Below, piece after piece: positions 1 through 54,023 of a stretch of 54,023 nucleotides of DNA; positions within the stretch are counted from its first letter, which is position 1, and each line of letters opens with the position of its first letter. Position numbers and translations under genes: made by a program. Under the pieces are notes generated by a model. That model was not told the origin of the DNA, ran no database searches, and saw only the letters and a list, made by a program, of their open reading frames with translations. The DNA comes from Spirochaetales bacterium (GTDB taxonomy: Bacteria > Spirochaetota > Spirochaetia > DAHUYW01): assembly GCA_027314665.1 (NCBI GenBank), contig DAHVAK010000159.1, positions 1 to 54,023 of the forward strand. The letters are read 5' to 3'.

Positions 1-831
1 ATCGGGGTGGAGATGGCGCAGATCTTTCACCTCCTCGGCAGCGAGGTCGTGCTTCTGGAGGCCCTTCCCCGCATTCTCGAGCCCGTTGACGCGGTGGTTG
101 CCGATCGGCTCGCGCAGATCCTTAAGAGGGACGGGATCGGCCTCCGAGTTGGCGTTACGGTTGAGGCCATCCACGAGTCGGAGCGTCGCCTCGACGTGGA
201 CTACCGGCAAGGCGACGTAGAGGAGCTCGTTTTCGGCGATGTAGTGGTGACGGTCGTCGGCCGCCATCCGAACGTGGAGCACTTGGGGCTCGAAAACACG
301 GGAGTGCGCGTCGATCGGCATGGTGTGAAGGTCAACCATTTTCTTGAGACCGACGAGGGAGGAATCTTCGCCCTCGGGGACGTGGTGGGCCAGCCGATGT
401 TTGCCCACTGGGCGACGAGCCAGGCCCTCGCTCTCGCCCGCCACCTCCTCGGCGAGCCGGCACGGTTTCCCAAGGTGGACGAGAACAGCGCCGTCGTCTT
501 CTCGCGTCCCGAGATCGGGATGGCGGGGCTCACCGAGGAGGCTTCCCGCGCGCTCGGAATGGACGTCGCTGTCGCCGAATATGACTTCCGCCGCGATGCG
601 CGCGCGCAGATCACGAACGACGCCGAAGGGTTGCTGCGCGTGGTGTACAAGCGTGACGATCGCCGAATCGTCGGCATTCACGCCCTGGTCGAGGGTGCGG
701 CGGACCTGACCGGAGAGGCTGCGGCCGTGGTGCATGCGGGGCTCACCATCGAAGAGCTTGCCTCGACGATTCATCCCCATCCGACCCTCACCGAGTCGTT
801 CGGGCTTGCCGCACAGGCGGCCCTCGGGTAG
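1..831 (+). CDS. Pyridine nucleotide-disulfide oxidoreductase (dihydrolipoyl dehydrogenase/mercuric reductase-like), 5' partial
   Basis: The gene enters from before the window; the frame is open from base 1 and ends at TAG 829-831. The first visible residues, IGVEMAQIFHLLG, match the second (NAD(P)H-binding) Rossmann segment, where GxxGxE normally sits. An FAD-contacting stretch follows (ALGDVVGQPMFAHWATSQA). The C-terminal dimerisation domain carries HPHPTLTE, the position of the His-Glu pair that assists thiol/thiolate chemistry in dihydrolipoyl dehydrogenases and glutathione reductases. The redox-active CxxxxC disulfide would lie upstream and is not visible, so the exact activity cannot be assigned. 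It sits 40 bp before an OsmC gene on the same strand, which would suit a thiol-redox or peroxide-defence unit. Family is secure; substrate is not. Confidence 0.85.
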   Translation: MGVEMAQIFHLLGSEVVLLEALPRILEPVDAVVADRLAQILKRDGIGLRVGVTVEAIHESERRLDVDYRQGDVEELVFGDVVVTVVGRHPNVEHLGLENTGVRVDRHGVKVNHFLETDEGGIFALGDVVGQPMFAHWATSQALALARHLLGEPARFPKVDENSAVVFSRPEIGMAGLTEEASRALGMDVAVAEYDFRRDARAQITNDAEGLLRVVYKRDDRRIVGIHALVEGAADLTGEAAAVVHAGLTIEELASTIHPHPTLTESFGLAAQAALG

Positions 832-871
832 AGGGTAGTTCCGGAGAAACGAGGTCGAAGAGGAGGATCCT

Positions 872-1312
872 ATGAGTGAAGAGAAACACCGTTACACGAC
901 CAGTCTTGCCTGGGAGGGCCAACGGCGCGGGAGGCTCTCTTCGGAGGGGCTGCCGGCGCTTGCCGTGGCGACGCCCCCTGAGTTTCCCGGCGGACATCCG
1001 GGAATCTGGTCGCCGGAGCACCTCTTTGTCGCGGCCGCGGAGGCGTGCCTCATGACGACCTTTCTTGCGATCGCGGAAAACTCGAAGCTGGAGTATCTCG
1101 AGTACAGCTCAGAGGCGGAGGGGACGGTCGAGAAGACGGATCAGGGCTACCTGGTCACCGAGATCACCATTCGCCCGAGGGTAGTCGTCAAGGAGGCATC
1201 GGCGCTGGAACGAGCTCGAAGAGTCGTGGAGAAGGCCGAGCAACGCTGCTTGATCTCCAACTCCATGAAGACTCGTGTGAGTCTTTCGCCCACGATCGTG
1301 GTCGGCGCATAG
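872..1312 (+). CDS. OsmC/Ohr family protein
   Basis: A 146-residue protein of normal OsmC length. The two family cysteines are visible, one in AAAEACLMTTF and one in KAEQRCLISNSM. In OsmC/Ohr proteins this pair reduces organic hydroperoxides in a homodimer in the cytoplasm. The start ATG 872 is preceded by GAGGAGG-type purine sequence ending about 7 bases upstream. It follows the partial disulfide oxidoreductase by 40 bp, and its TAG is directly followed by the ATG of the phosphofructokinase. Co-transcription with both is therefore likely. The upstream flavoenzyme could be its electron donor (lipoylated proteins serve in known Ohr/OsmC systems), but this is inference. Confidence 0.85.
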   Translation: MSEEKHRYTTSLAWEGQRRGRLSSEGLPALAVATPPEFPGGHPGIWSPEHLFVAAAEACLMTTFLAIAENSKLEYLEYSSEAEGTVEKTDQGYLVTEITIRPRVVVKEASALERARRVVEKAEQRCLISNSMKTRVSLSPTIVVGA

Positions 1313-2638
1313 ATGGCTGAAGAGTATGACTTTCGAGTGGCATCGCTCGGCGACGCGACAATTCCCTCGCCGATCAAGATGTCGCCGACCCACGGCAACC
1401 ATCTCGCGGGATATGTCCACGACGACGAGCGGATCCTTTACGCCATTCACGTCAGGCCGCGGGACAACGCTCACACGCCCAGTTCCGCGGAAATGTTGGA
1501 GATCGCCGGTCCGCGGGGAGAGCTCTTCTTTGACCCGAGCCACACCAGCGTCGGAATCGTCAGCTGCGGAGGGCTGTGCCCGGGCATCAACGACGTCATC
1601 CGATCGAGCGTACGCTCGCTGTGGTACCTCTACGGTGTCCGCCGGATTATCGGAATCCGCAATGGCTACAAAGGACTCCTCCCCGAGAATCGATTCGAGC
1701 ATATCCCGCTGGATCCGGAGGTGGTCGACGACATCCAGCAAGTGGGCGGCACGATCCTCGGGACCTCGCGCGGGGGCGGCGAGCGGACGGCCGAGATCGT
1801 CGACACCATCGAGCGGCTGAATCTGAGCATCCTCTTAACCATCGGCGGCGACGGGACCGGGAAGGGAGCGGTCGCGATCGCGGAGGAGCTTGAGCGGCGC
1901 GGCGACAAGGTGGCCGTCGTGGGAATCCCGAAGACCATCGACAACGATCTGAGCTTCATTCAAAGGTCCTTCGGTTTCGAAACCGCGGTTGCGCGCGCGG
2001 GCGAGGCAGTCTCCTCCGCCCATTCGGAGGCTCACTCGACGGTCAACGGCATCGGGCTCGTGAAGCTTATGGGGCGCGAGTCGGGGTTCATCGCCGCGCA
2101 TACCGCGCTCGCGGTGAACGAGGCGAACTTCGTCCTCATCCCCGAGGTTCCCTTCGACCTCGACGGGCCGAACGGGCTCCTGGTTCACCTCCAGCGGCGA
2201 CTCGAGTCGGCTAACCACGCGGTGATCATCGTAGCCGAGGGGGCGGGGCAGCATCTCCTCAAGGAGCTCGGCGAAGAGGATGCGTCCGGGAACCAGGTTC
2301 TCGCGGATATCGGCGGCTACCTCAAGTCCAACATCCAAACCTACTTCGACGCGCTGGGCATCGAGATCAATCTGAAGTACATCGACCCGAGCTACATGAT
2401 ACGGAGCGCGACCGCAGACGCCTCCGATGCCTTCTACTGTTCCCGTCTCGGCTCGGACGCGGTCCATGCGGCGATGGCGGGGAAAACAAAGCTACTCGTG
2501 GGGCTGGTCAACGACTGTTACGTGTACGTCCCGACGAGGCTCGCAGTCGCGCACCGCAAGCACGTCGACCCCGAGGGAAGCCTGTGGCGCGACGTACTGA
2601 TCGCCACTCGGCAGCCCGAGGTGATGACGAACGGCTAG
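1313..2638 (+). CDS. pfkA: 6-phosphofructokinase, long PfkA-type, predicted ATP-dependent
   Basis: A 441-residue PfkA-superfamily enzyme that phosphorylates fructose 6-phosphate in glycolysis. Motifs in order: GGLCPGINDVIRSS (phosphate loop), GGDGTGKGA, GIPKTIDNDL (catalytic Asp region) and KLMGRESGFIA (F6P binding). The residue after GGD is Gly, as in ATP-using enzymes; PPi enzymes have Asp there, as in the second copy at 20892-22547. The combination GGDGT plus PKTIDND resembles the long ATP-PFK group that includes trypanosome PFK. ATG 1313 abuts the OsmC stop and has no clear Shine-Dalgarno, so translation is probably coupled. The phosphoryl donor is inferred from one residue and needs an assay. 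Confidence 0.9.
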   Translation: MAEEYDFRVASLGDATIPSPIKMSPTHGNHLAGYVHDDERILYAIHVRPRDNAHTPSSAEMLEIAGPRGELFFDPSHTSVGIVSCGGLCPGINDVIRSSVRSLWYLYGVRRIIGIRNGYKGLLPENRFEHIPLDPEVVDDIQQVGGTILGTSRGGGERTAEIVDTIERLNLSILLTIGGDGTGKGAVAIAEELERRGDKVAVVGIPKTIDNDLSFIQRSFGFETAVARAGEAVSSAHSEAHSTVNGIGLVKLMGRESGFIAAHTALAVNEANFVLIPEVPFDLDGPNGLLVHLQRRLESANHAVIIVAEGAGQHLLKELGEEDASGNQVLADIGGYLKSNIQTYFDALGIEINLKYIDPSYMIRSATADASDAFYCSRLGSDAVHAAMAGKTKLLVGLVNDCYVYVPTRLAVAHRKHVDPEGSLWRDVLIATRQPEVMTNG

Positions 2639-2718
2639 AACTGTGGGCAGCGTGCATGAACGACTCACGGCGGGACATGGCTTAAAGGGCGTGCCCGGAA
2701 TCTCCATGGGCGTCATCG
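2639..2718. other. Convergent intergenic gap, pfkA/ATPase
   Basis: An 80 bp gap between two converging genes. It holds only a weak inverted repeat (GGGCA near 2645 with TGCCC near 2691) and the short GGGCGTGCCC. No T-tract and no convincing terminator is seen. Confidence 0.3.
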
Positions 2719-5700
2719 TCACTGTCGGATTCGTTTCTTCGATCTCCACAGCTCAATGACTTTCTTTCGGATCTCTTCAAGCATGAAGATCGCGAGCATG
2801 AGCGCGAAAAGGAGCGCCCAGTCGCTCCAGCCGAGCCCAAGGGTGGTAAAGACCGGCTGAAAAAGCGGCGTATAGACGAGCAAGGCGGTGAACGCGAGCT
2901 CGAAGGCGATCCCGACGACGATGAGGCGGTTCGACCAGAATCCGATTCGGAAGGCGGAAAGGCGCTCGCTTCGGCACGAGAAGACATTCGCGATCTGCAT
3001 GACGACGATCCCGGCGAAAACCATGGTGGCGGCCTTGATGTGCAGGGGATTCGTGAACGCTGTTACACTGAGCTCCAGCTGCTGGCCGAACCTCCAGCCG
3101 CCGTGGAGCAGCGTGGTAAAGTAAGCGCCAAGCACGGCCACGGTGTTCAACAAGCCGAGATAAACATAGCCTCGAAACAGGAGGAATCCGTTGATGATTC
3201 CCTGCTTCCTGTCGCGCGGCGGCACCTCCATGATCCCCGGCTCGGGCCGCTCGATGCCAAGGGCAAGGGCGGGGATCGTCTCCGTCCCAAGATCGATCGC
3301 AAGGATTTGAAGCGCCGTGATCGGCGCGGGAATCTTCAGGAGCACGTACAGGATGAAGGGTACCGCCTCGGGAACTAGATGAGCGAAGATATACGTGATG
3401 AACTTCTTCACGTTCGCGAAGACCGCTCGGCCCTCCTCGATCGCGGACACGATGCTCGCGAAGTTGTCATCGGTGAGGATCATCTCGGCCGACTCCCGCG
3501 CGACATCCGTGCCTCGCAGACCCATCGCCACGCCGATATCGGCCTTCTTGAGCGCCGGAGCATCGTTCACACCGTCTCCCGTGACCGCGACGATATTCCC
3601 CATCTCCTTCAGCGCCGTCACGACTCGGAGCTTATGTTCGGGGCTGGCCCTGGCGAATACCACCTCCTCGTTGGCGAGCCTGCTCTGAAGCTCGTCATCC
3701 GTCATTTCCGAGAGCTCGGCTCCGCTGATGACCGTCGAACGACCCGCAGGCATCAAGTCCAACTTGCGGGCGACGGACAACGCGGTAAGTTGATAGTCGC
3801 CGGTAACCATGATGATGCGGATCCCGGCACGCTTGCACTTTTCAACGGCCTGGGCGACGCCGGATCGCGGGGGATCGTTCATTCCTGTGACGCCGAGGAA
3901 GGTGAGGGAGCGCTCTGCTTGTTCCGAGGAAAGCGAGCGTACCGATTCGCTGTCTGCCGGCCGGAAGGCGAAGCCGAGTACGCGCAATCCTTCGGAAGCA
4001 AGACGATCTACCTCGCTCCTGATTTCCGTGCGCATGGTCTCACGAAGGTCGCGCTGCTGCCCTCCGACCAAGACCGTGTCGCACAGGTCGAGAAGCTCAT
4101 TCGGTGCACCCTTTACGAGAACGACGGCATGTTTATCCTCGAAGAGGCGAACTGAGCTCATGCGTTTGCGCACCGGTTCAAAGGGGAATCGCTTGAGCTC
4201 GGGATAATCCGCACGAAGCGATTCGATATCCGCTCCAGACTTTCGTGCAAGCACCAGGAGCGCGCCTTCGGTAGGGTCTCCAGTGATCGTCCAATAGGGG
4301 ACTTTCGGGCCTGGCTTGGTCAATGTGGCGGTGTTGCAGAGCACCGCAGTCTTTATGAAGAGATCAAACTCGCTCGAGTGCAGTGCTTCTTGATCAATGG
4401 TCCCATTCGTGCCCGAGAAGTTTCCGCTCGGCTCGTAGCCAACCCCTGAGATATGCAAAGACCTGCCGCCCACCCACATATCGGTGGTGGTCATCTCGTT
4501 GGTCGTAAGGGTGCCCGTCTTGTCCGTGCAAATGACGTTGGTGGAGCCGAGGGTTTCCACGGAGGAGAGCTTTTTGATCAAGGCGCCCTGCTTCGCCATT
4601 CGCTGTACCGCCATCGCGAGAGCGAGGGATACCGTGGGAAGCAACCCTTCAGGAACGTTGGCGAGGATGATCCCGATTGCGAAGATTGCTGAGGCCGTGA
4701 GGTCCATTTTGGTGAATGCGGTTCCGATAAGGAAGAAGCCCAACCCCATTGCAACCGAAATAAGAGCGATTACCCGTGTGAGCCGTCCAATCTCTTCCTG
4801 GAGGGGACTTTGGGTGATCTTGATAGACTGGGTGAGCGACGCGATTTGACCGATTTCCGTGCGCATACCCGTGGCGGTCACCACCGCGGTCCCTGATCCC
4901 GAGATAACGCTCGTGCCTGCAAACACGAGCACGGGTATCTCAATCCAAAGGAACCGCCGATCGCTCCCCTGGTTCGGCATTTCTGCCATCTTGTACACAG
5001 GTTTCGACTCACCGGAGAACGCGCTGTTGTCGACGCGCAACTCGTCGGCATGGATAAGTCGCGCGTCCGCAGCGACGCTATCGCCCTCCTCCAGCTCCAC
5101 GATGTCGCCGGGAACGAGCTCCTCCGATGGTATGCGGATTGTCTTTCCGTCACGCAATACGTTTGCATACGATGGGATTAGCCCCTTCAGCGCTTCAATG
5201 GCCCGCTCAGCTCTGAACTCCTGCCAGAAGCTGAACAGCGCGTTCACGAAAATAACGATGAGGATAGCCAACGCGACCTGCCGCATCCCGATCGCATAGG
5301 CGAGCGCCGCTCCCACCCACATCAGGAGCGCGAGGAGGTTCACAAGATTGGCGAGGAACTTTCGCAGAAGCGACTCCGATCGCACGCTCTCGAGACGATT
5401 CGGGCCGTTTATTTGTCGACGATGATGCGCCTCGGACTCGCTCAGGCCCTGTCTTGTGGTTTCAAGTTCCTCGCAGATCTCCTCCTTCGAAAGCGGCACA
5501 AAGGCGTCCCTTCGCTTCCCGTGGGAGGTTATCGCTTTCAAGAGTTCGCCGTCGGTGCGTGCCGCGCGAATGTCGTTGAGAACGGTTCGTTGGCGCAGCA
5601 AATCCCCGATAATCGAAAGAATCTTCAGGTGGACATCGGTCGCAGCGGCGGGGGTGAGAAACAGGATAATCACGTCGACGGGCTGCCCATCCGGCGCCCC

Positions 5701-5967
5701 CCAGGGGATCCCCTGCTTCGCGGTCGCTATGAATACGATCGGCTCCCTGAGATTCGGCAGACGAGCGTGAGGGATTGCAACTCCGCCCCCAAGCGCAGTC
5801 TTGAGCGCCCCTTCGCGGCGGAGCACGGCGTGGAGGACTTGATCGGGGTCCCGCAGCCCCTTCCTGCTGCTGGCGTAGCCGACAATCTCAGCGATTGCCT
5901 CTCGTTTCGTAGAGGATACGACGTGCGCGCTAACCACATTCTTGTTGATGAGCGAGCCTATGTCCAT
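2719..5967 (-). CDS. Cation-transporting P2-type ATPase with N-terminal PTS EIIA (fructose/Ntr-type) domain
   Basis: A 1082-residue fusion. Residues 1 to about 150 form a PTS EIIA type-2 domain with phospho-acceptor His67 in GGVAIPHARL and the typical DVHLKILSIIGDLL helix. The rest is a full P2-type ATPase: N-terminal cation-ATPase segment (about 160-200), TM1-2 (about 205-245), TSGE-like AFSGES, NVPEGLL in TM4 as in Na,K-ATPases, phosphorylated Asp482 in DKTGTLT, KGAPNELL in the nucleotide domain, TGDGVNDAPALKKADIG, and a C-terminal six-helix region with the Na,K-ATPase-like NVFSCRSERL. Ion is likely Na+, K+ or Ca2+. ATG 5967 has GAGAGG upstream. EIIA implies control by PTS phosphorylation state; no other PTS gene is in the window. 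Confidence 0.92.
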   Translation of the reverse strand: MDIGSLINKNVVSAHVVSSTKREAIAEIVGYASSRKGLRDPDQVLHAVLRREGALKTALGGGVAIPHARLPNLREPIVFIATAKQGIPWGAPDGQPVDVIILFLTPAAATDVHLKILSIIGDLLRQRTVLNDIRAARTDGELLKAITSHGKRRDAFVPLSKEEICEELETTRQGLSESEAHHRRQINGPNRLESVRSESLLRKFLANLVNLLALLMWVGAALAYAIGMRQVALAILIVIFVNALFSFWQEFRAERAIEALKGLIPSYANVLRDGKTIRIPSEELVPGDIVELEEGDSVAADARLIHADELRVDNSAFSGESKPVYKMAEMPNQGSDRRFLWIEIPVLVFAGTSVISGSGTAVVTATGMRTEIGQIASLTQSIKITQSPLQEEIGRLTRVIALISVAMGLGFFLIGTAFTKMDLTASAIFAIGIILANVPEGLLPTVSLALAMAVQRMAKQGALIKKLSSVETLGSTNVICTDKTGTLTTNEMTTTDMWVGGRSLHISGVGYEPSGNFSGTNGTIDQEALHSSEFDLFIKTAVLCNTATLTKPGPKVPYWTITGDPTEGALLVLARKSGADIESLRADYPELKRFPFEPVRKRMSSVRLFEDKHAVVLVKGAPNELLDLCDTVLVGGQQRDLRETMRTEIRSEVDRLASEGLRVLGFAFRPADSESVRSLSSEQAERSLTFLGVTGMNDPPRSGVAQAVEKCKRAGIRIIMVTGDYQLTALSVARKLDLMPAGRSTVISGAELSEMTDDELQSRLANEEVVFARASPEHKLRVVTALKEMGNIVAVTGDGVNDAPALKKADIGVAMGLRGTDVARESAEMILTDDNFASIVSAIEEGRAVFANVKKFITYIFAHLVPEAVPFILYVLLKIPAPITALQILAIDLGTETIPALALGIERPEPGIMEVPPRDRKQGIINGFLLFRGYVYLGLLNTVAVLGAYFTTLLHGGWRFGQQLELSVTAFTNPLHIKAATMVFAGIVVMQIANVFSCRSERLSAFRIGFWSNRLIVVGIAFELAFTALLVYTPLFQPVFTTLGLGWSDWALLFALMLAIFMLEEIRKKVIELWRSKKRIRQ

Positions 5968-6296
5968 GCCGCCTCTCGCGAAAGGAGCCGACGATGATCT
6001 ACCTCTGAGATTATGCTCCTCCCCTCAGGCGCTGTCAAATCGAGGCGGGACGCGGCGCTGTTTTTCCTTCGTGACGAAGATCTTCCGGGAGAGCGCTGCG
6101 CACACTTGCTCCAGTGCCCTCCGCCCGCAAAAGTGCGCTTGATCAATTTGCCATTATTGGTTATATTGCCAACAATATTCGCACAACAGGCGTATTCTTT
6201 GCGTGGGACGAGCGTCTGAGGGTCGCCGTGGGTCGTTTGGCGACACGGGCCTTGCGGAACGCGTGATCACGGAGAGTCGTCCGCGCGGGAGATTGT
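5968..6296. other. Divergent intergenic region (329 bp) between ATPase and patatin genes
   Basis: No gene is convincing here; short open frames lack Shine-Dalgarno sequences and recognisable products. An AT-rich island at 6138-6185 stands out in GC-rich DNA. It contains the promoter candidate given separately and an imperfect inverted repeat around TTGGTTATATTGCCAA (6158-6173) that could be an operator. The opposite strand has TATAAC in the same island, so both divergent genes may start from it. Confidence 0.5.
6139..6167 (+). promoter_or_regulatory. Sigma-70-like promoter candidate for the patatin gene
   Basis: TTGATC (6139-6144), 17 bp spacer, TATATT (6162-6167) in the only AT-rich stretch of this gap. 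The predicted start is near 6174, giving a leader of about 120 nt. The TTGG/CCAA inverted repeat overlaps the -10. Confidence 0.5.
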
Positions 6297-7322
6297 ATGG
6301 TCACCGTTCTTTCGATTGATGGCGGCGGGATTCGGGGGGTAGTCCCTGCGCGAGTTCTTCGTGAGATCCGCCGACGCCTCGATGCCGGCGGAGAGAAGCG
6401 GTCCTTCGCCGAGCTCTTCGATCTGGTTGCCGGAACCTCAACCGGGGCTCTCTTGGCCCTCGGTATCGCCCTTCGCGACGAGAGGGGCGAGAAGGTCTAT
6501 TCAGCCGACGACCTCGTCGACCTCTACGAGCGGCGCGGGAAGGAGATCTTTCCTGTTTCGGTTCGGAGCGTGATCCACACGGCGATCCAGGTGTTTCACA
6601 ACAAGTATTCGGCCGATGGCTTCGAGCGAGTGCTCGCCGAGACCTTTGGTGATGCAACGCTGAAAGGCGGGGCGACAAACCTCTTGATCACCGCCTTCGA
6701 CACCGAGCGCATGAAGCCTCACTGGCTGAAGCACCGGCCGCCGCGAACCGAGTGGTCGGAGGATCGGGACTACTACATGCGCGACGTCGCCCGCGCATCC
6801 TCGGCGGCGCCGACCTACTTTCCGCCTGCGATAATCAGCCCGATCAGCGTCGTAAGGGAAAGGTTCTCGCTCATCGATGGAGCCGTTTTTGCCAACAACC
6901 CTGCGGGGCTCGCCTATGTTGAAGCGGCGAAGATCTTTCCCCGCGAGCGCGACTTTCTCATAGTCTCACTTGGGACCGGCGAGCTTCGCATCGGCTTTCC
7001 CTACCGGGAGATCCGCAACTGGGGATACATGGAGTGGGTGAATCCTGCGAAGGGTTTTCCGATCGGCGCCATCATGTCGGCGGGACAGAGCGAGGTCGTG
7101 AACTATCAGCTGGGTCGAATTGCGGACGCGCGCTACATCCGCCTAAGCGGGCTTCTCGACGAGGACAACGCCGCAATCGATGACGCGGGGCCGAAGAATC
7201 TCGCATCGCTTCGGGCGCTCTCCGAGCGCATCATCCAGTCACACGATGCTGAAATCGACGAGATCTGTGAAGCGCTGCGCTCGAGAAAGCCCGTTGGGCG
7301 ATCACAGGCGCTTCGGTCGTAG
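6297..7322 (+). CDS. Patatin-like phospholipase
   Basis: A 341-residue protein with all patatin hallmarks: the oxyanion loop DGGGIRG at residues 8-14, nucleophile Ser48 in GTSTG (46-50), and the dyad Asp194 in DGA followed by FANNPA. Patatins hydrolyse acyl ester bonds of phospholipids through this Ser-Asp dyad. No signal peptide or transmembrane segment is seen, so it is probably cytoplasmic or membrane-peripheral. GGGAG lies just before ATG 6297. Patatins also serve as CBASS effectors (CapV), but no cyclic-nucleotide synthase is nearby, so a lipid-turnover role is the simpler reading. It stands alone between divergent and convergent neighbours. Confidence 0.9.
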   Translation: MVTVLSIDGGGIRGVVPARVLREIRRRLDAGGEKRSFAELFDLVAGTSTGALLALGIALRDERGEKVYSADDLVDLYERRGKEIFPVSVRSVIHTAIQVFHNKYSADGFERVLAETFGDATLKGGATNLLITAFDTERMKPHWLKHRPPRTEWSEDRDYYMRDVARASSAAPTYFPPAIISPISVVRERFSLIDGAVFANNPAGLAYVEAAKIFPRERDFLIVSLGTGELRIGFPYREIRNWGYMEWVNPAKGFPIGAIMSAGQSEVVNYQLGRIADARYIRLSGLLDEDNAAIDDAGPKNLASLRALSERIIQSHDAEIDEICEALRSRKPVGRSQALRS

Positions 7323-7347
7323 CCCAAGGATCGCGGTATCCGCAGAA

Positions 7348-7406
7348 AGGCTTGCGAGCCTGCTTATCTCGCTCGACGGGCGGGGCGGTGCCAGGGGGGT
7401 CCGCCC
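7348..7406. terminator. GC hairpins at the patatin/PfkB convergent junction
   Basis: Two stems: AGGCT-TGCG-AGCCT (7348-7361) followed by a weakly T-rich GCTTATCTC, and GGGCGG (7378-7383) with CCGCCC (7401-7406). Neither has a proper T-tract. They could end transcription on either strand or act as a barrier. Confidence 0.3.
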
Positions 7407-7415
7407 GGCGCCTAG

Positions 7416-8375
7416 CTACAGGGCTCGCGCCTCGATGCGCGGCAGGACCCATGCGAGGTGGTCCGGCTCGATCGAGGCGGGCTTCCAGCTCATGCAGTTC
7501 GCGGTGCCCATGGCGGTCGCCAGTCCAATAGCCTCGCGGAGATCGGCGCCATCGGGGAAGGGTCGGTCCGTGGAGTGCCGTTCGAGGAGGTGCGACACGA
7601 TTCCGGCGGTGAAGGAGTCGCCGCTTCCTATCGCGTTGACGAACGGCACGCCCGGCGGGGTGGCTGCGACCGAGCTATCGCCGTCGAAGCCCTCGGCGCC
7701 GTCGCCGCCCTTGGTGATGATGACCCAGCGCACGCCGTAGTCGCGGCGGATCGCAGCCGAGGCCGCAGAGCGCTCCGCGATGGTGCTCGCCGGAAGTCCG
7801 GTCAGCTCGGCCAGCTCCTGGGTGTTGATCTTGAGGATTTCGGGGGAGGCGTCGAGCGCGCGCCTTCCGTGCGCACGGTAGGAGTCAAGGAGGACCGCGA
7901 TGCCTCGCTCGTGCGCCGCGCGAGCGAAGCGGAGATAGCAGTCCTCCCGCTCGCCGACCATCGCCGTGCCAGAGATCACGAGGAAATCGGCCTTCCCGAT
8001 CCACCGCTGGAAGGAGCCTTCGAAGGCCGCGCGCTCGGCATCGCTTACCGGAGGGGCCGGCTCGACCAGCTCGGTGGAGCGACCGGACGCCTCAATGAGG
8101 GTGGTGCAGACGCGCGTCTCGTGCTCGATCTCTGTGAACTCCGCCCGCACTCCGTCCGCGGCGCACGCGTCCACGAACTTCTTGCCGTTTGGGCCCCCGG
8201 CGTAGGCGAGGAGGAGCCCCTCCCTGCCGAGCGTCGCGAGCGCCCGCACCACGTTCGCCCCTTTGCCTGCGGCGGAGGCCATCACGCGATCGATTCGGGT
8301 GACCTCGCCGACCTTCAGTCCGGCGAGGTTGTAGGTGTTCTGCCAGGTGCTGTTCTGACCGATGACGAGGACCAT
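7416..8375 (-). CDS. PfkB-family sugar kinase (1-phosphofructokinase/tagatose-6-phosphate kinase-like)
   Basis: A 319-residue ribokinase-fold kinase. The N-terminal signature is AAGKGANVVRAL (usually GGKGxN, here with Ala at the first Gly). The C-terminal PfkB signature is NAIGSGDSFTAG, containing the catalytic Asp. Spacing resembles FruK/LacC, which phosphorylate fructose 1-phosphate or tagatose 6-phosphate; the substrate is not certain. ATG 8375 has GTGAGG almost touching it and TAGAGT a few bases further upstream. It lies 147 bp downstream of the aminopeptidase lipoprotein gene on the same strand. With pfkA and the PPi enzyme it is the third phosphofructokinase-type kinase of the window. 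Confidence 0.85.
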   Translation of the reverse strand: MVLVIGQNSTWQNTYNLAGLKVGEVTRIDRVMASAAGKGANVVRALATLGREGLLLAYAGGPNGKKFVDACAADGVRAEFTEIEHETRVCTTLIEASGRSTELVEPAPPVSDAERAAFEGSFQRWIGKADFLVISGTAMVGEREDCYLRFARAAHERGIAVLLDSYRAHGRRALDASPEILKINTQELAELTGLPASTIAERSAASAAIRRDYGVRWVIITKGGDGAEGFDGDSSVAATPPGVPFVNAIGSGDSFTAGIVSHLLERHSTDRPFPDGADLREAIGLATAMGTANCMSWKPASIEPDHLAWVLPRIEARAL

Positions 8376-8522
8376 GCCTCACTCTACCACGGGGATGGGC
8401 GCGGGAAAACAGGCGCTCGGCGCAAAGCTGGCGGGCACCTGTGCGCCTCGGCGCGGCCCCGACGCCTCGGCCGCACCGCCTGCCGTGAAAGCGACCACGC
8501 TCCCTTCGCGGTGTGCGTCTCT

Positions 8523-9686
8523 CTATGTCCCCATCCCCATCTCCCGCTTGATCTTGTCGATCATGTTGCCCGGGCTCTTGGAAAGCCGCTTGACCTGCTC
8601 GACGAACACCCGCAGGCTCCCGTCGCAGCGCTCCCGCTCGAAGCGCACGAGGAGGGGGATCTGATCGGTGTAGAGATTGAAGAGCATGAGGTAGGCGTTG
8701 TTGAGGGGGAGGTCGGCGCTCGCGCGATACGCCGCGGTTTTGTAGTGCGGCAGGTAATCCTTTCGGTAGATGCCCTGATACTCGGCGATGACCTCGCGTT
8801 TCTTCGCAAGCTTCTCCACTCGAGAAAGGGGGCTTGCGTACACGCGCGAGAGCGCCTGGGTCAGCCGCTTCACGAAGCGCAGAAAGAGCCGAGAATCGGC
8901 CTGCTCTCCGACGGCCTGTCGATACTCCGTCGAGTTGGGACCGTAGGTCGATGAGAGATACTCGAGGGCGCCAGTATCGCCGATGAAGGTGGCGAGCTCC
9001 TCGTTGAACTGATCCTGCCCTTTCAAGAAGACCGTCGCATGAGTCTGCTCGTGGATGATGGTCGAGGCGAGGTCGAAGAGGCTGTAGCGCTCCATGAAGG
9101 AGTAGACCGGATCCTTCAGGAGGCCGAGGGTGCTGAAGGCGTCGACCTTGCGGACGATGACATCGTAGCCCTCCTTCTTCAGGCGCTCGGCCTCGGCCTT
9201 CGCGTCGGCCGGAACGTAGTAGCCGCGATAGGGAAGCTTGCCGAGGAAGGGGTAGCTCCACTGGTAGGCCGTCAACGAGAGGGCGTCGGCGGCCTGCACC
9301 ACCTCGACGAGGTAGTTCCGGTCGATCTTCTTGTACTTCGTGTAGTTGGCATTGTCGGCGAGCCCGATTTCGTCGACGGCATAGCGCTTGATGCGCAGGA
9401 CGGTGAGGAGGAAGGAGCGCTCCTCGCTTGAGGTGCTGGGATCCTTCAAGAGCGCTTGGACGCTCTGGGCCCCGAGGCTGTCGCGAAGGAGGTAGCCTCC
9501 CTGCTTCCAGAGATAGCCGATGCTCGTGGCGCAGCCGGCGAGGGTAAGGGTAAGGATGAGAACCAGTGCCCCGAGCGCGCGACGGACCCGCCTTGCCCTC
9601 CGGGCGGTATCGAAGCGTCCAGCCTGCAGAGGGGGCCGCCGGACGATGCCCTCCTGTTGGGCGGTGTTGTAGCGTCGTTCATGCAT
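8523..9686 (-). CDS. Lipoprotein putative zinc aminopeptidase (PF10023-like)
   Basis: The protein has a gluzincin site: HEQTH in TIIHEQTHATVF and the third-ligand Glu in FNEELATFIG. Overall it matches the bacterial putative aminopeptidase family PF10023 as I recall it. A lipobox (LTLTLAGC) follows the hydrophobic run LGALVLILTLTL, so the mature protein should be lipid-anchored. Two in-frame ATGs exist, 9710 and 9686. I prefer 9686 (387 residues, lipobox Cys at 52) because TATACT at 9697-9702 lies inside the longer version; 9710 has AAAGGGA upstream and cannot be excluded. Either way the n-region before the hydrophobic core is unusually long and Arg-rich. It sits between the esterase and pfkB genes, same strand. 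Confidence 0.8.
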   Translation of the reverse strand: MHERRYNTAQQEGIVRRPPLQAGRFDTARRARRVRRALGALVLILTLTLAGCATSIGYLWKQGGYLLRDSLGAQSVQALLKDPSTSSEERSFLLTVLRIKRYAVDEIGLADNANYTKYKKIDRNYLVEVVQAADALSLTAYQWSYPFLGKLPYRGYYVPADAKAEAERLKKEGYDVIVRKVDAFSTLGLLKDPVYSFMERYSLFDLASTIIHEQTHATVFLKGQDQFNEELATFIGDTGALEYLSSTYGPNSTEYRQAVGEQADSRLFLRFVKRLTQALSRVYASPLSRVEKLAKKREVIAEYQGIYRKDYLPHYKTAAYRASADLPLNNAYLMLFNLYTDQIPLLVRFERERCDGSLRVFVEQVKRLSKSPGNMIDKIKREMGMGT

Positions 9687-9696
9687 GAGCACGGGG

Positions 9697-9726
9697 AGTA
9701 TAGTCGACATTGCGCGTCCCTTTCAC
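9697..9726 (-). promoter_or_regulatory. Promoter candidate for the aminopeptidase lipoprotein
   Basis: On the minus strand: GTGAAA (9721-9726), 18 bp spacer, TATACT (9697-9702). The -10 ends 10 bases before ATG 9686, leaving a leader of only a few nucleotides. Confidence 0.45.
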
Positions 9727-9822
9727 CCACCGAGGGCTGGCGGCGCCATGAGGGCGCCGAGTCGAAGCCGATGACATGGGGCGGCGCCGATGCGAAGGCT
9801 CAGCCCTAGAGGGCGGCGACCA

Positions 9823-10791
9823 TCACCCCCACATCTCAGCGAGCAGCTTGAGCTTTTCGGCGATCTGATACCCCTCGCCTCCCTCGTGGCGATTGTAGGG
9901 CCACACGCGAATCTCCTTCGGTCCCGCATAGTGGTTGTAGGCGGCAAAGACCGTCGAGGGCGGGGAGATGTCGTCCATCAGGGCTACCGAAAAGAGGGCT
10001 CGCGCCTTCGCGCGCGCGGCGAAGCTCATCCCGTCAAAGTAGGCAAGGGTGCGGAAGACGCTCTCGATCTTGTCGCGATGACTCCGGCAGTAACGGACGA
10101 TCTCGCCGTAGGGATCGGAGTCGGTGATCTCGGTCGCGCGGCGAAAGTGGCAGAGGAAGGGGACGTCGGGCATGGCGACTGCCACCTCGGGGACGAGCCC
10201 CGCCGCGGCGAGGCTCATGCCGCCCCCCTGGCTGCCGCCGGTCACCGCGACGCGGCTCCGGTCGACCGCCTCGTGCGCGGCCCCGGCCTCGATCGCTCGC
10301 ACCGCGTCGGTGAAGAGGCGCCGGTAGTAGTAGCCGGCAGGATCGAGGATTCCGCGCGTCATGAACCCAGGAATCTGGGCGTTGCCCCCGCCGGTCTCGA
10401 CGTCGGGGGTGTCGCCGACGCGCCAGCTCGAGCCCTGTCCCCGGGTGTCCATCACGAGATGGGCATACCCCGCGCTTGCCCACAGGAGCCAGTCGTGGAC
10501 GAAGCCGCGCCCCCCGCCGTAGCCGATGTACTCGACGACGAGGGGAAGCTTCCCCGCGCGCGCGCGCGGAAGCATGAGCCAGCCTTTCACGGGCTGCCCG
10601 CCGAAGCCGCTGAAGGTCACGTCGAAGGCCTCCACGAGCTTCAGGCCGGTGTTGAGCGGCGCGAAGCGGGCATCAAGGGGGTGCCGGCGGGCGTCGGCAA
10701 GGGTCTGCGTCCAAAACGCCGTGAAGTCTGGGGGCTCCCGTCGATCGGGCTTGTAGCTCTTCAGTTGCTCGAGGGGAAGATCGTATAGCAT
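9823..10791 (-). CDS. Acetylxylan esterase / cephalosporin-C deacetylase family
   Basis: A 322-residue alpha/beta hydrolase closely resembling, from memory, the Thermotoga maritima TM0077 acetyl esterase along its whole length ([49 protein letters not shown]). The nucleophile is Ser in GGSQGGG, the acid Asp is in [10 protein letters not shown], and the His is in NRHEGG. It removes acetyl groups from xylo-oligosaccharides or similar esters; no signal peptide is present, so it acts in the cytoplasm on imported oligomers. Start 10791 is preferred over the longer frame from 10836 because AAGGAG lies 7 bases upstream and the family begins with this MLYDLPLEQ segment. It heads the minus-strand run with the aminopeptidase and PfkB kinase. 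Confidence 0.93.
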
Positions 10792-10918
10792 CGGTCGGCT
10801 CCTTGCGATCGGTCTCAACGACAAGCGTGCCATCATACCCCGCCCGCGCGGGAAAGCGCCACTCCCTGCCCCGCCTCGGGCGGAGCCTCGGATGCTGGAG
10901 CGCGTTTCCCCGCGCGGC

Positions 10919-10947
10919 TTCTAACTCCCTTCTAACCGAACGGTCAC
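10919..10947 (+). promoter_or_regulatory. Pho-box-like 11-bp-phased direct repeat
   Basis: TTCTAAC (10919-10925), 4 bp, TTCTAAC (10930-10936), 4 bp, CGGTCAC (10941-10947). The 7+4 phasing equals that of PhoB boxes (CTGTCAT-N4-CTGTCAC); the third unit matches 6 of 7. It lies about 98 bp before an exported phosphoesterase, which is the right kind of target. No PhoB gene is in the window. Confidence 0.35.
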
Positions 10948-11044
10948 GGAGTGAAGACGGCTGCCGCGTAGGGTCCTTCTGCGGCGCATCCGCGAGTCAG
11001 GTGGATGAGTGAAGCGACCGGGGAGCGCAAAGGAGGCAGAGGAG

Positions 11045-12916
11045 ATGAGAGCTCGCAGTCGATTTCTCGCGGGGATGGTTGTCCTCGCAATGGCAGGGAC
11101 CGCCGCGTCCGCTTGGGCCGGCGGCCAAAAGGAACGCACGGGAGGGCCGGCAAGCGTCGAGGCAGGCGAGGCCTTCGGCCACGGAGGCACCTCCGGGGCG
11201 GCGACCCCGATCGACCACGTGGTGGTCATCTTTGACGAGAACATCTCGTTCGATCACTACTTCGCCACCTATCCGCGCGCGGCGAATCCGGCCAAGGAGC
11301 CTCCCTTCTTTCCCGCGCCCGGAACCCCCGCGGTGAACGGGCTCACCCGGGAGCTTCGCACGCACAATCCGAACCTCGTGAACCCGGAGCGCCTCGATCG
11401 AAGCGAGGCCATGACCCCCGACATGGACCACGGATACACCGCCGAGCAGAGGGCCTTCGACGGTGGGCTCATGGACCGCTTTGTGGAGTCGACCGGACAC
11501 GACAAGAAGATTGTCATGGACTACTACGACGGCAATACCGTAACTGCCCTCTGGAACTACGCCCAGCACTTCACCATGAGCGACAACTCCTTCGGAACCA
11601 CCTTCGGGCCCTCGACCCCGGGCGCGCTCAACCTGGCCGCCGGGCAGACCCACGGGGCCAGCGCCTACAGCGCGAACATCTCCCTGCACGGGTCGTCGGT
11701 GCATCCCGGAGAGAAGGGCTATCCGGCCTGGGCGCTCAACGCGAATGGAACGGACTTCAGCGATATCGACCCCTACTTCGACGACGCATCCAAGGGGTCG
11801 ACCCTGCGCATGAGCGGGAAGAACATCGGCGATCTCCTCGACGCTCATAAGCTGACCTGGGGATGGTTCGAAGGCGGGTTCCTCTCGGCAGGCAAGCATC
11901 GCAACGTCGGCGGTGCGGAGATAGCCGACTACATCCCGCATCACGAGCCCTTCCAGTACTATCGCTCCACCGCGAACCCCGATCATCTTCCCCCGACCTC
12001 GGTCGCCGCGATCGGGCGGACCGACCGGGCGAACCACCAGTACGGGATGAGCGATTTCCTTCGGGCTCTCAAAGCGGGCAACCTCCCAAGCGTGAGCTTC
12101 CTGAAGGCCCCGGGGTACGAGGACGGCCACGCCGGATACTCCGACCCGATCGACGAGCAGCGGTGGCTGGTCGAGATCGTAAACCGCCTCGAGCGGTCGA
12201 GCGAGTGGGACCACACCGCCATCTTCATCTCCTGGGACGACTCCGACGGATGGTACGATCACGTCATGGGGCCGATCGTGACGCGCTCCGACGATCCGAA
12301 GGAGGATGCCCTTGTGGGACCCGGCGAGGCAGGAACGCCCGCGGCGGGTGCCTATCTCGATCGCGCCGGCTACGGACCCCGCCTTCCGCTCCTGGTCATC
12401 TCTCCGTGGGCGAAGCGCAATTTCGTCGCCCACAGCGTCTCCGACCAGTCCTCCATCATCCGCTTCATTGAGGACAACTGGCACCTCGGGCGCCTCGGCG
12501 ATCAATCGATGGACAGCGCGGCGGGCCGGCTCGACGACCTGTTCGATTTTCAGGCGGAATACCGCAACACAACCCTCTTTCTCGATCCGTCGACCGGTGA
12601 GCCCGTCGCCCAGGTCGCGCCCGAGGAGATCAACGGACAGCTCTCCATGAGCGTGGAGGATCTCGCTCAAAGCCTTGACGTATCCGTGTCGCGCGGCGCG
12701 GGCCGCATCTGGTTCACCTATGGCGCGCACCTCGTCATCCTTGCGGACCGGGGAAGCTCGGCCTCGGTCGACGGGAAAACGATCGGGCTCGGGGCCCCGG
12801 TGCGAATCCTCGACGGCCGCGAGATGATCCCGGTCGACAGACTTGCGCAGGCGCTCGGCGTGGAGCCGGTCAAGGTGACGGACTCCGAGATCCTCTTTCG
12901 ACCCTCGGGCGATTGA
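11045..12916 (+). CDS. Exported phosphoesterase (phospholipase C/acid phosphatase family) with C-terminal copper-amine-oxidase-N-like domain
   Basis: A 623-residue protein. ATG 11045 has a strong AAGGAGG 8 bases upstream; an upstream GTG at 11009 lacks this. The signal peptide is MRARSRFLAGMVVLAMAG... ending near AWAGGQKE; a GGQKE-like mature start is common among exported spirochaete proteins as I recall. The core matches the PF04185 phosphoesterases: DHVVVIFDENISFDHYFATYP at the N-terminus (key residues D, E, N, S/F), MSDNSFGTTFGPSTPG, SWDDSDGWYDHV and GYGPRLPLLVISPWAK. The last 110 residues, after the catalytic domain, resemble the Cu_amine_oxidN1 stalk domain (LSMSVEDLAQSL..., REMIPVDRLAQALG). 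Possible role: phosphate scavenging or phospholipid/phosphoester hydrolysis outside the cytoplasm. Confidence 0.88.
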   Translation: MRARSRFLAGMVVLAMAGTAASAWAGGQKERTGGPASVEAGEAFGHGGTSGAATPIDHVVVIFDENISFDHYFATYPRAANPAKEPPFFPAPGTPAVNGLTRELRTHNPNLVNPERLDRSEAMTPDMDHGYTAEQRAFDGGLMDRFVESTGHDKKIVMDYYDGNTVTALWNYAQHFTMSDNSFGTTFGPSTPGALNLAAGQTHGASAYSANISLHGSSVHPGEKGYPAWALNANGTDFSDIDPYFDDASKGSTLRMSGKNIGDLLDAHKLTWGWFEGGFLSAGKHRNVGGAEIADYIPHHEPFQYYRSTANPDHLPPTSVAAIGRTDRANHQYGMSDFLRALKAGNLPSVSFLKAPGYEDGHAGYSDPIDEQRWLVEIVNRLERSSEWDHTAIFISWDDSDGWYDHVMGPIVTRSDDPKEDALVGPGEAGTPAAGAYLDRAGYGPRLPLLVISPWAKRNFVAHSVSDQSSIIRFIEDNWHLGRLGDQSMDSAAGRLDDLFDFQAEYRNTTLFLDPSTGEPVAQVAPEEINGQLSMSVEDLAQSLDVSVSRGAGRIWFTYGAHLVILADRGSSASVDGKTIGLGAPVRILDGREMIPVDRLAQALGVEPVKVTDSEILFRPSGD

Positions 12917-12934
12917 CGGCCCTCACATGCCGCG

Positions 12935-12952
12935 GGGCCTACCGCAAGGCCC
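12935..12952. terminator. GC hairpin at the phosphoesterase/coaX convergent junction
   Basis: GGGCCT (12935-12940), loop ACCGCA, AGGCCC (12947-12952): a perfect 6-bp stem 18 bp after the phosphoesterase stop. No T-tract follows on either strand. Confidence 0.4.
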
Positions 12953-12998
12953 TCGGCGTCGAAGGGCTGAAGCCGGCGGACTCGCGCGCGGACTCGCC

Positions 12999-13784
12999 CT
13001 ATTTGTTCCGCGCTGCGATAAGGGCAAGCCCGTCGAGGGTGAGCCAGGGGTCGAACTCTCCGAGACTCTTCGTGAGGGGGAGGAGGTAGCGCCCTTGATC
13101 GCCGGTGGAAACGACTTGCGCCGAGCCCCCGAGCTCGGCCCGTATGCGGGCCACCAGCCCCTCGACGAGCCCGACGTAGCCGAAGAGGATCCCCGACTGC
13201 AGGGAGTGGACCGTGTTCCGCCCGATGGCTGTGGGCGGGGCGACATACTCCACCAACCGCAGCTGCGCTGAGGCGCGAACGAGAGCGTCGGCAGCGGGCT
13301 GGAGGCCCGGTGCGATGGAGACCCCGAGCAGATCGCCTGCCTCGTTCACGGCCGTGAAGGTGAGGGCGGTTCCGAAGGCCACGACGATGCAGGAGGAGCG
13401 CAGGCGCTCATGCGCCGCCACCGCATTCGTAACGATGTCCGCCCCGACCTCGACGGGATTATCGGTGCGAATGCGGATCCCGGTGCGGATGCCGGGTCCC
13501 ACGACTAAGGGCGTTCGCTCCATCTCCCCCTCGAGCATCTCGCCGATGACCGAGGTGAGGGGGGGAACGACGCTGCTCACGACGGCGGTGCCGACCTCCG
13601 CGAAGGAGACGCCGATCCGCGACAGGAGGTCGCGGAAGATGAGGGCGTACTCATCGGGGGTCTTGGACCGAACCGAGCTCACGCGAAAGCGACGCTCCCA
13701 CTCTCCGCCCCGGCGAATGCCGAGCTTGATGTTGGAATTGCCGATATCGATCGCGAGGATCGTTTTCGCGCCCGCCTCATTCAA
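12999..13784 (-). CDS. coaX: Type III pantothenate kinase
   Basis: A 261-residue ASKHA-fold kinase that makes 4'-phosphopantothenate, the first step to coenzyme A. The phosphate-binding loop is AIDIGNSNIKLG (residues about 11-22). A central TPLVVGPGIRTGI segment (pantothenate contact), the catalytic Asp in VGADIVTNAVAAHE and the second phosphate loop VAFGTALTFTAV are all typical of CoaX. The start is TTG 13784 with AAGGGGG about 6 bases upstream; the nearby ATG is out of frame. It overlaps the S-component gene by 8 bp, so it belongs to the ECF operon. That adjacency is the main reason to propose pantothenate as the transported substrate. Confidence 0.93.
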   Translation of the reverse strand: MNEAGAKTILAIDIGNSNIKLGIRRGGEWERRFRVSSVRSKTPDEYALIFRDLLSRIGVSFAEVGTAVVSSVVPPLTSVIGEMLEGEMERTPLVVGPGIRTGIRIRTDNPVEVGADIVTNAVAAHERLRSSCIVVAFGTALTFTAVNEAGDLLGVSIAPGLQPAADALVRASAQLRLVEYVAPPTAIGRNTVHSLQSGILFGYVGLVEGLVARIRAELGGSAQVVSTGDQGRYLLPLTKSLGEFDPWLTLDGLALIAARNK

Positions 13785-14334
13785 GCTGCGCCCCCTTGCG
13801 GCCGTAGGCGACTCGCTTCCAGGCAGCCACCACCGCGAGGGTGAGGATCGCGTTGGCGACCGCCTCGGGCGCGCCGTTCACCGCGGCGATGGTCAGGATG
13901 AGCCCCCAATGCAGGTAGCCGTAGAGTCCGAGCATCCCGAGGACAAGCACCGTGTTGGTGAGGCTTCCCCCGAGCCCGGCGAGGACGAGGGCGGCGGGGA
14001 GGCTGCGCTTCTCGAGCGGGCGATAGATGAGCCAGGCGACGAGCCCGATGAACAGGCGCGGGAGCACCGAGATGAGCGGGTTGGTGAACCAGGCGTCCGT
14101 TGGTCCCGCCGGTGCGATGGCGGCCTCGATGAGGCTTGAGGCCCCAAAGAGGAAGCCGATGATCGTGCCGACGACGGGTCCCTCGAGGACCGCGCCGATG
14201 ATCACCGGAGCTGCCATGATCGTGAGCGAGGCCCCCGTGAACCAGGGGATGAACCCCGGATGAAGCGGCGGAGCTCCGAGGAAGATAGCGACGGCGCTCA
14301 AGACGCCGGCCACTGCGATCTTTCGTGCATTCAT
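13777..14334 (-). CDS. ECF transporter substrate-binding S component, probably pantothenate
   Basis: A 185-residue integral membrane protein with about six hydrophobic segments. TM1 carries the small-residue face (AVAGVLSAVAIFLGA) through which S components dock onto EcfT. ATG 14334 follows a strong GGAAGGAG. Downstream it overlaps coaX by 8 bp; upstream 23 bp separate it from ecfT. S components bind one vitamin and toggle in the membrane with the ECF module. Placement with pantothenate kinase suggests a PanT-like role. The sequence alone does not prove the ligand; hydroxymethylpyrimidine, biotin or another vitamin remains possible. Confidence 0.85.
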   Translation of the reverse strand: MNARKIAVAGVLSAVAIFLGAPPLHPGFIPWFTGASLTIMAAPVIIGAVLEGPVVGTIIGFLFGASSLIEAAIAPAGPTDAWFTNPLISVLPRLFIGLVAWLIYRPLEKRSLPAALVLAGLGGSLTNTVLVLGMLGLYGYLHWGLILTIAAVNGAPEAVANAILTLAVVAAWKRVAYGRKGAQLE

Positions 14335-14357
14335 GGGTTTCTCCTTCCTTTCATGTT

Positions 14358-15230
14358 CTATCCGCGCGAGGCGAAGAGAGCGCGCGCGGCCTCGTCCCAG
14401 GCGTGGAGGGGATTGACGAGGGCGAGGGCGACGACGGCGAGGGCGACGACGCCGCCGAGGAGGTCGAGCCGCCGCACCGGGTAGGTGTGCAGCCGCGTCC
14501 GCCCCGATCCCACCGTGTAGCAGCGCGCCTCCATCGCCCGCGCGAGGTTTTCGGCGTGGCGCAGGGCAAGGACCAGAAGGGGGACGAAGAGCGGAAGATA
14601 GGCGCGCACCCTCCGCAGGAGTCCAAGCCCCTTCGTCGAGAAGTCGGCGCCGCGCGAGGCCTGGCTCTTTCGAATCCGCGCCGCCTCCTCGCCGAAGAGG
14701 GGGGTGAAGTAGAGGGCGATGGTGATGGTGAGGGAGAGCTCGCGCGAGGGAAGCCCGATGCGCGCGAAGGGCGAGCTCAAGGCCTCGGCGGCGTAGGCGA
14801 GCTCATCGACGCGGGTGACCGCGCTCCCCAATGCGAGGAAGAGGATGAGGTCTGCGAAGCGCAGGAGGCTCGTCACGCCCGTGTAGATCTGGCCGCCGCT
14901 CAACGTGAAGATCCACCATCCCCCGTAATCGACTCCCCATCGGGCCGAGGGGACGGTGAGGATCTGGATCAGCACGATGACGAAGAGCCAGGGAAGGGCC
15001 CGCGCGAGGCTCCCGAAGGGAAGCGCGGGCGGCACCCCCGCCGCAAGGGTGGAAGCGAGGATGAGCGCGAAGGCGAGGGCGAGCCCCGCCGCTCCGTGGA
15101 CGATGATGAGGGCCGCGAGCCCTCCGAAGAGAAGGAGCGCCTTGGCGCCCGGATGCAGCCGGTGGAAAGGCGAGTCGCCGGGCACGTAGCGGGCGAACTG
15201 AAGGGTGGTAGTCAGGTCAAACTGCTCCAA
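14358..15230 (-). CDS. ecfT: Energy-coupling factor transmembrane protein EcfT
   Basis: A 290-residue membrane protein with N-terminal hydrophobic helices and a C-terminal part with two coupling helices. The Ala-Arg-Gly signatures that contact the two ATPases appear as QASRGADF and MEARCYT, the second with Cys replacing Gly. A further hydrophobic pair (DLLGGVVALAVVALALVNPL) ends the protein. The start is TTG 15230, with AAAGGGGG upstream lying inside the end of the ATPase gene, so the two genes overlap by 14 bp and are probably translationally coupled. It links the S component to the fused ATPase. Confidence 0.9.
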   Translation of the reverse strand: MEQFDLTTTLQFARYVPGDSPFHRLHPGAKALLLFGGLAALIIVHGAAGLALAFALILASTLAAGVPPALPFGSLARALPWLFVIVLIQILTVPSARWGVDYGGWWIFTLSGGQIYTGVTSLLRFADLILFLALGSAVTRVDELAYAAEALSSPFARIGLPSRELSLTITIALYFTPLFGEEAARIRKSQASRGADFSTKGLGLLRRVRAYLPLFVPLLVLALRHAENLARAMEARCYTVGSGRTRLHTYPVRRLDLLGGVVALAVVALALVNPLHAWDEAARALFASRG

Positions 15231-17265
15231 GGTCCGCCCCCTTTGCTGCGGCGGCCTGCGGAGGGTTTGCGAGCGTCCCGTCCGCAGCGCCGCCGCTGCC
15301 TTCCGCCGGCGTCGCAGCCTCCGCCCGTCTCGCGCCGCCGTGATCGCCCGCTCCTGCGCGCGCCCCCGCGTTCGCCGCGCCTGCCGCGTCCAGGGCGAAT
15401 GCCGCCGCCAGGCTCTCCTCGGCCTCCGCGAGGGTGCGCGGCGCTCCCGCCGAGAGAAGACCCTCCCCCGCGAGGCGGTCGATCAATCCGACGAAGCCTG
15501 GAAGCTCGAGGCCCCAATCCTCGAGCTCCCGCGCGCGTGCGAAGGCATCGCTCGTCGGAAGGTCAAGGCGCATCTCTCCATCGACGAGGGCGACGACCCG
15601 ATCGGCGATCCGCCCGGCCTCCTCCAGGTCGTGAGTCGAGATGACGATGGTGGTGCCTTCCGCCTTCATGCGCGCAAGCAAGGCGAGCAGCTCCTCCCGG
15701 GAGGCCGGGTCGAGCCCGGCGGTCGGCTCGTCGAGGAGAAGCGCCTCGGGGCGCAGCGCAAGCACCCCTGCAAGCCCGACCTTGCGCTGCTCTCCCCCGC
15801 TCAAGGCGAAGGTGAGGCGGTCCTTGTAGGCGGCAAAGGGCAGCCCGACCGCCTCCATCGCCCAGCGGACCCGCTCCGTAAGGGCCTTCCCGGCGAGACC
15901 CGCGAGACGGGGGCCGTAGGCGACCTCGTCGCCGACATATTGGGCGAAGAGCTGCTCCTCGGGGCGTTGAAAGACGAGACCGATTCGCCTGCGCACGCCC
16001 GGGAGCTCGGTCCTAGCCGGGTCCACGGGGTTGCCGTCGAACTCGGCTCTCCCCGACTGGGGCAGGAAGAGGCAGTTTAGATGCTGGAGGAGGGTTGACT
16101 TGCCCGAGCCGGTGGGACCGATGAGGGCGATCGCCTCGCCGCGCCGGACGGCAAGCGAGACCTTCCGCAGGGAGGGGATTGCCCCCCTGGCTGGCGATGG
16201 AGCGGCCGAAGCGCGGGCGCTCGAGCTGCGGTAGGTGTGGCTCACCCCGACGAGCCGGATGAGCGGCACATCGACCGCATCGGCAGAGGGGGCGGGGAAA
16301 AGCGCCGCCCGCGCGGGCGCATCGACCGCGCCAGGCGAAAGGGCGGAGGACCAGGCGGGCGACGCGGGCGCACGGTCGGGCGGAGGGGCGGCGCGGGCGC
16401 TGGAGGCGAGGGGCTGCGGATGGCTTCCGGCGAGCGCGCGCGAAAGCGCGCCGTGAAGCGAGCGGTAGTCGAGCGGAGAGCCCAGGCCGCGCGCCCCGCG
16501 CCGGGAGAGTCGAGCGGCAAGTTCGAGGGCGCTCGGGCGCTCGAGGCCATAGGAGGCGAGGTCGACGCTCGAAAAAAGCTCCCCCGGCGGCCCATCGGCG
16601 GCAACCCGACCGTGCGCCATCACGAGAACCCGTCCCGCCTGCGCCGCCTCTTCCATGCGATGGGTGATGTGAACGATGGTGGTGCCCGAGCGGTTGAGCT
16701 CGGAGAGCAGCGCGAGAAGCTCGCGCCTTCCCCGCGGGTCGAGCATCGAGGTCGCCTCGTCGAGCACGATCGCCTGCGGCTCCAGTGCGAGCGCCCCCGC
16801 TATTGCAAGGCGCTGCTTCTGCCCGGCGGAAAGCTCATGGGGCGAGCGCAGGCGCTGCTCCTGGAGCCCGACCCGCTCGAGTGAGCGAGCGACGCGCGCG
16901 AGGATCTCCTCGCGGGGCAGCTTCAGATTCTCAGGACCGAAGGCCGTGTCCTCCTCCACGCTGACCGCGACGATCTGATCCTCGGGCTTCTGAAAGACCA
17001 TCGCCACCCGCTGCCGCACGCCCGGAAGATTGCGGGCCCGACGCGTGTCCAGGCCGGCGACCGTAACCGATCCGCTCGTGGGCGCGAGCAGCCCGTTCAA
17101 ATGGAGCGCCAGGGTAGTCTTTCCGGAGGCGTTGGCGCCGACGATCGCGAGGTACTCCCCGCGCTCGACGGAGAGGGTCACCCCGCGCAGGGCCTGCGGG
17201 GCTGCCGGGCCGGGGGGGGTACCTTCGTAGGCATAGACGACATCGCGGAGGTCAATGAAGGGCAC
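15217..17265 (-). CDS. Fused energy-coupling factor ATPase (EcfA1-EcfA2 in one chain)
   Basis: A 682-residue protein with two complete ABC domains. Domain 1: Walker A GANASGKTT (43-51), Q-loop FQKPEDQ, signature LSAGQKQ, Walker B IVLDEATSMLDP (about 167-177), switch His in HITHRM. Domain 2: Walker A GPTGSGKST (383-391), Q-loop FQRPEEQ, signature LSGGEQRK, Walker B LLLDEPTAGLDP, switch His in STHDLEE. An Ala/Pro-rich linker (about 255-335) and an Ala/Gly-rich tail (about 640-682) are low complexity. Most ECF modules use two separate ATPase genes. Both domains look catalytically intact. Start is GTG 17265 with AAGGGG close upstream. It heads the operon ecfA1A2-ecfT-S-coaX. Confidence 0.92.
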   Translation of the reverse strand: MPFIDLRDVVYAYEGTPPGPAAPQALRGVTLSVERGEYLAIVGANASGKTTLALHLNGLLAPTSGSVTVAGLDTRRARNLPGVRQRVAMVFQKPEDQIVAVSVEEDTAFGPENLKLPREEILARVARSLERVGLQEQRLRSPHELSAGQKQRLAIAGALALEPQAIVLDEATSMLDPRGRRELLALLSELNRSGTTIVHITHRMEEAAQAGRVLVMAHGRVAADGPPGELFSSVDLASYGLERPSALELAARLSRRGARGLGSPLDYRSLHGALSRALAGSHPQPLASSARAAPPPDRAPASPAWSSALSPGAVDAPARAALFPAPSADAVDVPLIRLVGVSHTYRSSSARASAAPSPARGAIPSLRKVSLAVRRGEAIALIGPTGSGKSTLLQHLNCLFLPQSGRAEFDGNPVDPARTELPGVRRRIGLVFQRPEEQLFAQYVGDEVAYGPRLAGLAGKALTERVRWAMEAVGLPFAAYKDRLTFALSGGEQRKVGLAGVLALRPEALLLDEPTAGLDPASREELLALLARMKAEGTTIVISTHDLEEAGRIADRVVALVDGEMRLDLPTSDAFARARELEDWGLELPGFVGLIDRLAGEGLLSAGAPRTLAEAEESLAAAFALDAAGAANAGARAGAGDHGGARRAEAATPAEGSGGAADGTLANPPQAAAAKGADLGAV

Positions 17266-17378
17266 GACCCCTTCTTCGCGCGAGGAAGGGAAGGCCTAAC
17301 GTCTCGGTCGCGCTGGATCCAAGCGTTTGCATGGGGTAAATGTATACGCTGCCCGCCGCGGGGTCAATATCGTTCCGG

Positions 17379-17407
17379 TTGACAACTGGTCCGAAGCGGG
17401 AGATGAT
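17379..17407 (+). promoter_or_regulatory. Promoter candidate for the first EAL gene
   Basis: A consensus TTGACA (17379-17384), 17 bp spacer, GATGAT (17402-17407, 4 of 6). Predicted start near 17414, only about 13 nt before ATG 17427. This makes the upstream in-frame starts (17340, 17403) unlikely. Confidence 0.5.
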
Positions 17408-17426
17408 AGGCGACGGGCCGGCGGGA

Positions 17427-19094
17427 ATGGCAAATACCTACGAGTATATCGTCAATCGCTCCCACGACTTCATCACCCTCGTAAACCGCGACTACGTCTA
17501 CGAGATCTTCAACGACACCTACTGCCAGATTGTTGGTCTCGATCGCGCCAAGGTCTTGAACCATTCCGTCGCCGAGATATGGGGCAAGGAGACCTTCGAC
17601 GACCGACTGAAGGGCTACCTCGATCGCTGCTTCGCCGGCGAGGAGGTTCACTACGTGGAGCGCTTCAGGTTCGGCCTGGAGCAGCGCTACATGCATGTCT
17701 CCTACTATCCCTACGGCGAGCCGGGAGACGTCACCCACGCCCTGGTCTTCTCGCACGACATCACGCGGCTCGGCGAGACCGAGACGCGGCTCATCAACTA
17801 CGAATACCGCGATCCCTTGACCGGGCTCTACAACCGCAAGTCGCTCGAGATCATCCTCGATAGCGAGCTCGAGAAGGCGCGCAGGTCCCGGGCCGAGCGC
17901 AACCGCGCGGTTCTCTTCTTGGGAGTCGAGAATCTCACCGAGATACACCGAATCTACGGCCACAGCATCGGGGGCGTCCTGCTCGAGAATACCGGCCTGC
18001 GGGTGAAGGAGCTCCTGCGCTCGAGCGACTACGTCTTCCGCTACGAGGGCAACGAGCTCGCGGCGATCCTCACCTCCCTGACCCGCCCGGTCGACGTCGC
18101 AAAGGTGGCCGACAAGCTCATCGAATCGACGACGACGCCCTACCGCTACAAGGACCTCGACATCACCCTTGACTGCCGGATCGGGGCGGCCGTCTTCCCT
18201 GCGGACGGGCAGGACCGCGAGAGCCTCGTGGCCTCGGCGCGCTCGGCGCTGAACGAGACCACGCGACAGGGCAAGGGCTATCTGCTCTACGACGGAAGGC
18301 TGCATGAGGAGGCCATCCGCCGGCTGCAGATGGAGAACGACCTCAGGCACGCCTTCGAGCAGGAGCAGTTCGAGCTGTACTACCAGCCCATTGTCGAGCC
18401 TGCCGGCAGAATAGTCGGCGCGGAGGCGCTCATCCGCTGGAATCGCCCCGAGGAGGGAGTCCTTCCGCCCGTTGAGTTCATCCCCCTTGCCACCGAGACC
18501 GGCATCATCCGCCTCATCGGGCGCTGGGCGCTCTTTAGCGCCGCCCGCCGGCTCGCCGAATGGGGCGCTCGCCATGCGATCTACCTGTCGGTGAATCTCA
18601 CGGCGCGGGAGTTCGAGAGCCCTGAGCTGATTGAGGTGATCCGCAAGGCACTCGATCAGGCGGGGCTGCGGGATGGGATTTCCCTGAAGGTGGAGATCAC
18701 CGAGTCGGAGTGCATGGCCAATCCCGTTCAGGCCATCGAGCGGATCAAGGCGATCCGGGACCTCGGGGTGGAGGTCTTCATCGACGATTTCGGCACCGGA
18801 CAGTCCTCCCTCGGTTACCTCAAGGACCTCCCCGTCGACGCCTTCAAGATCGACCGCACCTTCGCTCAAGGCTTGCTCGATGATCCAGCCGACCTGCACT
18901 TTCTCCAGACCATCATCGATCTGGTGAAGAGCAGGCGGCGCAAGGTCATCGTCGAGGGAGTGAGCAGCCCGCAGCAGGTCGCGGTCCTGCGCACCATGGA
19001 CTGCGACGCGTTCCAGGGATTCTACTACTCCCAACCCCTATCCGCCGCGGCCTTCCTTTCCTGTCTCGAGCGGGGCGGGCGCCTGCCCGCCTGA
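17427..19094 (+). CDS. PAS / degenerate GGDEF / EAL protein (c-di-GMP phosphodiesterase), copy 1
   Basis: A 555-residue cytoplasmic signalling protein. Residues 1-115: a PAS domain (ANTYEYIVNRSHDFI...VFSHDIT). Residues 125-285: a GGDEF fold whose signature is EGNEL (in FRYEGNELAAIL) instead of GGDEF, so no diguanylate cyclase activity is expected. The EAL domain has all recognised residues: EAL in AEALIRW, Asn in NLTAREF, Glu in EITESEC, DD in IDDFGTGQSS, Lys in FKIDRT, Glu in VEGVSS and QGFYYSQPL. It should therefore cleave c-di-GMP to pGpG under PAS control. I chose ATG 17427 because it matches the paralogue start and the promoter spacing; earlier in-frame starts exist at 17340 and 17403. 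Confidence 0.9.
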   Translation: MANTYEYIVNRSHDFITLVNRDYVYEIFNDTYCQIVGLDRAKVLNHSVAEIWGKETFDDRLKGYLDRCFAGEEVHYVERFRFGLEQRYMHVSYYPYGEPGDVTHALVFSHDITRLGETETRLINYEYRDPLTGLYNRKSLEIILDSELEKARRSRAERNRAVLFLGVENLTEIHRIYGHSIGGVLLENTGLRVKELLRSSDYVFRYEGNELAAILTSLTRPVDVAKVADKLIESTTTPYRYKDLDITLDCRIGAAVFPADGQDRESLVASARSALNETTRQGKGYLLYDGRLHEEAIRRLQMENDLRHAFEQEQFELYYQPIVEPAGRIVGAEALIRWNRPEEGVLPPVEFIPLATETGIIRLIGRWALFSAARRLAEWGARHAIYLSVNLTAREFESPELIEVIRKALDQAGLRDGISLKVEITESECMANPVQAIERIKAIRDLGVEVFIDDFGTGQSSLGYLKDLPVDAFKIDRTFAQGLLDDPADLHFLQTIIDLVKSRRRKVIVEGVSSPQQVAVLRTMDCDAFQGFYYSQPLSAAAFLSCLERGGRLPA

Positions 19095-19121
19095 ACGGTC
19101 GGGAATTTTGCGCAGGAAATA

Positions 19122-19155
19122 CCGATCGCAATCGGATATAATGGTGTAGCTACAC
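19122..19155 (+). promoter_or_regulatory. -10 TATAAT flanked by two palindromes before the second EAL gene
   Basis: A consensus TATAAT (19137-19142) has no good -35 partner. Instead CCGAT-CGCA-ATCGG (19122-19135) occupies that area, and a perfect 12-bp palindrome GTGTAGCTACAC (19144-19155) covers the predicted start point. The layout suggests an activator site and an operator. No equivalent precedes copy 1. Confidence 0.5.
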
Positions 19156-19184
19156 AATAGGATTTGCACGATGGAATGTTTTCG

Positions 19185-20852
19185 ATGGAGAACAGATACG
19201 AATACATAGTCAATCGCTCCGACGATTTCATAACCCTTATCAATCGGGACTACCTCTACGAGATTGCGAACGATACCTACTGCGCCAACATGGGACTCGA
19301 GCGCGATCAGGTCCTCAGCAAGAGCGTAGCCGACGTCTGGGGTCAGGAGACCTTCGATCTGAAGCTGAAGGGCTACCTTGATCGGTGCTTCACCGGCGAG
19401 GTGGTTCACTACGTCGAGCGGTTCAAGTTTGGCCGCGAGCTACGCTACATGCACGTCTCCTACTACCCCTATCGGGAGGGGGGGCGCATCACGCACGCCC
19501 TGGTCTTTTCCCACGACATCACCACGCTCGGAGACATCGAGTCGCGGCTCATCAACTACGAGTATCGCGATCCTCTCACCGGGCTGTACAACCGCCGCTC
19601 GCTCGAGATCATTCTCGAGGGAGAAATCCTCAAGGCGCGACGAGCGGGCTCGGAGCGCTACCTTGCGGTGCTCTTCGTCGGCATCGAGAATCTCTCCGAG
19701 ATAAACCGCACCCACGGCCACAGCGTGGGAAGCGTGCTCCTCGAGAACACCGGCCAACGCATCAAGGAGTCCCTGCGCGAGAGCGACTACGTCTTCCGCT
19801 ACGAGGGACACGAGCTCGTGGTCATGCTCTCGTTCTTGGCTCACAGCCTCGACGTGGCGAAGGTCGCCGAGAAGCTCGTCGCCTCGGTGAACACCCCCTA
19901 TCGCCACGGGGAGGTGGACATCCTCCTCGACTGCCGCATCGGGGCCTCGGTCTTCCCGTCGGACGGAAACGACAAGGAAACCCTCGTCAAGAACGCAACC
20001 CTCGCCCTGAGCCATGCCGTGAAAGAGGAGAAGCGCTTCGTTCTCTTCGATGCCCGCCTGCACCAGCAGGCCTCCGACCGCCTGAGGATGGAAAGCGAGC
20101 TGCGCCGCGCCGTCGAGCAGGAGCAGTTCGTGCTCTTCTTCCAGCCTATCGTCGACCGCACGGGAAAGGTCGAGGGTGCGGAGAGCCTGATTCGTTGGCG
20201 CGCCGGCGAGCGGGGCCTTCTGGCGCCGAGTGAGTTTCTGCCGCTCGCGACCGAAACCGGCATCATTCAGTTGATCGGGCGCTGGGCCATCTTTGCGGCG
20301 GTGCGGCGGATTGCCGAGTGGACGCAGAAGTATCCCCTCTACGTCACGGTGAATCTCACCGCGCGCGAGTTCGAGAGCGAGGAGCTCGTCGGGGTGATCG
20401 AGAAGGCGCTCGCCCAGGAGCCCGGAATCGATCCGACCCAGCTCAAGCTCGAGATCACCGAGACCGAGTGCATGCAGCATCCGGAGGAGGCCATCGCGAG
20501 GATCAAGGCGATTCGCAAGCTCGGCGTGGATATCCTCATCGACGACTTCGGGACCGGCCAGTCTTCGCTCTCATATCTGAAGATCCTTCCGGTTGACGTC
20601 TTCAAGATCGATCGGTCCTTCGCGCAGGGGCTCGCGGAGAGTCCCGACGAGCTCCCCTTTCTTTCGACGATCATCGACTTGGTGAAGAGCCGGAACCGCA
20701 GGGTCATCGTCGAGGGAGTGAGCTCCGCCCTCCAGGTGCAGGCCCTGCGCTCGACCAACTGCGACGGTTTTCAGGGCTTCTACTTCTCACCGCCGGTTCC
20801 CGCAGAGCAGTTCTCCTTCCTTCTCGAGCGCGGAGGCGTGCTCCCCCTGTAG
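19185..20852 (+). CDS. PAS / degenerate GGDEF / EAL protein (c-di-GMP phosphodiesterase), copy 2
   Basis: A tandem paralogue of the preceding gene, and with the aligned start ATG 19185 exactly the same length (555 residues). Domains: PAS (ENRYEYIVNRSDDFI...VFSHDIT), GGDEF fold with EGHEL in place of GGDEF, then EAL. In the EAL domain the first motif is ESL (AESLIRW): the metal-binding Glu is kept and only Ala changes. NLTAREF, EITETEC, IDDFGTGQSS, FKIDRS, VEGVSS and QGFYFSPPV are all present, so phosphodiesterase activity is likely. In-frame alternatives are TTG 19164 and ATG 19176. None has a clear Shine-Dalgarno. It carries its own palindrome-rich promoter region, so the two copies are probably regulated differently. 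Confidence 0.9.
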   Translation: MENRYEYIVNRSDDFITLINRDYLYEIANDTYCANMGLERDQVLSKSVADVWGQETFDLKLKGYLDRCFTGEVVHYVERFKFGRELRYMHVSYYPYREGGRITHALVFSHDITTLGDIESRLINYEYRDPLTGLYNRRSLEIILEGEILKARRAGSERYLAVLFVGIENLSEINRTHGHSVGSVLLENTGQRIKESLRESDYVFRYEGHELVVMLSFLAHSLDVAKVAEKLVASVNTPYRHGEVDILLDCRIGASVFPSDGNDKETLVKNATLALSHAVKEEKRFVLFDARLHQQASDRLRMESELRRAVEQEQFVLFFQPIVDRTGKVEGAESLIRWRAGERGLLAPSEFLPLATETGIIQLIGRWAIFAAVRRIAEWTQKYPLYVTVNLTAREFESEELVGVIEKALAQEPGIDPTQLKLEITETECMQHPEEAIARIKAIRKLGVDILIDDFGTGQSSLSYLKILPVDVFKIDRSFAQGLAESPDELPFLSTIIDLVKSRNRRVIVEGVSSALQVQALRSTNCDGFQGFYFSPPVPAEQFSFLLERGGVLPL

Positions 20853-20865
20853 GGCCACCGCTGTC

Positions 20866-20883
20866 GGCAGCCGGCAGGCTGCC
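20866..20883. terminator. GC hairpin at the EAL/pfp convergent junction
   Basis: GGCAGC (20866-20871), loop CGGCAG, GCTGCC (20878-20883), centred in a 39-bp gap between converging genes. No T-tract. Confidence 0.35.
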
Positions 20884-20891
20884 CCGGCCTG

Positions 20892-22547
20892 CTAGCTGTG
20901 CTCGAGCTTCAGGGTCATGGTCGGCTGATCGCAGACCTCCGCCGGGCCGAAGTATTGGATGGCCCCGGGGAAGAGGTAGGATGTCGAGACCGCCCACTCC
21001 TTGCGGGAGGCGGCGAAGGCCGCGAAGGGCTTGCCCGCGAGATCGACGAGGGCTTTCCGGATGACCGGTTTCATCTCTCCGTGACGGCGCTCGAGGTTCA
21101 TCATCATGGTGATCGGAACCCCGCCGGGGACCCACTCTCCTGCCGGACGGTCGAGGTGCGCAATCGCCGACATGTAGCCGCTGCGGCCCGACGCGATGAG
21201 GAGGAAGGCGGTGCAGCCGAGGGCGTAGCAGTAGTCGGCGTCGAAGTTCGAGGGAAAGGCGCACCGGCCTTCGTAGCCGAAGAAGTGGTGCAGGGTGCTG
21301 AACTTGCCATTGTACCTGCCGGCCTTTTCGAGCTCGGCGAGCTTTGCCTCCGCCATTTCGGAGAGGAGCTTCTCGGTCTCGATCCGCGAGACCTGGACAT
21401 TTCCGTGAGGGTCGCGGTCCATGAGAAGCTGCCGTTGGATGGTCGCAGGCAGTGACGCGAAGGCCTTGGCGGACTCGGTCGTGAGGCTCTTCGCAACCCA
21501 TGCGCGCTGCTCCTCCGGGCCGGCGAGCCCCGCGAAGGCGGCGCTGTGTGCGGCGAGAAGGGTGTTGAGCTCGGCGATGAGCCGCTTGATCTCAGGGATG
21601 AACTCCACGAGCCCCTCGGGGATGAGGGCCACCCCGAAGTTCTCGCCCCGCTCGGCGCGCGCGGCGACGACCTCCGCGATGTCGCCTGCGATCTGGTTCA
21701 AGGTCGCCTGGTCGCGCTCGACCTCTTCGGAGATGATCGCGACGTTGGGTCGCGTGAGCAGAGCGCACTCCAGGGCGATGTGAGAGGCCGACCGGCCCAT
21801 GAGCTTGATGAAGTGCCAGTACTTCTTGGAGGAGTTGGCGTCTCGCTCCACGTTTCCGATGAGCTCGGCATAGGTCTTGGTCGCGGTATCGAAGCCGAAG
21901 GAGGTCGCGATCTGCTCGTTCTTGAGGTCGCCGTCGATGGTCTTGGGAACCCCGACGACGGTGACGGGCTCCCCCGTCTGCCGGAAATATTCCGCGAGTA
22001 TGGCGGCGTTGGTGTTCGAGTCGTCGCCCCCGATGATGACGAGCGCGCCGATCCCGTGCTTGCGGCAGACCGCCGCCGCCTTCTTGAACTGCTCTTCGGT
22101 TCCGAGCTTGGTTCGCCCTGAGCCGATCATGTCGAAGCCGCCGGTGTTGCGGTGACGCTCCACGATCTCGGCGGTGATCTCGATCGATTGGTCGTCGAGG
22201 ATGCCCGACGGCCCGCCGAGAAAGCCGATGAGGCGCGAATCGCGATTGCCCGCCTTCAGGCCATCGAAGAGGCCCGCGATGACGTTGTGTCCGCCCGCTG
22301 CGGGCCCTCCGGAGAGGATGACCCCCACCGCCCTGCGCTCGCCGGCCGCAGGATTCTCACCCGGAACGAACTCGAGTGAGGGCATGCCGTAGGTCTTGGG
22401 GAAGAGGTCTTTCAGCTCGGCCTGGTCGGAGGGGGCAGCGGTTTCGCCTCCGAGCTTCGCGCCGATCTTGCGCACGTCGCGGGAGAGGATCTTGGGAACC
22501 TTCGGGGTATAGGCGTAGCGCGCTTTCTGCAGCGGGGAATTGTCCAT
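20892..22547 (-). CDS. pfp: Pyrophosphate-dependent 6-phosphofructokinase, long (PFP) type
   Basis: A 551-residue PfkA-superfamily enzyme of the long PFP group known from Borrelia, Treponema and plants. Motifs: [53 protein letters not shown] and FFGYEGRC near the C-terminus. The second Asp in GGDD and Lys in PKTIDGD are the hallmarks of PPi use. It makes the F6P/FBP step reversible and saves ATP in fermentation. The frame stays open far upstream across galK, but ATG 22547 has GAAGGAAGAG before it and fits the family N-terminus. It has its own promoter overlapping the galK stop. Confidence 0.94.
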
Positions 22548-22584
22548 GCTCTCTTCCTTCATTGGCGGTTGGTGTCTTTGGATA

Positions 22585-22614
22585 ATTATAGCCGAGCCAG
22601 CAGCGGGACGGCAA
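22585..22614 (-). promoter_or_regulatory. Promoter for pfp overlapping the galK stop codon
   Basis: Minus strand: TTGCCG (22609-22614), 18 bp spacer, perfect TATAAT (22585-22590). The TAA inside the -10 is the galK stop. Predicted start near 22578, with about 30 nt of leader to ATG 22547. Confidence 0.6.
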
Positions 22615-23926
22615 TGGTCCCGCTGTTTCGCACCCGCAGCACCGTAACGGACGTCGGTCCGAAGATCGCCTCCATCGCCGCCCGGTAGGATTCGGCTCGC
22701 TCGATCGGGGCGTAGACCTGAATAGTCCCCGCGAAGCCTCCGCCGTGTACGCGGGAGGCCCCCCTGCCGGCGAGCAGCTCGTCGCTTACCGCGAGGGCGA
22801 GGGGAATCGGCTGTCCCGCCACCCGCGGCGAGGCGCAGTTCTGCAGGAGCCGCCAGGAGGAGGAGCCCGACTCCCGGACGCAGGCGAGGTAGGCGCCCAT
22901 CTCGGCGCCCTTCAGCGCCTCGATCTGGCGGGCGACCCGCTCGTTGTCGGCGAAGAAGTGCAGCGCCCGCAGGATGGCGCGGTCGCCCGCCTCCTCCCTG
23001 AGCCGCGGAAGGGAGGCGAGGAGCTCTTCGCGGCTGATCTCGCGGCAGACCGACCGTCCGAAGGCGGAGGCTACCGCGCGCATCTCCGCGGGGATGGCTG
23101 CATAGTCCGGGGTCAGGTCGTCGTGGCTGCCGCCGGTGTCCACCACCATGAGGGCGTAGCCGTGCTCCAGGAAGCTGAAGGGGATGCGCTCGATCTGGGG
23201 CGACGACGGATCGCGGAAGTCGATCCCGATGATCCCGCCAGTGGCGCACGCGAGCTGGTCCTCCAGTCCGCAGGGCTTGCCGAAGAAGGTGTTCTCGGCG
23301 AACTGCCCGACGATGGCGAGGGTAACCGTCGAGATGCTGCCCCCGTTGAAGAGGTGATTGAAGATGGTCCCGATGAGCACCTCGATCGACGCCGAGGAGC
23401 TCAAGCCCGAACCGCGCAGGACGTCACTCGTGATGCAGCCGCGAAGGCCGCCGATCTTGTAGCCGAGGGCCTGGAGCCGGGAGGCGACCCCGCGAATGAG
23501 GGCCTCCGTGCGCCCCTTCTCGGCGGCCACGGGCGTAAGTGTGCGGAGATCCACGGCGAAGGGCTGCGGGAAACCCTCGGAGTAGAGCTCGACGACCCGA
23601 TCTCCCGTGGGGTAGGCGGCAGCGAGGGAATCGAGGTGGACGCTCGCGGCGAGGACCCGCCCGTTGTTGTGATCCGTGTGATTGCCGCCGAGCTCCGTCC
23701 GTCCCGGAGTGGAGAAGAAGGAGAGGGCGGCGTTTTCGGCCTGCGGCGCCCCCGCGCCGGAGGCGGACTTTCCCGCGCCGAAGCGCTCGCTCACGGCGGC
23801 GAGGAGCGTGCGGTAGCGCCTGCGCTGTCCGGGCGCAGCCTCTTCGCCGTAGTGCTCCCAAAAGAAGGGGTCGAGATCGCCGGAATCGAGCGCGCCCCTC
23901 CACGCTGCAGGCGAGAGAGCGGTCAC
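22586..23926 (-). CDS. galK: Galactokinase
   Basis: A 446-residue GHMP kinase that forms galactose 1-phosphate. Motifs in order: galactokinase signature [15 protein letters not shown], the GHMP ATP loop [12 protein letters not shown], the catalytic Asp in [13 protein letters not shown], and the C-terminal [12 protein letters not shown]. About 75 residues precede the signature, more than in the common 380-400 residue enzymes. The start is GTG 23926, which overlaps the galT stop as GTGA (4-bp overlap), indicating translational coupling. The frame is open further upstream but that part is antisense to galT. It is the second gene of the galT-galK unit. Confidence 0.94.
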
Positions 23927-24969
23927 GATGCTGCCCCGCCTAGGTAGTGGAGCTCGGGAAGGGAGCGCAGTCGGGCGGCGGCTCCCTCCGCGGTGATGTC
24001 GCGCTGCGGCATCCCGAGCAGCTCGTAGCCCACCATGAACTTCCTCACCGTCGCGGAGCGCAGGAGGGGCGGGTAGTAGTGGAGGTGCAGATGCCACGCC
24101 TCGTGGGGCTTGCCGTCGGTGGGGCTCTGGTGGAAGCCCATCGAATAGGGAAAGCTGGTCTCGAAGAGGTTGTCGTAGCGAACGCCAAGGCGATGGACCG
24201 CATCCGCGAGGTCGCGCTTTTCCTGCGGCGAGAGAGACAGCAGCGAGACGTGGTGCTTCTTCGGGAGGATCATCACCTCGAAGGGCCACACCGCCCAGAA
24301 GGGAACGAGAGCCACGAAGCCGGTGTTCTCGAAGACGATCCGCTCGCCCGCCGCGCGCTCCGTCTCAAGGTAGCTGCAGAGCAGGCAGCGCCCGCGGGAG
24401 GCGAGGTACTCGCCCTGGCGCGCGGTTTCGAGCGCCGCATCGACGGGAAGGTTCTCGTTCGCCCAGACCTGCCCGTGGGGATGCGGATTGGAGGCGCCCA
24501 TCACCTCCCCGCGGTTTTCGAAGATCTGGACATAGCTGATGAAATCGAGCGCGCCGATCTCGCGGTACTGCTCGGTCCACATCTCCACGACCGGGAGGAT
24601 CGATTCGACCTCCATCCGCGCGAGGGTGAGATCGTGACGGGGGGAGAAGCACAGGACCTTGCAGAGCCCCCGCTCGCTCTTGGCGACGAGGAGACCCTCC
24701 CGATCGAGCTCACCGCCGGGACCCTGCGGAAGGAGAGCGGAGAAGTCGTTCACGAAAACAAAAGTGCTCTCGTAGCGCGGATTCGTCACGCCGCCCGCCC
24801 GCTGGTTGCCGGGGCAGAGGTAGCAGGCGGGATCGTGCTCCGGCGCCTGCGCAGCGGGGAGGCGCTCGACCTTGCCCTGCCAGGGGCGCTTGGTTCGATG
24901 GGGCGAGACGAGCACCCACTCCCCCGTGAGAGGGTTGAGCCTCCTATGCGGATCATCCTGCAGATTCAT
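23923..24969 (-). CDS. galT: Galactose-1-phosphate uridylyltransferase
   Basis: A 348-residue HIT-superfamily enzyme of the Leloir pathway that exchanges UDP between UDP-glucose and galactose 1-phosphate. The active-site HPH triplet with uridylylated His is in [11 protein letters not shown]. Zinc-type ligands are plausible in CYLCPGN and CLLCSY, and GFHQSPTDG and [14 protein letters not shown] complete the family pattern. ATG 24969 has GAGGAG six bases upstream. It is the promoter-proximal gene of galTK and is divergent from ftsH. The promoter given separately contains a palindrome that could be an operator. No galE or gal repressor is in the window. Confidence 0.95.
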
Positions 24970-25004
24970 GGTTGCTCCTCGAAAGGGTCGCTTGAGTGGG
25001 CCTC

Positions 25005-25033
25005 ATTCTAATCGGGCGCAAAAGCGCTGTCCA
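25005..25033 (-). promoter_or_regulatory. galTK promoter with palindrome in the spacer
   Basis: Minus strand: TGGACA (25028-25033, 5 of 6), 17 bp spacer, TAGAAT (25005-25010, 5 of 6). The spacer holds the palindrome GCGC-AAAA-GCGC (25016-25027), placed where a bound repressor would block RNA polymerase. Predicted start near 24998. Confidence 0.6.
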
Positions 25034-25125
25034 GAGGAGCCGCTATTCGATGCCCGGTAATCTTAGTACCTTGAAGGGGAGACCTGTCTCGCAACCCATT
25101 CTCTTCTCGCATCAGGAGCACGGCA

Positions 25126-27120
25126 ATGCACAAGAAGTTCCATTTCTCCATCTGGTACTACGTGGCAATCATCGGGGCTATCTTCCTGCTCGAGACCACG
25201 GTGTTCTCTGGAAATGCCGTGAAGGAGATCCCCTACAGCGAGTTCAAGAAGGAGCTTGTGGAAAATCGGGTGCAGAGCGTCGTCATCCAGGAGAGCATGA
25301 TCTACGGCGTGCTGAAGCCCTCGTCGAGCACGACCGCCAAGACCCCTGCTGCGGGCGCGGCTGGGACGGCGGGCGAGGAGAGCGCTCCGGCAACCGGCTT
25401 CACCCCGATCACCAAGTCCACGCCTTGGAGCGTCGCCTTCCAGCAGGCGAGGGAGAAGCGGGCCGAGCTCCTGAAGCGCGAGTTCAGCGTGGTCAGGCTC
25501 TCGGATCCCAATCTCCTTCATGAGCTGGACGTCCACGGGGTGAACTACCGCGGGAAGATCAACTCCAACTGGCTTTCGCAGCTGTTCTTCAACTGGATCG
25601 TTCCCTTCGGGATCCTCTTCGTTGTCTGGGGCTTCGTCTACCGGCGCATGGCGAAGGGAGGGCCGAACGTCCTGAGCATCGGGAAGAACAAGGCGAAGAT
25701 CTACGAGGCGGACACTTCCAAGCGGGTCACCTTCAAGGACGTGGCGGGGATCGACGAGGCGGTCGAGGAGGTGCGCGAGCTCGTCGCCTTCCTCAAGGAG
25801 CCGGCTCGCTTTACGAAGCTGGGTGCGAAGCTTCCGAAGGGGCTGCTCCTCGTCGGCCCGCCGGGGACCGGCAAGACCCTCCTCGCGCGGGCGGTGGCCG
25901 GAGAGGCGGGCGTGCCCTTCTTCTCCATGAGCGGCTCCGGTTTCGTGGAGATGTTCGTGGGCGTCGGGGCCTCGCGCGTGAGGGATCTCTTTCAGGAAGC
26001 GAAGGCAAAGGCCCCCTGCATCATCTTCATCGACGAGCTCGACGCCGTCGGCAAGAACCGCTCGGGCGCCTACTTCGGCGGCAACGACGAGCGGGAGACC
26101 ACCCTCAATCAGCTCCTCACCGAGATGGACGGCTTCGATCCGAACGCCGGGGTCATCATGGTGGGCGCAACCAATCGCCCGGAGGTGCTCGACCCCGCGC
26201 TCCTGCGCGCGGGACGCTTCGACCGCCAGGTTCTCGTCGACCGACCCGACCTCAAAGGGCGGGTCCAAATCTTCGAGGTACACACCCGCTCGCTCGTGCT
26301 CGGCGAGGATGTAGACCTGAAGCGGCTCGCCTCCACCACCCCAGGCTTCGCCGGCGCGGAAATTGCCAACGTCTGCAACGAGGCGGCTCTCCTCGCCTCG
26401 CGCCGAGAGGGCGACAGGGTGAGCATGGTCGACTTCCAGAACGCGATCGAGCGCATCATCGCTGGGCTCGAAAAGAAGAACAAGCTCATCAATCCCCAGG
26501 AGCGCCGCATCGTCGCCTACCACGAGTCGGGCCACGCAGTCGTCGGATACTTCACCCCCGGAGCGGACCCGGTGCAGAAGGTCTCGATCGTGCCGCGCGG
26601 GGTAGGGGCCCTCGGCTACACCCTCCAGACTCCGCTCGAGGACCGCTACCTGATGTCGAGGACCGAGCTCCTCGGCAAGATCAAGGGTCTCCTTGGGGGC
26701 AGGGCCGCAGAGGAGGTCGTGCTCGGCGAAATCTCCACCGGAGCCTCCAACGACCTCGAGCGGGTGTCGCGCATCGTGCGCGACATGCTCACGGTCTACG
26801 GGATGAGCCGGCGCAGCCCCAACATCTCCCTCGTCGACCGCGAGGATTCCCGCTTCCTCGGCCAGGGCCCCTCCCTTGCGCGCCGATCCGAACGCTACGA
26901 ACAGGAGATCGACGAGGAGACGCGCGAGATTATTCGGGAGTGCTACGAGGAGGACAAGGAGCTTCTGCGCCGCAACCGCACCCTTCTCGACCGCATGGCG
27001 AGCGAGCTGCTTGAGCGCGAAAAGCTCGACGAGGGGGAGATCGTCGCAATCCTCGGCCCCAAGCCGAGTGTCCCGCTTTCGGAAGCGGTGAGCGTTGACG
27101 GTGGGCGACCCACGGCATAG
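25126..27120 (+). CDS. ftsH: ATP-dependent zinc metalloprotease FtsH
   Basis: A 664-residue membrane-anchored AAA+ protease that degrades misfolded membrane and regulatory proteins. TM1 is at about residues 8-26 and TM2 at about 153-172; the segment between them is extracytoplasmic and has an Ala/Thr-rich insertion (about 65-95). The AAA domain has Walker A GPPGTGKT (244-251), pore motif FVG in MFVGVG, Walker [10 protein letters not shown] and the second region of homology [20 protein letters not shown]. The zinc site is HESGH (466-470) with a downstream Asp in [13 protein letters not shown] 25126 has AGGAG seven bases upstream. ManA follows after 9 bp, so the two are co-transcribed. Confidence 0.97.
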
Positions 27121-27129
27121 GATGGGTCC

Positions 27130-28332
27130 ATGGCTCTAGACCCCCGCCGGATCTACCGGCTCCTCAACGTGATTCAGGATTACGACTGGGGCTCGCTGAC
27201 GGCGATCCCCGCCCTGCTCGGTCGGCCCAACCCCGAAGGCAAGCCGCAGGCCGAGCTGTGGATGGGCGCTCATCCGAAGGCGCCCTCGCGCCTTCGCGAC
27301 GCGCTGGAGCGCGCACCCGTCTCCGAGGAAGCAGCCCCGACCCTTGCGGCCCTCATCGCGGAGGCGCCGGCGGAGGCGCTCGGGCAGCCGGTGGCCGAGC
27401 GATTCGGGACGCAGCTGCCCTTTCTGTTCAAGGTGCTTGCCGCGGCCAAGGCCCTCTCGATCCAGGCCCATCCCAACCTTGAGCAGGCGAGGGCGGGCTT
27501 CGCGCGGGAGAACGCTGCCGGCATCCCCCTCTCCTCGCCCGAGCGCAACTACCGCGACGCAAACCACAAGCCTGAGATCATCTGCGCCCTCACCCCCTTC
27601 TGGGGTTTGTGCGGCTTTCGCCCCGAGGAGGAGCTCTCCGAAGAGCTTGCGCGCTTCGGGCTTTCCGGGGCATCGGATCCGAAAGCCCTGCTTGCCAAAA
27701 TGCTCACTCTCGACGGCAAGGAGCTTGAGCGGATCCTTCGCTCCTGTCTCTCCCTGCGCGCGCAGGCCCCGCGCTACGACTGGGCGGCCCGGCTCTCCGA
27801 GCAGTTCCCCGGCGACGTGGGGGCGCTCGCGCCGCTCTACTTGAACCTGGTGCACCTCATGCCCGGGGAGGCCCTCTTCCTGCCGGCAGGCGAGCTTCAT
27901 GCCTATCTCGAGGGGACCGGGGTTGAGCTCATGGCGAACTCCGACAACGTTCTGCGCGGGGGGCTCACGAACAAGCACATCGACCTAAGCGAGCTCTCTT
28001 CCCTTCTCACCTTCCGGCCCGCTTCCCTGGAGGTCGTGAGCCCCCGGCGGGTGAGCGACAGCCTCGAGCTCTATTCGACCCCCACGAACGAGTTTCGCCT
28101 CGCCCGCATCGAGCTGCGGCATTCAAGCGACTATCGCGCTTCCCTCCATCGCTCGATTGAGCTTCTCATCTGCGTCGAGGGGAGGGGCGAGATCTCCTAC
28201 GGCCATCCCAAGCTCTGGATTCGCTTCGCGAAGGGGGACACCTTCGTTGTGCCGGCGGCGGTGGCCGGCTACCGCCTCACCGGAGAGGCGCTGCTGTACC
28301 GCGCCGATGTCCCGATAGAGGGCGGCGCGTGA
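27130..28332 (+). CDS. manA: Mannose-6-phosphate isomerase, class I
   Basis: A 400-residue type I phosphomannose isomerase that interconverts mannose 6-phosphate and fructose 6-phosphate. Zinc ligands lie in LSIQAHPN (Gln and His), NHKPE (Glu) and LPAGELHAYLEG (His). NVIQDYDWGS near the start and the Arg-containing NVLRGGLTNKHID loop are also typical. ATG 27130 is 9 bp after ftsH. The last bases GTGA contain the next gene's start, giving a 4-bp overlap. The C-terminal cupin (about 310-400) is intact. It feeds mannose into the same pool served by the two PFK enzymes. Confidence 0.94.
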   Translation: MALDPRRIYRLLNVIQDYDWGSLTAIPALLGRPNPEGKPQAELWMGAHPKAPSRLRDALERAPVSEEAAPTLAALIAEAPAEALGQPVAERFGTQLPFLFKVLAAAKALSIQAHPNLEQARAGFARENAAGIPLSSPERNYRDANHKPEIICALTPFWGLCGFRPEEELSEELARFGLSGASDPKALLAKMLTLDGKELERILRSCLSLRAQAPRYDWAARLSEQFPGDVGALAPLYLNLVHLMPGEALFLPAGELHAYLEGTGVELMANSDNVLRGGLTNKHIDLSELSSLLTFRPASLEVVSPRRVSDSLELYSTPTNEFRLARIELRHSSDYRASLHRSIELLICVEGRGEISYGHPKLWIRFAKGDTFVVPAAVAGYRLTGEALLYRADVPIEGGA

Positions 28333-28817
28333 GAATCTGGGTGGACGCGGACTCCTGCCCCCGGCAGGTGCGGGAGATCATTGCGCGCGCGGCGGTCAGG
28401 CGGAGGATCGAGACCCTTTTTGTTGCCAACCGCGCCCTTCCGGATGCCGGCGGAGCGTCGATCTCCTTCGTGAGGGTTGGGAAGGCAGAGGGCGAGGCGG
28501 ACGCCTACATCGTGGATCACGCCCTCCCGCCGGATCTCGTGGTCACCCGCGACATCCCCCTCGCCACGGCGCTCGTCGAGGGGGGGCTTCGGGTGCTGAA
28601 CGACCGGGGAGAGCTCTACACCGCCGAGAACGTGCGCGAGCGGCTCTCGGTCCGTGACTTCATGTACGAGCTCCGTTCGAGCGGGCTTACCCCCGAACGG
28701 ACCGGGCGGTTCGGGGGGCGGGAGACCAAGGCCTTCGCCGACGCCTTCGACCGGGAGCTGGCGAAGGCCGCGAAGGCTTCCGGTCCCGCCCGGTCGCAGA
28801 CGGCGGACGAGGGGTAG
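28329..28817 (+). CDS. YaiI/YqxD (UPF0178) family protein
   Basis: A 162-residue protein of the DUF188 family. The N-terminus RIWVDADSCPRQVREII is diagnostic, followed by DLVVTRDIPLATALVEGG and VLNDRGELYTAENV. The Asp clusters resemble a PIN-like nuclease pocket, but biochemical function is not established in the family. Its GTG start overlaps the manA stop by 4 bp, so it is translationally coupled to manA. The C-terminal tail is Lys/Ala-rich. No functional link with mannose metabolism is known to me. Confidence 0.88.
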   Translation: MRIWVDADSCPRQVREIIARAAVRRRIETLFVANRALPDAGGASISFVRVGKAEGEADAYIVDHALPPDLVVTRDIPLATALVEGGLRVLNDRGELYTAENVRERLSVRDFMYELRSSGLTPERTGRFGGRETKAFADAFDRELAKAAKASGPARSQTADEG

Positions 28818-28864
28818 CATTCGGCGCTGCAGCCAGTTTCCGGATCTGCGGGCGGCCCCTCTAG

Positions 28865-28893
28865 TTGAAATCAGGTCCGTTTTGGGTCATCAT
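28865..28893 (+). promoter_or_regulatory. Promoter candidate for tatT
   Basis: TTGAAA (28865-28870), 17 bp spacer, CATCAT (28888-28893). The expected start point coincides with the A of ATG 28900, and no Shine-Dalgarno is present: a possible leaderless mRNA. Confidence 0.4.
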
Positions 28894-28899
28894 GCGGAC

Positions 28900-29838
28900 A
28901 TGAGGGTAACGAGACGTCTGCTCATGCTCGCGGTGGTATCGGTGCTCTTGGGCTCCTCGTGCTCGATCAACCAGCTCGCGATCAACGCAGTGGCAAACTC
29001 GCTTTCGGCCGGCGGGGCAGGCGGGAACGCCTTCACCTCCGACGACGATCCGATCCTGGTCGGGCAGGCGCTTCCTTTTGCCCTGAAGCTCTTCGAGTCC
29101 CTTCTCGCCGAGGATCCGAAGAACGCTGCGCTCGCCCTGCAAACGGGAAGCCTCTTCGTGATGTACGCGAACGCCTACGTTCAGACTCCTGCAGAGATGC
29201 TGCCCGATTCCGAGTTTCAGAGGCAAAGCGCCATGCTCGAGAGGGCCAAGGAGCTCTACCTTCGGGGAAGGAAGTATGTCCTGGAGGGGGTCGAGGTGCG
29301 CCATCCCGGCTTCGCCGCGGCGCTCGCAGATTCGAAGGGGGATGCCCTCGCAGGGCAGCTTGCCGCCATGCGCAAGCCGGACGTCCCCTATCTCTTCTGG
29401 GCCGCGGCGGGCTGGATGGCGGCCTACGCCATCAATCCGCTCGACTTCAATCTTGCGATAACGATCAAGAAACCCCTCGCCATGATGGCCGCGGCGGAGC
29501 GTCTGGACACCGGATTCGACCAAGGGGCAATCCACACCTTCTACCTCACCTACGACGCCTCCGCGCCGGAGTCGCTCGGCGGGGGACTTGAAAAGGCTCG
29601 CTCGGAGTATGCCTTGGCCCTCCAGTACTCCGAAGGCAAACAGGCTTCGGTTTATGTGGCCTATGCCCAGTCGGTCGCCGTGCGGGACCACAATCCCCAA
29701 GAGTTTCGCGAGGCGCTGGAAAAGGCCCTCACTATCGATCCGAACGCCGATCGAGCGAATCGGCTTGCGACGATCATCGCGCAGAACCAGGCTCGTTGGC
29801 TTCTCGCGCATATCGACGACTACTTCCTTTCACCATGA
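28900..29838 (+). CDS. tatT: TRAP transporter T-component lipoprotein (TatT-like, TPR fold)
   Basis: A 312-residue lipoprotein. The signal sequence RRLLMLAVVSVLLGSSC ends in a lipobox with Cys at about residue 21, followed by SINQLAINAVANSLS. The rest is helical with repeat-like Ala-rich pairs, and the gene precedes a DctP-like protein and a fused QM permease. This matches the Treponema pallidum TatT-TatP-TatQM arrangement (TP0956-0958, from memory), where TatT is a trimeric TPR protein that associates with TatP and has hydrophobic pores. The frame is open upstream from 28654, but that part overlaps the YaiI-like gene. ATG 28900 lacks a Shine-Dalgarno. A role in handing a hydrophobic or organic acid ligand to TatP is inference. 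Confidence 0.88.
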   Translation: MRVTRRLLMLAVVSVLLGSSCSINQLAINAVANSLSAGGAGGNAFTSDDDPILVGQALPFALKLFESLLAEDPKNAALALQTGSLFVMYANAYVQTPAEMLPDSEFQRQSAMLERAKELYLRGRKYVLEGVEVRHPGFAAALADSKGDALAGQLAAMRKPDVPYLFWAAAGWMAAYAINPLDFNLAITIKKPLAMMAAAERLDTGFDQGAIHTFYLTYDASAPESLGGGLEKARSEYALALQYSEGKQASVYVAYAQSVAVRDHNPQEFREALEKALTIDPNADRANRLATIIAQNQARWLLAHIDDYFLSP

Positions 29839-29848
29839 GGAGCGTTGC

Positions 29849-30856
29849 ATGAAGGAACGACTTCGACGATTAGCCCTGCTGTTCGCCATTCTTGTCCTCC
29901 CCGTCTGGCTGCCGGCGCTTACCATCAAGATGGGAACCATCGCGCCTGCGAACACCCCGTGGGACACCGCGCTGAAGACCATCGCCTCGGACTGGTCGAC
30001 CATCAGCGGAGGGGAGGTGAACGTTCGCCTCTACCCCGGTGCTATCGCGGGCGACGAGAACGACATGATCCGCAAGATGCGCATCGGTCAGCTCCAAGCG
30101 GCGGCCCTCTCCGGGGAGGGGCTGAAGCAGATCGTGAACGACGTCATTATCCTCGATCTTCCCTTTCTGTTTTCCTCCGGGAGGGAGTTCCGCTGGGTGC
30201 TCGATCGGGTCACCCCCGATTTCAAGAAGCGCTTTGAAGAGAAGGGCTTCGTGCTGTTGGGATGGAACATCGCCGGTTGGATCAACTTCTTTTCGCGAGA
30301 CCCGGTCGTCACCCCCTCGGACCTCATGCCCCAGAAGCTCGCCGTGTCGGCGGGCAACGACTCCGCAATCGTGCAGGGGTGGCAGCAGGCCGGATTTCAG
30401 GTGGTTCCGATCGGGATATCCAACCTGATGTCCGCGCTTTCGAGCGGCATGGTCGATGCCTTCTACACCGAGCCGCTCGCGGCAGCCGCCTATCAGTGGT
30501 TCGGAATCGCGAAGTACATGTGCGATCTGAAGATTGCCCCGCTGCTCGGCGGGATCGTGATGAGCGAGCGGGCCTGGCGCCAGGTGCCCGAGGAGTACCG
30601 GCAGCCCTTTCTCGCGGCGACCGAGAAGGCCGAAGGCCCTATCTTTCGGAACATGTCGGCCCTCGAGAGCGAGGCCATGAACGTCATGACGCAGAACGGC
30701 CTGGTCGTCGACAAGGTGCCCCCGTCCGCGGCGGCCGAATGGCGCTCGACGCTCACCACCGGCTTCGAGTCCCTCGCCGGGCGCGCCTATTCCAAGGAGG
30801 CCTACCACGAAATTCTAGGGCTCGTGCAGGAGTATCGGGCCACCCATGGTCAGTGA
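29849..30856 (+). CDS. tatP: TRAP transporter solute-binding protein (DctP/TatP-like)
   Basis: A 335-residue periplasmic binding protein of the DctP family. The signal peptide is KERLRRLALLFAILVLPVWLPAL. Mature motifs include TIKMGTIAPANTPWDTAL, GGEVNVRLYPGAIAGDENDMIRKMRIGQLQAA and DAFYTEPLAAAAYQW. The family's ligand-binding Arg, which usually salt-bridges a carboxylate, is expected near the QKLAVSAGND segment; here the Arg of the common K-x-R motif is not evident, hinting at an unusual ligand. ATG 29849 has GAGGAG six bases upstream and lies 10 bp after tatT. It overlaps the permease gene by 11 bp. Confidence 0.9.
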   Translation: MKERLRRLALLFAILVLPVWLPALTIKMGTIAPANTPWDTALKTIASDWSTISGGEVNVRLYPGAIAGDENDMIRKMRIGQLQAAALSGEGLKQIVNDVIILDLPFLFSSGREFRWVLDRVTPDFKKRFEEKGFVLLGWNIAGWINFFSRDPVVTPSDLMPQKLAVSAGNDSAIVQGWQQAGFQVVPIGISNLMSALSSGMVDAFYTEPLAAAAYQWFGIAKYMCDLKIAPLLGGIVMSERAWRQVPEEYRQPFLAATEKAEGPIFRNMSALESEAMNVMTQNGLVVDKVPPSAAAEWRSTLTTGFESLAGRAYSKEAYHEILGLVQEYRATHGQ

Positions 30857-32723
30857 ACGGGTCAAGCGCGGGCTGCTGGGGGTAGAGAACTCCGTTGCGA
30901 GCATCGCGCTCGGGCTTCTTGCGCTGCTACCGGTCGCGGAGGTGGTCGTCCGACTGGTTTTTCACACGGGTATTCCCGCCTCAAACGACTACATGCGCCA
31001 CCTCGTGCTCTGGGTGACCTTCCTGGGGGGAATGCTCACCTCGAGGGCCGGCAGGCATCTCTCGATGTCCGTAGGGGTCGATCTGCTGAAAAACCGGGTG
31101 GGTGATGGCCTTCGGATCTGGGACGCCTTCATCGCTTCCACGGTCTCGAGCGCCCTCGCCTGGGGCTCGGTCGAGCTGGTGCTCATCGGCTTCGATCCGA
31201 CCATGATGGTGGGGTTCGTCCCGACCATGGTCGTGGCGGCGATCATGCCGATCGGCTACGCCTTCATGGCTGTGCGCTTCGTCTTGAGCGTTCGGTCGAT
31301 CCGGGGCGGGGCAATCGCCTGGGCGGGTCTCGTCCTGGGGCTGCTCCTTGGGATCGGGCCTGCCGTCAACATCTTGAGCACCCTCCTTCCCAATCCGCCC
31401 GCCTACCTCAATAACGTGAGCAGCATCTTCTACGCGGTGACCGGAGCCGCCGCTGTGCCGGCGATCGTCATTCTCATCGCATCGGCCTTCGCCGGAACCC
31501 CGATCTTTACGGTGCTCGGCGGGATTGCCTACATGCTGTTCGCCCACTCGGGGGGCTCCCTCGCAGTGATCCCCAACGAGGCCTATACCATGCTCACCGG
31601 GGAGAGCATCGCGGCGATCCCGCTCTTCGCCTTCGTCGGCTTCCTGCTGTCCGAGAGCAAGGCGGCAAACCGGCTGGTGCGCCTCTTTCGCGCCCTCTTC
31701 GGCTGGCTTCCCGGCGGGATGGCCATCATGTCGGTGCTGGTCTGCGCCTTCTTCACGACCTTCACCGGGGCGTCGGGGGTCACGATCCTTGCCTTGGGCG
31801 GGCTCCTCGTCATCGTGCTCACCGAGCGCGGCTTCTCGCCGAGCTTCAGTCGCGGCCTGCTCACCTCCTCGGGGAGCATCGGGCTGCTCTTTCCTCCGAG
31901 CCTTCCCATTATCCTCTACGGGGTCGTGGCCCAGATCAACATCAAGGACCTGTTCGTCGCAGGAATCCTCCCCGGGGTGGTGCTCGTGGTTACCCTATCG
32001 GGGATCGGAGTGGTCAACGCGGTACGCAACAAGGTGGAGGTCAATCCCTTCAGCCTGAAGGAGGCCGGGCTTGCGCTGCGCGACTCGCTGTGGGAGATCC
32101 TCCTGCCGGTCGTCATTATCGCCTGCTACTTCGGCGGGATTACGACCCTTGTCGAGACCGCAGCGGCGGCGGTCGTCTACACCCTCATCGTCGTGGTCTT
32201 CATCAAGCACGACCTGAAGCTTTCCGACATTCCCGGGGTGATGCTGAAGTGTCTGCCTATCGTCGGGGGAGTGCTCGTGATTCTCGCTATCGCGAAGGGG
32301 CTCTCCTACTTCATCGTCGACGCGCGGGTCCCCATGCACCTGACCGCCTGGGTCGAGCAGCACATCCATTCGAAGTATATCTTTCTCATCCTGCTCAATC
32401 TGGCGCTTCTCGTGACCGGAAGCCTCATGGACATCTTTTCGGCCATCCTTGTCGTGGCGCCGCTCGTCATCCCGGTCGGGGCGCTCTTTGGGGTCAACCC
32501 CATTCACCTCGGCATCATCTTTCTCGCCAATCTCGAGCTTGGCTTTCTCGCTCCCCCGGTTGGGATCAACCTCTTTCTCGCCTCCTACCGCTTCGAGCAG
32601 CCCTTGGTGCGGATCTACCGCAACGTGATCCCCTTCTCGCTCACCCTTTTTCTCGCGGTGCTCCTCATCACCTATGTCCCGTGGTTCGCAACCGGGCCGC
32701 TCTCGCTGGTAAAGGGCGGATAG
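30846..32723 (+). CDS. TRAP transporter fused small/large permease (DctQ-DctM, TatQM-like)
   Basis: A 625-residue membrane protein. Residues 1 to about 175 are a DctQ-type four-helix small subunit; the remaining about 430 residues are the DctM large permease with repeated hairpin segments (TTFTGASGVTILALGGLLV, SSGSIGLLFPPSLPIILYGV, NLELGFLAPPVGINLFLAS). The two subunits are separate genes in many bacteria but fused here. It drives uptake with an ion gradient, Na+ in characterised TRAP systems. The 11-bp overlap with tatP implies coupled translation. The substrate cannot be told from sequence. Confidence 0.94.
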   Translation: MVSERVKRGLLGVENSVASIALGLLALLPVAEVVVRLVFHTGIPASNDYMRHLVLWVTFLGGMLTSRAGRHLSMSVGVDLLKNRVGDGLRIWDAFIASTVSSALAWGSVELVLIGFDPTMMVGFVPTMVVAAIMPIGYAFMAVRFVLSVRSIRGGAIAWAGLVLGLLLGIGPAVNILSTLLPNPPAYLNNVSSIFYAVTGAAAVPAIVILIASAFAGTPIFTVLGGIAYMLFAHSGGSLAVIPNEAYTMLTGESIAAIPLFAFVGFLLSESKAANRLVRLFRALFGWLPGGMAIMSVLVCAFFTTFTGASGVTILALGGLLVIVLTERGFSPSFSRGLLTSSGSIGLLFPPSLPIILYGVVAQINIKDLFVAGILPGVVLVVTLSGIGVVNAVRNKVEVNPFSLKEAGLALRDSLWEILLPVVIIACYFGGITTLVETAAAAVVYTLIVVVFIKHDLKLSDIPGVMLKCLPIVGGVLVILAIAKGLSYFIVDARVPMHLTAWVEQHIHSKYIFLILLNLALLVTGSLMDIFSAILVVAPLVIPVGALFGVNPIHLGIIFLANLELGFLAPPVGINLFLASYRFEQPLVRIYRNVIPFSLTLFLAVLLITYVPWFATGPLSLVKGG

Positions 32724-32732
32724 GCCGCGGAG

Positions 32733-32773
32733 GGCGCCCCGCCACTGCGCGAGGCAGGCCATTGCGGGGCGCC
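32733..32773. terminator. Long GC inverted repeat at the TRAP/asnS convergent junction
   Basis: GGCGCCCCGC (32733-32742) and its exact complement GCGGGGCGCC (32764-32773) with a 21-nt loop, 10 bp after the permease stop. A second weaker pair GCCCGC/GCGGGC lies at about 32815-32847. No T-tract. Candidate terminator for both converging units. Confidence 0.45.
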
Positions 32774-32847
32774 GCAGCCGCAGGCGAGCCGGGCCTCGCG
32801 TCGCTCGGGTTGTCGCCCGCAGTGCCCTTCGCCTTGGCAGCGGGCTG

Positions 32848-34242
32848 TTAGAAGTCCGCGGAGCCGACCGCCCGCGGAAAGGGGATGACGTCGCGGATGT
32901 TCTGCATCCCCGTCACGTACTGGATGAGGCGCTCAAAACCGAGCCCGAAGCCCGCGTGGGGCGCACTCCCGTACCTGCGCAGGTCGAGATACCACCAGTA
33001 GTCTGATTCGCGGAGCCCGAGTTCTGCGATTCTTCCTTTCAGCCGCTCGTGATCAGCCTCGCGCTCGCTGCCGCCGATGATCTCCCCGAGCCGAGGAACG
33101 AGGACGTCCATTCCGCGCACGGTCCTGTCGTCCTCGTTCATCTTCATGTAGAAGGCCTTTATCTCCTTCGGATAGTCCGTGACGATGACCGGGCCCCCAA
33201 AGAGCTTCTCGGTCAGGTACTTTTCGTGCTCCGATTGGAGATCCACCCCCCAGTGCACGGGATACTCGAAGGCGACCCCCGATCGGGTTAGGCGCTCGAC
33301 CGCCTCGGTGTAGGTGATCCGATGAAAGCTCGATTCGACTACCGCGCGAACGGTCGCCGTAATCCCCGGCTGGATCCACTTGTCGAAGAACTCCATCTCC
33401 TCGGGACAGCTCTCAAGCAGTCGGCTGAGGATGAACTTGATGAACTGCTCCGCGGTCTCCATGTTCCCCTCGATGTCGCAGAAAGCCATCTCGGGCTCCA
33501 CCATCCAGAACTCGGCGAGGTGGCGGGTGGTGTTGGAGTTTTCGGCGCGGAAGGTGGGACCGAAGGTGTAGACGTCCCGAAGAGCGAGGGCATAGATCTC
33601 AGCCTCGAGCTGGCCGCTCACCGTAAGAGAGGTTCGCTTGCCGAAGAAGTCCTGGGCGTAGTCGATCCCTCCCTCGGCGAGCGGGGGGTTATCGAGGGGG
33701 AGGGTGGTCACCTGAAACATCTCGCCTGCCCCCTCCGCGTCGCTCCCCGTGATGATCGGGGTGTGAATCCAGAGGAAGCCCCGCTCCTGGAAAAAGGTGT
33801 GGATCGCGAAGGCGAGGGCATTGCGCACGCGCGTCACCGCCCCGAAGGTGTTGGTTCGCGGGCGGAGGTGCGCAATCTCCCGCAGAAACTCGTAGGAATG
33901 GCGCTTCTTCTGCAGGGGGTAGCTCTCCGGCGGGGCCTCGCCGACGACCGCGAGCGCGGAGGCCCGTAGCTCGATGGGCTGATTCTTTCCCGGGGATTCC
34001 GCGAGCTCCCCGCTCACCTCGACCGCCGAGCCGGTCGTGGCCCGGGTCAGCTCGGCTGCAAGCCCGGGGGGAGCCGAGGCAAGATCGATGACGACCTGGA
34101 GATTTCGCAGGGTGGAGCCGTCGCTCACCTCGATGAAGGAGAGGCTCTTCGATTCCCGCTTGGTGCGCACCCAGCCGCGAACCGTGATCGGCATGCCTGT
34201 GCGGGGTGCGGCGAGTATCTCTCTGATACGAGGCGTTGTCAT
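32848..34242 (-). CDS. asnS: Asparaginyl-tRNA synthetase
   Basis: A 464-residue class IIb aminoacyl-tRNA synthetase. The N-terminal OB-fold ([23 protein letters not shown]) binds the anticodon. Motif 2 is in [26 protein letters not shown] and motif 3 is [15 protein letters not shown]. The ending [17 protein letters not shown] is typical of AsnRS rather than AspRS. ATG 34242 gives the family N-terminus (TTPRIREIL); the frame is open 102 bases further upstream, but that part is Arg-rich and unlike the family. There is no Shine-Dalgarno. TTTACC (34276-34281) and TATCCC (34253-34258), 17 bp apart on the minus strand, could place the start point right at the ATG. Confidence 0.94.
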
Positions 34243-34363
34243 GGTTGGGGTAGGGATAGCACGTTTCGAGGTGCGGGTAAAGGAGCGCTGAACGGCGCAT
34301 GCGGCGCGGATCGCCCGAAGAGGGCGCGATGACCGCGCGGCCACAGCCGCCCGATGCAGGCAG

Positions 34364-35059
34364 CTACCGCGCGAGCATCCCTTCCAGGCGGGATTTGACC
34401 GCCGGCCACTCCTCGGAGAGGATGCTGAAATAGACCGAGTGGCGCACGCGTCCCTCGCTCGTGATGACGTGGTTGCGAAAGACCCCCTCCTGGATCGCGC
34501 CGATGCGGAGAATCGCAGCGCGCGAGCGGGCGTTGAGGCTGTCGGTTTTGAGCTCGACGCGAAGGGCCTGAAGCTCCTCGAAGGCGTGGCGGAGCATCAG
34601 GTACTTCGCCTCGGTGTTGACCCGAGTGCGCTGCCACGGGCGTGCAATCCACGTCCCGCCAATCTCGAGCCGGCGGTGATTGCGCTCGACGTTGAGGAAG
34701 CGCGTCGTGCCGACCACGCGCTCGCCTCCCGCCTCATCGCGGTAGACGGTCACGAAGGGAATCACCGCCCCGCGCTCCCGCGCCTCCACCGCCTCGCGAA
34801 TGAACGCCGCCATCCCCTCGCGATCGTGGATGGAAGTCGGATTCATCCGATAGAGCTCGGGGTCGAGGCCCACGGTGCAGAGGGCGTCGAGATGGCTCTC
34901 GCTCATCGGGTCGAGCCGAACCCGTTCGCCCTGAAGGGTGGGTCGGTGCTCCTTCGGATGCGGGAGAGGGTGGCGGTCGGTGAAGCGCACCGCGCGCCCC
35001 TCGGGGTCGAAGGCAGGCCAGCCGTCGCTTCGGTCTGCGGGATGATCGTCAGCCATCAT
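34364..35059 (-). CDS. GNAT-family N-acetyltransferase (RimJ/RimL-like)
   Basis: A 231-residue protein with a GCN5-related acetyltransferase fold. [19 protein letters not shown] begins the domain; [23 protein letters not shown] and [37 protein letters not shown] form the core beta strands and the acetyl-CoA pocket; [18 protein letters not shown] is the usual C-terminal helix-strand. The first 40 residues are an extra charged, His/Pro-rich extension. The acceptor is unknown; relatives acetylate ribosomal proteins, amino acids or antibiotics. ATG 35059 has no Shine-Dalgarno but lies 7 bases after a strong -10 (see promoter). Confidence 0.87.
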
Positions 35060-35066
35060 GAAGCGC

Positions 35067-35096
35067 AGTATAGTCGCGGATGCCGGAGGGCGTCAA
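35067..35096 (-). promoter_or_regulatory. Promoter for the GNAT gene, probably leaderless
   Basis: Minus strand: TTGACG (35091-35096, 5 of 6), 18 bp spacer, TATACT (35067-35072, 5 of 6). Seven bases separate the -10 from ATG 35059, so transcription should begin at or beside the start codon. Confidence 0.6.
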
Positions 35097-35216
35097 TCTC
35101 GATGAAGGCCTCGTCCGAGCCGTGGGCTACGGTCTGGAGCGCTCGGATCGATCGAAGCCCTTCTCGCTACCCGCCTTCGGCTCGCCCTCCGTCCCCGCCG
35201 CCGACCCGCCGGCCCC

Positions 35217-35245
35217 TTGTGTGCCCGGCGGGGCGCTGGTATGCT
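35217..35245 (+). promoter_or_regulatory. Promoter candidate for the ArsC/Spx-like gene
   Basis: TTGTGT (35217-35222), 17 bp spacer, TATGCT (35240-35245). Weak at -35. The GGAGG/AGGGG sequences before GTG 35268 lie downstream of it, as expected. Confidence 0.35.
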
Positions 35246-35267
35246 TACCGGAGGAAGGGGCAGGGCC

Positions 35268-35624
35268 GTGACCATCCAGATCATCGGTACGAAGGGGTGC
35301 GCGCTGACGCGCAAGGCGGTTCGCTTTTTCAAGGAGCGCGGGATCCCTTTCGCCTTCGTCGACCTCGAGGAGCGGGCCCTCACGAAGGGGGAGCTTGAGA
35401 ACATCGCCCGAAGCGTCGCCCCCGCGGAGCTCATCGATCGCAGCGGCAGGCGCTACGAGCGGCGCGGCCTGGAGCACATGGAGTTCGATTCCTTCGAGGA
35501 GCTTCTCGGCGATCCGCTCCTCTTCCGCACCCCCATCATCCGCCTGGGACCGGAGGCCGTGGTCGGCGATGCGGCGGATTCCTGGCAGCGCTTCGCGGTT
35601 GCGGCAAAGGGTTCCCGTGACTGA
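35268..35624 (+). CDS. ArsC/Spx-family thioredoxin-fold protein
   Basis: A 118-residue protein. The N-terminal strand and active-site turn IQIIGTKGCALTRKAVRFFKERG carry a single Cys, followed by FAFVDLEERALTKGEL and TPIIRLGPEAVVG (cis-Pro region), as in ArsC, Spx and YffB proteins. Relatives are glutaredoxin-dependent reductases or RNA-polymerase-binding regulators. GTG 35268 has AGGGG seven bases upstream; the frame is open to 35217, but that part overlaps the promoter. Its stop overlaps the arginine deiminase start by 8 bp, so the two are coupled, which suggests a redox or thiol link to arginine use. This is inference; arsenate reduction is possible but no ars genes are near. Confidence 0.82.
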   Translation: MTIQIIGTKGCALTRKAVRFFKERGIPFAFVDLEERALTKGELENIARSVAPAELIDRSGRRYERRGLEHMEFDSFEELLGDPLLFRTPIIRLGPEAVVGDAADSWQRFAVAAKGSRD

Positions 35625-36870
35625 GGCGGTGTTCGCGGATTCCGAGATCGGTCCCCTCGAGAGCGTCATCGTCCACACCCCCGGGATCGAGATCGAGGCG
35701 ATGACTCCCACCACCCTTGCGGAGGTTCTCTACAATGACATCGTCCCCCTCGGGGTGGTGGCAGAGGAGCATGCCCGTCTGAAGGGGGTGCTCTCCCTGT
35801 TTGCGGAGGTCCTCGAGCTGAAGGATCTCCTGCGGGAGTCGCTCTCCTCCTCCGAGGTCGCAGCCGATCTCGTAGATCGGATCGTGCGCTCCTTCGGGAT
35901 CGAGGGGCGACGGGGCGAGCTCCTCGCCCTCGGCCGCGACGAGCTCATTCGCCTGCTCATCGGCGGGCTTCCGGCGCGGCGGGACAGCCTCGCCCGATTC
36001 CTCGATCCGAAGGAGTTCGATCTCAACCCCCTGCCCAATCTCTACTTCACCCGCGACGGCGCGATGGTCTACCGAAACAGCGTCCTCATCGGGGCGATGG
36101 CGCACGAGGTGCGCCAGCTCGAGGCGCTCCTCGCAGGCTTCATTTTCCGCTACCATCCCCGCCTGCGCCCGTCGGGGCTGCTCTTCGACGGCGCCAGCGA
36201 GCGGATCGCCGGGGTTACCCTGGAAGGCGGCGACTTCCAGCTCCTCAAAGAGGATCTCCTCGTGATGGGGCTCTCCGACCGCACCACGAGCGGGGCGATC
36301 GACCTCATTGCGGAGCGCATCGCCGCCACGCGCGACAGCCCCCTGCGCGTCTTCGCGGTCCTACTCCCCTCGGAGCGCGCAACGATCCATTTGGACATGA
36401 TCTTTACCATGGTCGACCGCGACCGCGCGGTGGTCTACGCTCCCCACATCCTCGGCAAGGACCGACGTCCGGTGGTGAGGATGGACGTCGACCCGCAGGG
36501 GCGCCGCTCGATCCGGCGGGTCGACGGGCTGCTCGAGGGGCTCGCCGAGGCGGGCCTGGCGCTGGAGCCGATTCTCTGCGGGATGGGCGATCCCCTCCTC
36601 GAGCAGCGCGAGCAGTGGCTTTCCGGCACGAACTTCCTCGCGGTCGCTCCGGGGAAGATCCTCGGCTACAGCTGCAATCCCGCGACCCTCGAGGCCCTCG
36701 ATCGAGCCGGCTTCGCAATCTGCGGCGCCGAAGGCTTTCTCTCGGGAAGGGAGTCGCCCTTCACCTACGAGCGTCTGGTCATCGCGGTCGACGGGATCGA
36801 GCTCGCGCGCGGCGGCGGCGGGGTGCGCTGCATGACCATGCCAGTGAGACGGGCGCCCCTCGCCTGGTAG
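35617..36870 (+). CDS. arcA: Arginine deiminase
   Basis: A 417-residue guanidino-modifying enzyme that converts arginine to citrulline and ammonia. All family motifs are visible: MTPTTLAEVLYNDI near the start, PNLYFTRDGA (Asp), LEGGDFQLL (Glu), TIHLDMIFT (His) and GGGGVRCMTMP with the nucleophilic Cys close to the C-terminus. GTG 35617 lies inside the end of the ArsC-like gene. An all-helical insertion after residue 40, typical of arginine deiminases, is present. Ornithine transcarbamylase and carbamate kinase, needed to gain ATP, are not in the window. Related amidinotransferases are excluded by the motif order and length. Confidence 0.9.
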   Translation: MTEAVFADSEIGPLESVIVHTPGIEIEAMTPTTLAEVLYNDIVPLGVVAEEHARLKGVLSLFAEVLELKDLLRESLSSSEVAADLVDRIVRSFGIEGRRGELLALGRDELIRLLIGGLPARRDSLARFLDPKEFDLNPLPNLYFTRDGAMVYRNSVLIGAMAHEVRQLEALLAGFIFRYHPRLRPSGLLFDGASERIAGVTLEGGDFQLLKEDLLVMGLSDRTTSGAIDLIAERIAATRDSPLRVFAVLLPSERATIHLDMIFTMVDRDRAVVYAPHILGKDRRPVVRMDVDPQGRRSIRRVDGLLEGLAEAGLALEPILCGMGDPLLEQREQWLSGTNFLAVAPGKILGYSCNPATLEALDRAGFAICGAEGFLSGRESPFTYERLVIAVDGIELARGGGGVRCMTMPVRRAPLAW

Positions 36871-36976
36871 CCTCCCGTCGGGACGGGCGCCGCCGGCCCG
36901 TTCCTGCGGCTCGGGCGCCCCTCTCATGGTAGGAGCACCCCCTTCCGCTCCCCGCGCCTCCGCTGTGGTAGGCGCA
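36850..36976 (+). repeat. Degenerate repeats of the arcA 3' end
   Basis: The last seven codons of arcA (36850-36870) recur at 36912-36932 with 19 of 21 bases identical, including CGGGCGCCCCTC and TGGTAG. A third, weaker copy ends in TGGTAG at 36966-36971; TGGTAGGAGCA (36927) and TGGTAGGCGCA (36966) match at 10 of 11 positions. A stem ACGGGC/GCCCGT (36883-36901) sits between copies 1 and 2. Confidence 0.55.
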
Positions 36977-36991
36977 GGCCCTCGGATTCTG

Positions 36992-36997
36992 TATACT
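36992..36997 (+). promoter_or_regulatory. -10 element for DAHP synthase
   Basis: TATACT (36992-36997), preceded by TCTG, without a good -35. Predicted start about 37004, 17 nt before ATG 37021. The -10 matches those at 9697, 35067 and 47767. Confidence 0.4.
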
Positions 36998-37020
36998 AGT
37001 CCATCGGTGAGCAGAGAGAA

Positions 37021-38103
37021 ATGAAGGCAACAGAGGATCTACGCATAGCACAAACGCGTCCGCTCATTTCCCCGGCGGCCCTGAAGAGCGAGTTTCCCAT
37101 GACCGAGCGGAGCATCCGGACTGTCCTCGAGAGCCGTACGGCGATCGCCTCGATCCTTCAAAAGAGGGACAAGCGCCTCCTTGCGGTCGTCGGACCCTGC
37201 TCGATCCACGACGTAAAGGCGTCGCGCGAATATGCCGAGCGCCTCGCGGCGCTGCGCAAGAGGATCGAGGATCGGATCTTCCTCATCATGCGCGTCTATT
37301 TCGAGAAGCCACGAACGACGGTGGGCTGGCGCGGGCTCATCGTGGATCCCAACCTCGACGGCTCCTATGACGTGGCGCTGGGCCTGCGCACGGCGCGCAG
37401 CCTACTCCTCGATCTCACCGAATTGGGCGTTCCGGTCGGCTCCGAGATGCTCGACCCGATCGTGCCGCAATACATCGCCGACCTCATCTCGTGGGCGGCC
37501 ATCGGGGCGCGCACGACCGAGAGCCAAATCCACCGCGAGCTTGCAAGCGGGCTGTCGATGCCGGTGGGCTTCAAGAACAGCACCGACGGAAACCTCCAAA
37601 GCGCAATCAATGCCATCGAGTCCACCCGGACTCCCCACAGCTTCATCGGTATCGACCAATCGGGGCGGACCTGCGTCCTGAAGACGCTCGGCAATCCTGA
37701 CACCCACATCATCTTCCGCGGAGGATCGCGGGGACCGAACTACCAGGATCACTTCATCGAAGAGGCGGAGCGCCTCCTCGCAGAGATGGAGATGACTCCG
37801 GCGATCCTCGTCGACTGCAGTCACGACAACTCAGGCAAGAAACAGGCGCGGCAGCGGGAAGTGCTCGAGTCGGTGATGGAGTCGGTGGTGCGCCAACGGA
37901 GCTCCGGAAGAGACTCGATTCTCGGGCTGATGATCGAGAGCAACCTCTTCGAGGGCAATCAGAAGATCCCTGCGGATCTCTCGAAGCTGCGCTACGGGGT
38001 CTCCATCACCGACGAATGCGTCGGATGGGAGAGCACCGAGGAGATGCTTCTGTATGCCTACGAGAAGATGGGCGAGATTGCCCGCGAGGAGGTGGAGGCT
38101 TGA
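37021..38103 (+). CDS. 3-deoxy-7-phosphoheptulonate (DAHP) synthase, AroF/G/H type
   Basis: A 360-residue class I-alpha DAHP synthase that condenses PEP and erythrose 4-phosphate at the entry to aromatic amino acid synthesis. Motifs: LAVVGPCSIHD, RVYFEKPRTTVGW (PEP/metal site), GLRTARSLLL, PVGSEMLDPIVPQY, GARTTESQIHRELASGLSMPVGFKN, RGGSRGPNY, and LVDCSHDNSGKKQ. The N-terminal extension of about 45 residues is that of feedback-inhibited E. coli-type enzymes, so allosteric control by an aromatic amino acid is likely; which one cannot be told. GAGAGA precedes ATG 37021. The DJ-1 gene overlaps its stop. Confidence 0.95.
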   Translation: MKATEDLRIAQTRPLISPAALKSEFPMTERSIRTVLESRTAIASILQKRDKRLLAVVGPCSIHDVKASREYAERLAALRKRIEDRIFLIMRVYFEKPRTTVGWRGLIVDPNLDGSYDVALGLRTARSLLLDLTELGVPVGSEMLDPIVPQYIADLISWAAIGARTTESQIHRELASGLSMPVGFKNSTDGNLQSAINAIESTRTPHSFIGIDQSGRTCVLKTLGNPDTHIIFRGGSRGPNYQDHFIEEAERLLAEMEMTPAILVDCSHDNSGKKQARQREVLESVMESVVRQRSSGRDSILGLMIESNLFEGNQKIPADLSKLRYGVSITDECVGWESTEEMLLYAYEKMGEIAREEVEA

Positions 38104-38645
38104 AGAGGGTCGCCGTTCTCCTCGCCGACGGCTTCGAGGAAGTCGAAGCCGTCTCCCCCATCGATTACCTCAGGCGAGCGGGGGTGGAGGTCGTAACCGC
38201 GGGAGTGGGCGCGAAGCGGGTGAAAGGATCCCATGCGATCACGGTCGACGCAGACGCGCGAATCGATGAGCTGCCTGCCGATCTCGACGGGGTGATCCTT
38301 CCCGGAGGGGGGGTCGGGGCGGCGAACCTCGCGAAGTCGAGCGCCGTAGCCGACCTCGTGAAGCGTCTCCACGGCGAGGGAAAGCTCGTCGCAGCAATCT
38401 GCGCGGCTCCCGCCAAGGTCCTCGCGCCGACGGGCATCCTCGAGGGGCGAAGCGCCACCTGCTACCCCGGCCTCGAGGGGGAGCTTACGGGCTCGTCGGT
38501 AAGCTCCGAGCGGGTCGTGCGCGATGGGAACCTCATCACGAGCCGCGGGGCGGGCACCGCAGGGGAGTTCGCGATCGAGCTCGTCCGCTATCTCGTCGGG
38601 GATGAAACCGCCGAGAGGGTAAAGGGCTCCGTCCTCCAGCGATAG
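38100..38645 (+). CDS. DJ-1/PfpI family protein (YajL/ThiJ-like)
   Basis: A 181-residue flavodoxin-like protein. The acidic helper residue lies in ADGFEEVEAVSPID (Glu about 14-15) and the nucleophilic-elbow cysteine is Cys101 in AAICAAPAKVL. LVTSRGAGTAGEFA-type sequence (here LITSRGAGTAGEFAIEL) ends the domain as in DJ-1/YajL. Relatives are glyoxalases, chaperones or thiol sensors. The start is TTG 38100, overlapping the DAHP synthase stop (TTGA), with GGAGG two bases upstream within GAGGAGGTGGAGG. Coupled to DAHP synthase, though no metabolic link is obvious. Confidence 0.88.
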   Translation: MKRVAVLLADGFEEVEAVSPIDYLRRAGVEVVTAGVGAKRVKGSHAITVDADARIDELPADLDGVILPGGGVGAANLAKSSAVADLVKRLHGEGKLVAAICAAPAKVLAPTGILEGRSATCYPGLEGELTGSSVSSERVVRDGNLITSRGAGTAGEFAIELVRYLVGDETAERVKGSVLQR

Positions 38646-38655
38646 AGCCCGCTGG

Positions 38656-38691
38656 GCCGTGGGAAGAGACCCTGCCCAGGGAGCGCACGGC
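38656..38691. terminator. Nested GC hairpin at the DJ-1/ackA convergent junction
   Basis: Outer stem GCCGTG (38656-38661) with CACGGC (38686-38691); inner stem CCCT/AGGG (38670-38681). It fills most of a 58-bp gap. No T-tract. Confidence 0.4.
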
Positions 38692-38703
38692 TCTGCAGCC
38701 CCT

Positions 38704-40068
38704 CTACCTCGTCGGCAGCGGCCTTCGATCGAGGGCGGGATGGGCGAGAATCTTCTCCAACAGGTGATTCTTCTCGATCTCGTCGCGAAGCGCGGCCTGG
38801 CGCTCGCGGTTTACGTAGTCCGGCAGCTGGAAGCCGTAGGTGAAGTTGGTGTGAATGTCATAGGTGCCGCGGGTAAGGGCGTAGGTGTCCTCGGTCATGA
38901 CCAGCTCCTCATCGGTCGGAATGACGAAGACCTTCGTCGGCGAGTCGTCGGCGGAGATGACGGTCTCGGCGTTCCGCGTTGCGGAAAGGTGATTCCTCTC
39001 GGGATCGACCTTGATCCCCATCCCTTCGAGCCCCTCGGTTGCATACTCCCGGATTCGCGGCCCGCGCTCTCCCACACCTGCGGTGAAAACCACGGCATCG
39101 ACGTGTCCGAGCACCGCCGCATAGGCCCCGAGGTATTTCTTTATTCGGTAGCCCTCCATCCGAATCGCGAGCCGAGCCCGCTCGTCGCCTGAATCCGCGG
39201 CGATCTCGATATCCCGTCGGTCCATCCATCGCTCGGTTATGCCGAGGACCCCGCTCTTCTTGTTGAGGGCATTCTCGACCTCCGCCGCGCTCATCCCGGT
39301 CTTTTTCATGATGTAGAAGGGGATGTCTGGATCGATGTCTCCGCAGCGGGTACCCATGATCAACCCCTCGAGCGGGGTGAGGCCCATCGAGGTGTCGATG
39401 GAGACCCCATTTCGTACGGCGTTGATGCTCGAGCCGTTGCCGATGTGGGCGATGATGAGATTGGCCGCAAAGGGGTCCTTGCCGAGGAGCACCGCCGCGC
39501 GCTTCGCGGTGTAGAGGAAGGAGGTCCCATGGAAGCCGTAGCGGCGAACCCCGAGGTTTGCGTACCAGTCGAAGGGAAGGGCGTAGAGGAAGGCCTCGTC
39601 CGGCATGGTTTGGTGCCAGGCGGTATCCATGACGGCGCAGTGGGGCACCTCCGGAAGCACCGCCTGCGCCGCCTCGATGCCCATGATGTTTGCCGGGTTG
39701 TGCAGGGGAGCCAGGTCTTGGATCCCCCGAAAGGTGTCGAGGACCTCGGGGGTCACCAGCACCGACTTTGCGAACTTCTCGCCCCCGTGCACGACGCGGT
39801 GGCCGACCGCCCTGATCTCGCGAATATCGGAGATCGCGCCGTGAACCGGGTCGAGGAGGGTAGCGATGACCAGGTCGATCGCCTCCCGGTGGGTGGGACA
39901 CTCCCGCTTGGCTTTCAGCTCGGGCTTGCCCTTCGCCTTGTGCTTGATGAACGATCCCTCGATCGTGATGCGCTCGACGTTGCCGCTGGCGATCGCTTCG
40001 TGCCGCTCCCAGTCATAGAGCTGGTACTTCAGCGATGAGCTGCCGCAGTTGAGGGTGAGAATGACCAC
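38704..40068 (-). CDS. ackA: Acetate kinase
   Basis: A 454-residue ASKHA kinase forming ATP from acetyl phosphate in fermentation. Motifs: phosphate loop [61 protein letters not shown] and [11 protein letters not shown]. It is longer than the common 400-residue enzymes, as I recall for Treponema AckA. The start is GTG 40068 with GGAGG eight bases upstream; the frame is open to 40248 but that part overlaps the leader. No phosphotransacetylase is in the window. A promoter candidate lies about 150 bp upstream. Confidence 0.95.
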
Positions 40069-40219
40069 AGTAGTAACCTCCAAGAGCACACCCGCGGAGA
40101 GCCGCCGGCTAAGATGGGCCGGGGGAGGATCGCAGAGTCCCTGCTGCTCATGGACGGTCCAGGCCCGTTGAATCCTGGAAGGCCCGACAACCCTGGGATA
40201 GTGTGCGGTGTATGTCTCC

Positions 40220-40248
40220 ATTATCTCACATAGGGCAAATAAGCGCAA
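40220..40248 (-). promoter_or_regulatory. Promoter candidate for ackA
   Basis: Minus strand: TTGCGC (40243-40248), 17 bp spacer, GATAAT (40220-40225, 5 of 6). The predicted leader is about 145 nt, long for this window; I see no riboswitch in it. Confidence 0.45.
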
Positions 40249-40304
40249 GTCATCGGACCCTGCCTCGGTGAAGCCCTCCGACTTTTCTCGCCGTAAAAGA
40301 GGAG

Positions 40305-41906
40305 ATGCACCCCCCTGCGTCCGCTCTCCGCCTCCTTTCTCTCCTGGCGCTCCTCCGAGCGCCGGAGGCGCTCGCCTTCGAAGGTTCGCTCGACGCTCTC
40401 GTCGACAGCAATGGATTCCTCGCCGAGCGCGTTGTCAATCGCGCGGCAAGCCCGATCGGGGAGCTCTCCCTCGCCCTGACCGCTGCCTCGGTGCGCGGGA
40501 CGCCGATCGCCCTCCTTCCCGCCGTTGCCAGCCCCAATCTCATGGCCGGACCTCTGGAGCTTACGGGGACTCTCCGCGAGCTTGCGGATCCGCTCTCCGG
40601 CGCTCTCTGCTCGGGCCGTGAGGAGGAACGTTGGGCGATCCGACTCGACGGGTCCCTCCATCCGGGGGCGAGGCGCGGGGTGGTTCTTTCTCCCTTTCCG
40701 AGTCATCTCGATCTCTTCTGGCTGCAGGAGGAGGGGGGACCCGCGGCGATAGGGGGGCTCGTCCGCGCGCCCCTGCCTGCGGGGGTCGCCGGCACCCTCC
40801 TGCTGCTCGCGAGCCTGCCTCCCGAGGGCGGAGCGAGCGCCTCCTGGTTCTCGGACCGCCCGGAGACTGTTTCGCCCTACCTCCTGCACGGGGGCTGCAG
40901 ACTTGCGGCCGGAGGCAGCACCCTCGCGGCGGCGATCGCGGGGACCCTCTCCCTTTCGCCGGTCTACCCCCCAGGCGGCTGCCTGCGGGCGACGATCGCC
41001 CACACCTCGACTCCCCTCCGGGTCACGGGCGCGATCGCGATAGCGACCCCCTCCTATCTCCTGCCCGACGGGCGCTTCCCGGATCGGGTTGGCGCCGGCG
41101 GCCTTGCCTCCGAGCTCAAGCTCCCCTTCGGGCGCCTGGTTGGGAGCTACGAGGCCTCCCTTTCTCGCCTGCCGCTCCTTCCCGTAACCTTTCGAGAGCA
41201 CGAGCAGCGGGGCGAGATCGTCCTCACTGCCGGGGAGAACCCGATCAGCGTGCTTCTTCGCTACGCACAGGAGCGCTCGGCTACGAGGGTCGGGAGGCTG
41301 ATAGTCGATGAGGAGCTCACGGGGGGGCTTGAGTGCAATCTCGACAGAGTCCGCCTCCTGCTCACGTCGCTTTGGAGCTGGTCGAACCTCTACGATCCGG
41401 CGCAGGTCGTGGAGGCTGCCGGAAGGCTCGCCCCGCCGGGGGGAAGAAGCGGGGTGTCGCTCGAGCTTGCCGTGGGCTTTCGTTTTCCGGGGCTTCGCGC
41501 AGGGAGCTCCTCCTCGCTTCCCCTGCCTGAGGAGGGGTGGAGCGCCCTTTGCGGGGCCGCAGGCCTTGTCGGAAGGGGCTACGCGGCGGCAGATGCCGCC
41601 GGCGAGGCGTCGGGGGGCGCCCCGGCGTGGGAGCCGGACAACCCTCCGTGGGGGGAGAGCGCCCTGCCCTGGGGGAGCGGCGAACGGCGGGAGCCCTCGT
41701 TCACCGGCAGGCTCACCGTGAGCCTCCCCCTCGAGCGCGGGGCCCTTTCCCTGCGCCTCGCTCTTGCAAGCCCCGTGAGGCTCTCGGGCGCCTGCGAGCT
41801 CGCGGCGCGGCCCTTCAAGCAACTCGTCGTTACCGCGGCCTGGCGGCAGGAGTGGGAAAGCGGGGCAGGCGGCCGGGAGACGCGCGCAACCCGCGTCGCC
41901 CGGTAG
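40305..41906 (+). CDS. Exported protein of unknown function
   Basis: I do not recognise this 533-residue protein. The N-terminus [24 protein letters not shown] is a credible signal peptide with cleavage near ALA-FEG. Many short stretches of alternating hydrophobic and polar residues ([35 protein letters not shown]) suggest beta strands, so an outer-membrane barrel or beta-rich periplasmic protein is plausible. Six spaced Cys are present. GC is even higher than around it, and third positions are almost all G/C, supporting coding. AAGAGGAG directly abuts ATG 40305, an odd spacing, but an in-frame stop at 40269 leaves no earlier start. An equally long open frame on the other strand is charge-rich and rejected. 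Confidence 0.65.
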
Positions 41907-41911
41907 CGCCC

Positions 41912-42823
41912 CTACCAGTCGCCGACCGGTATCACCTCCCTCTCGAGCTCGAAGCCGAGCTCCTCCTTCACCCGACGGGAGACGAAGCGGGTGAGGGCTT
42001 CGATGTCGCCGGCCGTGGCGCTCCCGGTGTTGATGATCATGTTGGCGTGGTAGTCGGATATCTTGGCGCCCCCGATCGCGTAGCCTCGCAGCCCAAGCGA
42101 GTCGATGATCTTTCCCGAGGGGTTGCCGAAGGCTCGGTTGTTCTTGAAGACCGACCCGGCCGAGGGGGCGGCGAAGTGCCCCTTCCGCTCGCGGTCGGCG
42201 CGGTTGGCCTCCATCTCTGCGAGGATGTGGGGCTTTTCGCCGTGGTGCAGGCGGAAGCAGGCGGAAAGAATGAGCGCCCGACGCTTCTGAAAGGGGGAGA
42301 GCTTGTAGTTAAACTCTTCGGGCCGGGCGGGGAGCCGGACCACCCTCCCTTCCTCGTCGAGAAGCTCGACCCACTCGAGGATGTCGGAGACTGAGGATCC
42401 GTAGCATCGGGCGTTCATCCAGACCGCCCCGCCGACGCTCCCGGGCATCGAGTAGATGAAGGCGAGGCCGGCAAGCCCTACCGCAGCGGCAGCCTCCGAG
42501 ACGAGGCTGATCGGGCAGCCCGCCTCCGCCACGATTCGTTCGCCTTCGACCCGCACGGAGCGAAGCCGCTCGGTCGAAAGGACCAAGCCGCGGATCCCGC
42601 GATCGGAGACCAGGATGTTCGCTCCGGCCCCCAGGATGAACACCGGCAGAGCGTGCTCCCGCGCTGCTTCGAGCAGGATTGCCGCGTCGGCGACCGTCTG
42701 GGGCTCGGCGAACAGATCGGCCGGTCCTCCCACTCGGTAGCTGGTGTGCTCCTTGAGGGGCTCGTCGGCGCGCAGCGCGCCGGCGATATTGATTTTTCCC
42801 GTCAATTCCCGTAGATTGGTCAC
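41912..42823 (-). CDS. murB: UDP-N-acetylenolpyruvoylglucosamine reductase
   Basis: A 303-residue FAD enzyme that completes UDP-MurNAc synthesis for peptidoglycan. Motifs: HTSYRVGGPADLF, ILGAGANILVSDRGIRG (FAD binding), FIYSMPGSVGGAVWMNARCYG, and catalytic Ser in SAGSVFKNN, followed by KIIDSLGLRGYAIGGAKIS and a C-terminal Glu in ELGFELEREV. The start is GTG 42823 without a clear Shine-Dalgarno. It is divergent from cysS with a 68-bp gap and ends 5 bp from the stop of the unknown exported gene. In Treponema pallidum murB also neighbours cysS and a cNMP-binding gene, as I recall. Confidence 0.94.
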   Translation of the reverse strand: MTNLRELTGKINIAGALRADEPLKEHTSYRVGGPADLFAEPQTVADAAILLEAAREHALPVFILGAGANILVSDRGIRGLVLSTERLRSVRVEGERIVAEAGCPISLVSEAAAAVGLAGLAFIYSMPGSVGGAVWMNARCYGSSVSDILEWVELLDEEGRVVRLPARPEEFNYKLSPFQKRRALILSACFRLHHGEKPHILAEMEANRADRERKGHFAAPSAGSVFKNNRAFGNPSGKIIDSLGLRGYAIGGAKISDYHANMIINTGSATAGDIEALTRFVSRRVKEELGFELEREVIPVGDW

Positions 42824-42891
42824 GCAGCCGATAGTAGCTCAAGATGGAGCTCGCTTTCTACTGCGTAAGCTCCCGGAGGGAATCCTCTTCA

Positions 42892-44307
42892 GTGGCAGTC
42901 AAGCTCTTCAACACCGATGGACGGGCAATTCAGGAATTTGTTCCCATTACTCAAGGCAAGGTTGGGATGTACACCTGCGGACCGACGGTCTACAACTACG
43001 CCCACATCGGCAATCTTCGGACCTACCTGTTCGAGGATCTCCTGCGTCGCACCCTCGAGCATGATGGCTACAGCGTCACCCACGTCATGAACGTCACCGA
43101 CATCGGCCATCTCACCGACGACGCCGATGCCGGGGAAGACAAGATGGTGAAGAGCGCGCGGGAGAAAGGGATGTCGGTGTGGGATCTCGCCGCGTTCTAT
43201 ACAAAGGCCTTCTTTGAGGATCTCGAGCGCCTCAACATCGAGCAGCCGACGATCGTTTGCCGCGCCACCGATCACATCCCGGAGATGATCGCCCTCGTCG
43301 AAAGGCTCAAGGAGCGCGGGCTCACCTACGAGGCGGGGGGCAACGTCTACTTCGACATATCCCGCTTCCCGGACTACGGCAGGATGGCCCTCCTCGACCG
43401 GCAGGAGTTGCAGTCCGGCGCGAGGATCGAGATCGACCCGCAGAAGCGGAACCCCCGTGATTTCGTCCTGTGGTTCACCACTTCGAAGTTCGAGCGCCAG
43501 GCGATGCTCTGGGACAGCCCCTGGGGGAGGGGCTATCCCGGCTGGCACCTGGAATGCAGCGCGATGAGCATGAAGTATCTCGGGGAGCATATCGATATCC
43601 ACTGCGGAGGGGTCGACCACGTCCCGGTCCATCACACCAACGAGATCGCTCAATCGGAAGGGGCAACCGGCGCTCACTGGGTCAATTACTGGCTCCACGG
43701 CGAGTTCCTTCTGCTCAACAAGGAGCGGATGGCCAAGTCGAGCGGCGAGTTCCTCACGCTTTCCGCCCTCATCGATCGCGGCTACGATCCATTGGACTAC
43801 CGCTACTTCTGCCTTGGAAGCCATTACCGAACCCAGCTTCAATCCTCCTGGGAGGCCCTCGATGGGGCCCGCGCGGCCCGTCTGAACCTCATGGAACGGA
43901 TCGGGCGGCTCGCCGAGGAGGCTTCTCCCTCCGATGGGGCGCCGATCGGTCCCGCGGCTGCCGCCTTCCGAGAGGAGTTCTTCGAGAGCCTGGCGAACGA
44001 TCTCGGGATGCCCAAGGCAATGGCGGTCCTCTGGGCCCTGCTCAAGGCCGATGAGGTAGCGCCCCTCGAGCGGCTGACCGTGGTTCTTGAGATGGACCAG
44101 GTCCTCGGACTTGGTCTCGCGCAGACGGCTGCGCGGCGCGACGAGCTCGAGAGCGAGCTCCTGGCGCTTGTCCGCTCGCGCGAGGAAGCGCGGGCGGGGA
44201 GAGATTGGGCGCGCGCGGACGAGATCCGGCGACAGCTGGCCGAGCGGGGGATCACGGTCGAGGACACCCCGAAGGGCTCGCGCTGGAGCCGGGCTCACCG
44301 CATGTAA
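42892..44307 (+). CDS. cysS: Cysteinyl-tRNA synthetase
   Basis: A 471-residue class Ia synthetase. [20 protein letters not shown] holds a zinc Cys and the HIGH-type motif [23 protein letters not shown], the zinc site near WHLECSAMS and [15 protein letters not shown], and the KMSKS-type motif RMAKSSG follow. The C-terminal helical domain ends with [30 protein letters not shown] prefer GTG 42892, which gives the usual N-terminus (AVKLFNT) and has GGAGG 12 bases upstream; an in-frame ATG at 42844 would add 16 residues. It is followed 27 bp later by the ECF sigma gene. Confidence 0.94.
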
Positions 44308-44334
44308 CGTAGGCAAAGGACTGTTGTTTAGCGA

Positions 44335-44862
44335 ATGAACAGTGACGAAGGCGGGGCAGAGACTTTTGAGAAGGTCTATCAGACGGTATACCCGATCCTC
44401 ATTCGAGTGAGTTACCATATTACGGGTGATTTGGCCATCGCAGAAGACCTCTGTCAGGAAGCGTTCATCAGGTATTATCAGCGTGAGACCCCGTTCCCTA
44501 GCCTGGATCAGGCCAAGTACTGGCTTATCCGGGTCGTCAAGAACCTTGCGTTCAACCACGAAAAGCGTAGGGGTCGGGAAAGACGGGCGCATGATCGCGT
44601 TCTCAAGGAACCACAGCGGGAGGTGGAGTCCGGGGAAACGGAAGTCATCAAGAAAGAAACCTATGAAATTGTGAAGAGTGCGCTCTATAAGCTTCCCTAC
44701 AAGCTGCGGACGGTTCTCGTCTTGAGGGAGTACGGTGGATTGAACTACAAAGAGATAGCTGCTATTTTGAAAATTACTGAGGGAAACGTTAAGGTACGCG
44801 TCTTTCGAGCGCGGGAGCAGCTCAGTACGCTCATAGATGAGGAGGAAGTGTATGTGTCCTAA
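44335..44862 (+). CDS. ECF-type RNA polymerase sigma factor
   Basis: A 175-residue group IV sigma factor. Region 2 spans about residues 10-75 (YHITGDLAIAEDLCQEAFIRYYQ is the 2.1-2.2 core-binding helix; YWLIRVVKNLAFNHEKRR is 2.4). Region 4 spans about 115-170 (LYKLPYKLRTVLVLREYGGLNYKEIAAILKITEGNVKVRVFRAREQL) with the DNA-binding helix-turn-helix. Base composition is visibly lower in GC than its neighbours. The anti-sigma gene overlaps its end. By position this corresponds to the rpoE-like gene after cysS in Treponema. Probable role: extracytoplasmic stress response, with the downstream secreted proteins as partners or targets. Confidence 0.93.
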   Translation: MNSDEGGAETFEKVYQTVYPILIRVSYHITGDLAIAEDLCQEAFIRYYQRETPFPSLDQAKYWLIRVVKNLAFNHEKRRGRERRAHDRVLKEPQREVESGETEVIKKETYEIVKSALYKLPYKLRTVLVLREYGGLNYKEIAAILKITEGNVKVRVFRAREQLSTLIDEEEVYVS

Positions 44863-45403
44863 TCATCACCTTCTTTCTGCATATTACGATGAGGAGCTTG
44901 ATCCTGAGCAGGAAGAGCGAATCGTAGAGCATCTTTCGAGCTGCACTGCCTGCAGAGAGAGGCTTGCCTCCTTCGCTTCCTTGAGCGACGAGCTTATGAG
45001 CCTGCCGGTGCCGGATCTCGAGGGGAGCCAGGCAAGGAGCTGGAAGGCGATTCAGGCGGCCCGGAGGGTCAGGGTCGTCACCATTTGGCAGAGACGCCTT
45101 TCGGTGCCGATCCCCGTAGTCGCCGCCGCGGCTGCCGCCATCGTGCTGGCCCTGGGCTTCAGCAGCTACGTGGCGCTGTCCGGGCTCGGGCGCGGCGAAT
45201 CCGCTCCAATGCTCTCCGCCGCGCTTCCGCGCGAGGGGGCTCCGATGAACATCGAGGTCAGCAACATCAACGACATCATCAACTATCTCAACTCCCGGGA
45301 GCTGGGGGCCAACGTAACAATGCAGCTTCCCAAGAGCCTCGATCGGATGTCGATGGGACAACCTGAGCTGCTTCGCGCCGCGGACTACAAACGAGTGCAG
45401 TAG
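44852..45403 (+). CDS. Membrane anti-sigma factor with zinc-binding (ZAS) domain
   Basis: A 183-residue protein. The cytoplasmic N-terminus has the anti-sigma zinc motif HxxxCxxC as His27, Cys31 and Cys34 in EHLSSCTACRERL. One transmembrane segment follows at about residues 88-110 (PIPVVAAAAAAIVLALGFSSYVAL), leaving about 70 residues outside, with ISNINDIINYLNSRE-like sequence. ATG 44852 has AGGAGG six bases upstream, inside the sigma gene; an alternative ATG at 44837 overlaps that site. It should hold the upstream sigma factor at the membrane until released by proteolysis or redox change. The next gene's GTG overlaps its TAG by one base. Confidence 0.9.
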   Translation: MCPNHHLLSAYYDEELDPEQEERIVEHLSSCTACRERLASFASLSDELMSLPVPDLEGSQARSWKAIQAARRVRVVTIWQRRLSVPIPVVAAAAAAIVLALGFSSYVALSGLGRGESAPMLSAALPREGAPMNIEVSNINDIINYLNSRELGANVTMQLPKSLDRMSMGQPELLRAADYKRVQ

Positions 45404-45921
45404 TGAGCAAGGTCTTACCCTCGGTACTGCTGCTGCTCTTGAGCCATCTGCCCTTTGGATATGCGGATGGCCCTACCAACCGGCATGATCCCCTGCAGTA
45501 CCTTAAGGACGAGGCCCTGGCGGTGAACATCGTCGCTCGAATCATCGAGCCCAACCATGTCACCGTCTGGCGGATGGATAGCACCAAGATTACGATCTCC
45601 GGGCGCGCAGTCGAGGTTCGCCTCGAAGGCGACAACATCCTCGTGCTCGCCCACCTTATTCCCTACCTCAACAGCGACAACACCATCCTCCTCGTCGCCC
45701 TCGGGCAGGTGTGGGCGCCGGCCGCCGACAAGAAAGGCTTTCGATACTACAGCACGATGAAGAGCCTGCCGGTCACGCCGGGAGAGAAGGTCATCTTTTT
45801 TCCCTTCGGAATGGCAGTCGATCAGAAGGCAAATGTCTACAATCTCGAGCTAGAGATCCAGGTTACGCCCTACGCGGAGCTCAAGAAGGGCGGCAAGACC
45901 ACCCAATCCCCGAGCCATTGA
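45403..45921 (+). CDS. Secreted protein of unknown function in the sigma operon
   Basis: A 172-residue protein I cannot assign to a family. The first 22 residues (SKVLPSVLLLLLSHLPFGYA) are a signal peptide without a lipobox. The mature part is beta-rich: VNIVARIIEPNHVTVWRMDSTKITISGRAVEVRLEGDNILVLAHLIPYL, then LPVTPGEKVIFFPFG and NVYNLELEIQVTPY. Start GTG 45403 overlaps the anti-sigma stop. Its tight packing after the anti-sigma factor suggests an extracytoplasmic sensor or effector of the same response. The next gene starts within 7 bp. Confidence 0.75.
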   Translation: MSKVLPSVLLLLLSHLPFGYADGPTNRHDPLQYLKDEALAVNIVARIIEPNHVTVWRMDSTKITISGRAVEVRLEGDNILVLAHLIPYLNSDNTILLVALGQVWAPAADKKGFRYYSTMKSLPVTPGEKVIFFPFGMAVDQKANVYNLELEIQVTPYAELKKGGKTTQSPSH

Positions 45922-45927
45922 GTGTCC

Positions 45928-47631
45928 ATGAACAGCAGGAAGCAGCTTCTCTCTCGATTGCGAGGGATCGTTCGACACCAAGCCTTTATCCCGACCACGA
46001 TCTTCGTCGGCCTCGTCGCAATCCTCGTCGTCAGTGCCACTCTTACCGCCCACCCCCCGGTCATCGAGAGCGTCACTCCCCAGGTCGGCTATCCGGGGCT
46101 GGTGCTGCTCATCAGAGGCAACCACTTCGGCCCCTCGAGGGGAAGCTCCGAGGTGAGCTTTGCGGGGGACCGACCGTCAACCTCGGCCTATCTGGAATGG
46201 ACAAACCGTCGAATCAGCGTCCGCATTCCGGAGAATGCGACCTCCGGCTTCGTCTTTGTGACGAAGGCCAACGAACGCAGCAACGGCGTCCTCTTCACGA
46301 ACAAGAGCAGCCTCCCGGTCATCGTCTCGGCGGGTCCCAAACCGGGGCTCCCCTTCATCCAGAGCATCACCCCCGCGAGCGGAACCGTCGGCACGCTCCT
46401 GACCATCAAGGGGCAGAACTTCGGCTCCGTGCGCGGTCAGGGCAAGGTCTACTTCACGCCCACCTCTGTCGCGGATCAAGGGCTGCCAGCCGCCCAGATC
46501 CCGAACTCGCCGAACGCCTCGCCCGTCGCCGATCGCTTCAGCGGCTGTGGGTGCGACTTTAACTACGTGAACTGGACGGACCACGAAATCAACATGTACG
46601 TCCCCGACGGCGCCAGCTCCGGAAACGTGACGGTCGCCACCGATCGGGGCACGAGCAACTCCGCCTACTTCGAAGTCGCGGTGCAGGTGGGGACGAAGCT
46701 CTACAAGGATCGCCGTGGGTATCAGATCGAATACGGGATGCAGATCTCGAAGGTGATCGCGGATCCCGACGGCACCATCGACGTATGGATGCCCGCCCTC
46801 TCCGAAGATCTCTCTCAGCGCGATATCCAGAGGGTCTTGAGCCCGGAGCCCCTCTGGGACGACTTCCGCGGGGTGATGCGCTATCTCTTCGACAACCTCA
46901 AGCCCGACACCACCTATTCTATCGACATCACCTACTATTTCGATCGCTACGCCGTCGAGACGCGGATCGACCCCTCCAAGGTCTCTGGCGCCTATGACCG
47001 CGACCGAGAGCTCTATCGGGTCTACACGAGCAGCGATGCGCTCGTCCCCTCCAACGATCCCATCATCGAGTCGACTGCTCGCTCCGTCGTGGGCAGCGAG
47101 AAGAACCCCTATCTGATGGCCCTCGCCATCTACGACTACCTGATAGACAAGCTGCACTACGATGCGAGCGCGACGAGCGAAGATCCGGTCGAGAGCCTCA
47201 CGAGCGGCAACGCCGACGCCTACGACTATGCCCTGCTCTTTACCGCCCTCGCGCGCAGCGTCGGGGTGCCCACTCGTCCGGTCGCCGGCTACATCGTCTA
47301 CGGGGACAAGCAGACGAGCCGCTTCTATTGGGCCGAGTTCTATGTCAAGGATTTCGGCTGGGTCCCGGTGGACCCGGTGCTTGGATCGGGGGTGAAGTTC
47401 GGGGATTTCCCGAGCGTTCCGGATCCGAAAAGCTACTATTTTGGGGACATCGACAACCAGCATATCGCCTTCTCGCGCGGGGTCATTCAGCTCGAGCCTC
47501 TCGATCCGCACGGCAAGACCGTACGCAAGAAGCGGATGTTCTCGCTTCAAACCATCCATGAAGAGGCCTCCTCGGGGGTGTCCAGCTACACCTCTTTCTG
47601 GCAAGACGCAAAGATCGTCGATTGGTGGTAG
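45928..47631 (+). CDS. Membrane-anchored IPT/TIG-domain protein with transglutaminase-like domain lacking catalytic residues
   Basis: A 567-residue protein. A single N-terminal anchor (about 20-42, FIPTTIFVGLVAILVVSATL) places the rest outside the cytoplasm. Two IPT/TIG immunoglobulin-like domains follow (PVIESVTPQVGYPGLVLLIRG... from about 47; PFIQSITPASGTVGTLLTIKG... from about 145). From about 330 comes a transglutaminase-like region ending in GVPTRPVAGY and FGWVPVDPVLG. The catalytic Cys position is Ala431 (AYDYA instead of CxDYA) and the His position is Phe466 (FYWAEFY instead of HAWxExY); only the Asp of VDP remains. GTG 45922 is an alternative start. Likely a binding or scaffold protein of the sigma operon. 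Confidence 0.85.
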   Translation: MNSRKQLLSRLRGIVRHQAFIPTTIFVGLVAILVVSATLTAHPPVIESVTPQVGYPGLVLLIRGNHFGPSRGSSEVSFAGDRPSTSAYLEWTNRRISVRIPENATSGFVFVTKANERSNGVLFTNKSSLPVIVSAGPKPGLPFIQSITPASGTVGTLLTIKGQNFGSVRGQGKVYFTPTSVADQGLPAAQIPNSPNASPVADRFSGCGCDFNYVNWTDHEINMYVPDGASSGNVTVATDRGTSNSAYFEVAVQVGTKLYKDRRGYQIEYGMQISKVIADPDGTIDVWMPALSEDLSQRDIQRVLSPEPLWDDFRGVMRYLFDNLKPDTTYSIDITYYFDRYAVETRIDPSKVSGAYDRDRELYRVYTSSDALVPSNDPIIESTARSVVGSEKNPYLMALAIYDYLIDKLHYDASATSEDPVESLTSGNADAYDYALLFTALARSVGVPTRPVAGYIVYGDKQTSRFYWAEFYVKDFGWVPVDPVLGSGVKFGDFPSVPDPKSYYFGDIDNQHIAFSRGVIQLEPLDPHGKTVRKKRMFSLQTIHEEASSGVSSYTSFWQDAKIVDWW

Positions 47632-47742
47632 GCTTCCCGTCTGCAATCTCACCGACACAGGGCTTTTTCGCTGGATCTTCATCGGAATTCGACCGAAAAT
47701 TCGAGGGCTGCGCAGTGTAATATTGTAAAGAGGGCCGAAGCG

Positions 47743-47772
47743 TTGACAAATGATAACCCAGGCCCATATACT
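47743..47772 (+). promoter_or_regulatory. Strong promoter of the cNMP-binding gene
   Basis: A consensus TTGACA (47743-47748), 18 bp spacer, TATACT (47767-47772, 5 of 6). Predicted start near 47779, 30 nt before ATG 47809. This is the best promoter in the window and separates this gene from the sigma operon. Confidence 0.65.
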
Positions 47773-47808
47773 GTGCCGAAAAGGAAGCGAGAGCTGGTAA
47801 CAGGCAAC

Positions 47809-49044
47809 ATGAACAATCCTCTGCAGCTGTCACTGGTAAACTTCAAGAAGGGGTCCTATATCATCGTCGAGGGCAAGCAGAAGGCGGACTACTTCTTCAT
47901 TATCCGTGGCGGCAACGTGCGGATCAGTAAAGAGGTGGAGGTTGTCGAGGAAGAGGGGGGCAATCTGCTTGCGCCGGGAGATTTCTTCGGGGTCGTCTCG
48001 ACGATGTCATCCCACAGCCACATCGAGACCGCCCAGGCGGTGACCGACGTCTCGCTCATCTCCGTGCACCGCGATCAGTACGGATTGCTCATCGAAAAAA
48101 ACGCCCCGGTAGCCATGAAGATCATCCAGCAGTTCTCGAAGAAGATGCGCTACCTTGACGAAGCCCTTACTCGGATCACCCTGAAGAGCACCGGCGGCGA
48201 GGATCCTTCGCACCTGTTCAAGGTCGCCGAGTACTATGCTCGCCAGAGCCAATACAATCTTGCCTACTACGCCTACTACCAGTACGTCAAGAACAGCCCA
48301 AAGGGGGAGAACATCACCCTTGCGCGCGAGCGGATGGCGAAGATCCAACCCTACGCCAAGGTCGTCTACCTCGACGCGGGAACGGAGGATTTTACCCGCT
48401 CCTACCCGAAGGACACCATGATCTTCAGCGAGAACCAGCCGGGTCAGGAGCTGTATATCATCCAGAAAGGCGCCGTCAAGATCGCTAAGATCGTCAACGA
48501 CAACGAGGTGCTCCTGGCGCTCCTGAAGCCGGGGGATATCTTCGGGGAAATGTCGATCCTCGAGGACAAACCTCGCTCCGCCTCGGCGATCGCCTACGAG
48601 GACTCGGTGCTCCTTGCCGTCAACAAGGTGAACTTCAGCCGCATGGTGTCTTCCCAGCCCCAAATGATCACACGCCTCACCCAGCTGCTCTCGGAGCGGA
48701 TCTGGTTCATCTACAAGCAGATTGCCAACACCCAGCTCACCAATCCCCTCGGAAGGCTCTACGACGCCTTGCTGATCCAGCTGGAGCGGTCGAAGATCTC
48801 CCTCGGCTCGAGCGACTCCTACACCTTTGATTTCGGTCCGAAGGAGCTCATCAACCTCGTCGGCCTCCCGAAAAACGAGGGCAACGGCGTGATCCGCAGG
48901 CTCTTTGAGAATCCAAAGGTGAAGATCATCGACAACAAGATTCACGTCACCGACGTTCAAGAGGTCGAAAAGCAGGCGGGCTACTTCCGCAAGATGGAAA
49001 AGATCGAGAAGGCCCGCAGACAGGGATCGCTCAAGACCTCCTAA
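47809..49044 (+). CDS. Two-domain cyclic-nucleotide-binding protein with CRP-like winged helix
   Basis: A 411-residue cytoplasmic protein. CNB domain 1 (about 5-120) has a degenerate phosphate-binding cassette: FGVVSTMSSHSHIETAQA lacks the Glu and Arg. A TPR-like helical linker follows (FKVAEYYARQSQYNLAYYAYYQYVKNSP). CNB domain 2 (about 200-310) has an intact cassette FGEMSILEDKPRSASA with Glu and Arg. The C-terminus (about 325-395) resembles a CRP-type winged helix (DFGPKELINLVGLPKNEGNGVIRRL). It probably senses cAMP or a similar nucleotide and may act on DNA. The upstream in-frame TTG at 47743 is part of the -35, so ATG 47809 is preferred. A similar gene lies next to murB in Treponema, from memory. 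Confidence 0.88.
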   Translation: MNNPLQLSLVNFKKGSYIIVEGKQKADYFFIIRGGNVRISKEVEVVEEEGGNLLAPGDFFGVVSTMSSHSHIETAQAVTDVSLISVHRDQYGLLIEKNAPVAMKIIQQFSKKMRYLDEALTRITLKSTGGEDPSHLFKVAEYYARQSQYNLAYYAYYQYVKNSPKGENITLARERMAKIQPYAKVVYLDAGTEDFTRSYPKDTMIFSENQPGQELYIIQKGAVKIAKIVNDNEVLLALLKPGDIFGEMSILEDKPRSASAIAYEDSVLLAVNKVNFSRMVSSQPQMITRLTQLLSERIWFIYKQIANTQLTNPLGRLYDALLIQLERSKISLGSSDSYTFDFGPKELINLVGLPKNEGNGVIRRLFENPKVKIIDNKIHVTDVQEVEKQAGYFRKMEKIEKARRQGSLKTS

Positions 49045-49050
49045 CAGGGC

Positions 49051-49157
49051 GCTGACAACGTGATTGACCCGCTGCCAAAACGACGTCTTCGATAGCCTCT
49101 TGCCCCAGATTGGCTCGAGAAAACGCCGTTTTGGCAGCTGCCTTTGCGTTTGTCAGC
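49051..49157. repeat. Nested inverted repeats between convergent genes
   Basis: Outer arms GCTGACAA (49051-49058) and TTGTCAGC (49150-49157); inner arms GCTGCCAAAACG (49071-49082) and CGTTTTGGCAGC (49127-49138), both pairs perfect. A tight AAAACG-C-CGTTTT (49120-49132) overlaps the inner 3' arm and would compete with it, and AGCC/GGCT (49094-49115) closes the centre. This 107-bp structure occupies most of the gap between the cNMP and PCMT-like genes. It could be a bidirectional terminator or a structured RNA. Confidence 0.6.
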
Positions 49158-49213
49158 AACCAGCTAACCATCCGCAGAAACCTGACTATTCAAGCGCCCC
49201 CCTCGCGCATGGG

Positions 49214-49966
49214 CTACCTTCCCCCGCCGACCTGCATCGCCGGGAAGAAGCATTTGCCCACCGATTGGATCGTCAGGGTAGGGCTCGTGTTCGTTATCAT
49301 CACGAGCATCTGAAAGCCCGAAGGGTCGGCAAGAGGCGCGACGAGGCGGCCGTCGGGAGAGAGCTCCTCGAGCAGGGCCCGCGGGATTTCGCCGACGGCG
49401 CCGTGCACGAGAATCTTGGTGAAGGGAGCATTCTTCGCGAAGGAGCCCTCCGCAGAGCCCGGGCTGCTGGTAATGTTCGCGATCCCGAGCGAAGCGAAGA
49501 TCTGAGCGTTCCGCCTCGCTTCGCGCGGGTCCAGGTCGATGACCGATACCGAAGCGACGAGGCGACTGTAGAGGGCTGCCGTGTAGCCGGTGTCTCGACC
49601 GTAGATGAGGAGGGAATCCGTCGGCTTCAGCGCGAGCGCCTCCTCGATCCGCACGAGATCGGAGGGGGAGGGGAGGGCCTGGCCGCCTCCGAGCGGAAGG
49701 CTCGAGTCCTCGTAGGCGAGATTGCGCAGGTAGTCCGGTACGAAGCGCTCGCGAGGGATGGAGGAAAGCGCGTCGCCGAGGCGCTGGCTGATGTTGAAGG
49801 TGGCGGCAAGCCGATCGACGAGGGCCCTGCGGCGATCGGCAAGGCTGTCGCTCGCCGTGAGCTTCGGAAAGCTGAACGTAGGACCCGATGGAAGGCTCGA
49901 TTGCGCCTCGAGCGGCAGGAGCGCAACCAGGGTGTACAGCGCGAGCGCGCAGGCGCGTCGAATCAT
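49214..49966 (-). CDS. Exported, degenerate protein-L-isoaspartate O-methyltransferase-like protein
   Basis: A 250-residue protein with signal peptide IRRACALALYTLVALLPLEAQ. The body aligns with PCMT: IPRERFVPDYLRNLAYEDSSLPLGGGQALPSPSDLVRIEEAL corresponds to the substrate-binding start. The SAM motif I, normally EIGTGSGYxAA, reads IYGRDTGYTAA, and GHGQTIS reads GGGQALP. The acidic ribose-binding position is kept in VSVIDLDPRE. SAM is not available outside the cytoplasm, so together these point to a non-catalytic secreted protein. ATG 49966 is preferred over 49972 from promoter spacing. Confidence 0.8.
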   Translation of the reverse strand: MIRRACALALYTLVALLPLEAQSSLPSGPTFSFPKLTASDSLADRRRALVDRLAATFNISQRLGDALSSIPRERFVPDYLRNLAYEDSSLPLGGGQALPSPSDLVRIEEALALKPTDSLLIYGRDTGYTAALYSRLVASVSVIDLDPREARRNAQIFASLGIANITSSPGSAEGSFAKNAPFTKILVHGAVGEIPRALLEELSPDGRLVAPLADPSGFQMLVMITNTSPTLTIQSVGKCFFPAMQVGGGR

Positions 49967-49974
49967 CACCATTC

Positions 49975-50004
49975 AGTCTATCACCCGAGGCTCCCTTGTG
50001 TCAC
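49975..50004 (-). promoter_or_regulatory. Promoter candidate for the PCMT-like gene
   Basis: Minus strand: GTGACA (49999-50004, 5 of 6), 18 bp spacer, TAGACT (49975-49980). Predicted start within two bases of ATG 49966; no Shine-Dalgarno. Possible leaderless mRNA. Confidence 0.4.
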
Positions 50005-50022
50005 CGGCTCGTCATTCCAAGC

Positions 50023-50051
50023 TTGCCGAGGAACGGCGATTTGGGTACCAT
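50023..50051 (+). promoter_or_regulatory. Promoter candidate for valS
   Basis: TTGCCG (50023-50028), 17 bp spacer, TACCAT (50046-50051). Predicted start near 50058, giving a 27-nt leader that includes GAGGAG. No T-box-like structure fits in this leader. Confidence 0.4.
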
Positions 50052-50084
50052 GGAGGAATTCCCTGTAGCGCGAGGAGCACCGCG

Positions 50085-52727
50085 ATGAGCGACACCACAC
50101 TTCCCAAGGCATACGATCCGAAGAGCTTCGAAGACCGCATTTACTCCTACTGGCTCGATCAGCGCGTCTTTTCCCCCAGCAAGAGCGGCGCCGAGCGCTT
50201 CGTCGTCGTCATCCCTCCGCCGAATGTCACCGGCGTGCTCCATCTCGGCCATGGGCTGAACAACTCCGTACAGGACATCCTCGTTCGGTACAATCGCATG
50301 CAGGGGAAGAAGACCCTCTGGGTTCCGGGCACGGACCATGCGGGGATCGCCACGCAGAACGTCGTCGATCGAAGGCTTCGGGAGCACGGCAGCTCGCGCC
50401 AGAAGCTCGGTCGGGCGAAGTTCGTCGAGGAGACCTGGAAGGTCGCCAACGAGCACCGCGCCATCATCGTGAAACAGCTCCAAAAGATCGGCGCCTCCTG
50501 CGATTGGGAGCGCGAGCGCTTCACCCTCGATGAAGGCCTCTCGCGCGCGGTGCGGGAGGTCTTCGTGAGCCTCTACGAGCGAGGGCTGATCTACCGGGGC
50601 AACTACCTCGTCAATTGGTGCCCTTCCTGCGGGACCGCCCTTTCCGACGAGGAGGTCGAGCACCGCGAGGTGCACGGCAAGATGTATCACTACCGCTATC
50701 CCTTCGCCGACGGGGAGGGGGGTATCGAGATCGCGACGACCCGACCCGAGACGATGCTCGGCGATACGGCGGTGGCGGTTCATCCCGACGACGAGCGCTA
50801 TCGATTGCTCGTCGGGCGCAGGCTCAGGCTCCCGCTCACCGGCCGGGAGATTCCCATCGTCGCCGATTCCTATGTCGATCCAACCTTCGGAAGCGGCGCG
50901 GTGAAGGTCACCCCGGCCCACGATCCGAACGACTGGGAGATCGGCAATCGACACGACCTTGCACGGATCAACATCCTGAACCCCGAGGGGACCCTGAACG
51001 CGAACGTTCCGGCCAAGTACCGGGGGATGACGGTCAAGGCGGCGCGAAAGGCGGTCGTCGAAGACCTGAAGGAGGCCGGTCTCTTCCTGCGCGAAGAGGA
51101 TCACCTCCACCAGGTCGGCCACTGCTACCGCTGCAGCACGGTCATCGAGCCCTTTCTGTCCACCCAGTGGTTCGTCCGCATGCGCTCGATGGCCGACAAG
51201 GCCCTCGCGGCCTGGCAGCGCGGCGAGCTTCGTTTCTTTCCGGTGCACTGGGAGAACACCTACGCCCATTGGCTGAATGGGATCCGCGACTGGTGCATCT
51301 CACGGCAGCTGTGGTGGGGCCACCGCATCCCCGTCTGGTACTGCGATTCCTGCGGCGAGATGATCGTTTCGCGCACCGATCCGACCGGCTGCCCGAAATG
51401 CGGAGGGAGCGTGCGACAGGACGAGGACGTACTCGATACCTGGTTCTCTTCGTGGCTGTGGCCCTTCTCGACCCTGGGCTGGCCCGAGAAGAGCGAGGAC
51501 CTTGCCGAGTTCTTCCCGACCACCGCCCTCGTGACCGCCTACGACATCATCTTCTTCTGGGTGTCGCGGATGATCATGGCGAGCCTCGAGTTCACCGGTG
51601 AGGTTCCTTTTCGGGACATTTACATCACCGGGCTTGTCCGCGACATTCAGGGGCGGAAGATGTCGAAGTCGCTGGGCAACGGATTGGATCCGCTCGAGAT
51701 CGTCGATGAGTTCGGCGCCGACGCCTTGAAGTTCACGCTGGCCTTCCTTTCGGTGCAGGGTCAGGACATCCTCGTCGACAAGGAGAGCTTCAAGCTCGGC
51801 TCGAAGTTCGCGAACAAGATCTGGAATGCTGCGCGCTATCTGCTCATGAACCTCGAGGGGTGCACGATCCGTCCGATCGAATCGCTCGCCCTCACCGACA
51901 TCGACCGCTGGATTCTCCATCGCCTCAACGAGGCGGTGCGCGCAGTGGAGCGTGCGCTCGAGGTCTACAAGGTCAACGACGCGGCCCAAGCCTGCTACGA
52001 GTTCTTCTGGAGCGACTTCTGCGACTGGTACCTCGAGGCCTCCAAGCTCTCGCTGTACTCAGGCAACTCTGCGGAAAAGGAGCGCTCGATCTCGCTTCTG
52101 CTCCATCTGCTCGAGGAGGGCCTGAAGCTCATGCACCCCTTCCTCTCCTTCATCACCGAGGAGATCTACCAGCGGCTTCCGGGAAACCGGGGCAGCATCG
52201 CGACGGCAGGCTATCCAAAGGTCGATCCACGGCGGGACTCCCCCGAGGCCGCGGCTGACTTCGAGGCATTGAAGGAGATGATCCGCGCGGTGCGCACCCT
52301 GCGAAGCGAGTTCACCGTGCCTCCCGACCGCAAGATCCGGATTCACGTCCGTCTGGAGCGGGGCTTCCGCTCGGCGGACTTCTTCAAGGGTCACCGCGAT
52401 CTCATCGTCCAGCTAGTGGGCAGCGAGAACCTCGTGATGTCCGAGGAGCGCCCCGATTCCTCGGGAAGCATCCCGGTTGCGGGGATCGGCTTCGAGACCT
52501 TCGTCTACGTTCGCGACGTGATCGACGTTTCGAAGGAAATCGCCAAGCTGAAGAAGGAGAGCCTGAAGCTCGCCGATCTCGCTGCCGCGACCGAGAAGAA
52601 GCTCGGCAATGCGGGCTTCGTGCAGAATGCCCCGCAGGCGGTTGTGGACAAGGAGCGCTCGAAGTTCGCCGAGTTCAAGGAGCGGTTGGCCAAGATCGCG
52701 GAGTACGTGCGGGATCTCAGCGATTGA
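50085..52727 (+). CDS. valS: Valyl-tRNA synthetase
   Basis: An 880-residue class Ia synthetase. VIPPPNVTGVLHLGHGLNN contains the HIGH-type motif HLGH; GTDHAGIATQ is the ValRS signature. The editing (CP1) domain follows with IATTRPETMLGDTAVAVHPDD and GSGAVKVTPAHDPND. WCISRQLWWGHRIPVW and the KMSKS motif (GRKMSKSLGN) complete the catalytic core. After the anticodon domain, a C-terminal coiled coil of about 65 residues (SKEIAKLKKESLKLADLAAATEKKL...) binds tRNA. ATG 50085 has GAGGAG seven bases upstream; the frame is open far upstream but overlaps the PCMT-like gene. ileS follows after 60 bp. Confidence 0.97.
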   Translation: MSDTTLPKAYDPKSFEDRIYSYWLDQRVFSPSKSGAERFVVVIPPPNVTGVLHLGHGLNNSVQDILVRYNRMQGKKTLWVPGTDHAGIATQNVVDRRLREHGSSRQKLGRAKFVEETWKVANEHRAIIVKQLQKIGASCDWERERFTLDEGLSRAVREVFVSLYERGLIYRGNYLVNWCPSCGTALSDEEVEHREVHGKMYHYRYPFADGEGGIEIATTRPETMLGDTAVAVHPDDERYRLLVGRRLRLPLTGREIPIVADSYVDPTFGSGAVKVTPAHDPNDWEIGNRHDLARINILNPEGTLNANVPAKYRGMTVKAARKAVVEDLKEAGLFLREEDHLHQVGHCYRCSTVIEPFLSTQWFVRMRSMADKALAAWQRGELRFFPVHWENTYAHWLNGIRDWCISRQLWWGHRIPVWYCDSCGEMIVSRTDPTGCPKCGGSVRQDEDVLDTWFSSWLWPFSTLGWPEKSEDLAEFFPTTALVTAYDIIFFWVSRMIMASLEFTGEVPFRDIYITGLVRDIQGRKMSKSLGNGLDPLEIVDEFGADALKFTLAFLSVQGQDILVDKESFKLGSKFANKIWNAARYLLMNLEGCTIRPIESLALTDIDRWILHRLNEAVRAVERALEVYKVNDAAQACYEFFWSDFCDWYLEASKLSLYSGNSAEKERSISLLLHLLEEGLKLMHPFLSFITEEIYQRLPGNRGSIATAGYPKVDPRRDSPEAAADFEALKEMIRAVRTLRSEFTVPPDRKIRIHVRLERGFRSADFFKGHRDLIVQLVGSENLVMSEERPDSSGSIPVAGIGFETFVYVRDVIDVSKEIAKLKKESLKLADLAAATEKKLGNAGFVQNAPQAVVDKERSKFAEFKERLAKIAEYVRDLSD

Positions 52728-52787
52728 GCTCAATTGACTGAGCGCTTGCGAAAATCGTACATTGAACGGTCTCGCGTGGAGGAGAGT

Positions 52788-54023
52788 GTGTACAAAACCG
52801 TCGATCCAAAGGTGAGCTTTCCGCAGATGGAAGAGGCAGTCCTGCGGTTTTGGAAGGAGGAGCGCATCTTCGAGCGCTCGGTGGAACAACGCGAAGGCTC
52901 GCCCGAGTTCGTCTTCTACGATGGCCCTCCCTTTGCCACGGGATTGCCCCATTTCGGGCACTTCGTCCCCGGGACGATCAAGGATATCATCCCTCGCTAT
53001 CAGACCATGCGGGGAAAGCGGGTTGAGCGGCGCTTCGGCTGGGATTGCCACGGGCTTCCGGTCGAGTACGAGATGGAGAAGGAGCTCAAGATATCCGGAC
53101 GGCGCCAAATTGAGGACTTCGGCATCGCGCGCTTCAACGAGGCCTGTCGCGGCATCGTCCTTCGCTATGCCTCGGAGTGGCGGCACGCGGTCACCCGGCT
53201 CGGACGGTGGGTGGACTTCGATCACGACTACAAGACGATGGACCCCGACTACATGGAGACCATCTGGTGGGTGGTGAAGCAGCTCTGGGATCGCGGGCTC
53301 GTCTACGAGGGCTACTACATCCTTCCCTACTGTCCACGCTGCTCCACGGTCCTCTCGAACCACGAGCTCAACCTCGGCGGCTACGAGGACGTTCACGATC
53401 CCGCGATCACGGTCCGCTTCAAGGTGAAGGGGGCCCCGGCGACCTATCTCCTCGCGTGGACCACGACCCCTTGGACCCTCCCCTCCAACCTCGCCCTCAC
53501 CGTGGGCAAGGGGATCGACTATGTGGAGGTCAAGGATGGAGCCGACAGCTACATCCTGGCCAAGGAGCGTCTGGCGGCCTACTACAAGAGCGAGTCGGAT
53601 TACCGCATCGTGCGCGAGATGAAGGGGGAGAGCCTCGTCGGCGTGGAATACGAGCCGCTCTTTCCCTACTTCCAGGACCTCGGAGAGAAGGGGGCCTTTC
53701 GCGTCTTTTCCGGCGACTACGTAACTACCGAGGATGGGACGGGAATCGTCCACACGGCGCCCGGCTTCGGCGAGGATGACTACAACACCCTCAAGGGGAC
53801 CGGGATCCCCACGGTATGCCCGGTCGACGGGGAGTGCAAGTTCACCGAGGAGGTGGACGACTACCGGGGCCTCTTCGTGAAGGACGCCGACAAGGCCATC
53901 ATTGCGCGCCTGAAGGAGGAGGGAAAGCTCATCAAGCGCGAAAGCTACCTCCACTCCTATCCGCACTGCTGGCGCTGTCACTCCCCGCTCATCTACCGGG
54001 CGATCTCTTCGTGGTTCGTGAAC
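52788..54023 (+). CDS. ileS: Isoleucyl-tRNA synthetase, type 2, 3' partial
   Basis: The first 412 residues are visible; the gene runs off the window. FYDGPPFATGLPHFGHFVPGTIKDIIPRY contains the HFGH form of the HIGH motif, and RFGWDCHGLPVEYEMEKEL is typical of the eukaryote-like type 2 IleRS, which is commonly pseudomonic-acid tolerant. The editing domain is entered with LAWTTTPWTLPSNLAL and GTGIVHTAPGFGEDD. HCWRCHSPLIYRAISSWF near the edge precedes the catalytic second half. GTG 52788 follows GGAGGAG closely. Presumably co-transcribed with valS. KMSKS lies outside the window. Confidence 0.95.
   Translation, partial: MYKTVDPKVSFPQMEEAVLRFWKEERIFERSVEQREGSPEFVFYDGPPFATGLPHFGHFVPGTIKDIIPRYQTMRGKRVERRFGWDCHGLPVEYEMEKELKISGRRQIEDFGIARFNEACRGIVLRYASEWRHAVTRLGRWVDFDHDYKTMDPDYMETIWWVVKQLWDRGLVYEGYYILPYCPRCSTVLSNHELNLGGYEDVHDPAITVRFKVKGAPATYLLAWTTTPWTLPSNLALTVGKGIDYVEVKDGADSYILAKERLAAYYKSESDYRIVREMKGESLVGVEYEPLFPYFQDLGEKGAFRVFSGDYVTTEDGTGIVHTAPGFGEDDYNTLKGTGIPTVCPVDGECKFTEEVDDYRGLFVKDADKAIIARLKEEGKLIKRESYLHSYPHCWRCHSPLIYRAISSWFVN

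Follow-up and report, generated by a model that had tools for sequence, protein, structure and literature searches.

What would a cation pump do with a PTS regulator built into its own polypeptide? The question is raised by one gene in the 54,023-nucleotide stretch of Spirochaetales DNA analyzed here (hereafter the window), which a preliminary description had read as a phosphorylatable EIIA domain joined to an intact P-type ATPase. The gene runs from position 5967 to 2719 on the minus strand as a single uninterrupted frame, with an ATG start and no internal stop, and has the following features.

2719..5967 (minus): EIIA–P2 ATPase fusion gene, 1082 aa (open frame and Pfam)
5972..5977 (minus): GAGAGG, ribosome-binding-like hexamer 4 bases upstream of the ATG (sequence)
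5527..5952 (minus): PTS_EIIA_2, residues 6–147 (Pfam; best solved relative IIANtr 1a6j)
5767..5769 (minus): His67, predicted phospho-acceptor, aligned with IIANtr His73 (His in 38/38 fused proteins listed)
5629..5631 (minus): His113, second histidine at an active-site position, aligned with IIANtr His120 (27/27 full-length fused proteins, 32/38 overall)
5494..5526 (minus): linker, residues 148–158 (11 aa), leading from EIIA into the N-terminal end of the actuator domain (Pfam boundaries; similar length in 27 homologues)
2758..5493 (minus): P2-type ATPase, residues 159–1070 (Pfam, TIGRFAM-type models, structural relatives)
4930..4962 (minus): residues 336–346 with invariant Trp341/Glu343/Pro345 (FLWIEIP), a mark of fused pumps (alignment)
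4636..4659 (minus): M4 NVPEGLLP, Na,K-ATPase-type cation-site motif (alignment)
4522..4524 (minus): Asp482, catalytic aspartate of DKTGTLT (sequence; invariant in the full-length set)
3367..3384 (minus): M5 AHLVPE, residues 862–867 (alignment)
3280..3294 (minus): M6 DLGTE, residues 892–896, with Asp892 and Glu896 at the positions of Na,K-ATPase Asp804 and Asp808 (alignment)

Two protein families in one frame

Both halves of the preliminary reading were borne out. The first residues score 92.2 bits against PF00359 (curated cut-off 27; residues 6–147) and carry the xIPH phospho-acceptor histidine as His67, within AIPHAR. Among solved structures 1a6j, the IIANtr of E. coli, comes closest (E 5.6e-19), and its residue 120 lies opposite His113. 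The domain would resemble PtsN in its working, yet it is outside the PtsN equivalog family, falling short of both PtsN/IIANtr models (TIGR01419, 70.8 bits against a cut-off of 138.7; NF008145, 75.4 against 221). PtsN itself shares the domain family and both histidine positions but is a free cytosolic protein that acts by binding, whereas the EIIA studied here is a covalent part of a pump.

The remainder of the chain is a complete P2 ATPase. It scores 293.9 bits on the P-type ATPase model TIGR01494 (cut-off 62.3) and contains DKTGT at residue 482, a TGES-type loop (FSGES in the window), TGDGVNDxPALK and, beginning at residue 437, NVPEGLL, so that Asp482 and the M4 motif, like His67, lie where they had been placed. 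All P2 domains are present: Cation_ATPase_N (159–222), E1-E2_ATPase (263–460), Cation_ATPase (542–632), Hydrolase (478–810) and Cation_ATPase_C (880–1069). The fusion of EIIA and a complete P2 ATPase in one polypeptide is real.

The pump had been called Na,K-ATPase-like, a label that fits in part. The Na,K-ATPase alpha chain is its nearest solved sequence, Na,K-ATPase E1 structures are nearest to its folded model, and it shares NVPEGLL in M4; by contrast, the Na,K/H,K (P2C) subfamily model TIGR01106 gives 636.5 bits against a curated cut-off of 946.1. Where the Na,K cation site has M4 Glu, M5 Ser-Asn-Glu and M6 Asp-Asp, the window's pump has Glu440, His863-Leu864-Glu867 and Asp892-Glu896, and EIIA replaces the usual short N-terminus of the alpha chains. 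Fused homologues fall into three ATPase clades (below). Clades II and III have the Na,K-type site, with M4 Glu (PEGL), M5 SNxxE (SNPQE in most of clade III) and M6 DxxxD; clade I, including the window's pump, has A-H-L-V-P-E in M5 and D-L-G-T-E in M6. Because His863 occupies what we take to be the position of Na,K-ATPase Ser775, which is Lys791 in H,K-ATPase, the residue weakly suggests that clade I pumps may move or counter-move protons. P2 ATPases as a rule retain the M4 Glu in their cation sites; four fused members of clade I (L070, L071, L072 and L076) read NVPQGLM, with Gln replacing Glu (PQGL rather than PEGL).

Among the matches listed, the nearest ATPase relatives are unfused P2 pumps of the NVPEGLLP type from bacteria and archaea (Acetobacterium, Thermoanaerobacterium, Methanospirillum, Rhodococcus), which lack both EIIA and the Trp segment and whose genomes often lack HPr. 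The Ca2+ pumps SPCA/PMR1 and Listeria LMCA1 (P2A) share superfamily and domain layout with the fusion but score lower in sequence and have unlike M4–M6 cation-site residues.

Recurrence, conservation and origin of the fusion

A domain-architecture search had been proposed in the preliminary description; an alignment-based scan established the fusion as recurrent. The query was an alignment covering the first 358 residues, run against 84,980 species genomes and yielding minimum counts. We found the same EIIA–ATPase build in at least 38 proteins, mostly from MAGs, in three ATPase clades and at least seven phyla (Spirochaetota and at least six others). The genomes are assigned to Spirochaetota, Fibrobacterota, Planctomycetota, Omnitrophota, Bacteroidota, Myxococcota, Thermodesulfobacteriota and Acidobacteriota; the matches listed bear the labels Omnitrophota, Planctomycetota, Fibrobacter, Marinifilum, Desulfuromonadales, Deltaproteobacteria, Myxococcales, Desulfobacteraceae and Acidobacteria, and unfused relatives are also among them. 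Within Spirochaetota (393 genomes), fused homologues (L038–L046) occur in two families of a class other than the window's. Pfam places EIIA above cut-off in 8/8 representatives covering all three clades. In a divergent Leptospirae group it does so in two of eight proteins, with two more below cut-off and four without detection; in clade III, L040, L042, L043 and L044 are undetected and L041 is below cut-off or undetected.

The EIIA part has diverged far more than the pump (23–29% identity between clades against 44–52% for the ATPase), and its predicted phospho-acceptor has been kept throughout. The His67 column holds histidine in all 39 rows with a long N-terminus, or 38/38 of the proteins listed once a duplicate is removed; rows were chosen by N-terminal length, the histidine being no criterion. 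Across 27 full-length fused proteins the only invariant EIIA residues are His67, Pro106 and His113, the last of which is lost in several other fused members (present in 32 of the 38 listed). In the ATPase, Trp341, Glu343 and Pro345 are invariant in fused pumps and sit ahead of the FAG motif of the actuator region, in a stretch that is slightly longer in these pumps. Trp341 appears in 39/39 fused rows; of 51 other rows L092 alone has it, and that protein, truncated where its contig stops, is probably fused as well; no complete unfused relative in the alignment has the segment. One of our search patterns contained FLWIE, which biases clade III toward the segment. However, clades I and II except for the window's own pump (FLWLE, FVWTE, FIWTE and the like) were retrieved by the other pattern, as were the unfused pumps, and for these two clades the contrast therefore holds.

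In a quick tree of the ATPase region (LG+G4), three fused groups stood among unfused pumps, as several independent fusions would. We set that reading aside, since forcing all fused pumps into a single clade, on an alignment stripped of the Trp segment, raised the log-likelihood by 31.8 over that of the unconstrained quick search. With a p-AU of 0.837, these sequences do not reject a single origin, which is likely. Among the best 40 matches listed from a plasmid collection, none reaches the EIIA domain except Streptomyces H36, a two-piece match (query 71–1050) that we discarded as a fusion, its long frame having no N-terminal EIIA. No relative turned up in the viral contigs searched, and a full-text literature search, outside which most subscription papers and preprints lie, returned no paper on an EIIA–P-type ATPase fusion. 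The architecture is real, recurrent and apparently undescribed, and both of its component parts are well known.

Could the joined gene nonetheless mislead us about the protein? It comes from a 3.6 Mb draft genome of 299 contigs with 6.4% contamination, and a same-genus genome (G001) has no comparable pump, as might be expected of an assembly artefact or a contaminating contig. We give this explanation next to no weight: the frame is unbroken, the architecture is repeated in at least 37 other proteins, and the contig stretches neighbouring the pump gene are 70–76% identical to G001, so the contig belongs to the genome. G001 has other genes beside the phosphofructokinase common to both genomes, and the missing pump therefore points to a lineage-specific gain or loss. 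The preliminary description had also allowed for two separate products. These would be a free EIIA and a pump made from an internal start, for which codon 157 is a candidate: it is a GTG that precedes the Cation_ATPase_N match by two residues and has AAGGGA seven bases upstream. However, no start codon is conserved there in 26 homologues, most of which lack one with a ribosome-binding-like site, and the linker is maintained in three clades; we regard separate products as very improbable.

The pump gene is convergent with the phosphofructokinase gene and divergent from a patatin gene, so no operon partner is evident, and the 101 genes beside fused pumps at 31 loci show no conserved adjacency. 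The commonest of these neighbours include CBS-domain proteins (11/101) and membrane H+-pyrophosphatase (3/101). The patatin-like phospholipase in the window (6297–7322, plus strand) scores 177.8 bits on a CBASS phospholipase model with a cut-off of 200.

A regulatory phosphorelay as the probable input to the pump

By gene content, the phosphodonor chain is in place. In the source genome we find genes for two HPr proteins, both with the GIHxRP motif, for a single full-length Enzyme I and for seven EIIA_2 proteins. That neither HPr nor Enzyme I lies near the pump, as first remarked, is contradicted by nothing examined in the window; the genes for both lie in other parts of the genome. HPr occurs in 35 of the 38 other fusion genomes, and so does Enzyme I; the three absences of each probably reflect the draft state of most of these MAGs. 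HPr was found in only 14 of 37 genomes with unfused relatives, and with the source genome counted the contrast (36/39 against 14/37; Fisher p ~5e-7) is inflated by taxonomy, since many unfused relatives are from archaea, Chloroflexota or Actinomycetota.

The permeases present a different picture. Our search covered two permease families, PTS_EIIC (PF02378; Glc/Fru/Mtl-type) and EII-Sor (Man-type EIIC). The source genome has neither, PTS_EIIC is found in 0/38 other fusion genomes, and EII-Sor is above cut-off in 9/39, the source genome not among them. The preliminary description had the fusion couple sugar transport or PEP status to cation pumping. Because the chain ends in regulators, without permeases of the types tested, sugar-transport coupling appears unlikely, and PEP status, relayed by a regulatory PTS, would be the better reading. 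Leptospira and Planctomycetes have regulatory PTS chains without transporters (PMC2405797).

Two other EIIA proteins of the source genome are themselves fusions. One (L006:1462-2808, plus strand; G000:C126:10400) joins PTS_EIIA_2 to DacZ_P, a sensor-like domain, and to a diadenylate cyclase domain (DAC), and is a candidate PTS-controlled c-di-AMP synthase; of the papers that a literature search returned for both terms, none appears, judged by title and abstract, to deal with an EIIA–diadenylate cyclase fusion. The other (L004:1489-2886, minus strand; G000:C210) joins an HTH_17 helix-turn-helix to PTS_EIIA_2 and is likely a PTS-responsive DNA-binding regulator.

Taken together, the sequence evidence favors, if by no wide measure, a primary cation pump equipped with a PTS regulator of its own as a metabolic switch; the pump belongs to the prokaryotic P2 ATPases related to Na,K-ATPase. 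A built-in regulator, as originally proposed, is the most likely role of the domain, given His67 in 38/38 listed fusions and HPr and Enzyme I in the same genomes. Phosphate would pass from PEP through Enzyme I and HPr, both encoded, to His67 of the N-terminal EIIA. A tether of ~11 residues connects EIIA with the actuator at its N-terminal end; EIIA would probably set actuator mobility through its phosphorylation state, and the freedom of the actuator would switch pumping on or off. EIIA may dock on the Trp341 segment, which lies just past the TGES-type loop. As to sign, we lean slightly toward a pump that is held back by EIIA in its dephospho form and set free once EIIA is phosphorylated. Because the genome lacks sugar permeases of the two types searched, the PEP:pyruvate ratio, rather than the uptake of sugar, would serve as the signal, so that energy status, which other bacteria sense through EIIA domains, would set pump activity. 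An AlphaFold model (pLDDT 76.8, pTM 0.59) gives good confidence for EIIA and the N-domain; the placing of EIIA on the pump is not fixed in it, and residues 315–345, including the Trp segment, have low confidence. EIIA control of cation transport has precedent, since IIANtr regulates TrkA and stimulates KdpD (works cited in PMC4635465), and PtsN binds KdpD (PMC9239096); the literature searched offered no precedent for EIIA acting in cis on a pump.

EIIA might instead serve as a docking or stability module, His67 being kept for structure or binding and remaining unphosphorylated in the cell. The drift of the domain in clade III, where Pfam misses four members, and the loss of His113 in several fusions would suit such a role. 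It leaves unexplained why just two residues are shared by all 38 proteins, one of them at the phospho-acceptor position, and why the fusions occur in genomes with HPr and Enzyme I, and we consider it unlikely. Less likely again is a flow of information in the opposite direction, in which pump conformation would alter phosphate uptake by EIIA and so report ion status to the regulatory PTS. Six other EIIA proteins, the cyclase-fused and DNA-binding ones included, could read a shared phosphate pool, but a single membrane protein would draw off little of the phosphate on HPr, and the known IIANtr cases run from the PTS to transporters and kinases (PMC4635465).

We therefore return to control of the pump by the phosphorelay and what it would mean. 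Many bacteria encode Enzyme I, HPr and EIIA with few or no PTS permeases, and for such chains the fusion would offer a concrete, assayable output. c-di-AMP is a messenger tied to K+ homeostasis in other organisms. Tentatively, and with the balance of probability against the full picture, this pump family may be one in which, across many phyla with a mainly regulatory PTS, the PEP:pyruvate ratio gates pumping in cis; in the source organism the EIIA–DacZ_P–cyclase would act alongside, such that one phosphorelay would set both pumping and c-di-AMP. If true, the PTS phosphorelay would be directly linked to a primary ion pump within one molecule, and a relative of Na,K-ATPase would come with a switch supplied by nature.

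Follow-up and report, generated by a model that had tools for sequence, protein, structure and literature searches.

An export-predicted, apparently inactive PCMT-like protein at a conserved site in many Spirochaetia

In the PIMT/PCMT repair methyltransferases, isoaspartate is held by Thr60 and Ser62, and SAM/SAH is bound by Asp134 and Gly135 (PMC11522691, in excerpt). Bacterial proteins that keep the fold without these residues are already known. The CI-PIMT of Paracoccus denitrificans was judged inactive partly from the loss of Thr60/Ser62 and Asp134/Gly135, and a role in stabilising complex I has been proposed for it (PMC11522691, in excerpt). RPA2580 of Rhodopseudomonas palustris is annotated as a PIMT, lacks the substrate residues and is reported to be inactive (excerpts of PMC11522691, citing Yin and Harwood 2019); cells deleted for it survive for a shorter time when growth is arrested (PMC5705917, in excerpt), so a pseudo-PIMT can matter to its host. 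The human protein PCMTD1 also has the PCMT fold, with no isoaspartate methylation detected in one study (PMC11514484, in excerpt), and is associated with cullin-RING ligase proteins, according to a reference title in the same source and the title of PDB entry 9oma.

The protein described here, F0, is encoded in a 54,023-nucleotide stretch of DNA from a Spirochaetales bacterium, which was analysed as a whole and is called the window below. The gene lies on the minus strand (49214..49966, stop codon included) and encodes 250 aa of what we take to be an exported PCMT-like pseudoenzyme. The first-pass annotation had placed it correctly, with the ATG at 49966 and the TAG at 49214-49216; an alternative in-frame ATG is found two codons upstream at 49972. 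The PCMT-fold domain covers residues 41-248 (49223..49846, minus strand) according to both Pfam and a structural model. The Pfam PCMT family (PF01135) matches with 93.6 bits against a gathering score of 20.3, while the three NCBIfam PIMT equivalog cut-offs are missed (125 vs 188, 101 vs 159.05 and 97.3 vs 282 bits). The AlphaFold2 model, for which three relatives were added to the window protein, has a pLDDT of 78 and a pTM of 0.76, with residues 1-36 being unreliable (pLDDT below 50). Its best matches among solved structures are 2yxe (Z 28.2), 8qby chain t (Z 28.1) and 3lbf (Z 28.0), Foldseek likewise returns solved PIMTs as best matches, and PCMTD1 (9oma) is matched at Z 21.9. By profile and predicted structure, F0 is thus a PCMT-fold protein. 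The residues that define the repair enzymes are largely replaced in the alignment. The isoaspartate-binding Thr60 and Ser62 correspond to Ala97 and Pro99, within ALPSP (residues 97-101; 49664..49678, minus strand) in place of the canonical TISQP. Motif I, canonically EIGTGSGY, reads IYGRDTGY (residues 121-128; 49583..49606, minus strand), with Ile121 replacing the motif I Glu. Its GRDTGY (residues 123-128) is present as first reported, but the accompanying statement that most glycines of the motif are lost is incorrect: the first and third are kept and the middle one alone is changed, to Asp. Motif Post I retains its acid, Asp144, in the dipeptide ID (residues 143-144; 49535..49540, minus strand), and the SAM-binding Asp134-Gly135 pair is replaced by Ser171-Ala172 (49451..49456, minus strand). 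The changes at Ile121, Ala97, Pro99 and Ser171-Ala172 are the heavier ones and come in addition to those first listed. With IYGRDTG and Ser171-Ala172, F0 departs from the pattern [DE]-x-G-x-G-x-G plus later Asp-Gly, and it combines the PCMT fold with loss of both Thr60/Ser62 and Asp134/Gly135, which is the make-up of a pseudo-PIMT of the CI-PIMT kind.

A search for other exported PCMT-like proteins, proposed in the first-pass annotation, returned a family. The searches covered 60 relatives, 394 genomes of the class and the neighbouring regions, and F0-type proteins were found in at least 35 of the 394 genomes, a lower bound because the most divergent member (G050) was recognised via its position. 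The 35 genomes span ten family-level codes (f1, f6, f11, f12, f23, f25, f26, f30, f32 and f33) and include three publicly named members, Spirochaetes bacterium B32_G16, Spirochaetes bacterium Dive96_bin4.94 and Spirochaetia bacterium JOPF006; these three loci came from a second scan of named genomes, after one with a single sequence had given no match. Of 149 genomes sampled across the phylum, 44 gave a match at E 1e-40 or better, and 19 loci from outside the class were inspected; all 19 have TIS-P and G-x-G-x-G, and none is an F0 member. For comparison within the class we used 29 canonical PCMTs, a convenience set out of the same searches. The 35 F0 proteins are separated from these 29 by a single branch with support of 100/100, in a tree whose bootstrap was not fully settled and in which several rows have long branches. 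When the motif columns were removed, the branch kept an SH-aLRT support of 98. The members nearest to the canonical PCMTs are those of genomes G053 and G093, the latter still with G-A-G-S-G-Y, and these two are the only members outside the conserved locus described below. Their position in the tree and their absence from the locus fit a stepwise loss, the direction of which is not proven.

The residue pattern of the window protein recurs across the family, as counted in an alignment of the 35 members and the 29 canonical PCMTs. Thr60 is present in 1/35 (a poorly aligned row) vs 29/29, Ser62 in 0/35 (Pro in 29) vs 29/29, and the motif I Glu in 0/35 vs 29/29. The first motif I Gly is found in all members of both sets, the middle one in 3/35 (Asn in 22, Asp in 2) vs 29/29, and the third in 25/35 vs 28/29. 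The Post I acid, which holds the ribose of AdoMet, is likewise kept throughout (35/35, Glu in 28 and Asp in 7; 29/29), while Asp134 remains in 5/35 vs 28/29 and Gly135 in 2/35 vs 29/29. Since the pattern is common to 35 related genes and set off from 29 ordinary PCMTs, the losses in F0 are more than chance. We should note that the 35 members were first chosen partly by eye on the motifs that were later counted, which makes the counts circular to that extent; the independent supports are therefore the shared locus (33/35) and the tree built without the motif columns. In two genomes with the conserved locus, G025 and G045 (loci L037 and L055), F0 keeps G-x-G-x-G while TIS-P and the motif I acid are gone, so the losses are not all coupled.

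These residues bear directly on what F0 may bind. It had been suggested that the protein perhaps binds aged proteins, and a role as an exported binder of isoaspartate-containing proteins would suit both the fold, which is that of an isoaspartate-binding enzyme, and the export-like N-terminus. The two residues that hold isoaspartate are, however, those replaced by Ala97 and Pro99 and almost wholly missing from the family, and we consider this function disfavoured and quite unlikely, although F0 may bind damaged proteins by another surface. A different proposal is that the pocket has been retuned to a nucleoside-type ligand different from SAM, with the exported protein serving as an extracytoplasmic sensor of that ligand. 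The invariant Post I acid and first motif I Gly argue for it, as does the replacement of the middle Gly mostly by Asn and not by random residues; the acid after strand 2 is an AdoMet-binding position (PMC11514484, in excerpt). Against this, the inactive complex I PIMT, which shows no cofactor density (PMC11522691, in excerpt), has a Glu at the same place in its sequence, so the acid may be structural, and we regard a retuned pocket as unlikely.

The N-terminus of F0, MIRRACALALYTLVALLPLEAQ, contains two Arg and a hydrophobic stretch, followed by LEA|Q, and resembles a signal peptide over approximately residues 1-22 (49901..49966, minus strand) by a hydrophobicity measure. The maximum 10-residue Kyte-Doolittle mean is 2.48, and no lipobox was seen in this N-terminus. 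At a cut-off of 2.2, which was our own choice, signal-like N-termini are found in 33 of 34 family members whose start could be read; the exception, G001, reaches 2.10, and one further member runs off its contig. The "clean signal peptide" first described is thus upheld as a signal-like N-terminus, with the word "clean" resting on hydrophobicity and homologues. By the same measure, 14 of the 29 canonical PCMT rows of the class (L001 among them) have export-like N-termini together with an intact SAM motif. As export-like PCMTs are common in the class, the export signal alone is not the novelty of F0. The genome of the window itself also carries three paralogues on other contigs (L003, L004 and L005 on C201, C144 and C42), in which a zinc-ribbon-like N-terminal stretch and a hydrophobic segment precede a PCMT domain in which TIS-P and GTGSG are intact; judged from this layout, they are probably membrane-anchored PCMTs facing outwards. 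That F0 is itself an active SAM-dependent methyltransferase with an atypical motif I would fit the existence of export-like PCMTs with an intact motif, and also its profile score well above the Pfam cut-off and its retention of the Post I acid and of two motif I glycines out of three. Such activity is very unlikely in view of the loss of the motif I acid, of both isoaspartate-binding residues and of the second SAM-binding pair, and no supply of SAM outside the cytoplasm is known.

The same locus was found in 33 of the 35 genomes, with the gene order cysS, ECF sigma factor, zf-HC2 anti-sigma factor, F7, transglutaminase-fold protein, cNMP-binding protein, F0 (on the opposite strand) and valS. 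In the window, the plus-strand neighbourhood starts with cysS (42844..44307), followed by the genes for an ECF-type sigma factor (44335..44862), a putative anti-sigma factor with a zf-HC2 domain (44837..45403), F7 (45403..45921) and a TIG and transglutaminase-fold protein (45922..47631). A gene for a protein with two cyclic-nucleotide-binding domains (47743..49044, scanned from 47797) is convergent with F0, and valS (50085..52727) stands head to head with it. F7 is a small protein with a signal-like N-terminus and no Pfam family, and its position next to the anti-sigma gene is conserved; its model is beta-rich but of low confidence (pLDDT 55, pTM 0.44) and was not used. In the small g12 genomes F0 faces the transglutaminase-fold gene directly, with the cNMP gene and valS outside the stretches covered, and the view of the locus is incomplete where contigs end early (e.g., G011, G054 and G141). 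Five genomes (G005, G002, G042, G060 and G022) have the site without F0, the cNMP gene being directly followed by valS.

At E 1e-25, 34 of the 35 F0 genomes have the transglutaminase-fold gene (G037 has a fragmentary copy), against 178 of the 359 other genomes, a difference with a Fisher p of 4e-9 that is uncorrected for kinship. Forty sequences were readable, 29 from F0 genomes and 11 from genomes in which F0 was not found, with the G037 fragment excluded. None of them has the catalytic Cys (Ser in 29, Ala in 11), whereas His is kept in 39/40 and Asp in 40/40, with the Cys and His positions assigned by eye from the transglutaminase motif. The window copy has Ala for Cys and is the sole one without the His, carrying Phe. 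The solved-structure search gave no more than a weak match to a transglutaminase-like chain. Judged by its residues, this neighbour is a second inactive-looking enzyme beside F0.

Because F0 lies on the opposite strand, it is not co-transcribed with the sigma operon. Three ECF-type promoter patterns were sought upstream of F0 and occurred in 0, 1 and 4 of 34 regions, against shuffled means of 0.41, 1.53 and 3.96; a sigma-70-like pattern occurred in 25/34, against 23.3 in shuffles. A promoter link between F0 and the neighbouring sigma factor is thus unsupported, with no excess over shuffles. Among 28 genomes, the divergence of F0 tracks that of the anti-sigma factor (r 0.75), the sigma factor (0.69) and the transglutaminase-fold protein (0.64) more closely than that of cysS (0.35), in a mirror-tree comparison with a weak control, as cysS is the only one and the permutation ignores phylogeny. 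A minor possibility is that F0 is a spirochaete extracytoplasmic sensor, which would read a nucleoside-type ligand or a sign of envelope damage and relay it to the ECF sigma/anti-sigma module next door, together with the Cys-less transglutaminase-fold protein as a second inactive-looking enzyme. Its SAM site would then have kept the nucleoside half, represented by the invariant first Gly and Post I acid, and lost the methionine and substrate half.

The gene appears to be maintained. Over the last 205 codons, dN/dS was determined for 12 pairs in all; nine close pairs have values of 0.06-0.27, which shows purifying selection on F0, the window gives 0.51 against G001, and two saturated pairs were not computable. 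That F0 is a decaying gene on its way out might be read from the raised value against G001, the long branches in the tree and the five sites without F0, but the low dN/dS of closer pairs, the residues conserved across the family and the synteny of 33/35 members make this extremely unlikely. We reject a pseudogene in view of the open frames, the synteny and the dN/dS values. Ordinary PCMTs accompany F0 in 19 of the 35 genomes. The search at 130 bits or more gave no further PCMT place in 15 others, each of them at least 92% complete; this cut-off was our choice, and the 15 include G011 with a second place of 106.8 bits, while G134, with a partial copy, is counted in neither group. Given these 15 genomes without an ordinary PCMT at the cut-off, F0 seems to be independent of ordinary isoaspartate repair.

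We favour, with a rough probability of 0.6, the reading that F0 is an exported, inactive pseudo-PIMT at a fixed site in many Spirochaetia that works by binding, possibly with a partner in the envelope module. Its first two elements, that F0 is exported and that it is not a PIMT, are very probable. From sequence and model we infer a location outside the cytoplasm, no methylation and action by binding, the last because the residues for substrate and methyl donor are gone. The constancy of the gene neighbourhood makes the envelope module a candidate for the partner; that it is a component encoded next door, namely the anti-sigma factor, F7 or the Cys-less transglutaminase-fold protein, is put forward tentatively. 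The PCMT fold of F0 could serve there as a stabilising or sensing subunit, like the inactive PIMT in the complex I of Paracoccus. With the same changes at the same chromosomal place in many relatives, F0 looks kept and re-purposed and not broken. The initial idea that a PCMT fold with an impaired SAM site has been reused outside the cell agrees with the predicted fold, the residues, the export-like N-termini, the synteny and the low dN/dS.

Our literature search on isoaspartyl methyltransferases, periplasm and spirochaetes, of incomplete coverage, found no paper on exported or spirochaetal pseudo-PIMTs. Bacterial pseudo-PIMTs are known from Paracoccus complex I; what appears to be new is the syntenic spirochaete family, predicted to be exported, to which F0 belongs. 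PCMTD1 still binds SAM and differs from F0 in being eukaryotic and intracellular. The PIMT/PCMT enzymes of PF01135 share the fold and a full-length alignment with F0 (Z 28.2 to 2yxe and 28.0 to 3lbf); F0 differs in lacking the substrate and SAM-binding residues, in its export-like N-terminus and in falling below the NCBIfam PIMT cut-offs, and for PF01135 matches in spirochaetes the fold alone is insufficient for annotation as repair enzymes. RPA2580 is alphaproteobacterial, and the excerpts of PMC11522691 and PMC5705917 mention neither an exported form nor a link to a sigma locus. CI-PIMT (8qby chain t) resembles F0 in its fold (Z 28.1) and in the loss of both Thr60/Ser62 and Asp134/Gly135, but its own motif I is still G-C-G-Y-G, it is bound to the hydrophilic domain of complex I, and no signal peptide is mentioned in the excerpts of PMC11522691. 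Neither the N-terminus nor the locus of F0 hints at a place in respiratory complex I. Among proteins with the fold of this repair methyltransferase, the inactive ones we encountered are few and intracellular. The F0 clade, by contrast, is predicted to be exported, stays next to a sigma/anti-sigma operon in the majority of ten family-level groups and is retained in genomes in which we detected no ordinary PCMT. If true, it would represent a natural experiment in which a damage-repair fold has taken on a role in binding or sensing outside the cytoplasm.
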